Shown here: in pieces, positions 1 through 52,574 of the stretch
Numbering within the stretch: position 1 is the first letter of the stretch
How the letters are laid out: every line of letters starts with the position of its first letter
Made by a program: the position numbers and the translations under genes
Assembly: GCA_028688575.1 (NCBI GenBank)
Contig: JAQTXW010000011.1
Span: 1-52,574, forward strand
Source: Methylotenera sp.
GTDB taxonomy: Bacteria > Pseudomonadota > Gammaproteobacteria > Burkholderiales > Methylophilaceae
DNA length: 52,574 bases
Direction of reading: 5' to 3'
The notes under the pieces: generated by a model
Told to the model about the DNA's origin: nothing
Database searches by the model: none
The model's input: only the letters and a program-made list of their open reading frames with translations

Positions 1-2179
1 CCGTATGCAAATCGCGAAAGAAGCCGTTGCCAAGATGATTGATCGTTACGATGATCTGGGTAATGTGAACGTGAAAATTGTGGATTTCTCAGATACCGTA
101 TCTCAAAGTACTTGGTATGTGGATAACAAAACAGGTGCGGTTTCATATGTCGATGGCTTGCAGCCAGGGGGAGGTACGCGATACTCCACCGCGCTGGATG
201 CAACGATGACAGGGTTCACCCAGCCTGCTGCTGATAAAACGCTGATTTATTTTGTTACCGATGGTGAGCCAACCTCAGGTTATGCTGTTGGTGCCACACA
301 GCAAACACAGTGGCAGAACTTTGTGGATGCAAATGCGGATATTGCTTTTGGTATCGGTATTGGCGCTGCAAGTCTAAACTCTTTGTTACCAATTGCTTAT
401 CCTAATGTGGATGCCGATGGCAATGGTACCGAAGATTACGCGATTCGTGTGAATAACCCAGCGGATCTTTCAGATACCTTGCTGGCTACGGTGGATGGCG
501 GTGTGGTGATCGGTAATGTTTCCGTGCTCTCTGGTAACGGCACAAGTGGTTTGCTTTTAGGCGCTGATGGCGGCAAGTTGCAGAGCGTGGTAGTTGATGG
601 CACGACTTATACCTACAGCGGAACAGGGCCTAGCACGATGGTAATCAACACCCTCAAAGGCGGCCAACTGACGGTTGATTTCTTGGATGGCAGTTATATT
701 TACCAGCTTACAGTGAATCAAACGATACAGAATGAGCAAGAGGTATTCCATGTCACTGCAATAGATAATGATGGGGATACAAAGGCAATTAACTTGACCA
801 TTAATCTTGATTATTTAGCTAATCTGGATACTAATCGGGATATTGTTTTGACTAATGTGACAACGGGCGTGCCAGTGGAAATCTCTGCTGAGGCCTTGAT
901 GCATAACGATACAGTGCGTGGTACCGGCGCTATCAGCAGCACTCAAAATGCAATGAATGGTACGGTGACTGGCACAAGCAATGTGCAGTTTACAGCTAAT
1001 GCAGTGGCGGCTAAAAACATTACGGTTGTGACGCAATCTTCCGATAGTGTTGGCACTCCAGTCAATAACACGCACGAGAATGCAGTGGATCTGACTGACC
1101 GCAGCAAGTTTGGCACGGTGGTTTTGGGAACTCCAGCATGGACCGTGGATAATGCTGGCAGTTCAATCGTGTTTAGTGGTGGGTTAAATAACAGCGGTAC
1201 TGTTCGAGATGTTGATTACGTTAAGGTAAAAATGTATGCGGGCGAACGTGTGTTTATCGATGTGGATAATCAAACGCAAGGTGTGAATGCCTCTGTTGAG
1301 TATTACAACGCAGCAGGCATCTTGCAGACATTTGACGTTGCCACAACGGGTACAGGCACTGGCTTGGCACCAAATGGATATTTCACTGCGCCAGAAACGG
1401 GAGAGTTCTTTATTCGCCTGCAAACCAGTGGTACTGGTACAGCAAGCAATACAAACTACAACCTGGTATTGACCTTGGATAACATTGTGGGACCAATGAC
1501 ACCTTCTGGTGAGTTTGACTATACGGTCACTGAAGATGGCGTTTCAACCACAGCAACAGCGACTGTATTTAACGTGGTGGGTAACACGATTACAGGTAGC
1601 GATGCAGATGAAATTTTAATCGGCGGTGCTACGAGTGATGTACTGATTGGAGGTGCAGGCAGTGATGTACTCATCGGCGGTGCAGGTGAAGACCAGTTAT
1701 TTGGCGGCGCTGGTGTTGACCGTCTGGAGGGTGGTGCAGGTAATGATGGCCTGGATGGTGGCGCAGGCAACGATGTGTTAATCGGCGGGGCAGGTAACGA
1801 TACTTTGACAGGCGGCCTGGGCGCGGATGTGTTCAAGTGGTCGCTGGCGGACGCTGGCAGTGCTGGAGCGCCTGCGTCAGACATTATCACTGATTTTGAT
1901 ACCCTCGCTAACAGTGATAAGCTGGATTTACGCGATTTGCTGCAAGGTGAGATTGGTCAAGGTGTCAGCGCAAACTTGGAAGATTATCTACACTTTGAAA
2001 AAGTGGGGTCTGATACCGTGGTGCATATAAGCAGTAATGGTGGATTTGATAGTGGATACAATCCTGCCGCTGAAGTGCAGACAATTACGTTGCAAAATGT
2101 TGATTTAATTGGCTCATTTAGCAATGATCAGCAGATAATCCAGAACTTAATTGATAATCAGAAATTGATTACAGACTAA
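1..2179 (+). CDS. RTX adhesin / type I secreted VWA protein, 3' part
   Basis: The gene enters from the left edge. The reading frame is open to base 2 and the first VWA strand with its DxSxS metal site is missing, so the ATG at 5 is not the true start. About 725 residues are visible. Residues 1-165 are the rest of a von Willebrand A domain ([10 protein letters not shown], then [12 protein letters not shown]). Residues 165-330 look like tandem beta-sandwich modules. Residues 355-490 resemble a PPC-type domain. Residues 530-610 are GGAGxDxLxGG calcium-binding RTX repeats. The last 110 residues match the VCA0849-type C-terminal signal of type I secretion substrates. It is probably a large biofilm adhesin secreted in one step and exported through the TolC-like protein downstream. 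The repeat number in the missing part is unknown. Confidence 0.85.
1597..1830 (+). repeat. Tandem RTX nonapeptide repeats
   Basis: About eight tandem copies of a 27-30 base unit encode GGAGNDxLxGG-type nonapeptides. In the RTX family each pair of turns binds calcium in a parallel beta-roll, so the exported chain folds only outside the cell. The near-identity of units (GGCGGTGCAGG recurs) makes this a place where copies could be gained or lost by slippage. Confidence 0.85.
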
Positions 2180-2208
2180 GCAAAATTTTTTAATCGTAGT
2201 GCCATTTG

Positions 2209-2251
2209 ATAACCTCAGATGACTCGTTGAGTTGCCTGAGGTTATTTTATT
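2209..2251 (+). terminator. Rho-independent terminator after the adhesin gene
   Basis: A perfect 10-base inverted repeat, ATAACCTCAG at 2209-2218 and CTGAGGTTAT at 2236-2245, is followed by TTTATT. It lies 30 bases after the adhesin stop codon. The stem is preceded by A/T-rich sequence and could also work in the other direction. Confidence 0.75.
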
Positions 2252-2647
2252 AGACGGTGTCATTATTTCGACGATTTTAATCTATTTTTGTATCTTTAAA
2301 ATGCGATCTGCCATATTATATTGATGATTTATTGACATGCCTGTCAGTGATTTAATAGTGTTATATTAGATTCCACCCAAGCGCTAAAGCTGAATATAAT
2401 TAAAAAAACAAAGTGAGTGCGTTAGTTAAACATGAGATAATCTACGCAACCTGTTGATTAATATGAAACTTATATGTAGTATAAAGAAATGGCACTTTGT
2501 TCATTTCAAACATGCGCGTTATAAGTTTGAAAGCTGGCATTTTTTTTGCTTATTCCCCCCCTAGTTATGCGGGCTTTCAGCATCAATTGCTTGCTTATTT
2601 AATGTGGTGAAAAACCTAAGAAAAAATATTTAACTTAAGGAAGTCTT
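2252..2647. other. Intergenic region before the TolC-like gene
   Basis: This is AT-rich non-coding sequence. No gene is supported in either direction. A TTGACA at 2332-2337 has only a poor -10 candidate 16 bases on (AATAGT), so I do not assign a promoter with confidence. A run of seven C residues occurs near 2556-2562. The region separates the adhesin terminator from the next gene, so that gene is likely to have its own promoter here. Confidence 0.4.
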
Positions 2648-4567
2648 TTGAATAAAAATCTTAATTACAAATTACTTTTTGTTTGTCTGGTTGCGGGTTT
2701 AGCATCTATGGTGAATGGTGTAGCGATGTCAGCAGAGCCCGTTGTTACATTAAAAGATATGGTGGAAAAAACGATCACCTCTAACCCAGAAGTGCAGGCG
2801 CGTTATCATAAGTTTTTAGAGGCGGGGCACGAGCAAGAGGTGATGCGCGGTGGTTTTTTGCCAAAAGCAGACATCGTTTCAAGTTTTAGAGAGCAGGAAA
2901 AGCTCGTTAAAAACATCAATAATACCGCGACGCCAAGCATGAATAATGAGCTGGTGCTACGTCAAATGATATTTGACGGTTTTGCCACCAGTAGCGAGGT
3001 TAAACGGCTAGGGTTTGCCAGCCGAGTTCGTTATTATGAGTTGCAAAGCGCTATGCAGAATACCAGCCTTGAGTTTATGCGTGCCTATATTGATATTTTG
3101 CGTTATCGCGAGCTAACGCAATTTGCTAAAGATAATTATGTTATCCATAAACAGCTGTCTGACCGCATTAAAGACCGTGTGGAGGCTGGTGTAGCAAGGC
3201 GCGTGGATTTGGAGCAGGCCATGGGGCGTTTAGCATTGGCTGAGGCTAATCTGCTCACAGAAACAACTAATCTCCATGATGTAACTGCAAGACTGCAACG
3301 CCTCTATGGCGAGCTACCGCCAGCTACTTTGGAAGCGCCTGCTTTTTATAATGCGGGGGTCGAGGCAAGTGCAGAAGAAGCACTCAAAGTGGCTTATCGA
3401 CAAAATCCTGATTTGCTATCGACCATTGAAGATATCCAAGCCAAACAAAAAGAAATTAAAACTAACGAGGCGCGCTATTTGCCCAGATTAGATTTACAGG
3501 CACGCAAGAATTTAGGCACGAGTTCTGATGGCAAAAATAGTACAAGTGCAGCAGACTTGCTTGAACTCACCATGAACTTTAATTTGTTTAATGGTTTTTC
3601 TGATAAAAATTCGATTTTACAAGCGGCTCAAAAGTTAAATAGCGCACATGATATGCGTGACAAGGCTTGTATTGACACTCGCCAGTTGGTCGTGATTGCT
3701 TATAACGATATTGCACAATTAAAAGAGCAGCGTAAATATCGCGAGCAGCATCGAAACTCAATCGAAAATGCACGTGTAGCTTATCAGAAACAATTTGATA
3801 TTGGCCAGCGTACGCTACTTGATTTATTAGATTCAGAAAATGAGTTTTTTCAGGCTAAGCGCAGTTTGACCAATACCGAATATGACCTGCAAATGGCTTA
3901 CGTGCGCACGTATGCGGGGCAGGGCGAACTGTTAAATAGAATAGGTGCAGTGCGTGGTAACTTGCCTGAATATGCACGTGAAGATTACCAGGATAATGAG
4001 AACATATGTCAGGCAGTAGCACCTACGCAAATGGTGATTGATAAAGCCGCATTATTGGCAGATGCCAAACCTTTGGCTAATGTTTATCCTACATTAGCTA
4101 AGCCTGCTTTAGCTGTGGCGGAAATAAAAGCTGAGCCGATGCCAGCAACATTCGCTTGTAAAGTCGAAGACGTGACTGCCCGTGTGCATGACTGGGGTGC
4201 GGCGTGGCGTCAAAAGGATGCAGATAAATATCTTAAATTTTATGCCGATAGCTTTGTGCCAGAATCACCAGCAGATAAAGCTTCTTGGGAGAAACAGCGC
4301 AGAGAGCGCTTAAGTACGAATGGAAAAATTGGTTTAAAGATTGAAGATTTACAAGTCAGTTGCGATGGTACAAAAGCAAAAGCAACATTTAACCAAGGCT
4401 ATACGCTGACGCGATTTAAAATTAAAAAAACCGCCGATACTGCATGTGAAGTCTGCAATATGAAACGCATCCCGATTGTTGCTTATCAGGATAAAGTTAA
4501 AAAAGAGCTGCAGTTCGAACATGTGAATAATGCATGGCAAATTGTGCGAGAGCTAACGACAGAGTAG
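2648..4567 (+). CDS. TolC-family outer-membrane protein with C-terminal NTF2-like domain
   Basis: This 639-residue protein starts at TTG, with AAGGAAG about five bases upstream; no ATG fits as well. Residues 1-29 are a signal peptide ending near AMSA. Residues 32-440 are two OEP (TolC) repeats of long coiled-coil helices and beta strands, as in the LapE/AggA type of type I secretion channel. After a Pro/Ala-rich linker, residues 500-639 form an extra domain (DWGAAWRQKDADKYLKFYADSF) that resembles the NTF2/SnoaL-like fold seen at the C-terminus of some cell-wall and secretion proteins. TolC proteins are usually 430-490 residues, so the tail is an addition. It lies next to the RTX adhesin and probably forms its exit pore. 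The inner-membrane ABC and adaptor genes are not visible. Confidence 0.85.
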   Translation: MNKNLNYKLLFVCLVAGLASMVNGVAMSAEPVVTLKDMVEKTITSNPEVQARYHKFLEAGHEQEVMRGGFLPKADIVSSFREQEKLVKNINNTATPSMNNELVLRQMIFDGFATSSEVKRLGFASRVRYYELQSAMQNTSLEFMRAYIDILRYRELTQFAKDNYVIHKQLSDRIKDRVEAGVARRVDLEQAMGRLALAEANLLTETTNLHDVTARLQRLYGELPPATLEAPAFYNAGVEASAEEALKVAYRQNPDLLSTIEDIQAKQKEIKTNEARYLPRLDLQARKNLGTSSDGKNSTSAADLLELTMNFNLFNGFSDKNSILQAAQKLNSAHDMRDKACIDTRQLVVIAYNDIAQLKEQRKYREQHRNSIENARVAYQKQFDIGQRTLLDLLDSENEFFQAKRSLTNTEYDLQMAYVRTYAGQGELLNRIGAVRGNLPEYAREDYQDNENICQAVAPTQMVIDKAALLADAKPLANVYPTLAKPALAVAEIKAEPMPATFACKVEDVTARVHDWGAAWRQKDADKYLKFYADSFVPESPADKASWEKQRRERLSTNGKIGLKIEDLQVSCDGTKAKATFNQGYTLTRFKIKKTADTACEVCNMKRIPIVAYQDKVKKELQFEHVNNAWQIVRELTTE

Positions 4568-4613
4568 ATACCGCATATTGCTGCGTCAAAGTAATCGCAT
4601 AACTTGCAAAAAG

Positions 4614-4640
4614 CGCATCTGAATTTGGTGCGTTTTTTTA
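4614..4640 (+). terminator. Terminator after the TolC-like gene
   Basis: A 6-base stem, CGCATC at 4614-4619 and GGTGCG at 4627-4632 with one G-T pair, is extended by A and T runs on either side and followed by seven T residues. It lies 46 bases after the stop codon. Confidence 0.7.
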
Positions 4641-4882
4641 ACTAACTCAATATTAACAAATGCTATGTTGATTATGCCGCTAGACTCTAACTTGAACTTG
4701 GACATTCCATTTGGCGCTATGACACCTGCTTGAATGGCAATTACCTCACTTTACCTTTTTTTGAGCAAAAAAAATCACTCAGCTATGCCAGCTTGACACT
4801 TCAAGCCTTAATGTAATTTTTGGTTTGAATGTTACTAAATTAGGGGTGATGACAAAAAAATAATATTTTTACAAATTTTTTG

Positions 4883-4910
4883 CTGACAAAATTGCTGTAA
4901 GTGTTAGAAT
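4883..4910 (+). promoter_or_regulatory. Promoter of tRNA-Leu
   Basis: CTGACA at 4883-4888 and TAGAAT at 4905-4910 are separated by 16 bases and are close to the sigma-70 consensus. The expected start would lie near 4917, about 25 bases before the mature tRNA. Confidence 0.6.
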
Positions 4911-4942
4911 ACGCACCGCAATTTGATGTGCACCTTCCATCC

Positions 4943-5029
4943 GCCCGGGTGGTGAAATTGGTAGACACAAGAGACTTAAAATCTCTCGATCGCAAGGTCG
5001 TGCCGGTTCGATTCCGGCCCCGGGCACCA
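4943..5029 (+). tRNA. tRNA-Leu (anticodon UAA)
   Basis: The acceptor stem pairs GCCCGGG (4943-4949) with CCCGGGC (5019-5025). The D arm contains GGTAGAC. The anticodon stem AGAGA/TCTCT encloses CTTAAAA, giving anticodon TAA at 4977-4979. A long variable arm, as expected for leucine tRNA, is followed by the T arm with GGTTCGATTCC. CCA is encoded at 5027-5029. The 3' part of this gene is repeated imperfectly at 8050-8072, which suggests that it served as an integration site. Confidence 0.95.
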
Positions 5030-5031
5030 TA
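5007..5031 (+). repeat. Putative att site, tRNA-side copy
   Basis: The last part of tRNA-Leu, from TTCGA of the T arm through CACCATA, is repeated imperfectly at 8050-8072. It is the intact half of a possible direct-repeat pair flanking the toxin-antitoxin and fic genes. Confidence 0.45.
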
Positions 5032-5040
5032 AGATTCAAT

Positions 5041-5060
5041 GAGTTAACTGATTTTAACTC
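5041..5060 (+). terminator. Weak hairpin after tRNA-Leu
   Basis: GAGTTAA (5041-5047) and TTAACTC (5054-5060) form a 7-base stem with a 6-base loop, starting 12 bases after the tRNA. No T run follows, so termination here is only a possibility. Confidence 0.3.
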
Positions 5061-5350
5061 TCTCGGAACACCTAAAAAAACCTCCTTGTGACACACTTTT
5101 GACACAGTGTGGCGAAAAATGGCATCACCAAACAGCACGCATATTAGCGAGTGGTCTTTCAAATAATCCACGAACTTCAAGCACTTGTGATTTGTTTCCA
5201 GAGCTGCTGAAATTCACAAAAAATGGAAAATACACCGCGCTGTTTGACACGCAGAAGTCTCGCGAGACCATTACCCCCCTCTTAATCATAAAGAACAGTT
5301 CTAGTGTGCAGTTATGGCTATCAGGAAATCAGCATCAATTTTATTGTTGT

Positions 5351-5371
5351 CTATACTTTTTAAGAGTATAG
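5351..5371 (+). promoter_or_regulatory. Inverted-repeat operator overlapping a -10 element, upstream of higB
   Basis: A perfect 7-base inverted repeat, CTATACT (5351-5357) and AGTATAG (5365-5371), has a 7-base spacer. It ends seven bases before the toxin ATG. TATACT within the left arm would serve as a -10 box. Antitoxins of this type normally repress their own promoter by binding such a repeat with their HTH domain. That it works this way here is inferred. Confidence 0.55.
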
Positions 5372-5378
5372 TTACTAC

Positions 5379-5693
5379 ATGTTTACCGTAATCGAGACAA
5401 GTGTATTTATTAAATATGCAAAACAAATATGGGCTGATGATGAACGCATTGAGTTTATCAATTGGATTGCAATTAATCCATTGGCAGGCGATGTCATACC
5501 AAACAGCGGTGGTTGCCGCAAGGTGCGTTGGTCACGTCAAGGAATGGGTAAACGTGGCGGTGTGAGAGTGATTTATTTTAATCAACTTGAACTGGGTAAG
5601 ATTGGTTTATTGATTGTGTATGCAAAATCTAAATTTGATAACTTACCCGCTGAATTTTTTGCACAAATTAAAGAGGAGTTTAATCATGACTAA
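5379..5693 (+). CDS. RelE/HigB-type toxin
   Basis: This 104-residue protein looks like the RelE/ParE fold of the HigB2 type. It has a conserved segment CRKVRWSRQGMGKRGGVRVIY followed by LLIVYAKSKFDNL and a C-terminal helix (DNLPAEFFAQIKEEF). Family members bind the ribosomal A site and cleave mRNA. The clustered Arg/Lys residues in the middle segment would be the RNA-contact face. The stop overlaps the antitoxin start by 8 bases. The toxin-before-antitoxin order is typical of higBA-like pairs. Which branch of the family it belongs to is not certain. The gene is visibly AT-rich compared with the fhc genes to its right. Confidence 0.85.
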   Translation: MFTVIETSVFIKYAKQIWADDERIEFINWIAINPLAGDVIPNSGGCRKVRWSRQGMGKRGGVRVIYFNQLELGKIGLLIVYAKSKFDNLPAEFFAQIKEEFNHD

Positions 5694-5976
5694 AGATATT
5701 GAATTGGAGCAATTCAAAGCGGATTTATTAGCTTCTGCGCGTGAGTTAAAATCTGGTAAGGTTACACGCGCAACGCTAGTTGAAATACCTGCTGTTGTGA
5801 GCGTTCGTCACAACACAGGGCTTTCCCAAAGTCAATTTGCTAGTTTATTGGGCGTGTCTGTACGCACGCTTCAGGGTTGGGAGCAAGGAAGAATTGCGCC
5901 TTCAGGTGCTGCCAGAACATTAATTACTGTAGCGACAAAACACCCTGAAGTTTTGCGAGAGTTGCTTGCTGCTTAG
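5686..5976 (+). CDS. HigA-type antitoxin, HTH/XRE protein
   Basis: This 96-residue protein starts at ATG 5686, inside the last codons of the toxin gene, with AAGAGGAG as a strong ribosome site eight bases upstream. A longer in-frame start at 5614 lies deep in the toxin gene and lacks such a site. Residues 35-90 form an XRE helix-turn-helix (TGLSQSQFASLLGVSVRTLQ, then GWEQGR). The N-terminal 30 residues are probably the toxin-binding part. It would neutralise the neighbouring toxin and repress the shared promoter at the 5351-5371 repeat. Confidence 0.87.
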   Translation: MTKDIELEQFKADLLASARELKSGKVTRATLVEIPAVVSVRHNTGLSQSQFASLLGVSVRTLQGWEQGRIAPSGAARTLITVATKHPEVLRELLAA

Positions 5977-6541
5977 CAAATTAACCTATTGTTACAGACT
6001 CTATCCAGTGCCCACCTCCATCATCTTTGGCGCACCAAATTAAACAATAAATTAGCTCTTCTTAAAGCTTCTTTATTCTTCATAATTCTCCTACATTTTT
6101 CTACTGCGCTGTGGGATAGGTGTGAGATGAATCTTTGGTTCAAATATACCAATCTACATTAGTCCTCGTTGTTCTTCTATTGACTGATAGTTCTGTTCTG
6201 GAATTATTCAATTTTACGCTTGCGTGTGCTTTAGTGACAATGCATAAGCCACCTGCTGTTTTTCTGAAACCAGTGAGGGTTAGTCCTAGCTTGGGTAATT
6301 TTGATCTGAGTAAAGGACGGGGGTGCAGCATAACTATTATTTAAGCTGCTAGTTGGGCGCAAGAGTCATGCAAGAACGTAGTGCACTACAGAAGGTTAAG
6401 TCGCAACCTTTAGTTAAAAAGTAAAATGCTACGAGCCATTTTAACTTGTATGTAACGATTATGCGATAATAAACCCTTTTTATTACCGCAAATTTAGCGG
6501 TGATGGTTGACTATGCGGTAATAACATGCAATTATCACCGC
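5977..6541. other. Region between the antitoxin and fic
   Basis: A 565-base stretch without a supported gene. Two opposed open frames cover 6135-6344 but have no recognisable domain or ribosome site. The right end, from 6481, holds repeated GCGGTAAT-type sites listed separately. Confidence 0.4.
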
Positions 6542-6560
6542 ATGAGTAGCGGTAATTATC
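6481..6560 (+). promoter_or_regulatory. Cluster of five GCGGTRAT sites around the fic start
   Basis: Five copies of a GCGGTAAT-like motif lie within 80 bases in alternating orientation: TATTACCGC (6481, reverse), GCGGTGAT (6496, forward), GCGGTAATA (6515, forward), ATTATCACCGC (6531, reverse) and GCGGTAATTA (6549, forward). Copies at 6481-6490 and 6514-6523 make a perfect 10-base inverted repeat. They surround the chosen fic ATG, and a related ATGCGATAAT lies at 6461. This looks like a multi-site operator; the binding protein is unknown. Confidence 0.5.
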
Positions 6561-7663
6561 AAAAATATATCTGGCAACAAGCTGAATGGCCGCAATGGTC
6601 GTTTAATCCAGCGGCATTTTCACAACTATTATCGCAGGTTAATCTTGAGCGCGGTCGCTTGCTTGGTTCTATGCAAGCGTTGGGCTTTAAACTGGCTGAA
6701 GAGGCTAGCCTTAAAGTATTAACCAGCGAAGTAGTTAAATCGAGTGAGATAGAAGGTGAGCGACTTAATCCTGAAGCGGTACGGTCATCCATAGCTAGAA
6801 GGTTAGGCATAGAGGCTGGTGGTCTTGTGCCGTCGGATAAGCATATCGATGGTGTTGTGGAAATGGTGTTAGATGCTACACGCAATTGCAGTGCAGCATT
6901 AACACAAGAGCGTTTATTTGGCTGGCACGCAGCACTTTTCCCTACAGGTCATAGTGGCATGTTCAAACTCACCGTTGCAGCCTACAGAGATGATGCAGCA
7001 GGAGCAATGCAAGTAGTTTCAGGTGGGATAGACCATGAGAAAGTGCATTATGAAGCACCTTCAGCCGCAGTAATTCAAACTGAGATGACACATTTTTTAG
7101 ATTGGTTTAATAATGAACTGGGATTAGACCCCGTCATCAAGGCTGGGTTAGCACACTTGTGGTTTGTTACTTTGCACCCGTTTGATGACGGTAACGGGCG
7201 TATAGGTCGCGCTATATGTGATATGGCTTTGGCTCGTGCGGATGGTTCCGCACAAAGGTTTTATAGTTTATCCGCACAAATGCAGCGTGAGCGTGATGAC
7301 TACTACAATAGCTTAGAGCAAGCGCAAAAAGGCACTTTAGATGTGACTGCCTGGCTAACTTGGTTCTTAGGTTGTTTGTTACGTGCAGTGCAAAGTGCGA
7401 ATGAAGAACTGAAAGGCGTAGTGTATTTAGCTAACTTAAGTCATCACCTGCCAAGTGGTAAGTTAAATGAACGCCAAATGAAAATGCTAAACATGATGAT
7501 GCACGGGTTTAATGGCAATCTCACAACAGGTAAGTGGGCAAAGATTGCACAGTGTTCTACCGATAGTGCTTTGCGTGATATTAGTGAGCTAGTTGAGTTA
7601 GGTGTTTTACTAAAAGCTGGCGAGTCAAAACGTGCCACTCATTATGTTTTAAGTGAGTTTTAA
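6542..7663 (+). CDS. Fic-family AMP-transferase with N-terminal DUF4172-like domain
   Basis: With the ATG at 6542 the protein has 373 residues. A GTG/ATG 42 bases upstream would put 14 unrelated residues before the usual start of this family (YIWQQxxWPxW). Residues 8-85 resemble DUF4172, and a Fic core covers about 110-260. The catalytic loop is complete: HPFDDGNGRIGR at 212-223, with H212 as the base. S67-x-x-x-E71-G72 matches the inhibitory motif of class II Fic proteins, in which the Glu blocks ATP binding. A C-terminal winged-helix-like region follows (about 315-373). Such enzymes transfer AMP from ATP to target proteins; the target here is unknown. It may act as a self-contained toxin with built-in inhibition. 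It lies in the tRNA-Leu island. Confidence 0.88.
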   Translation: MSSGNYQKYIWQQAEWPQWSFNPAAFSQLLSQVNLERGRLLGSMQALGFKLAEEASLKVLTSEVVKSSEIEGERLNPEAVRSSIARRLGIEAGGLVPSDKHIDGVVEMVLDATRNCSAALTQERLFGWHAALFPTGHSGMFKLTVAAYRDDAAGAMQVVSGGIDHEKVHYEAPSAAVIQTEMTHFLDWFNNELGLDPVIKAGLAHLWFVTLHPFDDGNGRIGRAICDMALARADGSAQRFYSLSAQMQRERDDYYNSLEQAQKGTLDVTAWLTWFLGCLLRAVQSANEELKGVVYLANLSHHLPSGKLNERQMKMLNMMMHGFNGNLTTGKWAKIAQCSTDSALRDISELVELGVLLKAGESKRATHYVLSEF

Positions 7664-7770
7664 TGACTCGTATTATTATATCAATGTCCGGAGATTTGAG
7701 TTTAGACATATAGTAACTCATTGAATAAGTTCACTAAATGACATATTTTTCTGTAACAGAGTATTGCATC

Positions 7771-7911
7771 ATGACTGCTTCACATTCTACAGAAAATATA
7801 TTCGATAAGCTAAACTCGGCACTAATAGATCAGTATGGAGTCCGCGCTCCATTAACTAAGTATCACGAATTACGCTCACATAAGACGTGGGCTTTTTATC
7901 ATGCTAGATAA
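7771..7911 (+). CDS. Possible small protein of 46 residues
   Basis: An ATG-to-TAA frame of 46 codons lies alone between fic and the att-like repeat. The product begins MTASHSTENIFDKLNSALID and ends in a basic, aromatic segment (HELRSHKTWAFYHAR). I do not recognise a family. CAGAG about ten bases upstream is a weak ribosome site. It may be a real small gene or the 5' remnant of a longer island gene, because the sequence after it is AT-rich and non-coding. Confidence 0.3.
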   Translation: MTASHSTENIFDKLNSALIDQYGVRAPLTKYHELRSHKTWAFYHAR

Positions 7912-8049
7912 CCCAAAAATTACGTATTGAGGCCATCAAAACGAAGTCATGTTTTGGTAATTATGCAGAATATCGAAATAAATATTATAGGGGTAGTTTT
8001 TTTAATAGTCCGTTAAGTTACCAATATTTATAGCTGTCCAGATGTTTTT

Positions 8050-8072
8050 TTCGACTCTGGCTCCGCACCATA
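8050..8072 (+). repeat. Putative att site, degenerate copy of the tRNA-Leu 3' end
   Basis: Blocks TTCGA, TC, GGC, CCG and CACCATA occur in the same order and spacing as in the tRNA (5007-5031). There are three substitutions and a 2-base gap. It is on the same strand as the tRNA, as expected for the far junction of an element integrated at a tRNA 3' end. No complete tRNA can be built here because T residues precede TTCGA. Confidence 0.45.
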
Positions 8073-8090
8073 TAAAACAGGTTTTCTGTA

Positions 8091-8906
8091 TTAATGGCGG
8101 CAATCAAGGATCAGAACTTCACCATTTCCTTTGTAGGCTGCGTCACCTACATAGCGTTGTACACGCAGGTTTTTTAAGTCCGCAAACAACGCATGGTATT
8201 TTGCCAGCGATTTAAACAGTAAGTTTAGGAAGGGCAGGGTGTGCGTGCCGCAATCTTGAATGGTGCTGTGCAGTTGCGGTGTTTTCTTTAATAGCAATGT
8301 GCCGCGATGCATGTTGAACGCGGCATATCTGCCCAGGCCGCCCAGTACCACGATTGTCCCTGCAATCATGCGACTAGCGCAGTAGTCACCTGCGTTGCCT
8401 TCAATCATAATGAGGCCTCTGCGCATTTGGTCGCCTGCGCGGTCACCTGCATTGCCTTTAACAATCACCGTGCCGCCACGCATGCCCTTGCGTAGTCCGT
8501 CTGAGCCTGCACCTAAAAAGTCACCCGTATTGCCGCTGATATGCAAAAATCCGTTGGTCATGTTGCATGCGGCAAACGCTTCGGTATTGCCATGGCAGAG
8601 AATTTTACCGCTCTTGAGATTGAAGCCCAAGTATGCGCCGGCATCCCCCTCTACTGTAATCGTGCCAGTGCTCATATAGGCGCCGATGTAGTCGAGTTTG
8701 TTGCTTGAGTTTTTAAACACAATCTGTTGAGGGTCGCTACCGCTGATTTCAAATAGCTCACCCGCAGTGGTGGCTGTGTTACCTAAGCCCAGCGTAAGGT
8801 TTGCAATGTCTTTGATAGATATATTGGCGAGATTATCTGGTGTTAATACGCTGCAGTTGACTGCATAGCGCGGTGTTTGTTTTAGGCTGAAAGTCAGTGC
8901 GGTCAT
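8091..8906 (-). CDS. fhcC: Formyltransferase/hydrolase complex subunit C
   Basis: This 271-residue protein is homologous to formylmethanofuran dehydrogenase subunit C and to the C-terminal beta-helix domain of glutamate synthase. Residues 75-220 show the repeated turns of a right-handed beta-helix with Gly-rich corners (GNAGDRAGDQMRRG, GNAGDYCASRM). In the bacterial Fhc complex it holds FhcA and FhcD together and takes part in converting formyl-methylofuran, formed from formyl-H4MPT, to formate. It is the last gene of the fhc operon. Its ATG overlaps the fhcD stop by four bases, which suggests translational coupling. Confidence 0.93.
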   Translation of the reverse strand: MTALTFSLKQTPRYAVNCSVLTPDNLANISIKDIANLTLGLGNTATTAGELFEISGSDPQQIVFKNSSNKLDYIGAYMSTGTITVEGDAGAYLGFNLKSGKILCHGNTEAFAACNMTNGFLHISGNTGDFLGAGSDGLRKGMRGGTVIVKGNAGDRAGDQMRRGLIMIEGNAGDYCASRMIAGTIVVLGGLGRYAAFNMHRGTLLLKKTPQLHSTIQDCGTHTLPFLNLLFKSLAKYHALFADLKNLRVQRYVGDAAYKGNGEVLILDCRH

Positions 8907-9811
8907 GATTGGTTACCGTTTAAAATATCATGTAATTTGAAAAGATGCGGCCCTAGTTTGCCACCGTAGTTACCTGCCGAAATGCGTTTTACCCCGCTAG
9001 CTTCACCTAGCTGGCAAATGGCCTCAATACCAACTTTCATTGAGCGGGCGATATCTTCAAAGCTTAAACCATCTATCACGATTTCCATCACGCTCTCAAT
9101 TGCAGGGGATAGCGCTGTGTTGGTTGCACCTTTCAGCGTTGGGCAAAAAGCGTCGTTGGTGGAGGCGAACATGGTTTTATATTTGCTACCCACTTTAGAG
9201 CCTGAGCGTACTACCCCTCCTGGAAAAGGCATGATGACATTAGGGACTTGTTTCATGGCTTCAATGGCAGTTTCTGCGGCAGCAAGCGCCTGTGGCTGTG
9301 AAGTCGCCAGAATCAAAAAATTACCACCACCGATTGCGCGAACCATGCCCGTGGTTTCTTCTGTGAGAAATTCGCCATCCATGACGGGGATGCGCCAGTA
9401 GCGTTTGCCATCGATAAGTTTTGAGGTCTGAAAACCATCCCCAAAATAACGCAAATGTTTGCCCAGGCTGATTTTGTCTTCACTCTCAATACCTGCAAAT
9501 GCGGCAGCAGTGGGGCAGGTGAGTATACATTGTCCCATGCGTGTTTCAAGCTGCTGCATGAGCACTTTGCTACCCATGGCAAACATCAGAATGCTAACGC
9601 CAGGCCTGCCGTCAGGCGTTTCATCAGCGCTAAGGTCGCGCTCAATGCCTGCTTCAACGCCACAGCCGATTACTGAGGTGGCAAAGCCTGTCATGGCATT
9701 GGCGGCATGGTAAGCCCATTTGTGGTTTTGTGCCGTAATAATGACTCTTGTGCCGCGCATGTTGAATGCTTCTGCAAAGGTGTCGTCGATTTGTATGTTA
9801 TTTAGCAGCAT
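8903..9811 (-). CDS. fhcD: Formylmethanofuran-H4MPT formyltransferase subunit
   Basis: This 302-residue protein starts at ATG 9811 (MLLNNIQIDDTFAEAF). A longer open frame to 9997 adds 62 residues that lie inside the upstream gene and do not belong to the family. It is homologous to archaeal Ftr and moves the formyl group between tetrahydromethanopterin and methylofuran. Conserved segments include FNMRGTRVIITA, PTAAAFAGIES and GSKVGSKYKTMFASTNDAFC. Its length matches the usual 300 or so residues. It follows the PNPOx-like gene by 22 bases and overlaps fhcC by four. It acts in the cytoplasm within the FhcABCD complex. Confidence 0.94.
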   Translation of the reverse strand: MLLNNIQIDDTFAEAFNMRGTRVIITAQNHKWAYHAANAMTGFATSVIGCGVEAGIERDLSADETPDGRPGVSILMFAMGSKVLMQQLETRMGQCILTCPTAAAFAGIESEDKISLGKHLRYFGDGFQTSKLIDGKRYWRIPVMDGEFLTEETTGMVRAIGGGNFLILATSQPQALAAAETAIEAMKQVPNVIMPFPGGVVRSGSKVGSKYKTMFASTNDAFCPTLKGATNTALSPAIESVMEIVIDGLSFEDIARSMKVGIEAICQLGEASGVKRISAGNYGGKLGPHLFKLHDILNGNQS

Positions 9812-9833
9812 AAGTTTTAACTTGTGTGGTCGG

Positions 9834-10493
9834 TTAAGCGGTGGGGTCGCCAGATTTAATTTTGCCAACCCATTCTTCAATTTGAATAGTGCCTTGTTGT
9901 TGCACTTTTTTAAGGTCAGATGCACTAATGACATCCTGAACCAGATCCAGCCGCTTCCATTCGGCAAGCGGTGTTTCGCAGTCTGCACGCGGCACATAGC
10001 GTGAGTCTCGGACTTTTTCCAGTTTGGGAATGTAACGTGGACAATTCACCCAGTATTCAGACAGTTTGACTGTGACGACAAAGTCAGCTTCTTTGTAGTG
10101 TGCCAGCAGGGCAGGGTCTTTTGAAATGCTTGCCGTGCCTTGTACGCGTCTGCGGTCAGGTGCAGTAAATGAGATAAACAGCAAGCCCACATTGGCGTTC
10201 TGGCTGATGTTGCCCATAGAAAAGAACATGCCATTGCCGTCGTAACTCGGGAATATCAGGGTGCTGCTGTCTATCACCTTAACAAAGCCCGCTTCTCCGC
10301 CTTTGTATGAAACGGTCGGTCGACCCTGATGGTCAATCGTGGACAGGAAAAACATCTCAGCGCTTTCAATAAACGCCTTTACGTCGTCGTCAAATTCGGT
10401 GCGGCAGACCAGCGCCTCTACACGGTCCGCCATGTTACGTGTGCCAAATTCATCCTGTAGTTTTCGATGCGGTTCACCGTATAACCTGCTCAT
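9834..10493 (-). CDS. PNPOx-family flavin-binding protein inside the fhc operon
   Basis: This 219-residue protein belongs to the pyridoxamine 5'-phosphate oxidase-like split-barrel family (COG3576 type). Typical segments are MFFLSTIDHQGRPTVSYKGG (about 47-66), SYDGNGMFFSMGNISQN (about 84-100), RRRVQGTASI (about 115) and VNCPRYIPKL (about 148). These proteins bind FMN or a related flavin and are mostly of unknown substrate. It begins 6 bases after fhcA and ends 22 bases before fhcD, so it should be on the same transcript. A role with the C1 carrier pathway is suggested only by position. It is not a known subunit of the FhcABCD complex. Confidence 0.88.
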   Translation of the reverse strand: MSRLYGEPHRKLQDEFGTRNMADRVEALVCRTEFDDDVKAFIESAEMFFLSTIDHQGRPTVSYKGGEAGFVKVIDSSTLIFPSYDGNGMFFSMGNISQNANVGLLFISFTAPDRRRVQGTASISKDPALLAHYKEADFVVTVKLSEYWVNCPRYIPKLEKVRDSRYVPRADCETPLAEWKRLDLVQDVISASDLKKVQQQGTIQIEEWVGKIKSGDPTA

Positions 10494-10499
10494 GCTGTT

Positions 10500-12188
10500 T
10501 TACCCCTTGTGTACATTAGTAATAACATGATTTCTGCCATCATCACCTATTTCAGCATCACTGATTTTGAAGTTATCTAGCTGCATGGTCTGGTATCTGT
10601 TGAAGTAATCTTTCAAGTCTTTCTCAACGCCAATATCAAAGGCTGGTTTTGCAGTGTGTGTTGCACCCCATACCACTTTGACGACTTGGCCATTTTTGAC
10701 AACCAACTCCCCGTTTTTAAATACATAATCAGGTTTGCTGAACATTGCCTCACGGTCTGTTTGATCGGTGTAAACGGTGATATCTGCTTGTGCCCCCAGC
10801 CCCAGGTGTCCGCAATCATTCAGCCCAATCAGTTTGCCTGCACCTGCACGCGTCATGATGGCAATTTCATAGAGGCTGTATTCGCGTTCGATACTGGTGA
10901 GATTGCTCATGGCTTGTGCATCTAAATTAAGTCTGGCGAAGTGCTCATTTCTAAAAGTTTTATCCATGAGCAGCCGAATTAAATGCGGGTAGCTAGTGAA
11001 CGGGGCGCCGTTAGGATGATCTGTTGTCAGGAAAATACGCCATGGATCTTCAACAGACAGGAAAATCTCCAGGCCAATCGCCCACTGCAAGGCATTGACG
11101 TAATTTTGGTCGCGATATTTAAATGGCAACACTCCGCAGCCTGCATCACACTCAATGTCCATAATGACGGATTTTTTAGGATTCGCGTGCTTGGCGTTTA
11201 GGTGCTGCATCATGGAGTCACCTGAAGCGGTGACGGTTTGCCCAAATAAAATCTGCCCGACATCTGTGGTGATGTGCTTGTTTTTATTAAGCGCTTCGGC
11301 AATTTGTGCCGCGGCTGAGGAGAATTTTTTATCACCTTCAGTCCCATAGCTATGAAACTGGATGTGGGTAAGGTGCATAGGCAGGCCTTCACTCGCACTC
11401 ATGGTGTTGAGTGTGGTTTCAAAGTTACCTGCAGCACCTAAATTATTACAGTGCACATGCAGTGGTTTGGCAATACCAAGCTCATGCACAGCGCGGCTTA
11501 AACTTTTTAACACAGCACGTGGACTTACTTGATAATGGCTGTGATTTTCATCCAGGTCCAATCGGCGCTGATTAAATTTAAACGCACTGATTCCTCCTGG
11601 GTTCACTACCTTAATGCCAATGGCTTGCGTGGCGTGCAGTATCCATGCCACATAATCATTGATGGCTTTCTGGTCTCTATTGGCGGTAAGCATGCGCAAA
11701 AAATAGTCATCGCTCCCTAGCATTGCATAGCCGCCTTTGTCTATCATCGGCGTGTCACCCATTTCCAAATGGGCCTGGCGAGCGTTGACCGGCATGATTG
11801 CAGGCTCAAACGCCGCTGTGTAGCCCATCTCTATGTATCTGAAGCCTGTGTCAGTTGCGCTGGGCACGGCATGGTGACTGCAGTGCGGCGTACAGATGTG
11901 CGCTTCTGGCTCGGTGAGGTTTTTAATTGCCTGCGCCTGCTGATATTGCTGTTGATATTCAGGTAGCATCATGCGCGCAATGTTCATTTTGCCACCGCCA
12001 ATATGACTGTGCATGTCAATTGCGCCTGCCATTACCACCTTGCCAGTCAGGTCATATATCTGGCTGATTTTTGCGTCGTCAACAGGTTTGGGTATGATGC
12101 GCCCCTGATAGAGGTAAATGTCTTCTATTACGCCATTTTTTTGGTGTGCTGGGTCGTAAATTCTGCCGTTTTTCAGTAAGGTAATCAT
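10500..12188 (-). CDS. fhcA: Formyltransferase/hydrolase complex subunit A (formyl hydrolase)
   Basis: This 562-residue member of the amidohydrolase superfamily is homologous to formylmethanofuran dehydrogenase subunit A. The metal motif HSH is in AIDMHSHIGGGKMN (about 58-71), followed by HCSHHA (about 104). Later conserved stretches are LHVHCNNLG, HLTHIQFHSYG and LTTDHPNGAPF, which carry the expected His and Asp ligands. In Fhc it hydrolyses formyl-methylofuran to formate. Its start overlaps the fhcB stop by four bases. The length is normal for the family. Confidence 0.95.
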   Translation of the reverse strand: MITLLKNGRIYDPAHQKNGVIEDIYLYQGRIIPKPVDDAKISQIYDLTGKVVMAGAIDMHSHIGGGKMNIARMMLPEYQQQYQQAQAIKNLTEPEAHICTPHCSHHAVPSATDTGFRYIEMGYTAAFEPAIMPVNARQAHLEMGDTPMIDKGGYAMLGSDDYFLRMLTANRDQKAINDYVAWILHATQAIGIKVVNPGGISAFKFNQRRLDLDENHSHYQVSPRAVLKSLSRAVHELGIAKPLHVHCNNLGAAGNFETTLNTMSASEGLPMHLTHIQFHSYGTEGDKKFSSAAAQIAEALNKNKHITTDVGQILFGQTVTASGDSMMQHLNAKHANPKKSVIMDIECDAGCGVLPFKYRDQNYVNALQWAIGLEIFLSVEDPWRIFLTTDHPNGAPFTSYPHLIRLLMDKTFRNEHFARLNLDAQAMSNLTSIEREYSLYEIAIMTRAGAGKLIGLNDCGHLGLGAQADITVYTDQTDREAMFSKPDYVFKNGELVVKNGQVVKVVWGATHTAKPAFDIGVEKDLKDYFNRYQTMQLDNFKISDAEIGDDGRNHVITNVHKG

Positions 12189-13483
12189 GCTGTTTTAACT
12201 TTCGCTGCTTGCGTGTTTGACAGTGCTGTCTCCAGCTGCTTAATCACTTCACCCAAGCTGGGGAGTTGTGTCTCTTGTAGCGCTTTTAGTGGTAAGGTGA
12301 TTGAACTATCCATCCTGAACATCAATCCAGTGTGATCAACACCAGGAATGCCTACAGGAATAAATACATCTGGCGTACGTTCAAACTTTGTATCAGGGTG
12401 GCCGATGACAATGGTTGGGCAATGGGAAATCGGAGGCTCGTGAGGGTTGAATGTGCTTATCCACAATAATGCATCTGCAATATTGTGTTGTTTTTTTGTT
12501 GAGAAATGAAAGCTGTCGTAATCTGCCCGGCCGTTTTTAAAGCGACTTCTGGTAGGGTAGCCACTCAACCATGCGCTGGCATTATTCACCGAATAGTCAC
12601 CATCCCCCGAGTTAAGTGGCAGGCCAGCTGCTCGTGTGGTTTCGTTGAGTTGGTTAATCAGTTGCACGATACTTTGGATAGTAAGCTCCGCGTGTGAAAA
12701 CTTAAAACTACTGGCAGACCACACGATGACGGCATATTTTGCATTTTTTAATTTTTCAACGACTGACACTAATTCGCTTAATGCTACGCTGCCCGCGGTT
12801 TGGGCATGAATTTTTTTCTTGCATAACAGTGCGCTGAGCGTATTAACGATTTCAGGTAAATGGTTTGGATCTGCCGTAATTGTTGTAGGTGCTTTACCAT
12901 CAGGTGCTGTGCCAGCCTTTGTTTTTTCAGCAGGTGCTCCGATGTAAATCACTTCTGGCGTGGGCTTGTCAAACAAACTCTCGGTGTTCCAGACTAATTT
13001 CTCAAAAAATCGAGGGTGACTGCTAGTGATGTCAGTGCCAATCGCCAAAATGACATCGGCACGGTTTTTGACTTCAGCCAGCGTGGTGGTGAGCCAGCCG
13101 CCATTTTGCAAAGCGAGTGTGTTGCGAATACTGGATTCACTATGTAAATGGTCTAGTGTGGCGTTGGTTTTTTTAGCTAAACGTATTACCGCACGCATGC
13201 CTTGCACCTCAGTGCCAAGCCCTGCAAATAAAGCAGATTTACTTTGCTGCAGAATTTCGGTGGCTTTTTTTACTGCGCTGGCGAGATCCGAAGGTTTGCC
13301 ATCGATGCTAGGCGATACGTTGATATTGGCACTAAAAGATCGCTCAAAAAACTCTATGCCTTTGGGACAGGCATTTTTAACTGCCAAAGGCGAAGTTTGA
13401 TTTAATATTAAATCATCACAAAGCAGACCGCACGCTGGGCAGGTGGCTGATGTCTGATCATTGGTTTCTTGCTGAGTTTTCAT
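12185..13483 (-). CDS. fhcB: Formyltransferase/hydrolase complex subunit B
   Basis: This 432-residue protein is the bacterial form of formylmethanofuran dehydrogenase subunit B and the first gene of the operon. The N-terminus keeps CPACGLLCDDL (about 20-30), like the archaeal enzyme. The region where archaeal FwdB has a metal-binding Cys/Sec reads SESSIRNTLALQNGGW and has no cysteine. That fits the known loss of the redox site in the bacterial complex, where B is thought to be structural. The promoter must lie in the 141-base gap shared with the divergent ndk gene. Confidence 0.92.
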   Translation of the reverse strand: MKTQQETNDQTSATCPACGLLCDDLILNQTSPLAVKNACPKGIEFFERSFSANINVSPSIDGKPSDLASAVKKATEILQQSKSALFAGLGTEVQGMRAVIRLAKKTNATLDHLHSESSIRNTLALQNGGWLTTTLAEVKNRADVILAIGTDITSSHPRFFEKLVWNTESLFDKPTPEVIYIGAPAEKTKAGTAPDGKAPTTITADPNHLPEIVNTLSALLCKKKIHAQTAGSVALSELVSVVEKLKNAKYAVIVWSASSFKFSHAELTIQSIVQLINQLNETTRAAGLPLNSGDGDYSVNNASAWLSGYPTRSRFKNGRADYDSFHFSTKKQHNIADALLWISTFNPHEPPISHCPTIVIGHPDTKFERTPDVFIPVGIPGVDHTGLMFRMDSSITLPLKALQETQLPSLGEVIKQLETALSNTQAAKVKTA

Positions 13484-13624
13484 ATCAATGCCAACTTTAA
13501 GTCATGTATTTAATTATTCTAAAGCCATTTTATTAATACCATAACATAAAATGTTGGTTTATTTTAAGTGCTAAAAATGGTATTTTATCGGTCTTTCCAA
13601 TCATACAATTTATACGGAGTAATT

Positions 13625-14029
13625 ATGGCAGTTCAACGTACGCTTTCTATCATCAAACCTGATGCGGTTGCAAAAAATGTAATCGGTAAAATTTACACGC
13701 GTTTTGAAAACGCTGGCTTAAAAATTGTTGCTGCAAAAATGGCGCAATTAACACAAGCTGAGGCTGAAGGTTTTTACGCGGTGCACAAAGAGCGTCCATT
13801 CTTTGCTGATCTGGTTAAATTCATGATCTCTGGCCCAGTGATGATTCAAGCATTAGAAGGCGAAAATGCTGTGCAAGTAAACCGTGACCTGATGGGTGCG
13901 ACTAACCCTAAAGAAGCGGCACCTGGTACCATCCGTGCTGATTTTGCTGATAGCATTGACGCTAACGCGGTGCATGGTTCTGATTCTGCTGAGAATGCGG
14001 CGATCGAAATTAAATATTTCTTTGGTTAA
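13625..14029 (+). CDS. ndk: Nucleoside diphosphate kinase
   Basis: This 134-residue protein starts at ATG 13625 behind a CGGAG ribosome site; a further in-frame start at 13568 lacks one. It moves the gamma phosphate of ATP to nucleoside diphosphates through a phospho-histidine. Family landmarks are all present: [11 protein letters not shown] at the N-terminus, [29 protein letters not shown], and NAVHGSDS with the active His at about 117. It is slightly shorter than the usual 140-143 residues because the C-terminus ends at KYFFG. It lies upstream of rlmN, as in many gammaproteobacteria and betaproteobacteria. Confidence 0.97.
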
Positions 14030-14048
14030 TCACAAAAACTAATTTAGC

Positions 14049-14078
14049 CACAGATGAACGCAGATAAACACGGATAAA
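14049..14078 (+). repeat. Three tandem 10-base units
   Basis: CACAGATGAA, CGCAGATAAA and CACGGATAAA follow each other without spacing between ndk and rlmN (consensus CRCRGATRAA). Similar CACAGATRAACAC-type runs are scattered between genes in many bacterial genomes. Their function is not established. Confidence 0.6.
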
Positions 14079-14155
14079 ACCAACTTAAGTTTCTAGTTTT
14101 GTACGTGTTTTTTTGGGTTTTCTGGATATTTGTTTTTAATGCTAGGTAATCAATT

Positions 14156-15259
14156 TTGGTCAATCTACTTAATTTTAATCAGCCTCAGTTGGCGCAATGG
14201 TTCGCGGAACATGGCGAAAAGCCTTTTCGCGCCAAGCAGTTGATGCGCTGGATGCATCATTTCGGTGTGCATGACTTTGAACAGATGACCGATATTGCCA
14301 AAAGCCTGCGTGAAAAACTTAAGTTTGAGGCGGAGATTGTTCTGCCTACCGTGCAGCACGAACAAATATCCAATGACGGCACACGCAAGTGGTTGATTGG
14401 CGCAGATGCCGCCAATAGCATCGAAACCGTATTTATTCCAGAAGATGATCGCGGCACCTTATGTATTTCCAGCCAGGTTGGCTGTGCGCTTGAGTGTACA
14501 TTCTGCTCCACTGGACGCCAAGGCTTTAACCGAAACCTGAGTGTCTCTGAAATCATCGGGCAGTTGGCCATTGCTAATCAGTCGTTACGACTTGAGGCGG
14601 GTTATGATATGTTATCCGCCAATGACCGCATTATCAGTAATGTGGTGATGATGGGCATGGGTGAGCCGTTATCCAATTACGACAACGTAGTTACCGCAAT
14701 GCAAATCATGCTGGATGACAGCGCCTATGGTTTGAGTCGCCGACGAGTAACGCTTTCAACCAGTGGTTTGGTGCCAGCGATGGATAGGCTGAAAGAGGAT
14801 TGCCCTGTGGCGCTGGCAGTGTCGCTACATGCGCCTAATGATGCACTGCGTGATGTGATTGTGCCTATCAATAAGAAATATCCACTTAAGGATTTGATGG
14901 CGGCATGTAATCGCTATCTAGAAAAAGCGCCACGTGACTTTGTCACTTTTGAATATGTGATGCTGGACGGTGTGAATGATACGGTTGAGCATGCACACCA
15001 ATTGCTGGATTTGGTTAAGCATGTATCCTGCAAATTTAATTTAATTCCATTTAATCCGTTTCCCAACAGCGGATATGAAACCTCCAAACCCAGCCATGTG
15101 CGCGTATTCCGCGATATTTTGATGCAGGCAGGGCATGTGGTCACTGTGCGTAAAACACGCGGTGAAGATATAGACGCCGCATGCGGCCAATTAGCTGGTA
15201 AAGTGCTGGATAAGACTAAGCGTACTTCTAAACGAATTCCCATAGAGGCAGTTGAATGA
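14156..15259 (+). CDS. rlmN: 23S rRNA A2503 / tRNA A37 C2-methyltransferase
   Basis: This 367-residue radical SAM enzyme is of the RlmN/Cfr family. The cluster motif C110-A-L-E-C114-T-F-C117 is followed by [23 protein letters not shown] and SLHAPND are typical. The catalytic cysteine near the C-terminus is expected in DAACGQL. The start is a TTG at 14156 with AGGT about eight bases upstream; no ATG is available near the N-terminus. It heads a run of genes through hisS, with a 4-base overlap into pilW. It methylates A2503 in the peptidyl transferase centre and A37 of some tRNAs. Confidence 0.95.
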
Positions 15260-16056
15260 ATAAGATGGTTTTAGGTAGCGTTAAAAGTATAAAGTCCAAT
15301 ATCAGCAGACTGGGTTTGATCGTGCTGCTGCCTTTGATGAGTGCACTGATCATAGGCTGCGCCAGCTCGCAACAGCGAGAAAAAAATGTTCAAAACTTAA
15401 AAGCGCAGGCACGTGCGCATAGTGATTTGGCTGCGCTTTATTTGCAGGAACGAAAGCTGGAAATTGCCCTAGAGGAATTTACCATTGCTAAAAATATAGA
15501 CCCGACCTTTGGTTCAGCCTATAACGGTTTGGGATTGGTGCATGCAGCTTTGGGTCAGGATGATCTGGCTGAGCTGAATTTTAGACGCGCCATACAGATT
15601 GAGCCTAATAATTCAGAATCTCGCAATAATTTTGGCGGTTTTTTGTGTGCCAGAAACCGTATCGATGAATCAATTAAAGAATTTATGGCGGCGGTGAGTA
15701 ACCCGCTCTACGGCACGCCAGCACTGGCTTATACCAATGCTGGCATTTGCTCGTTGCGCAAGCAGGATAATGTCAATGCCGAAATTTATTTCATGAAGGC
15801 ATTGCAAATCGAACCTTTATTTCATGTTGCGGCTTATCAGCTTGCTTCAATTCAGTTTAAGCGAGATGACATCGTCGGCGCAAAAAACACTTTACAGAAT
15901 GCACTGTTGAGCCAACCCGGGCCCGACTTGCTATGGCTAGCCGTGCAGATTGCGCGTAAGCTGGGTAATCGTGATGATGAGGCGAGTTACGCCCTGCAGT
16001 TAAGACGGCAGTTTCCAAATTCAGAGCAGGCTAAATTGTTACAAAGTGGGAAGTAG
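15256..16056 (+). CDS. pilW: Type IV pilus biogenesis/stability lipoprotein PilW (PilF)
   Basis: This 266-residue lipoprotein has a lipobox LIIGCASS with the Cys near residue 35, after a rather long basic N-terminus. Residues 55-260 are tetratricopeptide repeats ([20 protein letters not shown] and similar). The family is an outer-membrane pilotin or stability factor for the PilQ secretin. It overlaps rlmN by four bases and precedes rodZ by two, in the order known from other proteobacteria. It implies that the organism has, or had, type IV pili. Confidence 0.9.
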
Positions 16057-16058
16057 AG

Positions 16059-17027
16059 ATGGCGGATAAAGATCAGGTAAATGTTATGCAGCCAGAATTT
16101 CCACAATCTGCAGAAGCGCAATTGGAGGCGGAGCAAGTTCAGCCTGCGTCTATCGGCGCCAGATTGCTCGCTGCCAGAACAGCCAAAAACCTGTCTTTAC
16201 AAGATGTTTCCGACAAGTTGCGCTATAGCGTAAAGCAGATTGAAGCGTTGGAGCATAATGCTTTTGAAAAACTACCTGATGCCATGATTACACGTGGCTT
16301 TATACGTGGATATGCCAAACTTCTGGAGTTGGATGCAGCACCATTGATAGAGATTTATCGCGCTGCAAGTCCCAGTCCTTTTGCTGATACCTTAAACTTT
16401 CATAGCTCCATGCAGCCTGTAGCATTGACTAAAGACCCGTTGCCATGGTTGAAATATGTGCTAGTCACTATTTTGCTTTTGCTATTTTTACTGGCCTGGT
16501 TTTTTTATGTGGATTATTTTTCCAAACAAAAAGCTATAGCAGTAGACGGTGCGCCAGTTCAGTCAGTTGTTGAGCAAACAGTTGCTACTGACGATGCAGT
16601 AACGACAGAAATTCAATTACCAGAAATTGCGCTACCAGCGGCAGAGCGCGAAGCTTTAGATTTGAGTGCAGGGTCAGGTGTGCAGTCTAATATGGGCGTG
16701 GAAGATAGCATTAATGCCGAAAAAATTATGCCAACTGATGCAGTTAATCAAGTAACGCCAGTAGACAATCGCAATACTGCAGATTTGGTAGCCAGGACAT
16801 TTTCCTTGTCATTCACACAGGAAACCTGGGTGAGCGTGACTGACAAAGCAGGGCGCAAACTCTTTGAAAAGACCTTTTATGCAGGCGATACCCAAGCTTT
16901 AGGTTTTCCACCGCCAATGACGATTGTGATAGGTAATGCAAAAGCCACTGAGTTAACGGTAGACGGCCAGCGCGTGGATTTAGGTTCACAGAGTAAAAAC
17001 AATGTGGCGCGTGTCGTCTTGGAGTAA
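16059..17027 (+). CDS. rodZ: RodZ-like cell-shape protein, HTH and DUF4115
   Basis: This 322-residue membrane protein has an N-terminal cytoplasmic HTH_25 domain (about 30-105, ARLLAARTAKNLSLQDVSDKL). A single membrane segment follows at about 130-150 (YVLVTILLLLFLLAWFFYV), then a low-complexity periplasmic linker and a DUF4115 beta domain (about 240-322, FSLSFTQETWVSVTDKAG). RodZ links MreB to the membrane and supports rod shape. The gene sits between pilW and ispG, as in E. coli and its relatives. Confidence 0.9.
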   Translation: MADKDQVNVMQPEFPQSAEAQLEAEQVQPASIGARLLAARTAKNLSLQDVSDKLRYSVKQIEALEHNAFEKLPDAMITRGFIRGYAKLLELDAAPLIEIYRAASPSPFADTLNFHSSMQPVALTKDPLPWLKYVLVTILLLLFLLAWFFYVDYFSKQKAIAVDGAPVQSVVEQTVATDDAVTTEIQLPEIALPAAEREALDLSAGSGVQSNMGVEDSINAEKIMPTDAVNQVTPVDNRNTADLVARTFSLSFTQETWVSVTDKAGRKLFEKTFYAGDTQALGFPPPMTIVIGNAKATELTVDGQRVDLGSQSKNNVARVVLE

Positions 17028-17030
17028 GCA

Positions 17031-18347
17031 TTGGATTATTCAGTACAACAATGTGTGAACAAAAAGCCGTTTCGTCCGACACTACAGGTCAAGGTTGGGC
17101 ATGTTGCCGTGGGTGGCGGGCTGGATAATACTATTGCGGCCCCTGTGGTGGTGCAAAGTATGACCAACACAGATACCGCAGATGCGCAGGCGACGATTCA
17201 GCAAGTCTATGCATTATGGCAAGCTGGCTCAGAGCTGGTGCGGATTACAGTCAACTCACCTGAAGCTGCAGCGCAGGTGGGTAATATCCGTCGCGGCCTG
17301 AACGCCCTAGGTTGTGATGTGCCACTGGTCGGGGATTTTCATTACAACGGTCACAAACTGTTAGCGCAATACCCTGATTGTGCTCAATCGCTTGCCAAGT
17401 ACCGCATTAATCCGGGAAACGTTGGTAAAGGCTCAAAGCGTGATGAGCAGTTTGCCGCTATGATTGAAGCTGCGATTCAATATCAAAAAGCGGTGCGCAT
17501 CGGCGTGAACTGGGGGAGCCTGGATCAGGCGAAAATGGCGCAGATGATGGATGATAATGCGAGGCTACCTCAGCCCTTGTCTGCCGATGCGCTGATGCGA
17601 GAAGCGTTGATTCAGTCCGCATTAGAGAGCGCAGACCAGGCGCTGGCTTTGGGATTGTCGCCCAATCAAATGATCATTTCCTGCAAGGTGAGCGATGTGC
17701 AGGATTTAGTGAAAGTCTACTCCGCGTTGGCTGAACGCTGTGATTATCCGTTACATTTAGGTTTGACCGAAGCTGGCATGGGTTCAAAAGGGATTGTGGC
17801 ATCGACCGCGGCCTTATCCATATTGTTACAACAGGGCATCGGTAACACTATACGTGTCTCCTTGACGCCTGAACCTAACGAATCCCGCACCAAGGAAGTC
17901 GTGGTTGCACAGGAAATTCTGCAAACCATGGGCATTCGTTCATTTACGCCTTTGGTGACAGCATGCCCAGGTTGTGGTCGCACTACTTCAACCTATTTTC
18001 AAGAACTTGCCATGCAGATTCAAAATTATTTGCGCAATCAAATGCCCGCTTGGCGAAATCAATATGCGGGTGTTGAGAATATGAGCGTGGCAGTGATGGG
18101 GTGCGTAGTGAATGGCCCTGGTGAATCCAAATTGGCCAATATCGGCATTAGTTTGCCTGGTACAGGTGAGGTGCCTGTTGCACCAGTATTTGTCGATGGT
18201 GAAAAAACCGTGACGCTCAAGGGTGATCACATCGCGCAGGAATTTCAGGCGATAGTAGAAGCCTATGTACAGAAAAATTACGCCGAAGGTGGTAAGTTAC
18301 GTGAGCCGCCACTACAAAAAACCATTCCTATTCAGTCAATTATTTAA
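17031..18347 (+). CDS. ispG: 4-hydroxy-3-methylbut-2-enyl diphosphate synthase
   Basis: This 438-residue enzyme of the non-mevalonate isoprenoid pathway reduces MEcPP to HMBPP with an [4Fe-4S] cluster. The start is a TTG three bases after the rodZ stop, with GGAG overlapping that stop. Cluster cysteines lie in [10 protein letters not shown] and [12 protein letters not shown]-terminal [11 protein letters not shown] and [10 protein letters not shown] are conserved. The final 30 residues ([15 protein letters not shown]) extend a little past E. coli IspG. Confidence 0.96.
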
Positions 18348-18361
18348 TCAATTTAAAATTC

Positions 18362-19627
18362 ATGAGTAATAAGTTCCAGAGTATCAAGGGGTTTTACGAC
18401 ATCCTTCCAGAGACTACCCCATTATGGTTCAAGCTTGAAGATACCGCGCGTCGGGTGCTTTCGCAGTATGGATACAAAAATATCCGCATGCCATTGGTAG
18501 AGCCAACTGAACTTTATGTGCGCAGTGTAGGTGAGCATACCGACATTGTAGAAAAAGAAATGTATGCCTGGGAAGATGCACTCAATGGCGACAAACTGGC
18601 CTTGCGCCCAGAAGGTACAGCAGGCTGTGTACGCGCAGTAATCGAGCACAACCTGACTTATAACGGCCCTCAGCGTTTATGGTACAGCGGTGCGATGTTT
18701 CGCCATGAGAATGTACAAAAAGGCCGTCAGCGCCAGTTTCATCAGATTGGGGTTGAGGCGTTTGGTTTTGATACACCTGAAGTTGATGCCGAGCAGATTG
18801 TATTGCTCGCTAGGCTGTGGCGTGAATTAGGTATTCAGGACGTTGAGTTGCAAATCAACAGTATTGGCGATGCGCATGAGCGTGCAGAATATCGTAATGT
18901 GCTGATTGCCTATTTTGAGCAGCATGCAGAATTGCTGGATGAAGATGCTAAACGCCGGTTGCATACCAATCCGCTGCGCATACTTGATACAAAAAATCCT
19001 CGTATGCAGGCGCTTTGTGAAGCGGCTCCCAAACTGATAGATTGCTTGGGTAATGAAACCCGCGCGCATTTTGATGGTCTGTGTCAGAGGTTGCAAGATG
19101 CGGGCGTGGCATATACGGTGAATCCGAGGTTGGTACGTGGGCTTGATTATTACAACCGCACAGTATTTGAATGGGTGACGACTAAATTAGGCGCACAAGG
19201 TACAATCGCAGGCGGAGGGCGCTACGACAGTCTGGTTGAGCGTTTAGGCGGCAGTGCTACACCAGCCTGTGGGTTTGGTATCGGGCTGGAGCGCGTATTT
19301 TTGCTAATGCAGGAATATGCAGTTACAGCCAGTGATGCTCCAGATGTATATCTGGTCAATGTAGGTGCGTTGGCTGAGAAAACCGCATTTGTGATTGCCG
19401 AGCAGTTGCGTAATGCGAATATTCAAGTGGTGCTGCATGCAGGGGGCGGTAGTTTTAAATCACAAATGAAAAAGGCCGATAGAAGCCAGGCTAGGTATGC
19501 CATTATTTTGGGCGACGATGAAGTGAATCAGCAGCAAGTCACCCTCAAGCCTATGCAGGCTGATGCTCAGATGACACAGGTGCAATGCAGCGTTGAAGAA
19601 GCAATCGTGCGGTTAACTGCAAAATAA
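18362..19627 (+). CDS. hisS: Histidine-tRNA ligase
   Basis: This 421-residue class II aminoacyl-tRNA synthetase has motif 1 in MPLVEPTELYVRSVGEHTDI, motif 2 in RHENVQKGRQRQFHQ, the histidine loops LVRGLDYYNRTVFEW and GGGRYDSLVERLGG, and motif 3 in GFGIGLERVFLL. The anticodon-binding domain is at about 330-421. It follows ispG by 14 bases. In the usual order yfgM would come next, but two ABC ATPase genes intervene. Confidence 0.97.
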   Translation: MSNKFQSIKGFYDILPETTPLWFKLEDTARRVLSQYGYKNIRMPLVEPTELYVRSVGEHTDIVEKEMYAWEDALNGDKLALRPEGTAGCVRAVIEHNLTYNGPQRLWYSGAMFRHENVQKGRQRQFHQIGVEAFGFDTPEVDAEQIVLLARLWRELGIQDVELQINSIGDAHERAEYRNVLIAYFEQHAELLDEDAKRRLHTNPLRILDTKNPRMQALCEAAPKLIDCLGNETRAHFDGLCQRLQDAGVAYTVNPRLVRGLDYYNRTVFEWVTTKLGAQGTIAGGGRYDSLVERLGGSATPACGFGIGLERVFLLMQEYAVTASDAPDVYLVNVGALAEKTAFVIAEQLRNANIQVVLHAGGGSFKSQMKKADRSQARYAIILGDDEVNQQQVTLKPMQADAQMTQVQCSVEEAIVRLTAK

Positions 19628-19659
19628 TCAAGTTGGTTTTACATTAAATTAGGCTCAAC

Positions 19660-20571
19660 ATGGATGCTGATATATCAGTGAATACGTATAACAATGCAGT
19701 ACCCCTGCTACAATTGTCGCACGTGAGTATCACGCCTAAAAAAGCGCCGCATAGGCAACTGGTAAAAGATGTGAGTTTTACCATAGACGCAGGTAAAACG
19801 ACCTGTGTCGTTGGCGAATCAGGTAGTGGTAAAAGTTTAACTGCGCTTTCAGTGATGGGGCTGCTTTCCAATCAGCTGCAGTTAAGCGCTGGTGAGATTG
19901 TATTTAATGATGATTCATCAGGTATTCAGGTACTTAACCAACTGAGCGAAATCGAACTGCAGAAAATTCGCGGTGCAAAAATCGCCATGATTTTTCAAGA
20001 ACCCATGACCTCATTAAACCCCGTGCTCACGGTAGGCTATCAAATTGGTGAAAGCCTGACCACGCATTTAGGCATGAAAGGGAATGCGCTTGAGGCAAAA
20101 ATAGCCAGTCTGCTTGGAATGGTAGGTATCCCCGCTAGCCGTGCCAACAGTTATCCTGATGAACTTTCAGGCGGGCAGCGTCAGCGTGTGATGATTGCAA
20201 TGAGCATTGCCTGTGAGCCACGTTTGTTAATTGCCGATGAACCTACGACAGCACTGGATGTGACAGTGCAGGCGCAGATATTAAAGTTGTTGGCTGAGTT
20301 AAAAAGCCGCATGAATATGGGGATGCTATTCATCACGCATGATTTTGGGGTGGTAGCGGATATCGCGGATGATGTAGTGGTGATGTTCAGAGGTGAGATT
20401 GTGGAGTCAGGGAGCAAGGCACAAGTGCTGGGCAGTCCGCAGCATCCTTACACTCAAGCGTTGTTGGCTTGCGTACCAGATGCAGAAGGTAAAAAAGCCT
20501 TGAAGCCAATCGATTATGCATGGTTGAATGAAGCTGAATCAACGCAGTCAATGGCACAACAGAATGGTTAA
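19660..20571 (+). CDS. Peptide-type ABC transporter ATP-binding protein (DppD/OppD-like)
   Basis: This 303-residue ABC ATPase has Walker A GESGSGKS (about 53), a Q-loop in MIFQEPMTSLNPV, signature LSGGQRQR, Walker B LLIADEP and an H-loop in ITHDFGVV. The C-terminal segment HPYTQALLACVPD is typical of the oligopeptide/dipeptide/nickel group. The GTG/TTG-free ATG at 19660 is 32 bases after hisS. No permease or binding-protein gene lies nearby, so the membrane partners must be elsewhere. The substrate cannot be told. Confidence 0.9.
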   Translation: MDADISVNTYNNAVPLLQLSHVSITPKKAPHRQLVKDVSFTIDAGKTTCVVGESGSGKSLTALSVMGLLSNQLQLSAGEIVFNDDSSGIQVLNQLSEIELQKIRGAKIAMIFQEPMTSLNPVLTVGYQIGESLTTHLGMKGNALEAKIASLLGMVGIPASRANSYPDELSGGQRQRVMIAMSIACEPRLLIADEPTTALDVTVQAQILKLLAELKSRMNMGMLFITHDFGVVADIADDVVVMFRGEIVESGSKAQVLGSPQHPYTQALLACVPDAEGKKALKPIDYAWLNEAESTQSMAQQNG

Positions 20572-20573
20572 GC

Positions 20574-21395
20574 ATGAGTGAAGTTATCTTAGCAGCTAAC
20601 CATCTGGTAAAGACTTACACGCAACGCAGTGGCCGTTTTGGGTTTGGCACTAGCGTGGTGAGAGCGCTTGATGATGTGAGTATTCAATTACGGGCGGGCA
20701 CTACACTTGCTGTTGTTGGTGAATCTGGCAGCGGTAAATCCACGCTGGCACGTTGTCTGTTACAATTGCAATCTTTAGATAGCGGTGAAGTGCTGTTTGA
20801 AGGACAGGATTTGTCAAAACTGGACGCGCCTGCCTTGCGTACCGTACGCAAAAATTTGCAAATGGTGTTTCAAGACCCGTTCGCATCGCTCAACCCACGT
20901 ATGCGCGTAGGTGAGTTGGTGGGAGAAGGCTTGCTGATTCATGGTTTAGGCAGCCGGGCTGAGCAGCGGCAAAAAGTCGTTGCCATGTTAAAGCGTGTGG
21001 GTTTGTCTGAGTCGGATATGCAAAAATATCCACATGAATTTTCTGGCGGGCAACGGCAGCGCATCGGTATTGCGCGTGCTTTGGTATTGCAGCCGAGAGT
21101 GGTGGTGTGTGATGAGCCAGTGTCTGCATTGGATGTTTCAATACAGGCGCAAATTTTGTTGTTATTAAAAGAGTTGCAGCAAGAAATGGCCTTGAGTTAT
21201 ATTTTTATTAGCCATGATTTGCGGGTGGTACGTCACATTGCGGATGATATCGTGGTGATGCATGGCGGAAAAGTAGTTGAACAAGGCAGGGTGGTGGAAA
21301 TTTACGAGCAACCGCAGCAGGCTTATACGCAGAATTTACTGGCAGCTATTCCTGGCCATGGTCGCGTGAATGTCGAGCGAATCAGTAATGTTTAG
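20574..21395 (+). CDS. Peptide-type ABC transporter ATP-binding protein (DppF/OppF-like)
   Basis: This 273-residue partner ATPase starts two bases after the preceding gene. It has Walker A GESGSGKST, Q-loop MVFQDPFASLNPRMRVGE, signature FSGGQRQRIGIARAL, Walker B VVVCDEP and H-loop FISHDLRVV. In this subfamily the D and F subunits form a heterodimer that powers two permeases. The pair together with the missing membrane genes looks like an import (peptide, nickel or murein-peptide) module that has been split or moved into the hisS-yfgM interval. Confidence 0.9.
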   Translation: MSEVILAANHLVKTYTQRSGRFGFGTSVVRALDDVSIQLRAGTTLAVVGESGSGKSTLARCLLQLQSLDSGEVLFEGQDLSKLDAPALRTVRKNLQMVFQDPFASLNPRMRVGELVGEGLLIHGLGSRAEQRQKVVAMLKRVGLSESDMQKYPHEFSGGQRQRIGIARALVLQPRVVVCDEPVSALDVSIQAQILLLLKELQQEMALSYIFISHDLRVVRHIADDIVVMHGGKVVEQGRVVEIYEQPQQAYTQNLLAAIPGHGRVNVERISNV

Positions 21396-21425
21396 ATGGT
21401 GTTGAATTAATATTTAGGATGAAGT

Positions 21426-22049
21426 ATGGCTTACGATTTAGAAGAGCAAGAACAGATAGATGAATTAAAAGCGTGGTGGAAAACTTACGGCAAAACCGTG
21501 ACCAATTCGGTGTTGGGTTTGCTAGTGCTTTATGCAGGGTATCAAGGGTTTGGTTATTATCAAACTAAGCAGTCAGTGAGCGCGTCAACTGAATATCAGG
21601 CCTTGCAAGTGATTGATGAAAATGATTTAACAGCGATCCAGGCTAAAACAGCCGAGTTGATGGATAAGTATAGCGCAACCCCATACGCTGGTCGTGCCGC
21701 GGTGCTGGCGGCTAAAGCTAACTATCATGCCAATGAAATTAAAAGTGCCAAAGCACAGTTGGAGTGGGCGCAAAAAAATGCAAAAGAAACCACTGTAAGT
21801 GCTATCGCCAGTTTGCAATTGGCGAACATTCTGGTTGAAGAAAAAGACTATGAAGGTGCCCTTAATTTGTTAAATGCGCCACATGATGAAGGCTTTGATG
21901 GCTTATTCGCGGATTTAAAAGGCGATATTCTTGTTGCACAGGGTAAAACGGCTGAAGCCAAAGCAGCCTATGAGCAGGCACTCATCAAGCTTGATGCACA
22001 GGGTAGGTACCGCCTACTCACACAACAAAAACTTGACGCATTAGGTTAA
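21426..22049 (+). CDS. yfgM: YfgM-like ancillary translocon / chaperone protein
   Basis: This 207-residue protein has a short cytoplasmic N-terminus (MAYDLEEQEQIDELKAWWK), one membrane segment at about 24-44 and a periplasmic TPR-like domain, the DUF2133/YfgM family. E. coli YfgM associates with SecYEG and PpiD and helps periplasmic protein folding. It ends seven bases before bamB, the usual neighbour. Confidence 0.9.
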   Translation: MAYDLEEQEQIDELKAWWKTYGKTVTNSVLGLLVLYAGYQGFGYYQTKQSVSASTEYQALQVIDENDLTAIQAKTAELMDKYSATPYAGRAAVLAAKANYHANEIKSAKAQLEWAQKNAKETTVSAIASLQLANILVEEKDYEGALNLLNAPHDEGFDGLFADLKGDILVAQGKTAEAKAAYEQALIKLDAQGRYRLLTQQKLDALG

Positions 22050-22056
22050 CCTGCAC

Positions 22057-23235
22057 ATGCGTTTTATCACACCTTCAAAAAAAGCTTTTGCGCTATGCAG
22101 TATTTTATTGCTCACAGCTTGCACGACTATCACCGACCTTAAAACCGACATTTCAGAGCGTATGTTTGGACGTGAAACGGCGGACATTGAGCCTTTGAGC
22201 GAGATTAAGGCAACTGCAAACGCACAAGTCTTGTGGCAGAGCAAGTTGGGGGATGCTGAACATTATGAGCTTTCTCCTGCGATAGAGGCTGGTTTTGCTT
22301 ACATTGCCAGTGCGGCGGGTGAGGTGGCCAAGCTTGATGTGACGAATGGCAGCCAGGTTTGGCGCGTCAATGTTGGTGAGAAAGTGTCAGGCGGCGTAGG
22401 TGTGGGCGGTAGTCTGGTACTGGTGGGCTCGCAGAGAGGGGTATTGTACGCCTATGATTTATCTGGCAAGTTGCAGTGGTTATCTCGGCTCAGCAGTGAA
22501 ATATTAAGTGCGCCACAGTATTTTGATGGTATGGTGATTGTGAGAACAGGCGATAGCCGTATCTATGGGATTAATGCCAATGATGGTAGCCGGAAATGGG
22601 TATATGACCGCACTAATCCTGCCTTGGTGCTTCGTAGTGGCGCGGGTGTTGTAGTCGATGGCGGTGCAGTGTATGCTGGATTCGCAGGGGGCAAGCTGGC
22701 GGCCATTCGCGCGGATAATGGCAAAATCCTGTGGGAAGCATCAGTCGCCCAACCTAAAGGCGTGACAGAAATCGAGCGTATTGCAGATATTACCAGCTTG
22801 CCTGTGGTCGATGGACCTTTAGTTTATGCCGTAGCTTACCAGGGCCGTGTTGCGGCCGTAGATAGAGCAACAGGACGTGTGGTGTGGAATAGGGATATTT
22901 CAAGTCTGACGGGCATGAATAAGGCAGAGTCGCGTATCTTCATCTCTCATGCGATTGGTTCAGTTTATGCGCTAGATTACAGCACAGGTAAAACCTTCTG
23001 GCGTCAAGGTGCCTTAAAGAATCGGCAGTTAACTGCCCCCTTGCCAGTAGATGAGTATATCGCAGTGGGTGATGTTGAGGGGTATGTGCACTTTTTAAGC
23101 CGTGAGGACGGTGCATTCGCAAGCCGAATTAAAGCGGGCAGTTCTGCCGTATTACCACAAATGTCGCTGCTAAACAGCAACACGCTTTTGGCGCAGTTGC
23201 GTGACGGCAGTGTTTATTCGATACAAATCAAATAA
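22057..23235 (+). CDS. bamB: Outer-membrane assembly lipoprotein BamB
   Basis: This 392-residue lipoprotein has signal peptide lipobox LLTAC with Cys at about 22. Residues 60-390 are PQQ-like WD-type blades of an eight-bladed propeller (ALDYSTGKTFWRQG, AVDRATGRVVWNRD). It is part of the BAM complex that inserts beta-barrel proteins. The BAM partner bamD lies 2 kb downstream on the other strand. Confidence 0.95.
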   Translation: MRFITPSKKAFALCSILLLTACTTITDLKTDISERMFGRETADIEPLSEIKATANAQVLWQSKLGDAEHYELSPAIEAGFAYIASAAGEVAKLDVTNGSQVWRVNVGEKVSGGVGVGGSLVLVGSQRGVLYAYDLSGKLQWLSRLSSEILSAPQYFDGMVIVRTGDSRIYGINANDGSRKWVYDRTNPALVLRSGAGVVVDGGAVYAGFAGGKLAAIRADNGKILWEASVAQPKGVTEIERIADITSLPVVDGPLVYAVAYQGRVAAVDRATGRVVWNRDISSLTGMNKAESRIFISHAIGSVYALDYSTGKTFWRQGALKNRQLTAPLPVDEYIAVGDVEGYVHFLSREDGAFASRIKAGSSAVLPQMSLLNSNTLLAQLRDGSVYSIQIK

Positions 23236-23262
23236 ACCCAAATAACTTTCTTTCGTAGAACA

Positions 23263-23338
23263 CACGAAAAGCACGAATAATTTTTCTGACACGTTACAAA
23301 TAACTTGATGATTTTTTGCGTATTTCACGCTTTTCGTG
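23263..23338. repeat. Inverted repeat CACGAAAAGC / GCTTTTCGTG
   Basis: Perfect 10-base arms at 23263-23272 and 23329-23338 lie 56 bases apart in the bamB-der gap. The outer sequence continues with partial matches. Spacing is too long for a simple terminator. The motif resembles dispersed intergenic repeats. Confidence 0.5.
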
Positions 23339-23394
23339 GATAACAGGCTTACTGAGAAAAATCACAAAACGCTATCGCAAAATAGAAGGCATTC

Positions 23395-24849
23395 ATGATA
23401 CCTACCATTGTTTTGGTTGGCCGACCCAACGTTGGCAAATCAACATTATTTAATCGTTTAACTAAAAGTCGCGATGCTTTAGTCGCTGATCTGCCAGGAT
23501 TAACACGCGACCGCCATTATGGGCGAGGCATAGGTGCGAGCAAGCCTTATTTGGTTGTGGATACTGGCGGTTTTGAACCAAACACCGATAATGGCATTTT
23601 AAAGGCGATGGCCAAACAAACCTTGCAAGCCATAGATGAGGCGGATGTGATTATCTTTTTGGTAGATGGTCGTCAGGGAGCTACGCCACAGGATATGGAA
23701 ATTGCTAACCGTCTGCGTAAATCCAAGTGCCCAGTGTTGCTGGCTGTGAATAAAACAGAGGGGATGCAAAAAGCTGTAGTGAGTGCCGATTTTCACGAGC
23801 TGGGTTTGGGTTACCCGTTGTCGATTTCATCAGCGCACGGTGAAGGTGTGCGCGATATCATTGAATTGGCATTAGAGAGCTTCAATGAGGTTGAAGAAGA
23901 GACAGCTACCGACTACACAGGTGACAAAATACCTAAAGTGGCCATAGTCGGGCGCCCTAATGTAGGCAAATCTACGCTAGTGAATGCGTTGCTGGGCGAG
24001 GAGCGCGTAATTGCGTTTGATGAGCCAGGTACGACACGTGATTCTATCCATATAGATTTGGAAAAAAATGGCAAGCATTACACCTTGATCGATACAGCAG
24101 GCGTACGTAAGCGTGGTCGCGTGTTTGAAGCCGTTGAAAAATTCTCAGTGATTAAGACAATACAAGCCATTGAAGAAGCTAATGTGGTGATTTTGGTGGT
24201 GGATGCGCAAGAAGGCATCACCGAGCAGGATGCGCATGTGGCGGCTTACATTTTAGAGGCTGGGCGTGCCTTGGTGGTGGGGATTAATAAATGGGACGGA
24301 CTTAAAGACGACGAGCGCGATTGGATTAAGCGTGAAATTGACCGCAAATTACAGTTTCTGGATTTTGCTGAATTTCACTACATTTCAGCCTTGCGCAGAA
24401 AAGGCCTGCCTGAATTATTCAAATCAGTTGATACTGCCTACAAGGCCGCATTTGCAAAACTGGCAACACCACAGCTCACCCGTGTGTTACAGGAGGCCTT
24501 GCAGCAACATCAGCCACCCATCAGTAAGGGTATTCGTCCGAAATTGCGTTATGCCCATCAGGGTGGTAGCAACCCGCCCATCGTGGTCATTCATGGTAGC
24601 CATGTAGAAGGCGTTAAAGATGCTTATACGCGCTTTTTAGAAAAAACCTTCCGCAGAACTTTTCAGCTATCTGGCACTCCATTGCGTGTGCAGTATAAAC
24701 AGGGTAGCAACCCATTTGCTGAAGATGAGGAAAAACGCAAACCTGGCGAGGGTATTGTCAGTATGCGTCGCCGTAAAACTGCGCAGCGGGCAGAGTTGAA
24801 AGCTAAGAAAGATGTTGATGAGAAATCAAGGAAAGCTAAAAAACACTGA
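23395..24849 (+). CDS. der: Ribosome-assembly GTPase Der (EngA)
   Basis: This 484-residue protein has two G domains in tandem. Both show GRPNVGKST (about 8 and 188) and a D-T-x-G G3 motif (DTGGF, DTAGV). The G4 motifs are NKTEG and NKWDG. The C-terminal KH-like domain is at about 355-445, and a Lys/Arg-rich tail follows. It acts in 50S subunit maturation. It is separated from bamB by 159 bases that include the inverted repeat. Confidence 0.97.
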
Positions 24850-24864
24850 TTGCCTAGTCTTTAG

Positions 24865-25197
24865 TTAAAGTTCTGGGTGTTGTTCTAATTTTTTATTCTC
24901 TTTAGGCAGTTCATAAGGGTCAGCCACATAAGCTGGCCCTTTCATAATCATCACGACCACACATCCAATGGCGAGTGCGCCAACAAAAAACCAAATAGTA
25001 AAAAGTAAGCCCAGGCACTGGTAGATCGTCTGTTGCTGCAATGCATTGAGTGGCGAATTTCTAAGATAAACAGCCAATATGTAGCTGGCGGGTATTGCAG
25101 TGCCTACGGCAAAAATCAGCGGTATTTTTTTAAACAACACCCACTCAAGCCCAGCGGGTGTTTTGATGAAGCCTGGTAGTTTATTTAAATAGCGCAT
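24865..25197 (-). CDS. Small membrane protein of unknown function
   Basis: This 110-residue protein has two probable membrane segments, at about 24-46 (KKIPLIFAVGTAIPASYILAV) and 60-85 (CLGLLFTIWFFVGALAIGCV), and a charged C-terminus. I do not recognise the family. It lies 32 bases downstream of bamD on the same strand, so the two are probably co-transcribed, and it runs convergently toward der with a 15-base gap. Confidence 0.7.
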   Translation of the reverse strand: MRYLNKLPGFIKTPAGLEWVLFKKIPLIFAVGTAIPASYILAVYLRNSPLNALQQQTIYQCLGLLFTIWFFVGALAIGCVVVMIMKGPAYVADPYELPKENKKLEQHPEL

Positions 25198-25229
25198 TAA
25201 TAATGTTGATGGGCTTTACTGTGGTTGGT

Positions 25230-26033
25230 TCAATACAGACTTTCCCAGAATTTCCACCAGACTTTTTCATCTGTCGGGGTTTTGTTGCCGAACATGGCGC
25301 TATCAGGGTAGTTGGTTTTTAAAATACGTAAGGTATCATTTTTAAAATCATCCATGCCGAGCAGATCATAGGCGCTAATCATAATCACAAGCGCCTCTTC
25401 AACTGAGGGTGATTGCGGATAGTATTCAATTACATATTTTGTGCGGTTGACTGCGGCAATATACGCCTGGCGCTTCATGTAATAGCGTGCGACGTGCAGT
25501 TCATGTTCGGCTAGGCTGTTGGCTAAATAAACCATGCGTTGTGTTGCATCTTTGGCGTAGCGACTTTTTGGATAGCGCGTGACTAACTCTTTAAAAATAG
25601 AAAAAGAATCACGCAAAGCGCGTGGGTCACGGTCGCTGATTTGTTGTTTGGATATTTTCTCTATAATGCCGCGCTCGTTGAATAAGGCCAGGCCTTTTAG
25701 GTAATAGGCATAATCAACATTAGAGTGGTTGGGATGCAACGAGATGAAGCGATCCGCAGCAGCAACAGCGAGAATGGGGTCTTGTTTTTTATAATGCGCG
25801 TAAGCGGTTTCAAGTTGTGCCTGGGTGGCAAAGCGGCCATGTGGATAGCGTGACTCTAACTTTTGAAACAGCGCGATCGCCTTATCGTAATCTTTATCAA
25901 CCATTTTGGCAGCGCCTTCTTGGTAAATACGCTCAGCCGACCAGCCCTTAGTTTCATCAAGTTCGGTTGGGTCGCCAAAAATTGCACACGCATTGAGTAG
26001 CAAGGTAAACGCTAAAATTAAGATATACTTCAT
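25230..26033 (-). CDS. bamD: Outer-membrane assembly lipoprotein BamD
   Basis: From ATG 26033 the protein has 267 residues and begins with a short lipoprotein signal (MKYILILAFTLLLNAC, Cys 16). An upstream in-frame start at 26063 would add ten residues before that signal and is less likely. Five TPR motifs follow (KAIALFQKLESRYPHGRFAT, AADRFISLHPNHSNVDYA). BamD is the essential lipoprotein of the BAM complex. It is divergent from rluD, as in many proteobacteria, with 39 bases between the starts. Confidence 0.95.
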   Translation of the reverse strand: MKYILILAFTLLLNACAIFGDPTELDETKGWSAERIYQEGAAKMVDKDYDKAIALFQKLESRYPHGRFATQAQLETAYAHYKKQDPILAVAAADRFISLHPNHSNVDYAYYLKGLALFNERGIIEKISKQQISDRDPRALRDSFSIFKELVTRYPKSRYAKDATQRMVYLANSLAEHELHVARYYMKRQAYIAAVNRTKYVIEYYPQSPSVEEALVIMISAYDLLGMDDFKNDTLRILKTNYPDSAMFGNKTPTDEKVWWKFWESLY

Positions 26034-26072
26034 GCCAAAACCGCCTCTAATATTTTTAAGCAATTATAACCG

Positions 26073-27167
26073 ATGACTGATACTACTCAACAAACTCTTA
26101 CACACTCAGTGACACTGACAATTCCGCATGATAGCGGTGGTTTGCGCTTGGATGTGGCATTGCAGCATTTATTGCCAGAACACTCGCGTTCACGCTTGCA
26201 AGCCTGGATTAAAGAAGGTTTGGTGATGGTGGATGGCAATTCCAGCACTGCAAAAACCAAAGTATGGGGAGGGGAAGAAATTCATGTGGAGGTTCAAGTT
26301 AAACCTGAGGTGAATGCATTTATTGCGCAGGATATTCCGCTCAACATTGTGTATGAAGATGAGCATATTCTTGTGGTCAATAAACCTGCTGGGATGGTGG
26401 TGCATCCTGCTGCCGGCAACTGGCAGGGCACGCTGCTCAATGCCTTGCTGTTTCATGCGCCACAGTTGCACGATGTGCCACGTGCGGGTATTGTGCATCG
26501 ACTGGATAAAGAAACCAGCGGCTTGCTGGTTGTGGCAAAAACATTAAGTGCGCAGACAAATTTAGTGCGTCAGTTACAGGCACGTACAGTTAAGCGGGAG
26601 TATCGTGCGATCGTATGGGGTCAGTTATGGCGTAATGGTGTGGTGGATCAGCCGATAGGGCGTGACCCGCGCTCGCGTACTAAAATGGCCATTAACCGCA
26701 TGGGTAAACCTGCAGTTACGCGCTATGAAATTTTAGAGCGCTTTTCTGTGCAAACTTATTTGCGCTGCAATCTTGAAACTGGCCGCACCCACCAGATTCG
26801 CGTACATATGCAGCATTTGAAAGCACCTTTGGTAGGCGACCCCGTTTATGGTTACCGAGGTATTGTGCCCATTCGTGCCATGACGCATACATTGCGTGAT
26901 GCGGTGAGTCACTTTCATCGCCAGGCTTTGCACGCCATCAAGCTGGGTTTGCTGCATCCTGCTACCAATGAATTTATGGAATGGCAAATTGAGTTGGCCG
27001 ACGATATGAAAGTGTTGCTCGAAGCCATGCGACACGAGGATCCACGTGATGAAGAGGATGATTTTGAGTTGAGCATGGAGCCTTATCTTGCAGATGAAGA
27101 CTACGCGTATGGCGATGATGAAGATGATATGGAAGATGATGCTGATTTAGATTTAGAAGAGGAGTAG
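26073..27167 (+). CDS. rluD: 23S rRNA pseudouridine synthase RluD with acidic tail
   Basis: This 364-residue protein has an S4 domain (about 20-85) and the RluA-family catalytic domain with GIVHRLDKETSGLLVV, whose Asp is the nucleophile. It makes pseudouridines 1911/1915/1917 in helix 69. The last 44 residues, from HEDPRDEEDD on, contain 25 Asp or Glu and have no counterpart in E. coli RluD as far as I know. The gene is followed by pgeF after four bases, the common order. Confidence 0.95.
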   Translation: MTDTTQQTLTHSVTLTIPHDSGGLRLDVALQHLLPEHSRSRLQAWIKEGLVMVDGNSSTAKTKVWGGEEIHVEVQVKPEVNAFIAQDIPLNIVYEDEHILVVNKPAGMVVHPAAGNWQGTLLNALLFHAPQLHDVPRAGIVHRLDKETSGLLVVAKTLSAQTNLVRQLQARTVKREYRAIVWGQLWRNGVVDQPIGRDPRSRTKMAINRMGKPAVTRYEILERFSVQTYLRCNLETGRTHQIRVHMQHLKAPLVGDPVYGYRGIVPIRAMTHTLRDAVSHFHRQALHAIKLGLLHPATNEFMEWQIELADDMKVLLEAMRHEDPRDEEDDFELSMEPYLADEDYAYGDDEDDMEDDADLDLEEE

Positions 27168-27171
27168 ATGC

Positions 27172-27921
27172 ATGGATGCGCTCAATTTTATTCATCCTGG
27201 CTGGCCCGCTCCTGCAAATGTAAAGGCATTGCAGACTACGCGTGCAGGTGGCGTGAGCAAAGGCGCTTATGCCAGCTTGAATTTAGGTACGCATGTGGCA
27301 GATGACCCCGTTGCGGTGGACAAAAATCGTCAACTACTCAGTCAATATTTACCCAGTGAGCCAGTATGGGTTAATCAGGTGCATGGGGTGGAGGTGATTG
27401 ACGCGGCAATCAGCAACTGTTTGCAAAATGCGGATGCATCGTTTACCACAAAAAAGAACGTGGTATGTGTGACTATGACGGCGGATTGTCTGCCGGTTTT
27501 ACTTTGTGACAAGCAGGGGTCGGTTGTGGCAGCGGTACACGCTGGCTGGCGTGGGCTGTGTGATGGGGTGATTGAAGCGGCTATTCAAAAAATGCAGGTA
27601 GCCCCCACTGAGATTCTAGTGTGGCTAGGGCCTGCAATTGGACCAGACGCTTTTGAAGTGGGTGATGATGTGCGTGCGCAGTTTATTGCAAATGATGCGC
27701 AGGCTGAGTTGGCATTCAAGCCGCTAGCAGGCAAGTGGTTGTGTAATATGTACACAATTGCAAAGCAGCGCCTAAGTCGGCTTGGTGTTGAACAGGTTTT
27801 TGGTGCAACGGTGAATGACGATTTCTGTACTTATACCGATCATTCAAGATTTTTCTCATTCAGGCGTGATCAATCAACTGGACGTATGGCAACGATGATT
27901 TGGCTTGAGTCGAGTAAATAG
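27172..27921 (+). CDS. pgeF: Purine nucleoside phosphorylase-like / PgeF (YfiH) protein
   Basis: This 249-residue protein of the DUF152/YfiH family has the metal ligands in VHAGWRG and the upstream NQVHG and TADCLP segments. Family members clip mis-incorporated peptidoglycan precursors in E. coli and act on purine nucleosides in others, with a zinc or copper site. The start at ATG 27172 has GAGGAG overlapping the end of rluD, so translation is likely coupled. Confidence 0.92.
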   Translation: MDALNFIHPGWPAPANVKALQTTRAGGVSKGAYASLNLGTHVADDPVAVDKNRQLLSQYLPSEPVWVNQVHGVEVIDAAISNCLQNADASFTTKKNVVCVTMTADCLPVLLCDKQGSVVAAVHAGWRGLCDGVIEAAIQKMQVAPTEILVWLGPAIGPDAFEVGDDVRAQFIANDAQAELAFKPLAGKWLCNMYTIAKQRLSRLGVEQVFGATVNDDFCTYTDHSRFFSFRRDQSTGRMATMIWLESSK

Positions 27922-27933
27922 GGCACCATCAGT

Positions 27934-27939
27934 TATAAT
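27934..27939 (+). promoter_or_regulatory. Possible -10 element upstream of the ZIP transporter
   Basis: A consensus TATAAT lies 30 bases before the transporter ATG. No good -35 lies at 16-18 bases, so this is tentative. Confidence 0.3.
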
Positions 27940-27968
27940 GGCGGACTTTACAAAACGCAGGGTAGTGC

Positions 27969-28853
27969 ATGTCGATTCCTGATTTATCAATACTAACGTG
28001 GATTATCCTGTCCAGTCTGGTTGGCGGTTTATTAAGCGTGAGCCTGGCAGGGTTGTTTGCATTGAATTTACGCACGGCCTGGGTGCCCATGCTGGTGAGC
28101 TACGCCATAGGTGCGATGCTGGGCGCGGTTTTTTTAGAGATACTGCCACATGCTTTTGAAAAAGCAGACAGCATTCAACATATTTCTGCCACGCTGTTAT
28201 TGGGTCTGCTACTGTTTTTTGTATTAGAGAAACTGGTTATTTGGCGTCACTGCCATGGTGATCATTGTGAAGTGCACGCAATCCACACCGAACATCATTG
28301 TCCTGAAACCCAAGCTGGGGAAGAGAATGCCAGATTCAAGGCGGTGACTAAGCATGGGCCATCCATTGTGAGTGGCTATGGGCACTCGCACCATCATCAT
28401 GACAGCGGTCGCAGTGGCATGATGATCATGATTGGTGATACTTTTCATAATTTTGTGGATGGCATTTTAATTGCAGCTGCATTTTTAGTTGATGTGAAAC
28501 TCGGCATGGTGACAGCGCTTGCCATTATCTCGCACGAAATCCCGCAGGAAGTCGGTGATTTCTTGATACTTTTACATTCGGGCTACAGTAAAAAGCAGGC
28601 TTTCATTTTTAATTTGGTTTCAAGTTTAGCCACATTGGTTGGCGGCCTAATCGCATATTTTGCACTGCAATATGTCATGACATGGGTTCCCTATATTCTG
28701 GGGTTGGCGGCCGCAAGTATGCTCTATGTGGCAGTGGCTGATTTGATTCCTAGTTTGCATAAACGTACGGAGCTGAAAGCGACAGTCGCACAAGTGTTAT
28801 TAATCACTATGGGGATTAGCACTATCCTGATTGTGCACGTGCTCATCGAGTGA
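27969..28853 (+). CDS. ZIP-family divalent metal transporter
   Basis: This 294-residue membrane protein has about eight segments. The family signature is in DTFHNFVDGILIAAAF (about 157-172) and ISHEIPQEVGDF (about 186-197), which form the metal site. A long cytoplasmic loop between segments 3 and 4 (about 92-145) is rich in His and acid residues (RHCHGDHCEVHAIHTEHHC, GHSHHHH). It imports zinc or a similar ion. The regulator is unknown, as no Fur or Zur box is obvious. Confidence 0.9.
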   Translation: MSIPDLSILTWIILSSLVGGLLSVSLAGLFALNLRTAWVPMLVSYAIGAMLGAVFLEILPHAFEKADSIQHISATLLLGLLLFFVLEKLVIWRHCHGDHCEVHAIHTEHHCPETQAGEENARFKAVTKHGPSIVSGYGHSHHHHDSGRSGMMIMIGDTFHNFVDGILIAAAFLVDVKLGMVTALAIISHEIPQEVGDFLILLHSGYSKKQAFIFNLVSSLATLVGGLIAYFALQYVMTWVPYILGLAAASMLYVAVADLIPSLHKRTELKATVAQVLLITMGISTILIVHVLIE

Positions 28854-29021
28854 GTGTTTTGCTCGTTGGCGTCGCCTATGTTTAACACCCATGAGCCAGA
28901 GTAGCAGTGCGCATGGTAGCAAGCCATAGAATATAAAAGTCAACAGGCCTGCTGTAATAGTTTTTTCAGTTGCGGCCATCAGCACGGTGACATAGAGCCA
29001 GGCGATTGCAATAATGTACAT
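28800..29021 (-). CDS. Small two-segment membrane protein, overlaps the ZIP gene end
   Basis: This 73-residue protein (MYIIAIAWLYVTVLMAATEK...) has two hydrophobic stretches (about 2-15 and 24-45) and a basic His-rich tail. It looks like a conserved small membrane protein of betaproteobacteria, but I cannot name a function. Its last 54 bases overlap the 3' end of the convergent transporter gene. The hydrophobic N-terminal part lies outside the overlap, which supports it being real. The ribosome site is weak. Confidence 0.6.
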   Translation of the reverse strand: MYIIAIAWLYVTVLMAATEKTITAGLLTFIFYGLLPCALLLWLMGVKHRRRQRAKHSLDEHVHNQDSANPHSD

Positions 29022-29089
29022 GGTTTTGAATGCTTTTTTAGGTTCAGTGATTTGTAAGTTTTAATAATTTTAGGTGTTATCAGGTTTAT

Positions 29090-30454
29090 ATGACAATCAA
29101 CGCTTCAATTAAAAATACGACACCAAAAGTCGGTTTCGTATCGTTAGGCTGCCCCAAGGCGGGTTCTGATGCAGAACGTATTCTCACTCAATTGCGTGCA
29201 GAAGGCTATGAAATTTCTGGTAGCTATGATGAGGCCGACTTAGTGGTGGTGAACACCTGCGGTTTTATTGATAGTGCAGTAGAAGAATCGCTCGATGCAA
29301 TTGGGGAAGCTATTCATAAAAACGGCAAGGTGATTGTCACAGGCTGTCTAGGGGCAAAAAAAGGCGTAGTTGAATCTGCGCACCCCAGCGTGTTGGCAGT
29401 CACAGGCCCACATGCTCTTGAAGAAGTGATGACAGCAGTACATGCTAACTTACCCAAGCCGCATGAGCCGTTTATAGATTTGGTGCCGCCACAGGGCATC
29501 CGTTTAACGCCCAAGCATTATGCTTATCTTAAAATTTCTGAAGGCTGTAATCACCGATGCAGCTTTTGCATCATTCCGAGCATGCGTGGTGACCTAGTCA
29601 GCCGTCCGATTGGTGAAGTGCTGAATGAGGCAGAGAATCTGGTCAATGCGGGCGTGAGTGAGATATTAGTGATTTCACAGGACACTTCAGCCTATGGTGT
29701 GGATGTAAAGTATCGCCCTGGCTTTTGGAATGGGCGTCCTGTTAAAACGCGCATGACCGAACTAACCAAGGCCTTAAGTGAGCTTGGCGTGTGGACGCGT
29801 TTGCATTATGTTTATCCATATCCGCATGTGGATGAAGTGATACCACTCATGGCGGACGGGCTGATTTTGCCGTATCTGGATGTACCGTTTCAGCATGCGA
29901 GCCCGCGTGTGCTTAAAGCAATGAAACGACCAGCCAGTAGCGAAAATAACCTGGCGCGCATCAAAGCATGGCGTGAGATATGTCCAGACATTACGATACG
30001 GAGTACTTTTATTGCAGGGTTCCCGGGTGAGACAGAGCATGATTTTCAAATGCTACTCGACTTTTTAGAAGAAGCTCAGCTGGATAGGGTGGGGTGCTTT
30101 GCTTATTCAGCCGTAGATGGCGCTGCGGCTAACGCGTTGCCAGATCAAGTGCCTGAGGAAGTCAAGCAAGCGCGTCTGAGCCGCTTTATGGAAGTACAGG
30201 AGCGCATTAGTGCTGCCAAGCTGCATGCCAAAATCGGCAGTGTTCAAACGGTGCTGGTGGATGAAATTGTGACTGACGTTGAAGGGAATATCGAGGCGAT
30301 AGGTAGAACTAAAGCCGATGCCCCGGAAATTGATGGCGTAGTCTATCTGGAAGACGCAGAGGGGCTGAGTCCTGGTGATTTTGTAGAAGTTGAGATTTAT
30401 AGTGCAGATGGTCATGACTTACGTGGTGGACCGCCCAGAGTGAACGACCATTAG
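29090..30454 (+). CDS. rimO: Ribosomal protein S12 methylthiotransferase
   Basis: This 454-residue radical SAM enzyme has an N-terminal UPF0004 domain ([17 protein letters not shown]) with its cysteines, the SAM cluster motif CNHRCSFC (about 154-161) and a C-terminal TRAM domain (about 385-450, [18 protein letters not shown]). It methylthiolates Asp89 of S12. [10 protein letters not shown] distinguishes it from MiaB. It is probably a single-gene transcript ending in the hairpin at 30457. Confidence 0.96.
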
Positions 30455-30456
30455 AT

Positions 30457-30490
30457 ATCAACGGGTGCATATGCTTGTGCACCCGTTGAT
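30457..30490 (+). terminator. Strong hairpin after rimO
   Basis: A perfect 13-base stem, ATCAACGGGTGCA at 30457-30469 and TGCACCCGTTGAT at 30478-30490, has an 8-base loop. It starts two bases after the rimO stop. Only a short T stretch follows (ACTTTAAAAG), so it may protect or pause RNA as much as end it. Confidence 0.6.
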
Positions 30491-30559
30491 ACTTTAAAAG
30501 ACAGATGAAAGTGCCTGTAATGAAAACCTGTTTTTTGTCTAGGTAACAGGTCTCAGAGA

Positions 30560-30787
30560 CTATTTTTTATTACCAGCAAGTCCATCAACCCCATGACCAA
30601 TCACGCCTCCAATGGCAGCGCCTCCCACCGTGCCCAGTGAACTTCCTCCAGTAAGCACCGCTCCCGCAACCCCACCTATGGCGGCTCCGGCAGCTGCATT
30701 TTTTTGCCGTGTTGATAAATCAGCACAGCTACTAAGTAATAAAACTATAGTAAGCAGTGAAATTATCTTTGTGATTTTGTAGTGCAT
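30560..30787 (-). CDS. Small glycine-zipper lipoprotein
   Basis: This 75-residue protein starts at ATG 30787 with GGAG seven bases upstream. The next ATG three bases before it is too close, and an earlier start at 30829 would put 14 residues before the signal. The signal ends in LLLSSCADL, a lipobox. The rest is a glycine-zipper (AAAGAAIGGVAGAVLTGGSS, then a second GAAIGGVIG), as in OsmB-like envelope proteins. It is probably an outer-membrane stress lipoprotein, but its role is not known. Confidence 0.75.
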   Translation of the reverse strand: MHYKITKIISLLTIVLLLSSCADLSTRQKNAAAGAAIGGVAGAVLTGGSSLGTVGGAAIGGVIGHGVDGLAGNKK

Positions 30788-30844
30788 CATAATCTCCTTC
30801 AAGTAGAAATACGCCATTTTCTTAATCAATGGACAAGTTAACTA

Positions 30845-31093
30845 TCAGTCAGCCATCATGATGATGATTGCGCTGATTGCAATCAGTGTGGGCCATTTTG
30901 CAATCTTTAAAATACTGTTAGATTTGAGTTGGACTTTTCTGGATGACGCTTTAGTTGTTTTGGCTGCCAGCGTATCAGGCTCATTAATGTCACTAGTTAG
31001 TATTTTTGAATTTGGCCATTCTGGTTGAGTTGGTTCTGGAAAGTTTTCGGTGACGTTGAAAATGGCTTCGGGTAACTGAAATTTTTGTTTCAT
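30845..31093 (-). CDS. Small protein with C-terminal membrane segment
   Basis: This 82-residue product begins MKQKFQLPEAIFNVTENFPE. It has a Pro- and Ser-rich middle and a C-terminal hydrophobic stretch (about 65-80, WPTLIAISAIIIMM). AGGATAT about eight bases upstream is a fair ribosome site. No family is recognised. It could be a tail-anchored inner-membrane protein. It lies 58 bases upstream of the glycine-zipper gene. Confidence 0.5.
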   Translation of the reverse strand: MKQKFQLPEAIFNVTENFPEPTQPEWPNSKILTSDINEPDTLAAKTTKASSRKVQLKSNSILKIAKWPTLIAISAIIIMMAD

Positions 31094-31245
31094 TTTAATA
31101 TCCTATGCTCAAAAGTCGTTTTTATTCAAATCAGGCAAAATTGCCGCTTAATCTTTCAATTAAAATGCATGTGATAAAAGTCCATTAATAGAGAGGCTCT
31201 CAAGGTATAGCATTTAGTTATGGTGCTTTAAAAGTAATATTCAAT

Positions 31246-31527
31246 TTAGCCTTTAGCACAGACTTGTTTCATTATCTGGGTATCTTCCAGACAGTCAAAA
31301 TCATTAGCCAAAATGAAGCGTCTTGCAGCCGTCAATAGATTTAGGCGCATTATTTTCGATTGGGATGTCAGCACGTAAACATTCTGCTGCACGATTTCTG
31401 CATGTAATAAGCTTGGGATGTAATAGGTATGTTTTTTTTCAGAGCATTCGTCTAAAACGCTTAATTTACAGTCATTAATGTTGATGTCTATTAATTTCCA
31501 TCTGGGCTTTTCCAGGTCTTTTTCCAC
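31246..31527 (-). CDS. Hypothetical protein, 93 residues
   Basis: This GTG-start gene has GAGG about seven bases upstream. The product is soluble-looking, with a beta-rich middle (WKLIDININDCKLSVLD, YYIPSLLHAEIVQQNVYVL) and a C-terminal helical part with Cys residues (FDCLEDTQIMKQVCAKG). I do not recognise the family. Confidence 0.5.
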   Translation of the reverse strand: MEKDLEKPRWKLIDININDCKLSVLDECSEKKHTYYIPSLLHAEIVQQNVYVLTSQSKIMRLNLLTAARRFILANDFDCLEDTQIMKQVCAKG

Positions 31528-31736
31528 GTAACCACCTCAAATACTTTTGATCTGACGGAGTTAATAATAGCATAATTATCCAAGTGTGGGAAAATGTCAC
31601 ACAATTAATGATGAAATTTATATACGTCTGTCAGTTGCCTGTATTTTAGAGATGGGATGGCGTGTACCTATGTTGTGAAATATGACTGGCATGAAGAGCT
31701 GGTCTTCATGTTAGGTATTGTGATGGGGCGATAATG

Positions 31737-32072
31737 CTATGAGAATAAATCGGGAAGGATAGGCGCAGGTCTTTGACTATCAGCACGCTCTTCGAGAAAG
31801 TCAAAAGTAAGTGGGCAGCGCGTAGGTTTTCGCAATGCTTTTTTACGCTTGGCATTGTTGGCGGCGAGCTCAATATAGGGTGTTTGGCTAATACGTACGT
31901 AGCCCGAAGCATTGAGTTTTTGTTCGGTAGTTTCAAACAGGCTGAGCGGATTATCAATATTTTGCAACGTAACTACTTGTTTGGTGACTCTGAGTACGTT
32001 GTACATCACAAATTTATTCGCAGTTTGTTTACCGTAAATTTCACCAGTATGAATAGCCACAAATATCTCCAA
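31737..32072 (-). CDS. Hypothetical protein, 111 residues
   Basis: The open frame begins at a TTG at 32072 (MEIFVAIHTGEIYGKQTANK). No strong ribosome site is seen, and an ATG at residue 23 is an alternative start. The product looks beta-rich at the N-terminus and has a basic segment (AKRKKALRKPTR) before a Pro-rich end. No family is recognised. It is 53 bases downstream of the tetR-type gene on the same strand and may share its transcript. A longer opposed frame at 31773-32159 is less convincing. Confidence 0.4.
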   Translation of the reverse strand: MEIFVAIHTGEIYGKQTANKFVMYNVLRVTKQVVTLQNIDNPLSLFETTEQKLNASGYVRISQTPYIELAANNAKRKKALRKPTRCPLTFDFLEERADSQRPAPILPDLFS

Positions 32073-32124
32073 CTCAAATATGGTGGTATGTTATCGCTCC
32101 CATCACTGATGCACAAGTGCAGTT

Positions 32125-32751
32125 TTATTGTTTTCTGCGTAAGTCAATATGAGCTTTAATCATTTCAATTGCCTGATGGCGAAACTGCGTGCCGTTGCTG
32201 TCTTTAATCCACATATGCAACAGACCGCCAAAGAATAAATGCGTGTCCACTGCCAACGCGTGTGCAGAAAGCTTTGGGCCAATTAAGTTTTGCGCATGTG
32301 CGCGTTGGTAAGCAACTTCATATTTCTCCACTAGGCTAGAGCAGTTATCAAGTATCTGATGTAGTACTGCTGCAAATTCATCTACGTATTCACATTTAAT
32401 CATGATGATTTCGTAAACTTCACGCTGTGCCTGACTTGCATCGAGATCATGAATTGTCTGGCACAGACTAGCCTCAATTTGGCTAAGTGGATCGTTAGCA
32501 CTCTCTGGCACTTTTGACAGTACATCGTCAACTTTATCAAACAAAGGCAAGAACACCTGCTCGCGAATGGCGTGAAAAATGTCTGTTTTATTTTTAAAGT
32601 GCCAATACACTGCCCCACGTGTGACATTGGCTTCTGTCGCAATGTGTTCTAGTGTTGATCTGCTCACACCACGGCGCAAAAATACTGCGCGCGCAGCATC
32701 CATGATGCGGCGTTTAGTGAGTTCGGCGTCTTCTTTAGTTTTTCTAACCAT
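32125..32751 (-). CDS. TetR/AcrR-family repressor
   Basis: This 208-residue protein has an N-terminal TetR helix-turn-helix (about 12-58, ARAVFLRRGVSRSTLEHIA, VTRGAVYWHFKNKTDIF) and a ligand-binding domain typical of AcrR/TtgR regulators of RND pumps. It is divergent from the efflux operon at 32996. The intergenic region holds two inverted repeats that resemble the AcrR operator. It should repress both itself and the pump until a drug-like ligand binds. Confidence 0.92.
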   Translation of the reverse strand: MVRKTKEDAELTKRRIMDAARAVFLRRGVSRSTLEHIATEANVTRGAVYWHFKNKTDIFHAIREQVFLPLFDKVDDVLSKVPESANDPLSQIEASLCQTIHDLDASQAQREVYEIIMIKCEYVDEFAAVLHQILDNCSSLVEKYEVAYQRAHAQNLIGPKLSAHALAVDTHLFFGGLLHMWIKDSNGTQFRHQAIEMIKAHIDLRRKQ

Positions 32752-32800
32752 TCAATCAGTTCTTTAACTATATTCTTTATTAAATTGATATATTTTAATT

Positions 32801-32847
32801 TACATACATACTTGATTGTATATAATATACATGCAAACTCGTATGTA
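32801..32847. promoter_or_regulatory. Two inverted-repeat operators between the TetR gene and the efflux operon
   Basis: Site 1 is 32801-32824: arms TACATACA and TGTATATA around TACTTGAT (7 of 8 arm bases symmetric). Site 2 is 32828-32847: TACATGC and GTATGTA around AAACTC (6 of 7). The arms match the known E. coli AcrR operator pattern TACATACA...TGTATGTA. A perfect 15-base palindrome centred at 32824 (TGTATAT-A-ATATACA) joins the two sites. Confidence 0.65.
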
Positions 32848-32995
32848 AGCAAGTTTTTGAAGTGCTACTACGGCTAAATATGAGTTAAATTAATAAGTTA
32901 TAGCGTTAGTTTGCTTTAATTCAGTTGACTTTTAAATGACATTAAATTTTTAAAGATCATTAATACTAAAGTAATTAATAAAAGTGGAGCTTTTT

Positions 32996-34195
32996 ATGGG
33001 TAACAATCCTCAGGCTAAAGTTATGCAAGTGCAAGTTAACAAAAAAAAGAGCCTGATGCTAAGCTCAGCATTGCTGGTTTTGACGGTATTCTTTTTAGCA
33101 GCTTGTAATAAAAAAGAAGATTCAAGTCAACCTCCAGCGCAAATGCCAGCATTGCCTGTGAGCTTCATTACCATGGCTGCGACGAGTGTTCCCATTAGCA
33201 CAGAAGCTGTCGCCCAGACAGAAGGGGCTAAAGAAGTGGAGGTACGCCCGCGCGTTGGAGGTATTTTACTAAAAAAACGCTTTGAAGAAGGCGCACCCAT
33301 CAAAGCAGGGCAAGCGATGTTCTTGATCGACCCAGTGCCGTTTCAAAATGCGCTTGAGAGTGCAAAGGCGCAACTTGCTCAGCAAAAAGCGCGCTTAGAG
33401 CAAACGCAGCGCGAGGCACAGCGGCTGCAAGGATTGCTCGCAACACAGTCGATTAGTCAGCGTGAGGCTGATAATGCTGCATCCGACTATGCTTTGGCGC
33501 GTGCAGGTCTGGCGCAAATGGAAGCGAATGTACGCGAGGCGGAGTTAAATTTATCCTACACCACAGTAACCGCCCCATTGTCGGGCATTGCGGGCCGTTT
33601 TGTGTTTTCTGAAGGTGCGCTGGTGAGTGCAAATACCAGTTTGCTGACTACAATCAGCGAAATTTCACCGATTTGGGTGCGTTTTAGTTTATCGGATTCA
33701 GAATTGGCACAACTGGGAGGTCGTTTAAGTGAAAAAAATGTACAGAAAATCACGCTTATTTTGCCAGATGGCAGTGAATATCAGCAGCCTGGAAAGCTTA
33801 ACTTCGCCGCCAGTCAAATTGACCCTAGTCTAGGTACGCAGCAGTTACGTGCTACCTTCGATAATGCCAATCAGCAGTTGCTGCCAGGTCAGTTTGTGCG
33901 GATTCGCGTTACGACAGGCGTACAGGATGGGGTGTTTTTGGTGCCGCAAACAGCGGTGTTGACTGGTGATAAAGGTAAATTTGTCTATGTGGTCGAAAAA
34001 TCCGAAGGCGACAAAAGCATTGCCGGTATTCGTCCTATTCAGGTTGGCAGTTGGCAAGGGACTGATTGGGTGGTGCTGAGCGGGCTCAATGCAGGGGATC
34101 AGGTGCTGGTGGATAATTTGATTAAAATACGCCCCAATGCGCCCATAGCCCCTCATCCTTTTGGCAGTGCGCCTGCTTTACCTGACGCTAAATAG
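32996..34195 (+). CDS. RND efflux periplasmic adaptor lipoprotein (AcrA/MexA type)
   Basis: From ATG 32996 the protein has 399 residues; a GTG at 32984 lies on top of the GGAG ribosome site that serves the ATG. A lipobox (FFLAACNKK) lies at about 40, after a rather long N-terminus. A lipoyl-like hairpin with coiled coil (residues 100-190) and the beta-barrel and membrane-proximal domains follow. It links the RND pump to the outer-membrane channel. First gene of the three-gene operon, 10 bases before the pump gene. Confidence 0.92.
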   Translation: MGNNPQAKVMQVQVNKKKSLMLSSALLVLTVFFLAACNKKEDSSQPPAQMPALPVSFITMAATSVPISTEAVAQTEGAKEVEVRPRVGGILLKKRFEEGAPIKAGQAMFLIDPVPFQNALESAKAQLAQQKARLEQTQREAQRLQGLLATQSISQREADNAASDYALARAGLAQMEANVREAELNLSYTTVTAPLSGIAGRFVFSEGALVSANTSLLTTISEISPIWVRFSLSDSELAQLGGRLSEKNVQKITLILPDGSEYQQPGKLNFAASQIDPSLGTQQLRATFDNANQQLLPGQFVRIRVTTGVQDGVFLVPQTAVLTGDKGKFVYVVEKSEGDKSIAGIRPIQVGSWQGTDWVVLSGLNAGDQVLVDNLIKIRPNAPIAPHPFGSAPALPDAK

Positions 34196-34205
34196 GGGAA
34201 AGCGC

Positions 34206-37200
34206 ATGACAAAATTCTTTATTACACGCCCGATTTTTGCCTCGGTACTTTCAATTATTATTGTATTGGCAGGTTTGGCTGCGGCTTTTAAGCTACCGAT
34301 TGCTCAATATCCGCAAATTGCCCCGCCAACCGTGATGATTACGGCCACTTATCCAGGTGCAAGTGCTGACACAATCTCAAAAACTGTAGCTGCGCCCATC
34401 GAAGAGCAGTTGAGCGGTGTGGAAAACCTGCTTTATTTTAATTCAAGTGCCGATTCTAGCGGCACACTTACGATTACAGCGACATTTGAAATAGGCACGG
34501 ATGTTGATCAGGCGACATTTAATGTCAGTAACCGTGTCAATATCGCAACGCCAAGGTTGCCAGAGGAGGTGCGTCGCAATGGTTTGATTGTACAGAAGCG
34601 TTCTAACGATATTTTACTGGTGGTGATGCTGACCTCAAAAGACAAGGAAAATCATAACCGTTTATTTTTAAGTAACTATGCAACACTTAATATCCTTGAT
34701 GAATTAAAACGCATTAAAGGTGTGGGAGATGCCCTTATTTTTGGCGGTCAGGATTATTCCATGCGCATTTGGCTACGCCCCGACCGCATGGCGCAACTGG
34801 GAGTCACAACCACTGATATTGCTGCCGCAATTAATGCGCAAAATAACCAGTATGCAGCGGGTCGCATCGGTCAGGAGCCAGCACCCGCAGATCAGGCGTT
34901 GGTGTATACCGTGACTGCAAAGGGGCGTCTGGTTGATCCTGCAGAGTTTGGCAATATTATCATTCGGGCAGATGGTCCACGTGGCGTGCTTTATCTTAAA
35001 GACGTTGCGCGCGTGGAACTTGGTGCGCAAAGTTACAATGTGCAATCAACCTTAAATGGTGAGCCTGGCGTGGCGATGCCGATTTTTATGCAGTCTGGTG
35101 CTAATGCGCTGGAAACTGCTAGCGGTATTAAGCTCAAAATGCAGGAGTTAAGCGAGCGTTTTCCTGAAGGCATGCTTTACACCATTCCTTATGATACGAG
35201 TGATTTCGTTAAGGCGACCATTAAAGAGGTATTTAAAACCTTTGCCGAGGCGCTGGTGCTGGTGGTGCTGGTGGTATATCTCTTCTTGCAGAGCTGGCGA
35301 GCAACGTTGATACCGATTATTGCTGTACCAATCTCACTCATTGGCACTTTCGCGGGGCTTTATCTGTTTGGATTCTCGATTAATCTGCTGACATTGTTTG
35401 CGATGATTCTAGCGATTGGTATCGTGGTGGATGATGCGATTGTCGTGCTGGAGAATACCGAGCGTTTGATGCAAGAGGAAAATTTAAACCCGCTGGCCGC
35501 AGCTGTGAAATCGATTAATCAGGTGTCGGCAGCAGTCGTGGCTATTGTACTGGTGTTATGCGCGGTATTTGTGCCCGTGGCCTTTTTAGGCGGCATAGCG
35601 GGCGAGCTTTATCGACAGTTTGCTGTGACCGTAGCGATTGCTGTGGTGATTTCGGGTGTTGTTGCCTTGACACTGTCTCCTGCACTGTGCGCGATGATCT
35701 TAAAGAAATCACATCAGGAAAATAGATTTTTTAAAGCCTTCAACCAAAGCTTCGCCAGATTAACGCGATTTTATACAGGGACCGTCAACTTAACGCTGCA
35801 TCATAGAATTATCGGCGGCATTGTATTTGCGGCTATCGTGGTTGTGGTGGTGTTGCTCTTTCGCGTGGTACCAGGTAGTTTTGTACCAGCAGAGGATCAA
35901 GGTTATGTGGTTGCTTTGACTGTGATGCCAGATGGTGCAACCTTGAGCCGTACCAGCAAAACTACAGAAAACATTCGTGCCACGATTGCAGAAGATCCAG
36001 CGGTCGCTTTTCAGTTTGCGGTCAATGGGTTTGAATTGTTATCAGGCGCCAATAAATCGAATGCTGCTACCATGTTTGTCAGGCTTAAAGACTGGAATGA
36101 GCGGGAAACCTCGGCAGAACAGATTGTAGGTAAGTTATTTGGCATAGGTATGAGTCAGCCAGACGGTTTGGGCTTTGCTGTTAACCCACCCGCCATCAGG
36201 GGGTTGGGTGCCGCAGGTGGTTTTGAAGTGTACGTGCAGAGCCAGCGCGATTCAGACCCTATTAAACTTGCTGAGGTCATGAATCATTTTATCGATGCAA
36301 TGCGTGCAGAGTCAAAACTGACTGGACTTAATTCATTTTTCCGTCCCACTGTTCCGCAGTTGCTGATTGAGGTGGACGAGGCCAAAGCTATTTCACAAGG
36401 TGTGCGAATCGCGGATATTTATGCCACGCTACAGAGTACCATGGGATCGTTTTATGTGAATGACTTTAACCGTAGCAGCCGCACCTACCGTGTGCAGTTG
36501 CAGGCAGAACCAGCCTACCGAATGAAGCCAGAGGATTTGGGCAAGGTTTATGTGCGTAGTCAGCCTACCTTAACCAGCCCTGCTGGCAACATGATTCCAC
36601 TTTCCGCACTGAGTAAGGTGACGGATATCGTGGGGGCTGAGCAATTGGAGCGCTATAACGGCTTACTCTCAGCCAAGGTGTTCGGTAGCGGTGCGCCTGG
36701 TGTAAGTTCAGGAGATGCTATTGAGTTGGTTGAAAATATAGCTAAAAACAACCTGCCAGATGGTTATCGCATCGCATGGACAGGACAGGCCTATCAGGAG
36801 AAACGTACAGGGTCGGCCGCGATGTTTGCCTTTGGTTTTGCTATTGTGATGGTGTTCTTGATTTTGGCTGCACAGTTTGAAACCTGGGCGTTGCCACTGG
36901 CTGTGATCATGGCGGTGCCATTTGCACTGGCTGGTGCATTGCTGGCTGTTTTGCTGAGAGGTATGCCTAATGATATTTATTTCCAGATTGGCTTGATCAC
37001 GCTTATTGGGTTGGCTGCCAAAAATGCAATTTTGATTGTGGAGTTCGCGAGCCAGAAAATGGAAGAGGGCATGCCGATTGCGCAGGCTGCACTAGAGGCG
37101 GCAAGGATGCGTTTCAGGCCGATTGTGATGACTTCTATGGCGTTTGTGTTGGGCATCGTGCCATTGGTTATTGCGACGGGTGCGGGTGCTGCCGCACGGC

Positions 37201-37364
37201 AATCTATGGGTACTGGTGTGTTTGGTGGCATGCTGCTGGCTACTTTTGTGGCAACAATATTCATCCCCATGTTTTTTACTTGGTTAAGTAATGCGCATGT
37301 CGACAGAAAACATCATGAGTTACCCGATGAGATCGTGGCTACTGAGGCGAAGGAAAATTTATGA
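34206..37364 (+). CDS. RND multidrug efflux transporter (AcrB/MexB family, HAE1)
   Basis: This 1052-residue pump starts at ATG 34206, after a GGGGAAAG ribosome site; a frame open further upstream overlaps the adaptor. MTKFFITRPIFASVLSI is the typical N-terminus. Twelve membrane segments and two large periplasmic loops are present. The proton-relay pair is kept in IVVDDAIVVLEN (about 408). Near the C-terminus, GLAAKNAILIVEFA is conserved. Substrates are likely hydrophobic drugs or solvents, but cannot be named from sequence. Confidence 0.95.
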   Translation: MTKFFITRPIFASVLSIIIVLAGLAAAFKLPIAQYPQIAPPTVMITATYPGASADTISKTVAAPIEEQLSGVENLLYFNSSADSSGTLTITATFEIGTDVDQATFNVSNRVNIATPRLPEEVRRNGLIVQKRSNDILLVVMLTSKDKENHNRLFLSNYATLNILDELKRIKGVGDALIFGGQDYSMRIWLRPDRMAQLGVTTTDIAAAINAQNNQYAAGRIGQEPAPADQALVYTVTAKGRLVDPAEFGNIIIRADGPRGVLYLKDVARVELGAQSYNVQSTLNGEPGVAMPIFMQSGANALETASGIKLKMQELSERFPEGMLYTIPYDTSDFVKATIKEVFKTFAEALVLVVLVVYLFLQSWRATLIPIIAVPISLIGTFAGLYLFGFSINLLTLFAMILAIGIVVDDAIVVLENTERLMQEENLNPLAAAVKSINQVSAAVVAIVLVLCAVFVPVAFLGGIAGELYRQFAVTVAIAVVISGVVALTLSPALCAMILKKSHQENRFFKAFNQSFARLTRFYTGTVNLTLHHRIIGGIVFAAIVVVVVLLFRVVPGSFVPAEDQGYVVALTVMPDGATLSRTSKTTENIRATIAEDPAVAFQFAVNGFELLSGANKSNAATMFVRLKDWNERETSAEQIVGKLFGIGMSQPDGLGFAVNPPAIRGLGAAGGFEVYVQSQRDSDPIKLAEVMNHFIDAMRAESKLTGLNSFFRPTVPQLLIEVDEAKAISQGVRIADIYATLQSTMGSFYVNDFNRSSRTYRVQLQAEPAYRMKPEDLGKVYVRSQPTLTSPAGNMIPLSALSKVTDIVGAEQLERYNGLLSAKVFGSGAPGVSSGDAIELVENIAKNNLPDGYRIAWTGQAYQEKRTGSAAMFAFGFAIVMVFLILAAQFETWALPLAVIMAVPFALAGALLAVLLRGMPNDIYFQIGLITLIGLAAKNAILIVEFASQKMEEGMPIAQAALEAARMRFRPIVMTSMAFVLGIVPLVIATGAGAAARQSMGTGVFGGMLLATFVATIFIPMFFTWLSNAHVDRKHHELPDEIVATEAKENL

Positions 37365-38806
37365 TCAGTAATAATCAATTGAGCCATGTAAAACCAGTTT
37401 TAATTGCAGTGTCTGTTGCCATGCTTTTGTCTGGATGTCAGTCAATTTGGCCTGATTATTTGCGCCCTAAAATTGCCATGCCAGAGCAGTATGTGGACAG
37501 TGGAGCCATGGTGGATTCTGATGATAAGGTTGCAAATGACTGGTGGAACTTGTATCAGGATGAGGTGTTGAGTGCACTGGTTGAACAGGCATTAATTCAA
37601 AATAAAGATATTAAGTTAGCCGTTGCACGTATAGAAGAAGCTGACGCCAAAATGCGTGAAGTGGGCGCTTTTCTGCTGCCACAGATTGACTTGGATGCCA
37701 GTGCTAAGCGTACAAGAGTCACGGAGGCGGGGCCTGTTCCAATTTTTTCTGGCAATCCAAGAAGTAACTATAACGTTGGATTGAATACCACTTTTGAACT
37801 GGATTTTTGGGGTAAGTTAGCGCGCGCAAAAGAAGCGGCCAGAGCGCAGTCGCTCGCTAGCCGCTATGCAAAGGACACAGTGCATTTGACACTGTCAGGC
37901 TTGGTGGCGACCAATTATTTCAATTTGCGTAGTGTGGAGTCGCAACTCGAAATCGCCAAATCAAATGCTAAGAGCCGTGATGAAAGCCTTGCGCTGACCA
38001 AGCGGCGTTTAGAGGGCGGCGTGGCCTCTGCTTTGGATGTGCATCAGGCTGAAGTAGCGCTTGCGACTTTGCAGGCTCAGTTGGCGGAATTGGAAAGGCT
38101 TAAGTCATTAAGTATCCATCAACTGGCGGTGTTAACTGGAGATTTGTCATTGGTAGCCAATGGTCTTAAATCTTCAGCAAGAAAACTAACAGATTTACCT
38201 GTCCCCCCCACGCCACCTGCGGGTTTGCCTTCACAATTACTGGAGTCGCGTCCTGATTTGCAGCAGACTGAGCAGCAAATGATTGCTGCAAATGCGAATG
38301 TCGCAGTGGCCAAGGCTGCCTTGTATCCCTCAATATCGCTGACTGCCAACTTGGGTGGTGAGAGTGTTGAGCTTGGTGATGTATTGAAGTCTGCGGCACG
38401 TATCTGGACAGGTGGGCTGACCTTGCATCTGCCGATTTTTGATTCGGGCAAACTGAATGCCAAAGTGGACCAGGCAAGTGCACAGCAGAAACAAGTGCTC
38501 GCCAACTATGAAGGTGCCATACAGAGTGCTTTTAAAGAGGTGAACGATGCCTTGGTAAACCTGCGGCAGCAAACTGCGCGTGAAAAATCCTTGTTGACGG
38601 CGCAGGCCTCTGCGCAAAACATGTTAACCGTATCAGAAACGCGTTATCAGTCTGGTTATTCAGCTTATCTGGAGGTGCTAGATGCACAGCGCACTTGGCA
38701 CGAAACTAGCCTTGCTTTTGTGCAGGCGCGTCAGGCCAGATTGGCAGCGAGTGTTGAATTGTTCAAGGCGTTGGGTGGCGGTTGGAAAGTAGAGGCTCCC
38801 CATTAG
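37361..38806 (+). CDS. Efflux outer-membrane lipoprotein (OprM/NodT family)
   Basis: This 481-residue channel protein overlaps the pump gene by four bases. The signal ends with LLSGCQSIWPDY, a lipobox with Cys at about 27. Two OEP repeats follow, with typical NDWWNLYQDEVLSALVEQAL and DIKLAVARIEEADA segments. Together with the adaptor and pump it forms a complete tripartite efflux system. The gene is convergent with the unknown 577-residue gene, with only 18 bases between them. Confidence 0.94.
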   Translation: MISNNQLSHVKPVLIAVSVAMLLSGCQSIWPDYLRPKIAMPEQYVDSGAMVDSDDKVANDWWNLYQDEVLSALVEQALIQNKDIKLAVARIEEADAKMREVGAFLLPQIDLDASAKRTRVTEAGPVPIFSGNPRSNYNVGLNTTFELDFWGKLARAKEAARAQSLASRYAKDTVHLTLSGLVATNYFNLRSVESQLEIAKSNAKSRDESLALTKRRLEGGVASALDVHQAEVALATLQAQLAELERLKSLSIHQLAVLTGDLSLVANGLKSSARKLTDLPVPPTPPAGLPSQLLESRPDLQQTEQQMIAANANVAVAKAALYPSISLTANLGGESVELGDVLKSAARIWTGGLTLHLPIFDSGKLNAKVDQASAQQKQVLANYEGAIQSAFKEVNDALVNLRQQTAREKSLLTAQASAQNMLTVSETRYQSGYSAYLEVLDAQRTWHETSLAFVQARQARLAASVELFKALGGGWKVEAPH

Positions 38807-38824
38807 TCATGCGCCTCATTTTGG

Positions 38825-40558
38825 TTATGACGACAACGCCTGAATTTGCCGGTGTCTTTCGATATCAGTAGTGAATGTCACTCTGACCCAGTTGCCATGG
38901 CGCTCATGAGATTTTGTGAAGCGTAACAAGATATCTTCGCCCAAAATATTCACTTTAAAAATATCATTCTTGTTATATTGCAGTTTGGGAATAATCAGCG
39001 ATTCCTGATGCGATAAAGACTGTTCTCTAGGTAAATAAAGGCAGGTAAAGTTAGTCGGGTCGCTGCCAAAGCTGCTATTCATAAAGCTGCCAGTGTCCCC
39101 AAACTCGGTGTTGGCAAAGTAAGGGTCATTATGATTGCTAAATTGCCCCGCACTGAATGCGAGTTTAGGGGTTTGTAGGCTTACGTTCTCAGCAGGTGCA
39201 TAAAAAGCGATGTTGCTTAATAGCTCCACACCAATATGTAATTCGTTGCCTATAATTGGCTTAATCGATCTGATCATGCCAAGTTTTGTGTTGTTTTTCT
39301 GATCTTTGGCTGAAATGCCTACCAGCATGCCAAGGTTGACTTCATTGGCGTGCTTATTGACATTAATACCCATGCCTTTACTGGATTCATCAACAATAGT
39401 AGCGCGTTCTACACTCAAATCCATGTAAATAACATTAGGTTCGCCACGGTTGATGTTGTGTGAGGCTAATCGCTCATCCAGAGATTTCTCGCTCTGGTAA
39501 GATTTTCCCTCGCGCTGGGCTTTTATATTTTCATACTGTTTAATCTGATCGCATATTTCTTTAAATCCATAAGTCGTTGAAACGGATTTTTCTGTTTTAG
39601 ACCGGTCTTCAGACCTGCGCTGACGCTTGTAATCCACGCGTGACCATTCTGAGTGGAGTAACTCGAATGTTTCCAGCGCGTCTTTATGGCTAATGAGTTC
39701 TTTCATCAGAGGCTGTTTGGGCGAGATATTAAACTCAATAAGGGAAATACTCAGTTCAATTTTTGAGTTGACGCTGTCAAAGTTCCAATAGCGGAAGCTA
39801 TCTTCCAGTTTAAGGTTTCTGATACGTTTTGCAGATTTGTTGCTAGCAGTATCTACATAAAATAAATGCTGATGTTCGTCATAAGTTTTATCGATGCTGA
39901 TTTTTGACGTCCATGCAACTAGCATTTTGCTGGCCAGCTCAATTTGCTGACATTTTAGACTTAGGTTTTCCAAAGTACCTAACATGCACGCGTAGATGTA
40001 GGCATTGGACAATGATATTGGATCCTGATCAGAATATGACTGAATTTTAGCGTTTAACAAGGCTTGTTTTTCAGCGAGTCTATACAGTTGCGACAGTTGC
40101 AGCCACACATTAGCTGGCGCGCTTTGGTAGTTGTAATAGCGCCACTTGACCATTTGCGTTGCATTTCTGAAAGCACGTGCCAGAAAAAGCTGAACGTGCT
40201 CCTGGTATTGATCAAAATAAAAATCAGTCAGGGTATAGTAAATTAAAAATAACTGACGGTGGTAAAAGCAGACTGCTTCCGAGATGCGTTCTTCTAACTC
40301 TGCGTTGATGTTTTCGACATTCACAAAATGTGTTGTGAGTCTTTCGACAATACTGTGTGTTTTTTCATCAGCGGTAAATAATGCTTTGAGGTGAATCTCC
40401 TCTTCAAAAACATTTTTCTTAAAGTCTTCACTGAGCTTTTTGGTGGTCATCTCGATAATGGAGATGTCATCCATGTGATCAAAGCTATTAAGCCAGCTGA
40501 GTGAGATTTTCGACTTGGGCGTAGCGGAATATTTGAATAGTTTTTGTAGTAATTCCAT
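38825..40558 (-). CDS. Unknown protein with PilZ-like motifs, 577 residues
   Basis: No domain is certain. Residues 1-300 look all-helical. About residue 310-330 there is an Arg-rich patch (YKRQRRSEDRSK) followed by TTYGFKEICDQI. At about 383-400 the segment ATIVDESSKGMGINV has the D-x-S-x-x-G pattern of PilZ c-di-GMP domains, and a second beta-rich part covers 400-577. The Arg patch and the DxSxxG stand about 80 residues apart, farther than in ordinary PilZ domains. No signal or membrane segment is seen. It could be a c-di-GMP effector or a degenerate relative. It has its own 255-base divergent gap with gltX. Confidence 0.6.
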   Translation of the reverse strand: MELLQKLFKYSATPKSKISLSWLNSFDHMDDISIIEMTTKKLSEDFKKNVFEEEIHLKALFTADEKTHSIVERLTTHFVNVENINAELEERISEAVCFYHRQLFLIYYTLTDFYFDQYQEHVQLFLARAFRNATQMVKWRYYNYQSAPANVWLQLSQLYRLAEKQALLNAKIQSYSDQDPISLSNAYIYACMLGTLENLSLKCQQIELASKMLVAWTSKISIDKTYDEHQHLFYVDTASNKSAKRIRNLKLEDSFRYWNFDSVNSKIELSISLIEFNISPKQPLMKELISHKDALETFELLHSEWSRVDYKRQRRSEDRSKTEKSVSTTYGFKEICDQIKQYENIKAQREGKSYQSEKSLDERLASHNINRGEPNVIYMDLSVERATIVDESSKGMGINVNKHANEVNLGMLVGISAKDQKNNTKLGMIRSIKPIIGNELHIGVELLSNIAFYAPAENVSLQTPKLAFSAGQFSNHNDPYFANTEFGDTGSFMNSSFGSDPTNFTCLYLPREQSLSHQESLIIPKLQYNKNDIFKVNILGEDILLRFTKSHERHGNWVRVTFTTDIERHRQIQALSS

Positions 40559-40813
40559 GGTGTTTTAATGCGTAATCAATGTTGAGTTAAATAGACATAG
40601 GCAAATAGCATGCCAATACGCTATTTTTCAAGACTCTTAGCATAACTATGCAGGGGATGAGGGCAATATGAAATCGCTCTTTCGGGTGAGTGTTGAGGGC
40701 TTTTGGTAAGTTGCACATGATAAGTTTTAGTAAATTTCAGTTTAATTTTTTGTGCGGCTAGGCGCCATGTTAAAATAACCAACATTAAAAATAATGCTAG
40801 AAATTTGACAGAT

Positions 40814-42208
40814 ATGACGGTTCGTACACGATTTGCTCCGAGTCCTACGGGGTTTTTACATATAGGCGGGGCACGTACCGCTTTGTTTTCATGGGCGTTT
40901 GCTAAAAGGCACCATGGCAGCTTTATTTTACGGGTTGAAGATACCGATGTAGCGCGCAGCACCCCAGAGGCGGTGCAGGCAATTCTCGATGGCATGCATT
41001 GGCTTGGACTGAGCTATGATGAAGGTCCATTTTATCAGATGCAACGGATGCCGCGTTATAAAGAAGTGCTACAGAAAATGTTGGATGAGGGCACTGCGTA
41101 CTATTGTTATGCGGGTAAAGAAGAATTGGAGGCATTGCGTGAAAGCCAGATGCAGCAGGGTTTAAAGCCACGCTATGACGGCCGCTGGCGCCCAGAAGCG
41201 GGCAAGTTGTTACCTGCCCCTCCGCAAGATGCAGCCCCGGTGATTCGCTTTAAAAACCCTCAGGATGGTGAAGTGGTCTGGGATGATTTGGTAAAAGGCC
41301 AAATTCGCATTGCCAATAAAGAGCTGGATGATCTGATTATTGCGCGTGCGGATGGTACGCCGACTTATAACTTCTGTGTTGTGGTAGATGATAATGACAT
41401 GGGGATTACGCAAGTGATTCGTGGTGATGACCACGTGAATAACACACCGCGTCAAATTAACCTGTTGCAGGCTTTAGGGGCGACTGTGCCTCAATACGCG
41501 CATCTGTCGATGATATTGGGTGATGACGGTCAGAAGCTTTCAAAGCGTCACGGCGCGGTAAGTGTGATGCAGTATGATGAAGAGGGTTATCTGCCAGAAG
41601 CGGTGCTTAATTATTTGGCGCGTTTGGGCTGGAGTCATGGTGATGATGAAATCTTCAGTATGAAGCAGTTCTGTGCCTGGTTTGATTTGGACCATATCAC
41701 GCCTTCTGCCGCCCAATTTAATACTGAAAAACTGAAGTGGCTGAACGCGCATTATATCAAGCTAGCCAGTGATGAGCGTTTGGTGGCTGATATTAGCAAG
41801 CGCCTTGCGCAGATGGGTGTGGCTGTGACGGCATTGCCTGACTTGAGTGGTGTGATTGCGTTATACAAGGAGCGCGTACACACCCTTAATGAGTTGGCTG
41901 AAAGTATTGCTTATTTCTACAAAAAGCCAGAAATAGATGCAATTGCAGCAGAAAAGCACTTTAATCAGGAGATTAAACCCGCCATGGAGCGTTTGCTCCA
42001 GCATCTAGAGCGTGTCGAGTGGACAGCAGAGGAAATACACCATGCAGTGAGTGAAGTGGTTGCTGCCTTTGCGTTGAAGTTTCCAAAAGTCGCCATGCCG
42101 CTGCGTGTGATGCTCACTGGTACAGCACAGTCGCCAAGTATTGACCAAGTCATGTGTTTGTTAGGTCGCGATGAGGTTCTGGCACGTATTAAGGCAGTTC
42201 AATTGTAA
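40814..42208 (+). CDS. gltX: Glutamate-tRNA ligase
   Basis: This 464-residue class I enzyme starts at ATG 40814 (MTVRTRFAPSPTGFLHIGGA); a TTG nine bases upstream is less likely. The HIGH-like motif is FLHIGG, and the KMSKS-like motif is DDGQKLSKRHG (about 236-246). VAEDT-type segments RVEDTDVARS and RGDDHVNNTPRQ are conserved. It charges tRNA-Glu. The gene is followed by a promoter-like site for hfq. Confidence 0.96.
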   Translation: MTVRTRFAPSPTGFLHIGGARTALFSWAFAKRHHGSFILRVEDTDVARSTPEAVQAILDGMHWLGLSYDEGPFYQMQRMPRYKEVLQKMLDEGTAYYCYAGKEELEALRESQMQQGLKPRYDGRWRPEAGKLLPAPPQDAAPVIRFKNPQDGEVVWDDLVKGQIRIANKELDDLIIARADGTPTYNFCVVVDDNDMGITQVIRGDDHVNNTPRQINLLQALGATVPQYAHLSMILGDDGQKLSKRHGAVSVMQYDEEGYLPEAVLNYLARLGWSHGDDEIFSMKQFCAWFDLDHITPSAAQFNTEKLKWLNAHYIKLASDERLVADISKRLAQMGVAVTALPDLSGVIALYKERVHTLNELAESIAYFYKKPEIDAIAAEKHFNQEIKPAMERLLQHLERVEWTAEEIHHAVSEVVAAFALKFPKVAMPLRVMLTGTAQSPSIDQVMCLLGRDEVLARIKAVQL

Positions 42209-42236
42209 ATTTATGAAAAATATAGAACGAATTGGA

Positions 42237-42264
42237 TTGTGCTTAATCATAACCAGAGTATTAT
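42237..42264 (+). promoter_or_regulatory. Possible promoter upstream of hfq
   Basis: TTGTGC (42237-42242) and TATTAT (42259-42264) are separated by 16 bases. The start would be about 40 bases before the hfq ATG. Both boxes are fair matches to the sigma-70 consensus. Confidence 0.4.
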
Positions 42265-42313
42265 CAGCAATAAGCAGTAAAATTTTATTTAACTCCAAAC
42301 AATAGGAGATGTC

Positions 42314-42550
42314 ATGACTCACAAAGGGCAAATGTTACAAGACCCATTCCTGAATGCGCTACGTAAAGAACACGTGGCAGTATCCATTTACCTGGTCAAT
42401 GGGATTAAACTGCAAGGTCAGGTTGATTCGTTTGATCAATATGTTATTTTGCTTAAAAACACTGTCACACAGATGGTTTACAAGCATGCTATTTCAACGA
42501 TTGTGCCGGCACGTGCTATTAGCATCGGCTTGTCAGAAGGCGATGAATAA
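42314..42550 (+). CDS. hfq: RNA chaperone Hfq
   Basis: This 78-residue Sm-like protein has [20 protein letters not shown] and [15 protein letters not shown], followed by [12 protein letters not shown], the Sm2 motif. The hexamer pairs small RNAs with mRNAs. A GGAG ribosome site lies upstream. The short C-terminal tail (SIGLSEGDE) is typical of betaproteobacteria. It heads the hfq-hflX-hflK-hflC run. Confidence 0.98.
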
Positions 42551-42553
42551 GCA

Positions 42554-43690
42554 TTGAAAGATTTGTTTGAAAGGCCAAGTGGCGGTGAAGCCGCCATCTT
42601 GGTGAGCGTGGATTTTAGTGAGCCTGATTATGAAGAGAGTCTGGAAGAGCTTCGTCAACTGAGCTTGAGTGCAGGTTTGGCTGTGCGCGGAACAGTTCAG
42701 GGTAAAAGATCTTCACCTGATGCTAAGTTATTTATCGGTAGCGGAAAAGCGGATGAGTTGCTGCAGCTGATGCAGGCGAGTGAATCTAATATTGCGGTGT
42801 TTAACCACGACCTGACTCCCTCCCAGCAACGAAATTTAGAGCGTTTATTGCAGGCGCGGGTGGTGGATAGAACTGGGCTGATTTTGGATATTTTCAGCCA
42901 GCGTGCACAAACGCATGAAGGTAAACTGCAAGTCGAACTTGCTCAGCTTGAGCATCTATCAACACGTTTAGTGCGAGGCTGGACACACTTGGAGCGCCAG
43001 AAGGGCGGTATCGGCGTGCGTGGCGGCCCTGGTGAAACTCAGCTGGAGCTAGACCGCCGTATGTTACGCATCCGGGTGAAGCAGCTACGCGAAAAGCTGT
43101 CAAAGCTCAAAGCGCAGCGTGGTATGCAAAGACGTGCACGCAAGCGTTCTAACGTGATGACGGTGTCTTTGGTTGGTTACACCAATGCAGGTAAGTCCAC
43201 AATCTTCAATCGTCTCACCAAAGCCAATATCTATGCGGCAGACCAACTGTTTGCTACCTTGGATACCACCACGCATAAGATTTTTATTCCAGAATGCGGC
43301 GCGGTTGTATTATCTGATACGGTGGGGTTTATCAAACACCTACCACATGCGCTGGTGGAGGCTTTTGGTGCAACCTTGGAAGAGGCCGCGCAGGCGGATT
43401 TGTTGCTGCATATCGTGGATACGGCAAGCAGTAACCGTGATGAGCAAATTGCAGAAGTCAATAAAGTGCTGGTTGAAATAGGTGCGACGCAAGTGCCGCA
43501 GGTTTTGGTGCATAACCAAATTGATCGTGTTGGGTTGGCACCTGCTGTCGCTCGCGATGAGTATGGTAGAATTACATGTGTGCATGTTTCTGCAAAAACA
43601 GGCGAGGGTATGGATCTGTTAAGGCAGGTCATGGCCGAGCATTACCAATATTTAAAAAAACTGGCGACGGAAGAGGTCGCATTTGTGTAA
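42554..43690 (+). CDS. hflX: GTPase HflX
   Basis: This 378-residue protein has the HflX N-terminal domain (RGTVQGKRSSPDAKLFIGSG), a glycine-rich linker (GGIGVRGGPGETQLELDRR) and a G domain with GYTNAGKST (about 202) and DTVGF; the G4 position reads HNQIDR. It binds and splits stalled ribosomes under stress. It starts at TTG 42554, three bases after hfq, so translation is probably coupled. Confidence 0.95.
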   Translation: MKDLFERPSGGEAAILVSVDFSEPDYEESLEELRQLSLSAGLAVRGTVQGKRSSPDAKLFIGSGKADELLQLMQASESNIAVFNHDLTPSQQRNLERLLQARVVDRTGLILDIFSQRAQTHEGKLQVELAQLEHLSTRLVRGWTHLERQKGGIGVRGGPGETQLELDRRMLRIRVKQLREKLSKLKAQRGMQRRARKRSNVMTVSLVGYTNAGKSTIFNRLTKANIYAADQLFATLDTTTHKIFIPECGAVVLSDTVGFIKHLPHALVEAFGATLEEAAQADLLLHIVDTASSNRDEQIAEVNKVLVEIGATQVPQVLVHNQIDRVGLAPAVARDEYGRITCVHVSAKTGEGMDLLRQVMAEHYQYLKKLATEEVAFV

Positions 43691-43701
43691 ATAGTCTTTG
43701 T

Positions 43702-43725
43702 GCATCATGACGTGCGTCATGATGC
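43702..43725 (+). terminator. Hairpin between hflX and hflK
   Basis: GCATCATGAC (43702-43711) and GTCATGATGC (43716-43725) make a perfect 10-base stem with a 4-base loop, 12 bases after the hflX stop. No T run follows, so it may be an attenuator or a weak end. It would partly separate hfq-hflX from hflK-hflC. Confidence 0.45.
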
Positions 43726-43811
43726 TTAGCAAGTTTGGTATGCATGTTGCTGCCAATGTGCCTTTATATTTTTTGATCTAAATAATCTAATTTTAAGTTT
43801 CGGAGTGTGGA

Positions 43812-45008
43812 ATGATTAAATTTCCTGGATGGAGAGCGCAAAATAATGAAGGGCCACCTGATCTTGATGAGGTGATGCGCGATTTAAGTCGAAAAATTAA
43901 TGGTATGTTTGGTAAAGCAGGGGGCAATCAATCAGGCTCTCAGCCCAGACGTCCAGCAGGTCCTGAGGCAAATGTGCCGCTGTTGCCTATTTTTGTTTTG
44001 GTGTTTCTGGTTTGGCTTGCTTCTGGGTTTTATATTGTAGATCAGGGTTCAGCTGGCGTGGTGATGCGTTTTGGTAAGGCATTGGATGACACTACCGAAC
44101 CAGGCCCCCGCTGGCATTTGCCTTACCCGATTGAGTCTGTTGAAGTTGTCAATATGGAGCAAGTGCGTAGACTTGAGGTTGGCTATAGAAGCAGCGGCGA
44201 AGGAAGTGGCGCAAAAACCAAGATACCTAAAGAAGCCTTGATGTTGACGGAAGATGAAAACATCATTGATTTACAGTTTGCTGTGCAATATAACTTGAAT
44301 AATGCGAAATATTACTTATTCAATAATCGCTCGACCGATAATGCTGTGATGTCGGCTGCCGAGTCTGCTATTCGTGAGGTGGTGGGCAAGAATAAGCTGG
44401 ATGATTTGCTACAAAAAGGCTTGGCAGATACTTCTGAGCGCATGCAAATCATACTGGATAGTTATAAAACAGGCGTGAAGATTATCAGCGTGTCATTGCA
44501 GAGTGCTCAACCGCCAGAGCAGGTGCAAGAGGCATTTGAAGATGTAAACCGTGCCAATCAGGATAATCAACGCCAGATTAATGAAGGTGAAGCATACGCC
44601 AATGATGTGATACCTAAAGCACGTGGTACTGCAGCACGGTTATTGTCTGAGGCGGCAGGGTATAAGCTCAAGGTGGAGAATGAGGCTAGAGGTAATGCCA
44701 GCCGCTTTGACCAAATATTGGCTGAATATAATAATGCGCCAGAAGTCACACGTCAGCGCTTGTATCTGGATGCGCAAGAGCAAATTCTCTCCAGCACCAG
44801 TAAAGTGGTTGTGGATCAAAAAGCTGGAAATAGCCTGCTATACCTACCGTTGGATAAGTTAATTAATTCATCTGGTGCGGCAACGGTACAGCAGTCACAG
44901 TCGGTGCAATCACTCAATCCGCCAACTGAGGCGGGGGCTGCCTTTGATGCTGCGCAGACAGCACGTACACGCGATGCTTTCCGTAGCCGTGATAGAGAAA
45001 GTCGATAA
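43812..45008 (+). CDS. hflK: FtsH protease modulator HflK
   Basis: This 398-residue SPFH/stomatin-family protein has a Gly-rich cytoplasmic N-terminus (about 1-55), one membrane segment (about 56-76, PLLPIFVLVFLVWLASGFYI) and a periplasmic band-7 domain with long coiled coil (about 78-345). HflK and HflC form a cage around the FtsH protease. The C-terminal tail is Ala/Ser-rich. It ends 9 bases before hflC. Confidence 0.95.
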   Translation: MIKFPGWRAQNNEGPPDLDEVMRDLSRKINGMFGKAGGNQSGSQPRRPAGPEANVPLLPIFVLVFLVWLASGFYIVDQGSAGVVMRFGKALDDTTEPGPRWHLPYPIESVEVVNMEQVRRLEVGYRSSGEGSGAKTKIPKEALMLTEDENIIDLQFAVQYNLNNAKYYLFNNRSTDNAVMSAAESAIREVVGKNKLDDLLQKGLADTSERMQIILDSYKTGVKIISVSLQSAQPPEQVQEAFEDVNRANQDNQRQINEGEAYANDVIPKARGTAARLLSEAAGYKLKVENEARGNASRFDQILAEYNNAPEVTRQRLYLDAQEQILSSTSKVVVDQKAGNSLLYLPLDKLINSSGAATVQQSQSVQSLNPPTEAGAAFDAAQTARTRDAFRSRDRESR

Positions 45009-45017
45009 GGAATAGTC

Positions 45018-45890
45018 ATGAATAAGCTTAAAAACATTGTTATTATTTTTATCGCGGGTCTGATGCTTTTTTCAGCATCGGCTTTTACAGTCAAGCAAAC
45101 GCAGTATGTGCTGGTGCAGCGTTTGGGTGAAATCGTATCGGTTAAAAAAGAACCTGGACTTTATTTTAAAGTGCCTTTTGTAGATAACCTTAAATATTTT
45201 GATAATCGCATTCTAACCTTGGACTGGGAGCAGCCAGCCAAGTTTATTACGAGCGAAAACAAATATATGATGGTAGATTCGTTTGTGAAATGGCGGATTC
45301 TGGATCCAGGAAAATACTATGTTTCTATCAAGGAAGGTGGCGAGGCTGCGGCTGAAGATAGGCTTTCTAAAGTGGTGAATGCAGGTTTGCGTACAGAGTT
45401 TGGTAAGCGCACCGTGCGTGATGTGATTGCAGGTGAGCGAGGCGCAGTGATGGATAACTTACGTGCTTCAGCCGATGCCGAAGCACGCCAGATGGGGATC
45501 GAAGTAGTGGATGTGCGTTTAAAACGCGTTGACTATGCTGAGGAAATCAGTCGGTCTGTTTTTGACCGCATGATTGCGGAGCGTAAACGCCTAGCCAACC
45601 AATTGCGTTCAGAAGGTGCAGCCGCATCTGAGAAAATCAGGGCAGATGCTGATAAGCAGCGCGAAGTGATTATTGCCGAGGCATTTAGTCAGGCACAGAA
45701 AGTCAAGGGTGAAGGCGATGCAAAAGCTGCCGACATTTACAATAGGTCTTACAGTAGAAACCCTGAATTCTATGCATTTTACCGTAGTACAGAAGCGTAT
45801 AAAAATAGTTTTAACAGCAAGAGTGACATAATGGTGCTGGATCCGAATTCGGATTTCTTTAAATACATGCGTAACCCGAATAAAAAATAG
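45018..45890 (+). CDS. hflC: FtsH protease modulator HflC
   Basis: This 290-residue SPFH protein has a membrane segment at about 6-24, followed by QYVLVQRLGEIVSVKKEPGL. The typical C-terminus is YRSTEAYKNSFNSKSDIMVL. It partners HflK. It follows HflK directly, with GGAAT upstream of the ATG, and is followed by the DUF2065 gene after eight bases. Confidence 0.96.
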   Translation: MNKLKNIVIIFIAGLMLFSASAFTVKQTQYVLVQRLGEIVSVKKEPGLYFKVPFVDNLKYFDNRILTLDWEQPAKFITSENKYMMVDSFVKWRILDPGKYYVSIKEGGEAAAEDRLSKVVNAGLRTEFGKRTVRDVIAGERGAVMDNLRASADAEARQMGIEVVDVRLKRVDYAEEISRSVFDRMIAERKRLANQLRSEGAAASEKIRADADKQREVIIAEAFSQAQKVKGEGDAKAADIYNRSYSRNPEFYAFYRSTEAYKNSFNSKSDIMVLDPNSDFFKYMRNPNKK

Positions 45891-45898
45891 TTGCGCTG

Positions 45899-46081
45899 AT
45901 GAGTCATACGTTGCTCATTGCGCTTGGGTTGATGCTGGTGTTGGAGGGTATTTTACCTTTATTGATGCCACAGGTCTGGCGTGATACTTTTAAACGTATG
46001 GTTGAGTTGAAAGATGGCCAGCTGCGCTTTGTGGGTTTGACTTCCATCATAGGTGGTTTGCTGTTAATTTTAATAAGTTAA
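45899..46081 (+). CDS. DUF2065 small membrane protein
   Basis: This 60-residue protein has two membrane segments (about 3-20 and 43-59) with a short basic loop (WRDTFKRMVELKDGQLR). It matches the DUF2065 family, found between hflC and hisZ/purA in many proteobacteria. Function is unknown. Its stop is immediately followed by the hisZ region with no gap. Confidence 0.88.
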   Translation: MSHTLLIALGLMLVLEGILPLLMPQVWRDTFKRMVELKDGQLRFVGLTSIIGGLLLILIS

Positions 46082-46093
46082 GTGGTTGTGAAT

Positions 46094-47257
46094 ATGCGTA
46101 ATTGGTTGCTCCCCGAGTACATTGAAGATGTGTTGCCAGCACAGGCGGCACGCATAGAGATGATGCGACGCAAGTTGCTGGATTTATTCAGGGTACATGG
46201 GTATCAGTATGTGATTCCTCCTATGCTGGAATATATGGAATCCCTGATTACAGGCGCTGGCCATGATTTGGACATTGCCACCTTTAAAGTGGTGGATCAA
46301 CTAACAGGGCGGCTGATGGGTGCCCGCGCAGATATGACGCCTCAGGCAGCCAGAATTGATGCACATTTGCTTAATCAAACAGGGGTTACGCGCTTATGTT
46401 ACTCAGGCAGTGTGTTGCGTACAAAGCCTGATGGATTGGCGTTGAGCAGAGAACCCTTGCAAATCGGCGCCGAGTTATATGGGCATGCAGGGATTGAGAG
46501 TGATATCGAGATCCAGTGCCTGCTGGTAAAAGCGTTGCGTGCCATTGGTATTGAGCATGTGCTTGTAGACTTTAGCCATGTGAATATATTTGGTAGCCTG
46601 GTTGAAGCCAGCCAGATGACACCGCAGTTGGAGCAGGATTTGTTTGCCGCGCTGCAAAGTAAAGACCAGTCTGAGGTGCGAGCGTTAGCCAAAAATCTCA
46701 ATCAAACCACACGCGAAGCTTTGCTGCATTTAACCGAGTTAAATGGTGACCAAAGTGTTTTGTTTAAGGCTGCAAAAGTTTTACCCGACACACCTGCTAT
46801 TGGGCAAGCGCTAAATGATTTGGCGCATGTGGGTAAAGTGCTTGATAGTCTTGGAGTGAATGTAAGTTTTGACTTGAGTGAGTTGCGCGGATATCACTAT
46901 CACAGCGGTATTGTATTTGCGGCTTATGCGCAAGGTTACAAAGGGCCGTTGGCACTTGGTGGGCGTTACGATGAGGTGGGTAAGTCGTTTGGACGTGCAC
47001 GTCCTGCAACAGGATTTAGCTTTGATTTGCGAGGGATAGCAACCGCTTTGCCACCAGCTGATCTGCCCAAAGCTATTTTTTCCCCTGCCATCGTTGATGC
47101 TGCCCTTGTGGCAAAAGTGGATGCGCTAAGAGCCGAAGGCTATGTTGTGGTTCAGGCATTGCCTGGCGTAGCACATGATATGGATGAGTTAAATTGTGAT
47201 AAAAAACTAGCACATTTCAACTCAGGGTGGCATATCGTCGATATCGATAAAGTTTGA
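46094..47257 (+). CDS. hisZ: ATP phosphoribosyltransferase regulatory subunit
   Basis: From ATG 46094 the protein has 387 residues (MRNWLLPEYIEDVLPAQAAR), the usual beginning of the family. GTG codons at 46082 and 46088 are alternatives. It is a HisRS-like protein without an anticodon domain that activates short-form HisG. Class II motifs are visible (RADMTPQAARID, GGRYDEVGKSFGRARPATGF). The true HisS is elsewhere in the window, so this is not a second histidine-tRNA ligase. Confidence 0.93.
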   Translation: MRNWLLPEYIEDVLPAQAARIEMMRRKLLDLFRVHGYQYVIPPMLEYMESLITGAGHDLDIATFKVVDQLTGRLMGARADMTPQAARIDAHLLNQTGVTRLCYSGSVLRTKPDGLALSREPLQIGAELYGHAGIESDIEIQCLLVKALRAIGIEHVLVDFSHVNIFGSLVEASQMTPQLEQDLFAALQSKDQSEVRALAKNLNQTTREALLHLTELNGDQSVLFKAAKVLPDTPAIGQALNDLAHVGKVLDSLGVNVSFDLSELRGYHYHSGIVFAAYAQGYKGPLALGGRYDEVGKSFGRARPATGFSFDLRGIATALPPADLPKAIFSPAIVDAALVAKVDALRAEGYVVVQALPGVAHDMDELNCDKKLAHFNSGWHIVDIDKV

Positions 47258-47363
47258 TGATGGCTCGTGATGCTATTTAAATCGCAAAGTAGCAGTGTGA
47301 TTCTTTAGCAGTAATTAACGTTTTATTTTTAATAAATAATTTTCAGTAAAAAGTTCTCAATAT

Positions 47364-48698
47364 ATGGCAAAAAATTTAGCAAAAAATGTGGTCGTCATTG
47401 GCACGCAATGGGGTGATGAAGGTAAAGGTAAAATCGTTGACTGGCTAACCGACCATGCACAAGGTGTGGTGCGTTTTCAGGGTGGGCACAACGCAGGACA
47501 TACCTTGGTTGTGGGTCAAGGCGATGCGCAGCGCGTATACAAGTTAAATTTAGTGCCATCAGGCATAGTGCGTGCGGGTGTTAATTGCTACATAGGCAAT
47601 GGTGTTGTGCTGGATGCAGGGCACTTGCTAACTGAGATTGCCGCACTGGAAAAAGACGGGCTTGAAGTTAAAAGCCGCCTCAAGGTGAGTTCAGGGTGTC
47701 CGCTGATCATGAGTCATCATGTAGCGGTAGACCAGGCACGCGAAGCAAAACGCGGTGCGGATAAAAAAATTGGTACGACAGGTAAGGGTATAGGCCCCAC
47801 CTATGAAGATAAAGTGGCACGCCGCGCCTTGCGCGTATATGACTTGTTTTATCCAGAGCGCTTTGCTGATAAATTGCGCGAAGTGATGGATTATCATAAT
47901 TTTGTGCTCACGCATTATCTGGATGCAAAAGCGGTTGATTTTAATCAGCAGTATGATGCCAGCATGCAGCATGCCGTTGCATTAAAACCCATGGTGACGG
48001 ACATTTCTGCCGAGTTGTATGCGGCAAATGCTAGAGGTGAAAATCTGTTGTTTGAAGGTGCGCAAGGCACATTGTTAGATATTGATCACGGCACTTATCC
48101 TTATGTGACATCCAGTAATTGTATTGCAGGGCAGGCAGCGGGCGGCACGGGCGTGGGGGCGAATATGCTGCATTACGTGTTGGGGATTACTAAAGCCTAT
48201 ACCACACGCGTGGGTGGGGGGCCTTTCCCCAGTGAATTAGATATCGAGACTCTTGGTGCACCTGGCACGCAAATGTCAATAAAAGGTCAAGAAATTGGCA
48301 CGGTAACCAAACGCAAACGCCGTTGTGGCTGGTTTGATGCAGCAGCTTTGCGCCGTTCTGCCATGATTAACGGTTTAACAGGATTGTGTATCACTAAACT
48401 TGATGTGTTAGACGGCATTAATGCGCTTAATATTTGTGTAGGCTACGAGTTGGACGGCAAAAAGGTCGATGTTCTCCCGATTGGTGCAGATGATGTCGCA
48501 GGCTGCAAACCAATTTACGAAACGGTTCCTGGTTGGTCTGAGAGTACCTTTGGTGTAAAAACTTGGGATGGCTTACCTAAAAATGCCCAAAACTACCTGA
48601 AGCGTCTGGAAGTTTTATGCGGTGTACCTATTGCGATTGTTTCTACTGGCCCAGAGCGTGATGAAACCATTGTGATTGAACATCCTTTTAGCATGTAA
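47364..48698 (+). CDS. purA: Adenylosuccinate synthetase
   Basis: This 444-residue enzyme joins IMP and aspartate with GTP on the way to AMP. The phosphate loop [16 protein letters not shown] (about 13-28) and its Asp and His residues ([10 protein letters not shown]) are intact. [20 protein letters not shown] and [15 protein letters not shown] are conserved. It follows hisZ by 106 bases. It is followed after 21 bases by an unknown gene that leads into the cofactor cluster. Confidence 0.97.
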
Positions 48699-48719
48699 AC
48701 TCGGCTAGGTTTTTCATGT

Positions 48720-49361
48720 ATGAATAAAATATTACCTGAAATGCCAACATTAACTGGTGAGTTTTATGCGCCTGTCATGCCGATGTGGCTTGCGAATGCT
48801 TTAAGAATATTTTCCTTATTATTTTCATTAGGTGTTGCTTGGCTTGGTTTTCATGATTGGTCAAGCATGCCTACGTTTGCCAAAGTGATAGTTTGTATAT
48901 TGGCGCCCGCTTTTTTCTTAATATCGCTAAGCTCCAAAAAAGGTTGGGCTACTTATGCCCTCAATCCATTTTTTTTAGCTGATAACGCTGGCATGTATTT
49001 TAGACATAAAGATGCTTTTACAACATTTATAGGCAACAATAACCAAGAAAAAAAAGCAAAATCAAAACAATGGTTATTCGTTAATTGGACTAATATTAAA
49101 AACATTAGAGTGGCCAGAATTATCACTGAAGATGGAAATGCTAAATGTGCCGCGTTTGACATAAACGCAAATGAAGAAGAAGTTAAGGCATTTTTTATTG
49201 ATGATTTAGCTGATAAAAAACCGATACAAACAGGGATGAAAGCGGTTTGTTTTTACTATCAAGCTTTACCTTCGCCCAGTAAAGTGGTGGCGCAATTGCA
49301 AGCAATGTCAAAACCTAATCAGCAGACTTACCTAAGAGAAAAGTATAATCGAGCACGTTAA
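48720..49361 (+). CDS. Unknown membrane protein leading the cofactor cluster
   Basis: This 213-residue protein has two hydrophobic stretches (about 27-45 and 54-72), then a soluble part of about 140 residues (SKQWLFVNWTNIKNIRVARI, then a KAVCFYYQALPSPSKVVAQ stretch). I do not recognise a family. Its stop codon is followed directly by the ATG of the dmrB-like gene, so they are surely co-translated or co-transcribed. It is AT-richer than purA. A structural role in cofactor synthesis is only a guess from position. Confidence 0.65.
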   Translation: MNKILPEMPTLTGEFYAPVMPMWLANALRIFSLLFSLGVAWLGFHDWSSMPTFAKVIVCILAPAFFLISLSSKKGWATYALNPFFLADNAGMYFRHKDAFTTFIGNNNQEKKAKSKQWLFVNWTNIKNIRVARIITEDGNAKCAAFDINANEEEVKAFFIDDLADKKPIQTGMKAVCFYYQALPSPSKVVAQLQAMSKPNQQTYLREKYNRAR

Positions 49362-49910
49362 ATGCAAGAAAATCAACGTTTAGCATGGGCAATTACAGGC
49401 TCAGGACATTATTTGCGTGAGTCGCTGGCGATATTGAATACGCTGGACAATGTAGATGTCTTTTTGAGCAGAGCAGCGGCCGAGATTATTCAGCAGTATG
49501 GCTTTCAGCCATTGCTCAGCGCCAATAACCATCGCGTCTATCAGGACAAAACCGCCAGTAGCGTGCCTGTTGAATTGTTTTACCAGGGAAAATACCACAC
49601 TCTAGTCATTGCGCCTGCAACCTCTAATACAATTGCCAAAATGGCTTACGGATTTTCAGATAGCCTGGTGACCAACCTCTATGCACAAGCAGGAAAAACG
49701 CGCGTGCCTAGTATTGTCTTTGCCTGTGACACTGCGCCAGAGTTAGAGTCAGAGGCGCCGCGCGATCACATCGTTAAGGTTTACCCCCGCAGAATTGATT
49801 TGGATAACATTGCCAAGCTAAAAACTTTTGAAGCAACTTGTGTTGTAGATACGATGCAAAGTTTGCGTGATAGCATACAACAGCACTGCCAGCAGGCATT
49901 GCTGTCTTAA
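49362..49910 (+). CDS. dmrB: Flavoprotein dihydromethanopterin reductase-like (DmrB/AfpA family)
   Basis: This 182-residue flavoprotein begins ITGSGHYLRESLAIL (about 10-24), followed by VDVFLSRAAAEIIQQYG. PATSNTIAKMAYGFSDSLVTN and IVFACDTAPE are typical of the archaeoflavoprotein group. Paraburkholderia DmrB of this family reduces dihydromethanopterin with FMN. It would complete H4MPT synthesis in this organism. The symbol is by family resemblance, since AfpA homologues with other roles are known. Confidence 0.72.
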   Translation: MQENQRLAWAITGSGHYLRESLAILNTLDNVDVFLSRAAAEIIQQYGFQPLLSANNHRVYQDKTASSVPVELFYQGKYHTLVIAPATSNTIAKMAYGFSDSLVTNLYAQAGKTRVPSIVFACDTAPELESEAPRDHIVKVYPRRIDLDNIAKLKTFEATCVVDTMQSLRDSIQQHCQQALLS

Positions 49911-49913
49911 AAC

Positions 49914-51386
49914 ATGGCGAACAATCTACTTTTCTTAACGGGAAAGCTAGCCGAAAAGAGCCTGCATAAAGTGTTAAATGAGGTGCAGAGTAACCCTAAA
50001 ACTCCACCATTTAAATACCGTGTCGAGCAAATTGGCGTTTCAGTTGCAGCATTGATGACGCCAGATCTCATTGCGCGTAGGTTAAAAGAAGCGGGCAGTG
50101 CCGATAAGATCATCGTGCCTGGCCTGTGTCAGGGCGATTTAAGCGTGCTGGAAAAGCAGTATGGCGTTCCTGTAGAGCGGGGCCCAGCAGACCTGAAAGA
50201 TTTGCCCCAGTATTTTGGGCATGCTGGTGTGGCGCCTGATTTAAGTCAGTATCAAGTGAAGATTTTTGCCGAAATAGTCGATGCCCCTGATTTAACGATT
50301 GCGCAGATTGTGCAAAAAGCCGAATGGTTTCAAGCGCAAGGCGCCAATGTCATTGATTTAGGCTGTTTGCCAGCCGTACCTTTCCCCCATCTGGCCGAAG
50401 CGATTCAAGCGCTTAAAGGCGCTGGTTTTGATGTCAGTGTTGATTCATTAAATCCTGACGATTTACTCACAGCTGGGCGTGCAGGTGCTGATTACCTGTT
50501 AAGCCTGACAGAAAAGACAATATGGATAGCAGAAGAGGTGGCTGCTACCCCTGTTTTAATTCCAGCACAGCCACATAGTTTACCTTCGTTATATCGTGCT
50601 ATTGACGCTTGCCTCAAGCGCAACAAGCCCTTTATTGCAGATGCTATTTTAGATCCGATTCATTTTGGCTTAGTTAACTCTATTGTGCGCTATCAGAAAC
50701 TACGCAAAAAATATCCGAAAATTCAGGTGATGATGGGTGTTGGCAACTTGACGGAGCTGACAGATGCTGACACCACAGGGATTAATGCATTGCTGTTTGG
50801 CATGATCAGCGAGTTGAATATTAATGCAGTATTGGCGACTTCAGTCAGCCCGCATGCGGTCAATGCGATTGCAGAAGCAGACATTGCAAGGCGTACCATG
50901 TATGCCGCCAAGCGGGATGATCGCCTGCCGAGAGGCTATAGTGCAGGTTTACTATCATTACATGACAGGCGACCTTTTACCTATACAGCAGATGAAATTA
51001 GCGAAATTGCCAGTCAGATTAAAGACCCGAGTTTTCGCATTCAGGTGAGTGAGCAGGGTATTCACATTTATAATCGCGATGGTATCCATCAGGCGACGGA
51101 TCCATTCACGCTTTACCCTAAACTGAAAGTCGAGGATGATGCCTCACATGCCTTTTATTTAGGTGTAGAATTGGCGCGCGCGCAGATTGCATGGCAGCTT
51201 AAAAAGCGTTATGTACAAGATCAAATACTTGAGTGGGGCGTGAACAGTCAATATCATGCGCCAGAAGCTAAAACGGCGCATCGTGAAGCATCCATTAAGG
51301 AAAAACGCGAGAAACAGCAAGCACGAGTTAAAGATGCACCTGTGCTTAAGCCCATGGCTAAAGCGGATGAAAGTCAAAAATCATGA
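49914..51386 (+). CDS. Dihydropteroate synthase-related protein
   Basis: This 490-residue protein resembles the dihydropteroate-synthase-like family of methanogens and H4MPT-using methylotrophs (TIGR00284, related to MJ0107). A TIM-barrel-like domain is visible with GANVIDLGCLPAVPFPHLAE and DVSVDSLNPDDL (about 142-187). The N-terminal 120 residues and the Lys-rich C-terminus are specific to the group. The exact step is not established. It lies three bases after the flavoprotein gene and overlaps the next gene by four. Confidence 0.8.
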   Translation: MANNLLFLTGKLAEKSLHKVLNEVQSNPKTPPFKYRVEQIGVSVAALMTPDLIARRLKEAGSADKIIVPGLCQGDLSVLEKQYGVPVERGPADLKDLPQYFGHAGVAPDLSQYQVKIFAEIVDAPDLTIAQIVQKAEWFQAQGANVIDLGCLPAVPFPHLAEAIQALKGAGFDVSVDSLNPDDLLTAGRAGADYLLSLTEKTIWIAEEVAATPVLIPAQPHSLPSLYRAIDACLKRNKPFIADAILDPIHFGLVNSIVRYQKLRKKYPKIQVMMGVGNLTELTDADTTGINALLFGMISELNINAVLATSVSPHAVNAIAEADIARRTMYAAKRDDRLPRGYSAGLLSLHDRRPFTYTADEISEIASQIKDPSFRIQVSEQGIHIYNRDGIHQATDPFTLYPKLKVEDDASHAFYLGVELARAQIAWQLKKRYVQDQILEWGVNSQYHAPEAKTAHREASIKEKREKQQARVKDAPVLKPMAKADESQKS

Positions 51387-51958
51387 TTTATGAAACTATC
51401 GTGAGCACTGTAGATGGAGAGGGCAATGCGCATGTGACACCCTTTGGCATACAGCTAAGTGATGGACTAGTGATTATTTCACCCTACAAACCGTCGAGAA
51501 CCTTAGATAATATACTGGCCACAGGCTATGCTGTGGTGAATGTTGTTGATGATGTGCGCCTATTTGCAGCTGCGCTGACGGGGCGTCCTGCGGGTGATTT
51601 ATTACCTGCTGAGAGGATGTCGGGTTTTAGGTTGGCTGATGGGTTGTCACACAAAGAGCTGAAACTGGTGAAGGTGCAGGACGATGCTATCCGTCCGCGA
51701 CTATCTTTAGCGCTTGTGCATGAGGTTCAGCACCGCGCATTCCAGGGGTTTAATCGTGCACAAGCTGCCGTGATTGAATTGGCGGTGCTGGTAAGTCGAT
51801 TAAAAAGGCTACCCCTGGATAAAATTACAAACGAATTGGATTACTTGAAGATTGCGATTGATAAAACCGCAGGACCACGTGAGCTGGAAGCGTGGCAATG
51901 GCTGGCAGAGGCAGTTGAAAACCACAAAGCCGCCTTAAATTTGGAAAATCTTGCTTAA
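51383..51958 (+). CDS. DUF447 family protein, H4MPT-associated
   Basis: This 191-residue protein is of the DUF447 (COG2457) family. Its N-terminus, YETIVSTVDGEGNAHVTPFG, resembles flavin-reductase-like split barrels, with a helical C-terminal part. These genes occur with H4MPT synthesis clusters in archaea and methylotrophs. The biochemical role is unknown. The ATG overlaps the upstream stop by four bases. Confidence 0.82.
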   Translation: MIYETIVSTVDGEGNAHVTPFGIQLSDGLVIISPYKPSRTLDNILATGYAVVNVVDDVRLFAAALTGRPAGDLLPAERMSGFRLADGLSHKELKLVKVQDDAIRPRLSLALVHEVQHRAFQGFNRAQAAVIELAVLVSRLKRLPLDKITNELDYLKIAIDKTAGPRELEAWQWLAEAVENHKAALNLENLA

Positions 51959-52015
51959 ACTCGCGCTTAATTTTTAGTCAATAGCTTAACTAAGCTAACA
52001 AAGAAATAGTTTTAA

Positions 52016-52574
52016 ATGACACAATTACTAGTAAGTGTAACTAATGTGAAAGAAGCGTATCTCGCGCTGACACATGGCGCAGATTTGATTGATTTAAAAG
52101 ATCCCGCCAGTGGTGCGCTGGGTGCATTGCCAGATGTGGTAATTAAAAAGGTGGCAGCTTTTGTACACGCAGCCTCGGCGCGAGATACTCAACGTGACGC
52201 TATTCTGGTGAGCGCCACCATAGGTGACTTGCCTATGCAGGCTGACCTGATTGCATCTCGGGTATCTGCCTTAGCCAAAACAGGGGTGGATATTGTCAAA
52301 ATTGGTTTTTTTGCAGCACCTGACTATGCTGCATGTTTGGCTGCTTTAAGGCCCATGACTGTGGGCGGAAAAAAAATAATCGCAGTTTTATTTGCAGAAT
52401 ACACTTACCCAGTTGAATTGCTGGCACAGATAAAATCTGCTGGATTTTACGGCGTGATGATAGATACAGCGCATAAAAACGGTAAAACGGTTTTGGACTA
52501 CTATACGGAAACACAGCTGCACGATTTTGCCAGTCTTGCGCTATCGAACGACTTATTTTATGGTCTGGCAGGCT
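52016..52574 (+). CDS. mfnB: (5-formylfuran-3-yl)methyl phosphate synthase, 5' part
   Basis: This gene begins at ATG 52016 and runs off the right edge after 186 codons. The DUF556/MfnB family makes 4-HFC-P, the furan of methanofuran, from two molecules of glyceraldehyde-3-phosphate. The active-site Lys is in GADLIDLKDPASGALGA (about 21-37, Lys28), and DTAHKNGKTVLDYY (about 150-163) holds the second conserved Lys. Its presence fits the use of methylofuran by the Fhc complex encoded at 8091-13483. The final 50 or so residues are missing. Confidence 0.9.
   Translation, partial: MTQLLVSVTNVKEAYLALTHGADLIDLKDPASGALGALPDVVIKKVAAFVHAASARDTQRDAILVSATIGDLPMQADLIASRVSALAKTGVDIVKIGFFAAPDYAACLAALRPMTVGGKKIIAVLFAEYTYPVELLAQIKSAGFYGVMIDTAHKNGKTVLDYYTETQLHDFASLALSNDLFYGLAG

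Follow-up and report, generated by a model that had tools for sequence, protein, structure and literature searches.

In Methylotenera, the four-gene fhc operon serves the conversion of formaldehyde to formate. What, then, is an additional gene, specifying a PNPOx-like flavoprotein, doing between fhcA and fhcD in the stretch of 52,574 nucleotides that is analysed here (the window), and might its product be a part of the Fhc enzyme, a helper or a passenger? The window comes from a genome (G000) of 2.25 Mb that is 98% complete and belongs to a GTDB group dominated by Methylotenera. Its fhc locus reads, in the direction of transcription:

12185..13483, minus strand: fhcB (best match TIGR03129, 292.9 bits, just under the cut-off of 327.8)
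10500..12188, minus strand: fhcA (TIGR03121 equivalog, 718.7 bits)
10494..10499, minus strand: 6-nt spacer between fhcA and the PNPOx gene, with a Shine-Dalgarno-like AAGGGG sequence within the final fhcA codons
9834..10493, minus strand: PNPOx-like split-barrel flavoprotein gene (219 aa; intact ORF with an ATG start)
9812..9833, minus strand: 22-nt spacer between the PNPOx gene and fhcD, without a clear Shine-Dalgarno sequence and too short for a promoter
8903..9811, minus strand: fhcD (TIGR03119 equivalog, 460.7 bits)
8091..8906, minus strand: fhcC (TIGR03122 equivalog, 259.8 bits)

Coordinates and profile models give the order fhcB-fhcA-PNPOx-fhcD-fhcC: all four fhc genes are there in their usual arrangement, the insert aside, and it is the additional gene between fhcA and fhcD that sets the window apart from other FhcABCD operons. 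The preliminary description had placed a 219-residue PNPOx-like gene on the same strand between fhcA and fhcD, with gaps of 6 and 22 nt respectively, and had remarked on the tight coupling of the other fhc genes by 4-base overlaps; coordinates and the PF01243 profile confirm the former, and 4-nt overlaps at fhcB/fhcA and fhcD/fhcC bear out the latter. A promoter scan of the fhc operon yielded matches more rarely than in shuffled sequence.

The only Pfam domain matched by the inserted gene's product is PF01243 (PNPOx_N; 57.4 bits, above the cut-off of 28.1). Searching the PDB with the single sequence gave no match, and a profile search gave weak matches only, the best being to the COG3576 protein 2htd (E=0.0015). 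The structure model (mean pLDDT 93.6) is more informative: residues 31-154 form a split barrel, for which the best fold matches in the PDB are HupZ, 2htd and the Desulfovibrio FMN-binding protein (Z 14-15.6 over ~113 residues; for 2htd, Foldseek E 4e-9). The ligands of these nearest solved structures are FMN, F420 or haem. HupZ is the closest (Z 15.6, rmsd 1.9, 111 residues), but the haem-binding HupZ/HutZ proteins share only ~20% identity with the window protein and differ from it in length. The best named model is TIGR04025, for the MSMEG_1061 family of COG3576 FMN-dependent PPOX-type flavoproteins, which is matched by 52 of 52 aligned homologues. The window protein nevertheless stays below its cut-off (89.1 bits as against 170) and departs from the family in its invariant NCPRY motif and in additional segments at both termini; 39 columns are invariant among the 52 homologues, including KGG, GNGM, GN, RxR and NCPRY. 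As modelled, the protein is probably a stand-alone, FMN-binding split-barrel flavoprotein, COG3576/MSMEG_1061-like. The window genome has a second PF01243 protein (on C18) of HugZ-like length, its domains being read by eye. It also encodes a 526-aa protein (G000:C33, L173:1369-2949) in which a PNPOx-like domain bearing an NCP motif appears, again by eye, to be joined to ferredoxin-reductase and 2Fe-2S parts; by analogy, this fusion suggests that a related domain can receive electrons.

The preliminary description allowed for the inserted gene's product being a cofactor handler. One candidate role would be that of a substitute PNP oxidase, filling the missing PdxH step of PLP synthesis in Methylophilaceae. 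PdxJ is present and PdxH (TIGR00558) absent in all 18 Methylophilaceae tested; the window genome has no TIGR00558 match, and its pdxJ gene lies at G000:C4:21265-21969. The PF01243 N-terminal domain and its fold are indeed common to PdxH and the window protein, but the latter lacks the C-terminal PF10590, and PF01243 alone is a poor predictor of PNP oxidase function (PMC4556617). There are no PF01243 proteins at all in G102 and G156 (both single contigs) or in G177, which makes an unrelated PNP oxidase likely in the family; G177, moreover, does have PdxJ. In a sample of 300 Burkholderiales genomes, the PNPOx subfamily and PdxH are not anti-correlated (20/35 vs 123/265, p=0.28). G177 and this lack of anti-correlation lead us to reject the substitution, which we regard as highly improbable, and with it the notion of a PLP oxidase. 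A missing-PdxH hole is known in nearly 1000 genomes (PMC9997740), and PdxH is missing from about half of the 300-genome sample.

How widely is the fhcA-fhcD position occupied? A PNPOx search set against fhcD coordinates across the family (187 genomes, 134 with fhcD) finds the linked gene in 52 of the 134, one of these being a pseudogene (in G175). In the window's own genus, 40 of 51 fhcD genomes have it immediately upstream of fhcD, in addition to the broken copy in G175; it is linked in 6/14 fhcD genomes of GTDB genus g43 and in 5/22 of genus g39, in none of the 47 fhcD genomes of the remaining genera, and in none of the 27 fhcD genomes that the 300-genome sample of the order includes from other families. 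Although some absences from metagenome-assembled genomes may be assembly gaps, of 80 loci whose junction was measured, 37 were read directly as lacking the gene and 43 have it. In loci of the family without the gene, fhcA and fhcD are at most 43 nt apart and mostly overlap by 4 or 1 nt; joined genes of this kind, often at -4 nt, are found in G030, G177, G017, G023, G195 and others. Non-carrier lineages that are nested among carriers retain all four fhc genes. The gene is therefore not present wherever fhcABCD is retained, and most fhc operons, in the family as in the order, do without it: conservation holds for the window's genus but not family-wide, and absence from most related fhc operons, which the preliminary description had named as telling against its proposal, is what is seen at the family level but not at the genus level.

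All linked copies form one clade in the protein tree (support 99/97), which includes one unlinked, fast-evolving duplicate (G001b) and whose sister group consists of unlinked copies from Methylophilus and Methylobacillus. That the linked copies are a single clade implies one insertion event at the fhcA/fhcD junction. Mapped onto the FhcD tree, linkage requires 13 changes of state, far fewer than with shuffled labels, and at least 5 of the changes are forced by well-supported branches, so the gene has been lost or exchanged many times. One exchange can be followed more closely. The PNPOx proteins of G130, G131 and G139 (L085, L202, L205) nest with those of Methylotenera G011 and G178, whereas their FhcD and FhcA proteins group with those of the Methylophilus-like G127 (the FhcA tree being a quick FastTree); an insert of Methylotenera origin between Methylophilus-like fhcA and fhcD must have moved without its flanking genes, most simply by homologous recombination within the conserved fhcA and fhcD ends. 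Decay is also on view: at L177 (in G175) an internal deletion/frameshift disrupts the PNPOx gene between an intact fhcA and an intact fhcD. Among 17 carriers, the median dN/dS (Nei-Gojobori) is 0.060 for the PNPOx gene, 0.029 for fhcA and 0.040 for fhcD, values that are rough because synonymous sites are saturated in many pairs. The gene is under purifying selection, with a somewhat weaker constraint than fhcA and fhcD. Such a dN/dS, together with the gene's presence at this junction in 51 genomes from three GTDB genera, argues that the position is not due to chance; it is real and clade-conserved, yet derived and dispensable. The case shows that one gene at a junction within a core operon can be acquired, lost or swapped between lineages, its neighbours remaining in place.

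Outside the carrier group, no fhc gene lies within 5 kb of any of 62 homologous loci, which come from Methylophaga, Hyphomicrobium, Binatia, OM43, Bradyrhizobium, Endozoicomonas and others. Homologues also occur in fhc-less genomes, and the OM43-like G143 has the gene without fhcD. Taken with the absence of linkage in the 47 and 27 fhcD genomes already referred to, these loci dispose of a universal fhc-linked subunit; an extra Fhc partner, as the preliminary description had it, is not supported as a general feature.

The neighbourhoods of the unlinked homologues bear on a different possibility, which is that the protein serves some ordinary housekeeping or stress function outside C1 metabolism and that its gene, a neutral passenger, merely uses the fhc promoter. 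Inspected by eye, these surroundings are unrelated to one another: three genera have the gene between spoT-like and ridA-like genes, in OM43 its neighbour is a TonB-receptor-like gene, and elsewhere it is in other company; no neighbourhood common to all was found. This, like the patchy gain and loss of the linked gene, is what one would expect of a passenger. Against it stand the long retention of the junction position, a list of closest relatives that is rich in methylotrophs, and the company that the subfamily keeps: defined by full-length matches at E<1e-40, it is present in 16 of 32 fhcD genomes but only 19 of 268 others in the 300-genome sample (OR 13.1, p=6e-9) and remains associated with fhcD outside the family (OR 9.4, p=6e-6), neither figure being corrected for phylogeny. 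We think it unlikely that the gene is a mere passenger.

Could the protein instead be a lineage-specific fifth component, one that binds Fhc or handles methylofuran or H4MPT, for example by reducing an oxidised or damaged pterin, and so makes for a modified Fhc in Methylotenera? The exact placement in 51 genomes, the single origin, purifying selection and enrichment of the subfamily among fhcD-bearing genomes are all consistent with that, as is the presence of another split-barrel flavoprotein in the H4MPT island of the same window. On the other hand, the gene is repeatedly absent where the four fhc genes are intact, unlinked in all other fhc genomes and present in genomes that lack fhc. The chemistry of Fhc, formyl transfer and hydrolysis on methylofuran (PMC8141765), is non-redox, and no electron carrier is needed for it. 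A candidate dihydromethanopterin reductase of the AfpA/DmrB type is, besides, found in all fhc-bearing genomes tested, carriers and non-carriers alike, which also eliminates the PNPOx protein as a missing enzyme of that kind; its sole match is to PF01243, with none to the TIGR02699 or PF02441 flavoprotein models. A fifth component accordingly strikes us as quite improbable. The same must be said of its more mobile variant, in which the protein would be a redox partner peculiar to Methylotenera within the H4MPT/methylofuran pathway, for instance by repairing oxidised cofactor at or close to Fhc, and in which its gene would spread by recombination into the fhcA/fhcD junction as a single-gene cassette.

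The island itself, at 49362-51958 of the window, comprises an AfpA/DmrB-like gene, a DUF6513/DUF4346 pterin-binding gene and a DUF447 gene, with a 4-nt overlap between the last two.

49362-49910: AfpA/DmrB-like flavoprotein gene (below the TIGR02699 cut-off)
51383-51958: DUF447 split-barrel protein gene of the H4MPT island

The DUF447 protein resembles the PNPOx protein in having a split-barrel type domain and a tie to H4MPT genes in the same genome, but it belongs to a separate family (PF04289/PF20766) with weak similarity to PF01243 (E=0.0045). A 2014 comparison of Methylophilaceae lists H4MPT genes, the PNPOx gene not being among them, and our literature search found, among the papers covered, none that mentions the gene together with fhc.

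We favour, with a probability of about 0.6, an accessory redox flavoprotein whose gene entered the fhc operon once, has repeatedly been lost or exchanged and does not specify an Fhc subunit. A gene of a subfamily that resides at unrelated loci in other Methylophilaceae entered the fhcA/fhcD junction a single time, in the Methylotenera lineage, and has since been subject to purifying selection and to repeated loss or exchange, once as the insert without its flanks. Its product would be translated from the fhc mRNA, at a level tracking C1 flux, and may be a small cytosolic flavin reductase or oxidase, of use when the cell grows methylotrophically, possibly by recycling redox compounds or protecting them; it would be neither a structural nor a catalytic subunit of FhcABCD. 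Single entry, frequent loss and the location of its relatives elsewhere make a co-expressed helper likelier than a missing enzyme part. What weighs against an accessory protein is that 51 genomes across three genera have kept the gene at one and the same junction, more than pure hitchhiking would lead one to expect. A role related to methylotrophy is plausible, given that gene order is conserved within the genus, that the genes are closely spaced and co-directional, that selection is purifying and that the subfamily tends to occur together with fhcD. To that extent the functional link originally proposed from position survives, but a partnership with Fhc in general is not supported, in view of the absences and the unlinked homologues. 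Close relatives with and without one additional gene in a core one-carbon operon offer a natural comparison, which makes the role of this uncharacterised, methylotroph-enriched flavoprotein subfamily directly testable.

Near the end of the fhc operon, the window also holds, as judged by eye, a RelE/HigB-like and XRE-like toxin-antitoxin pair (5379-5976) and a gene for a Fic-domain protein (6500-7663).
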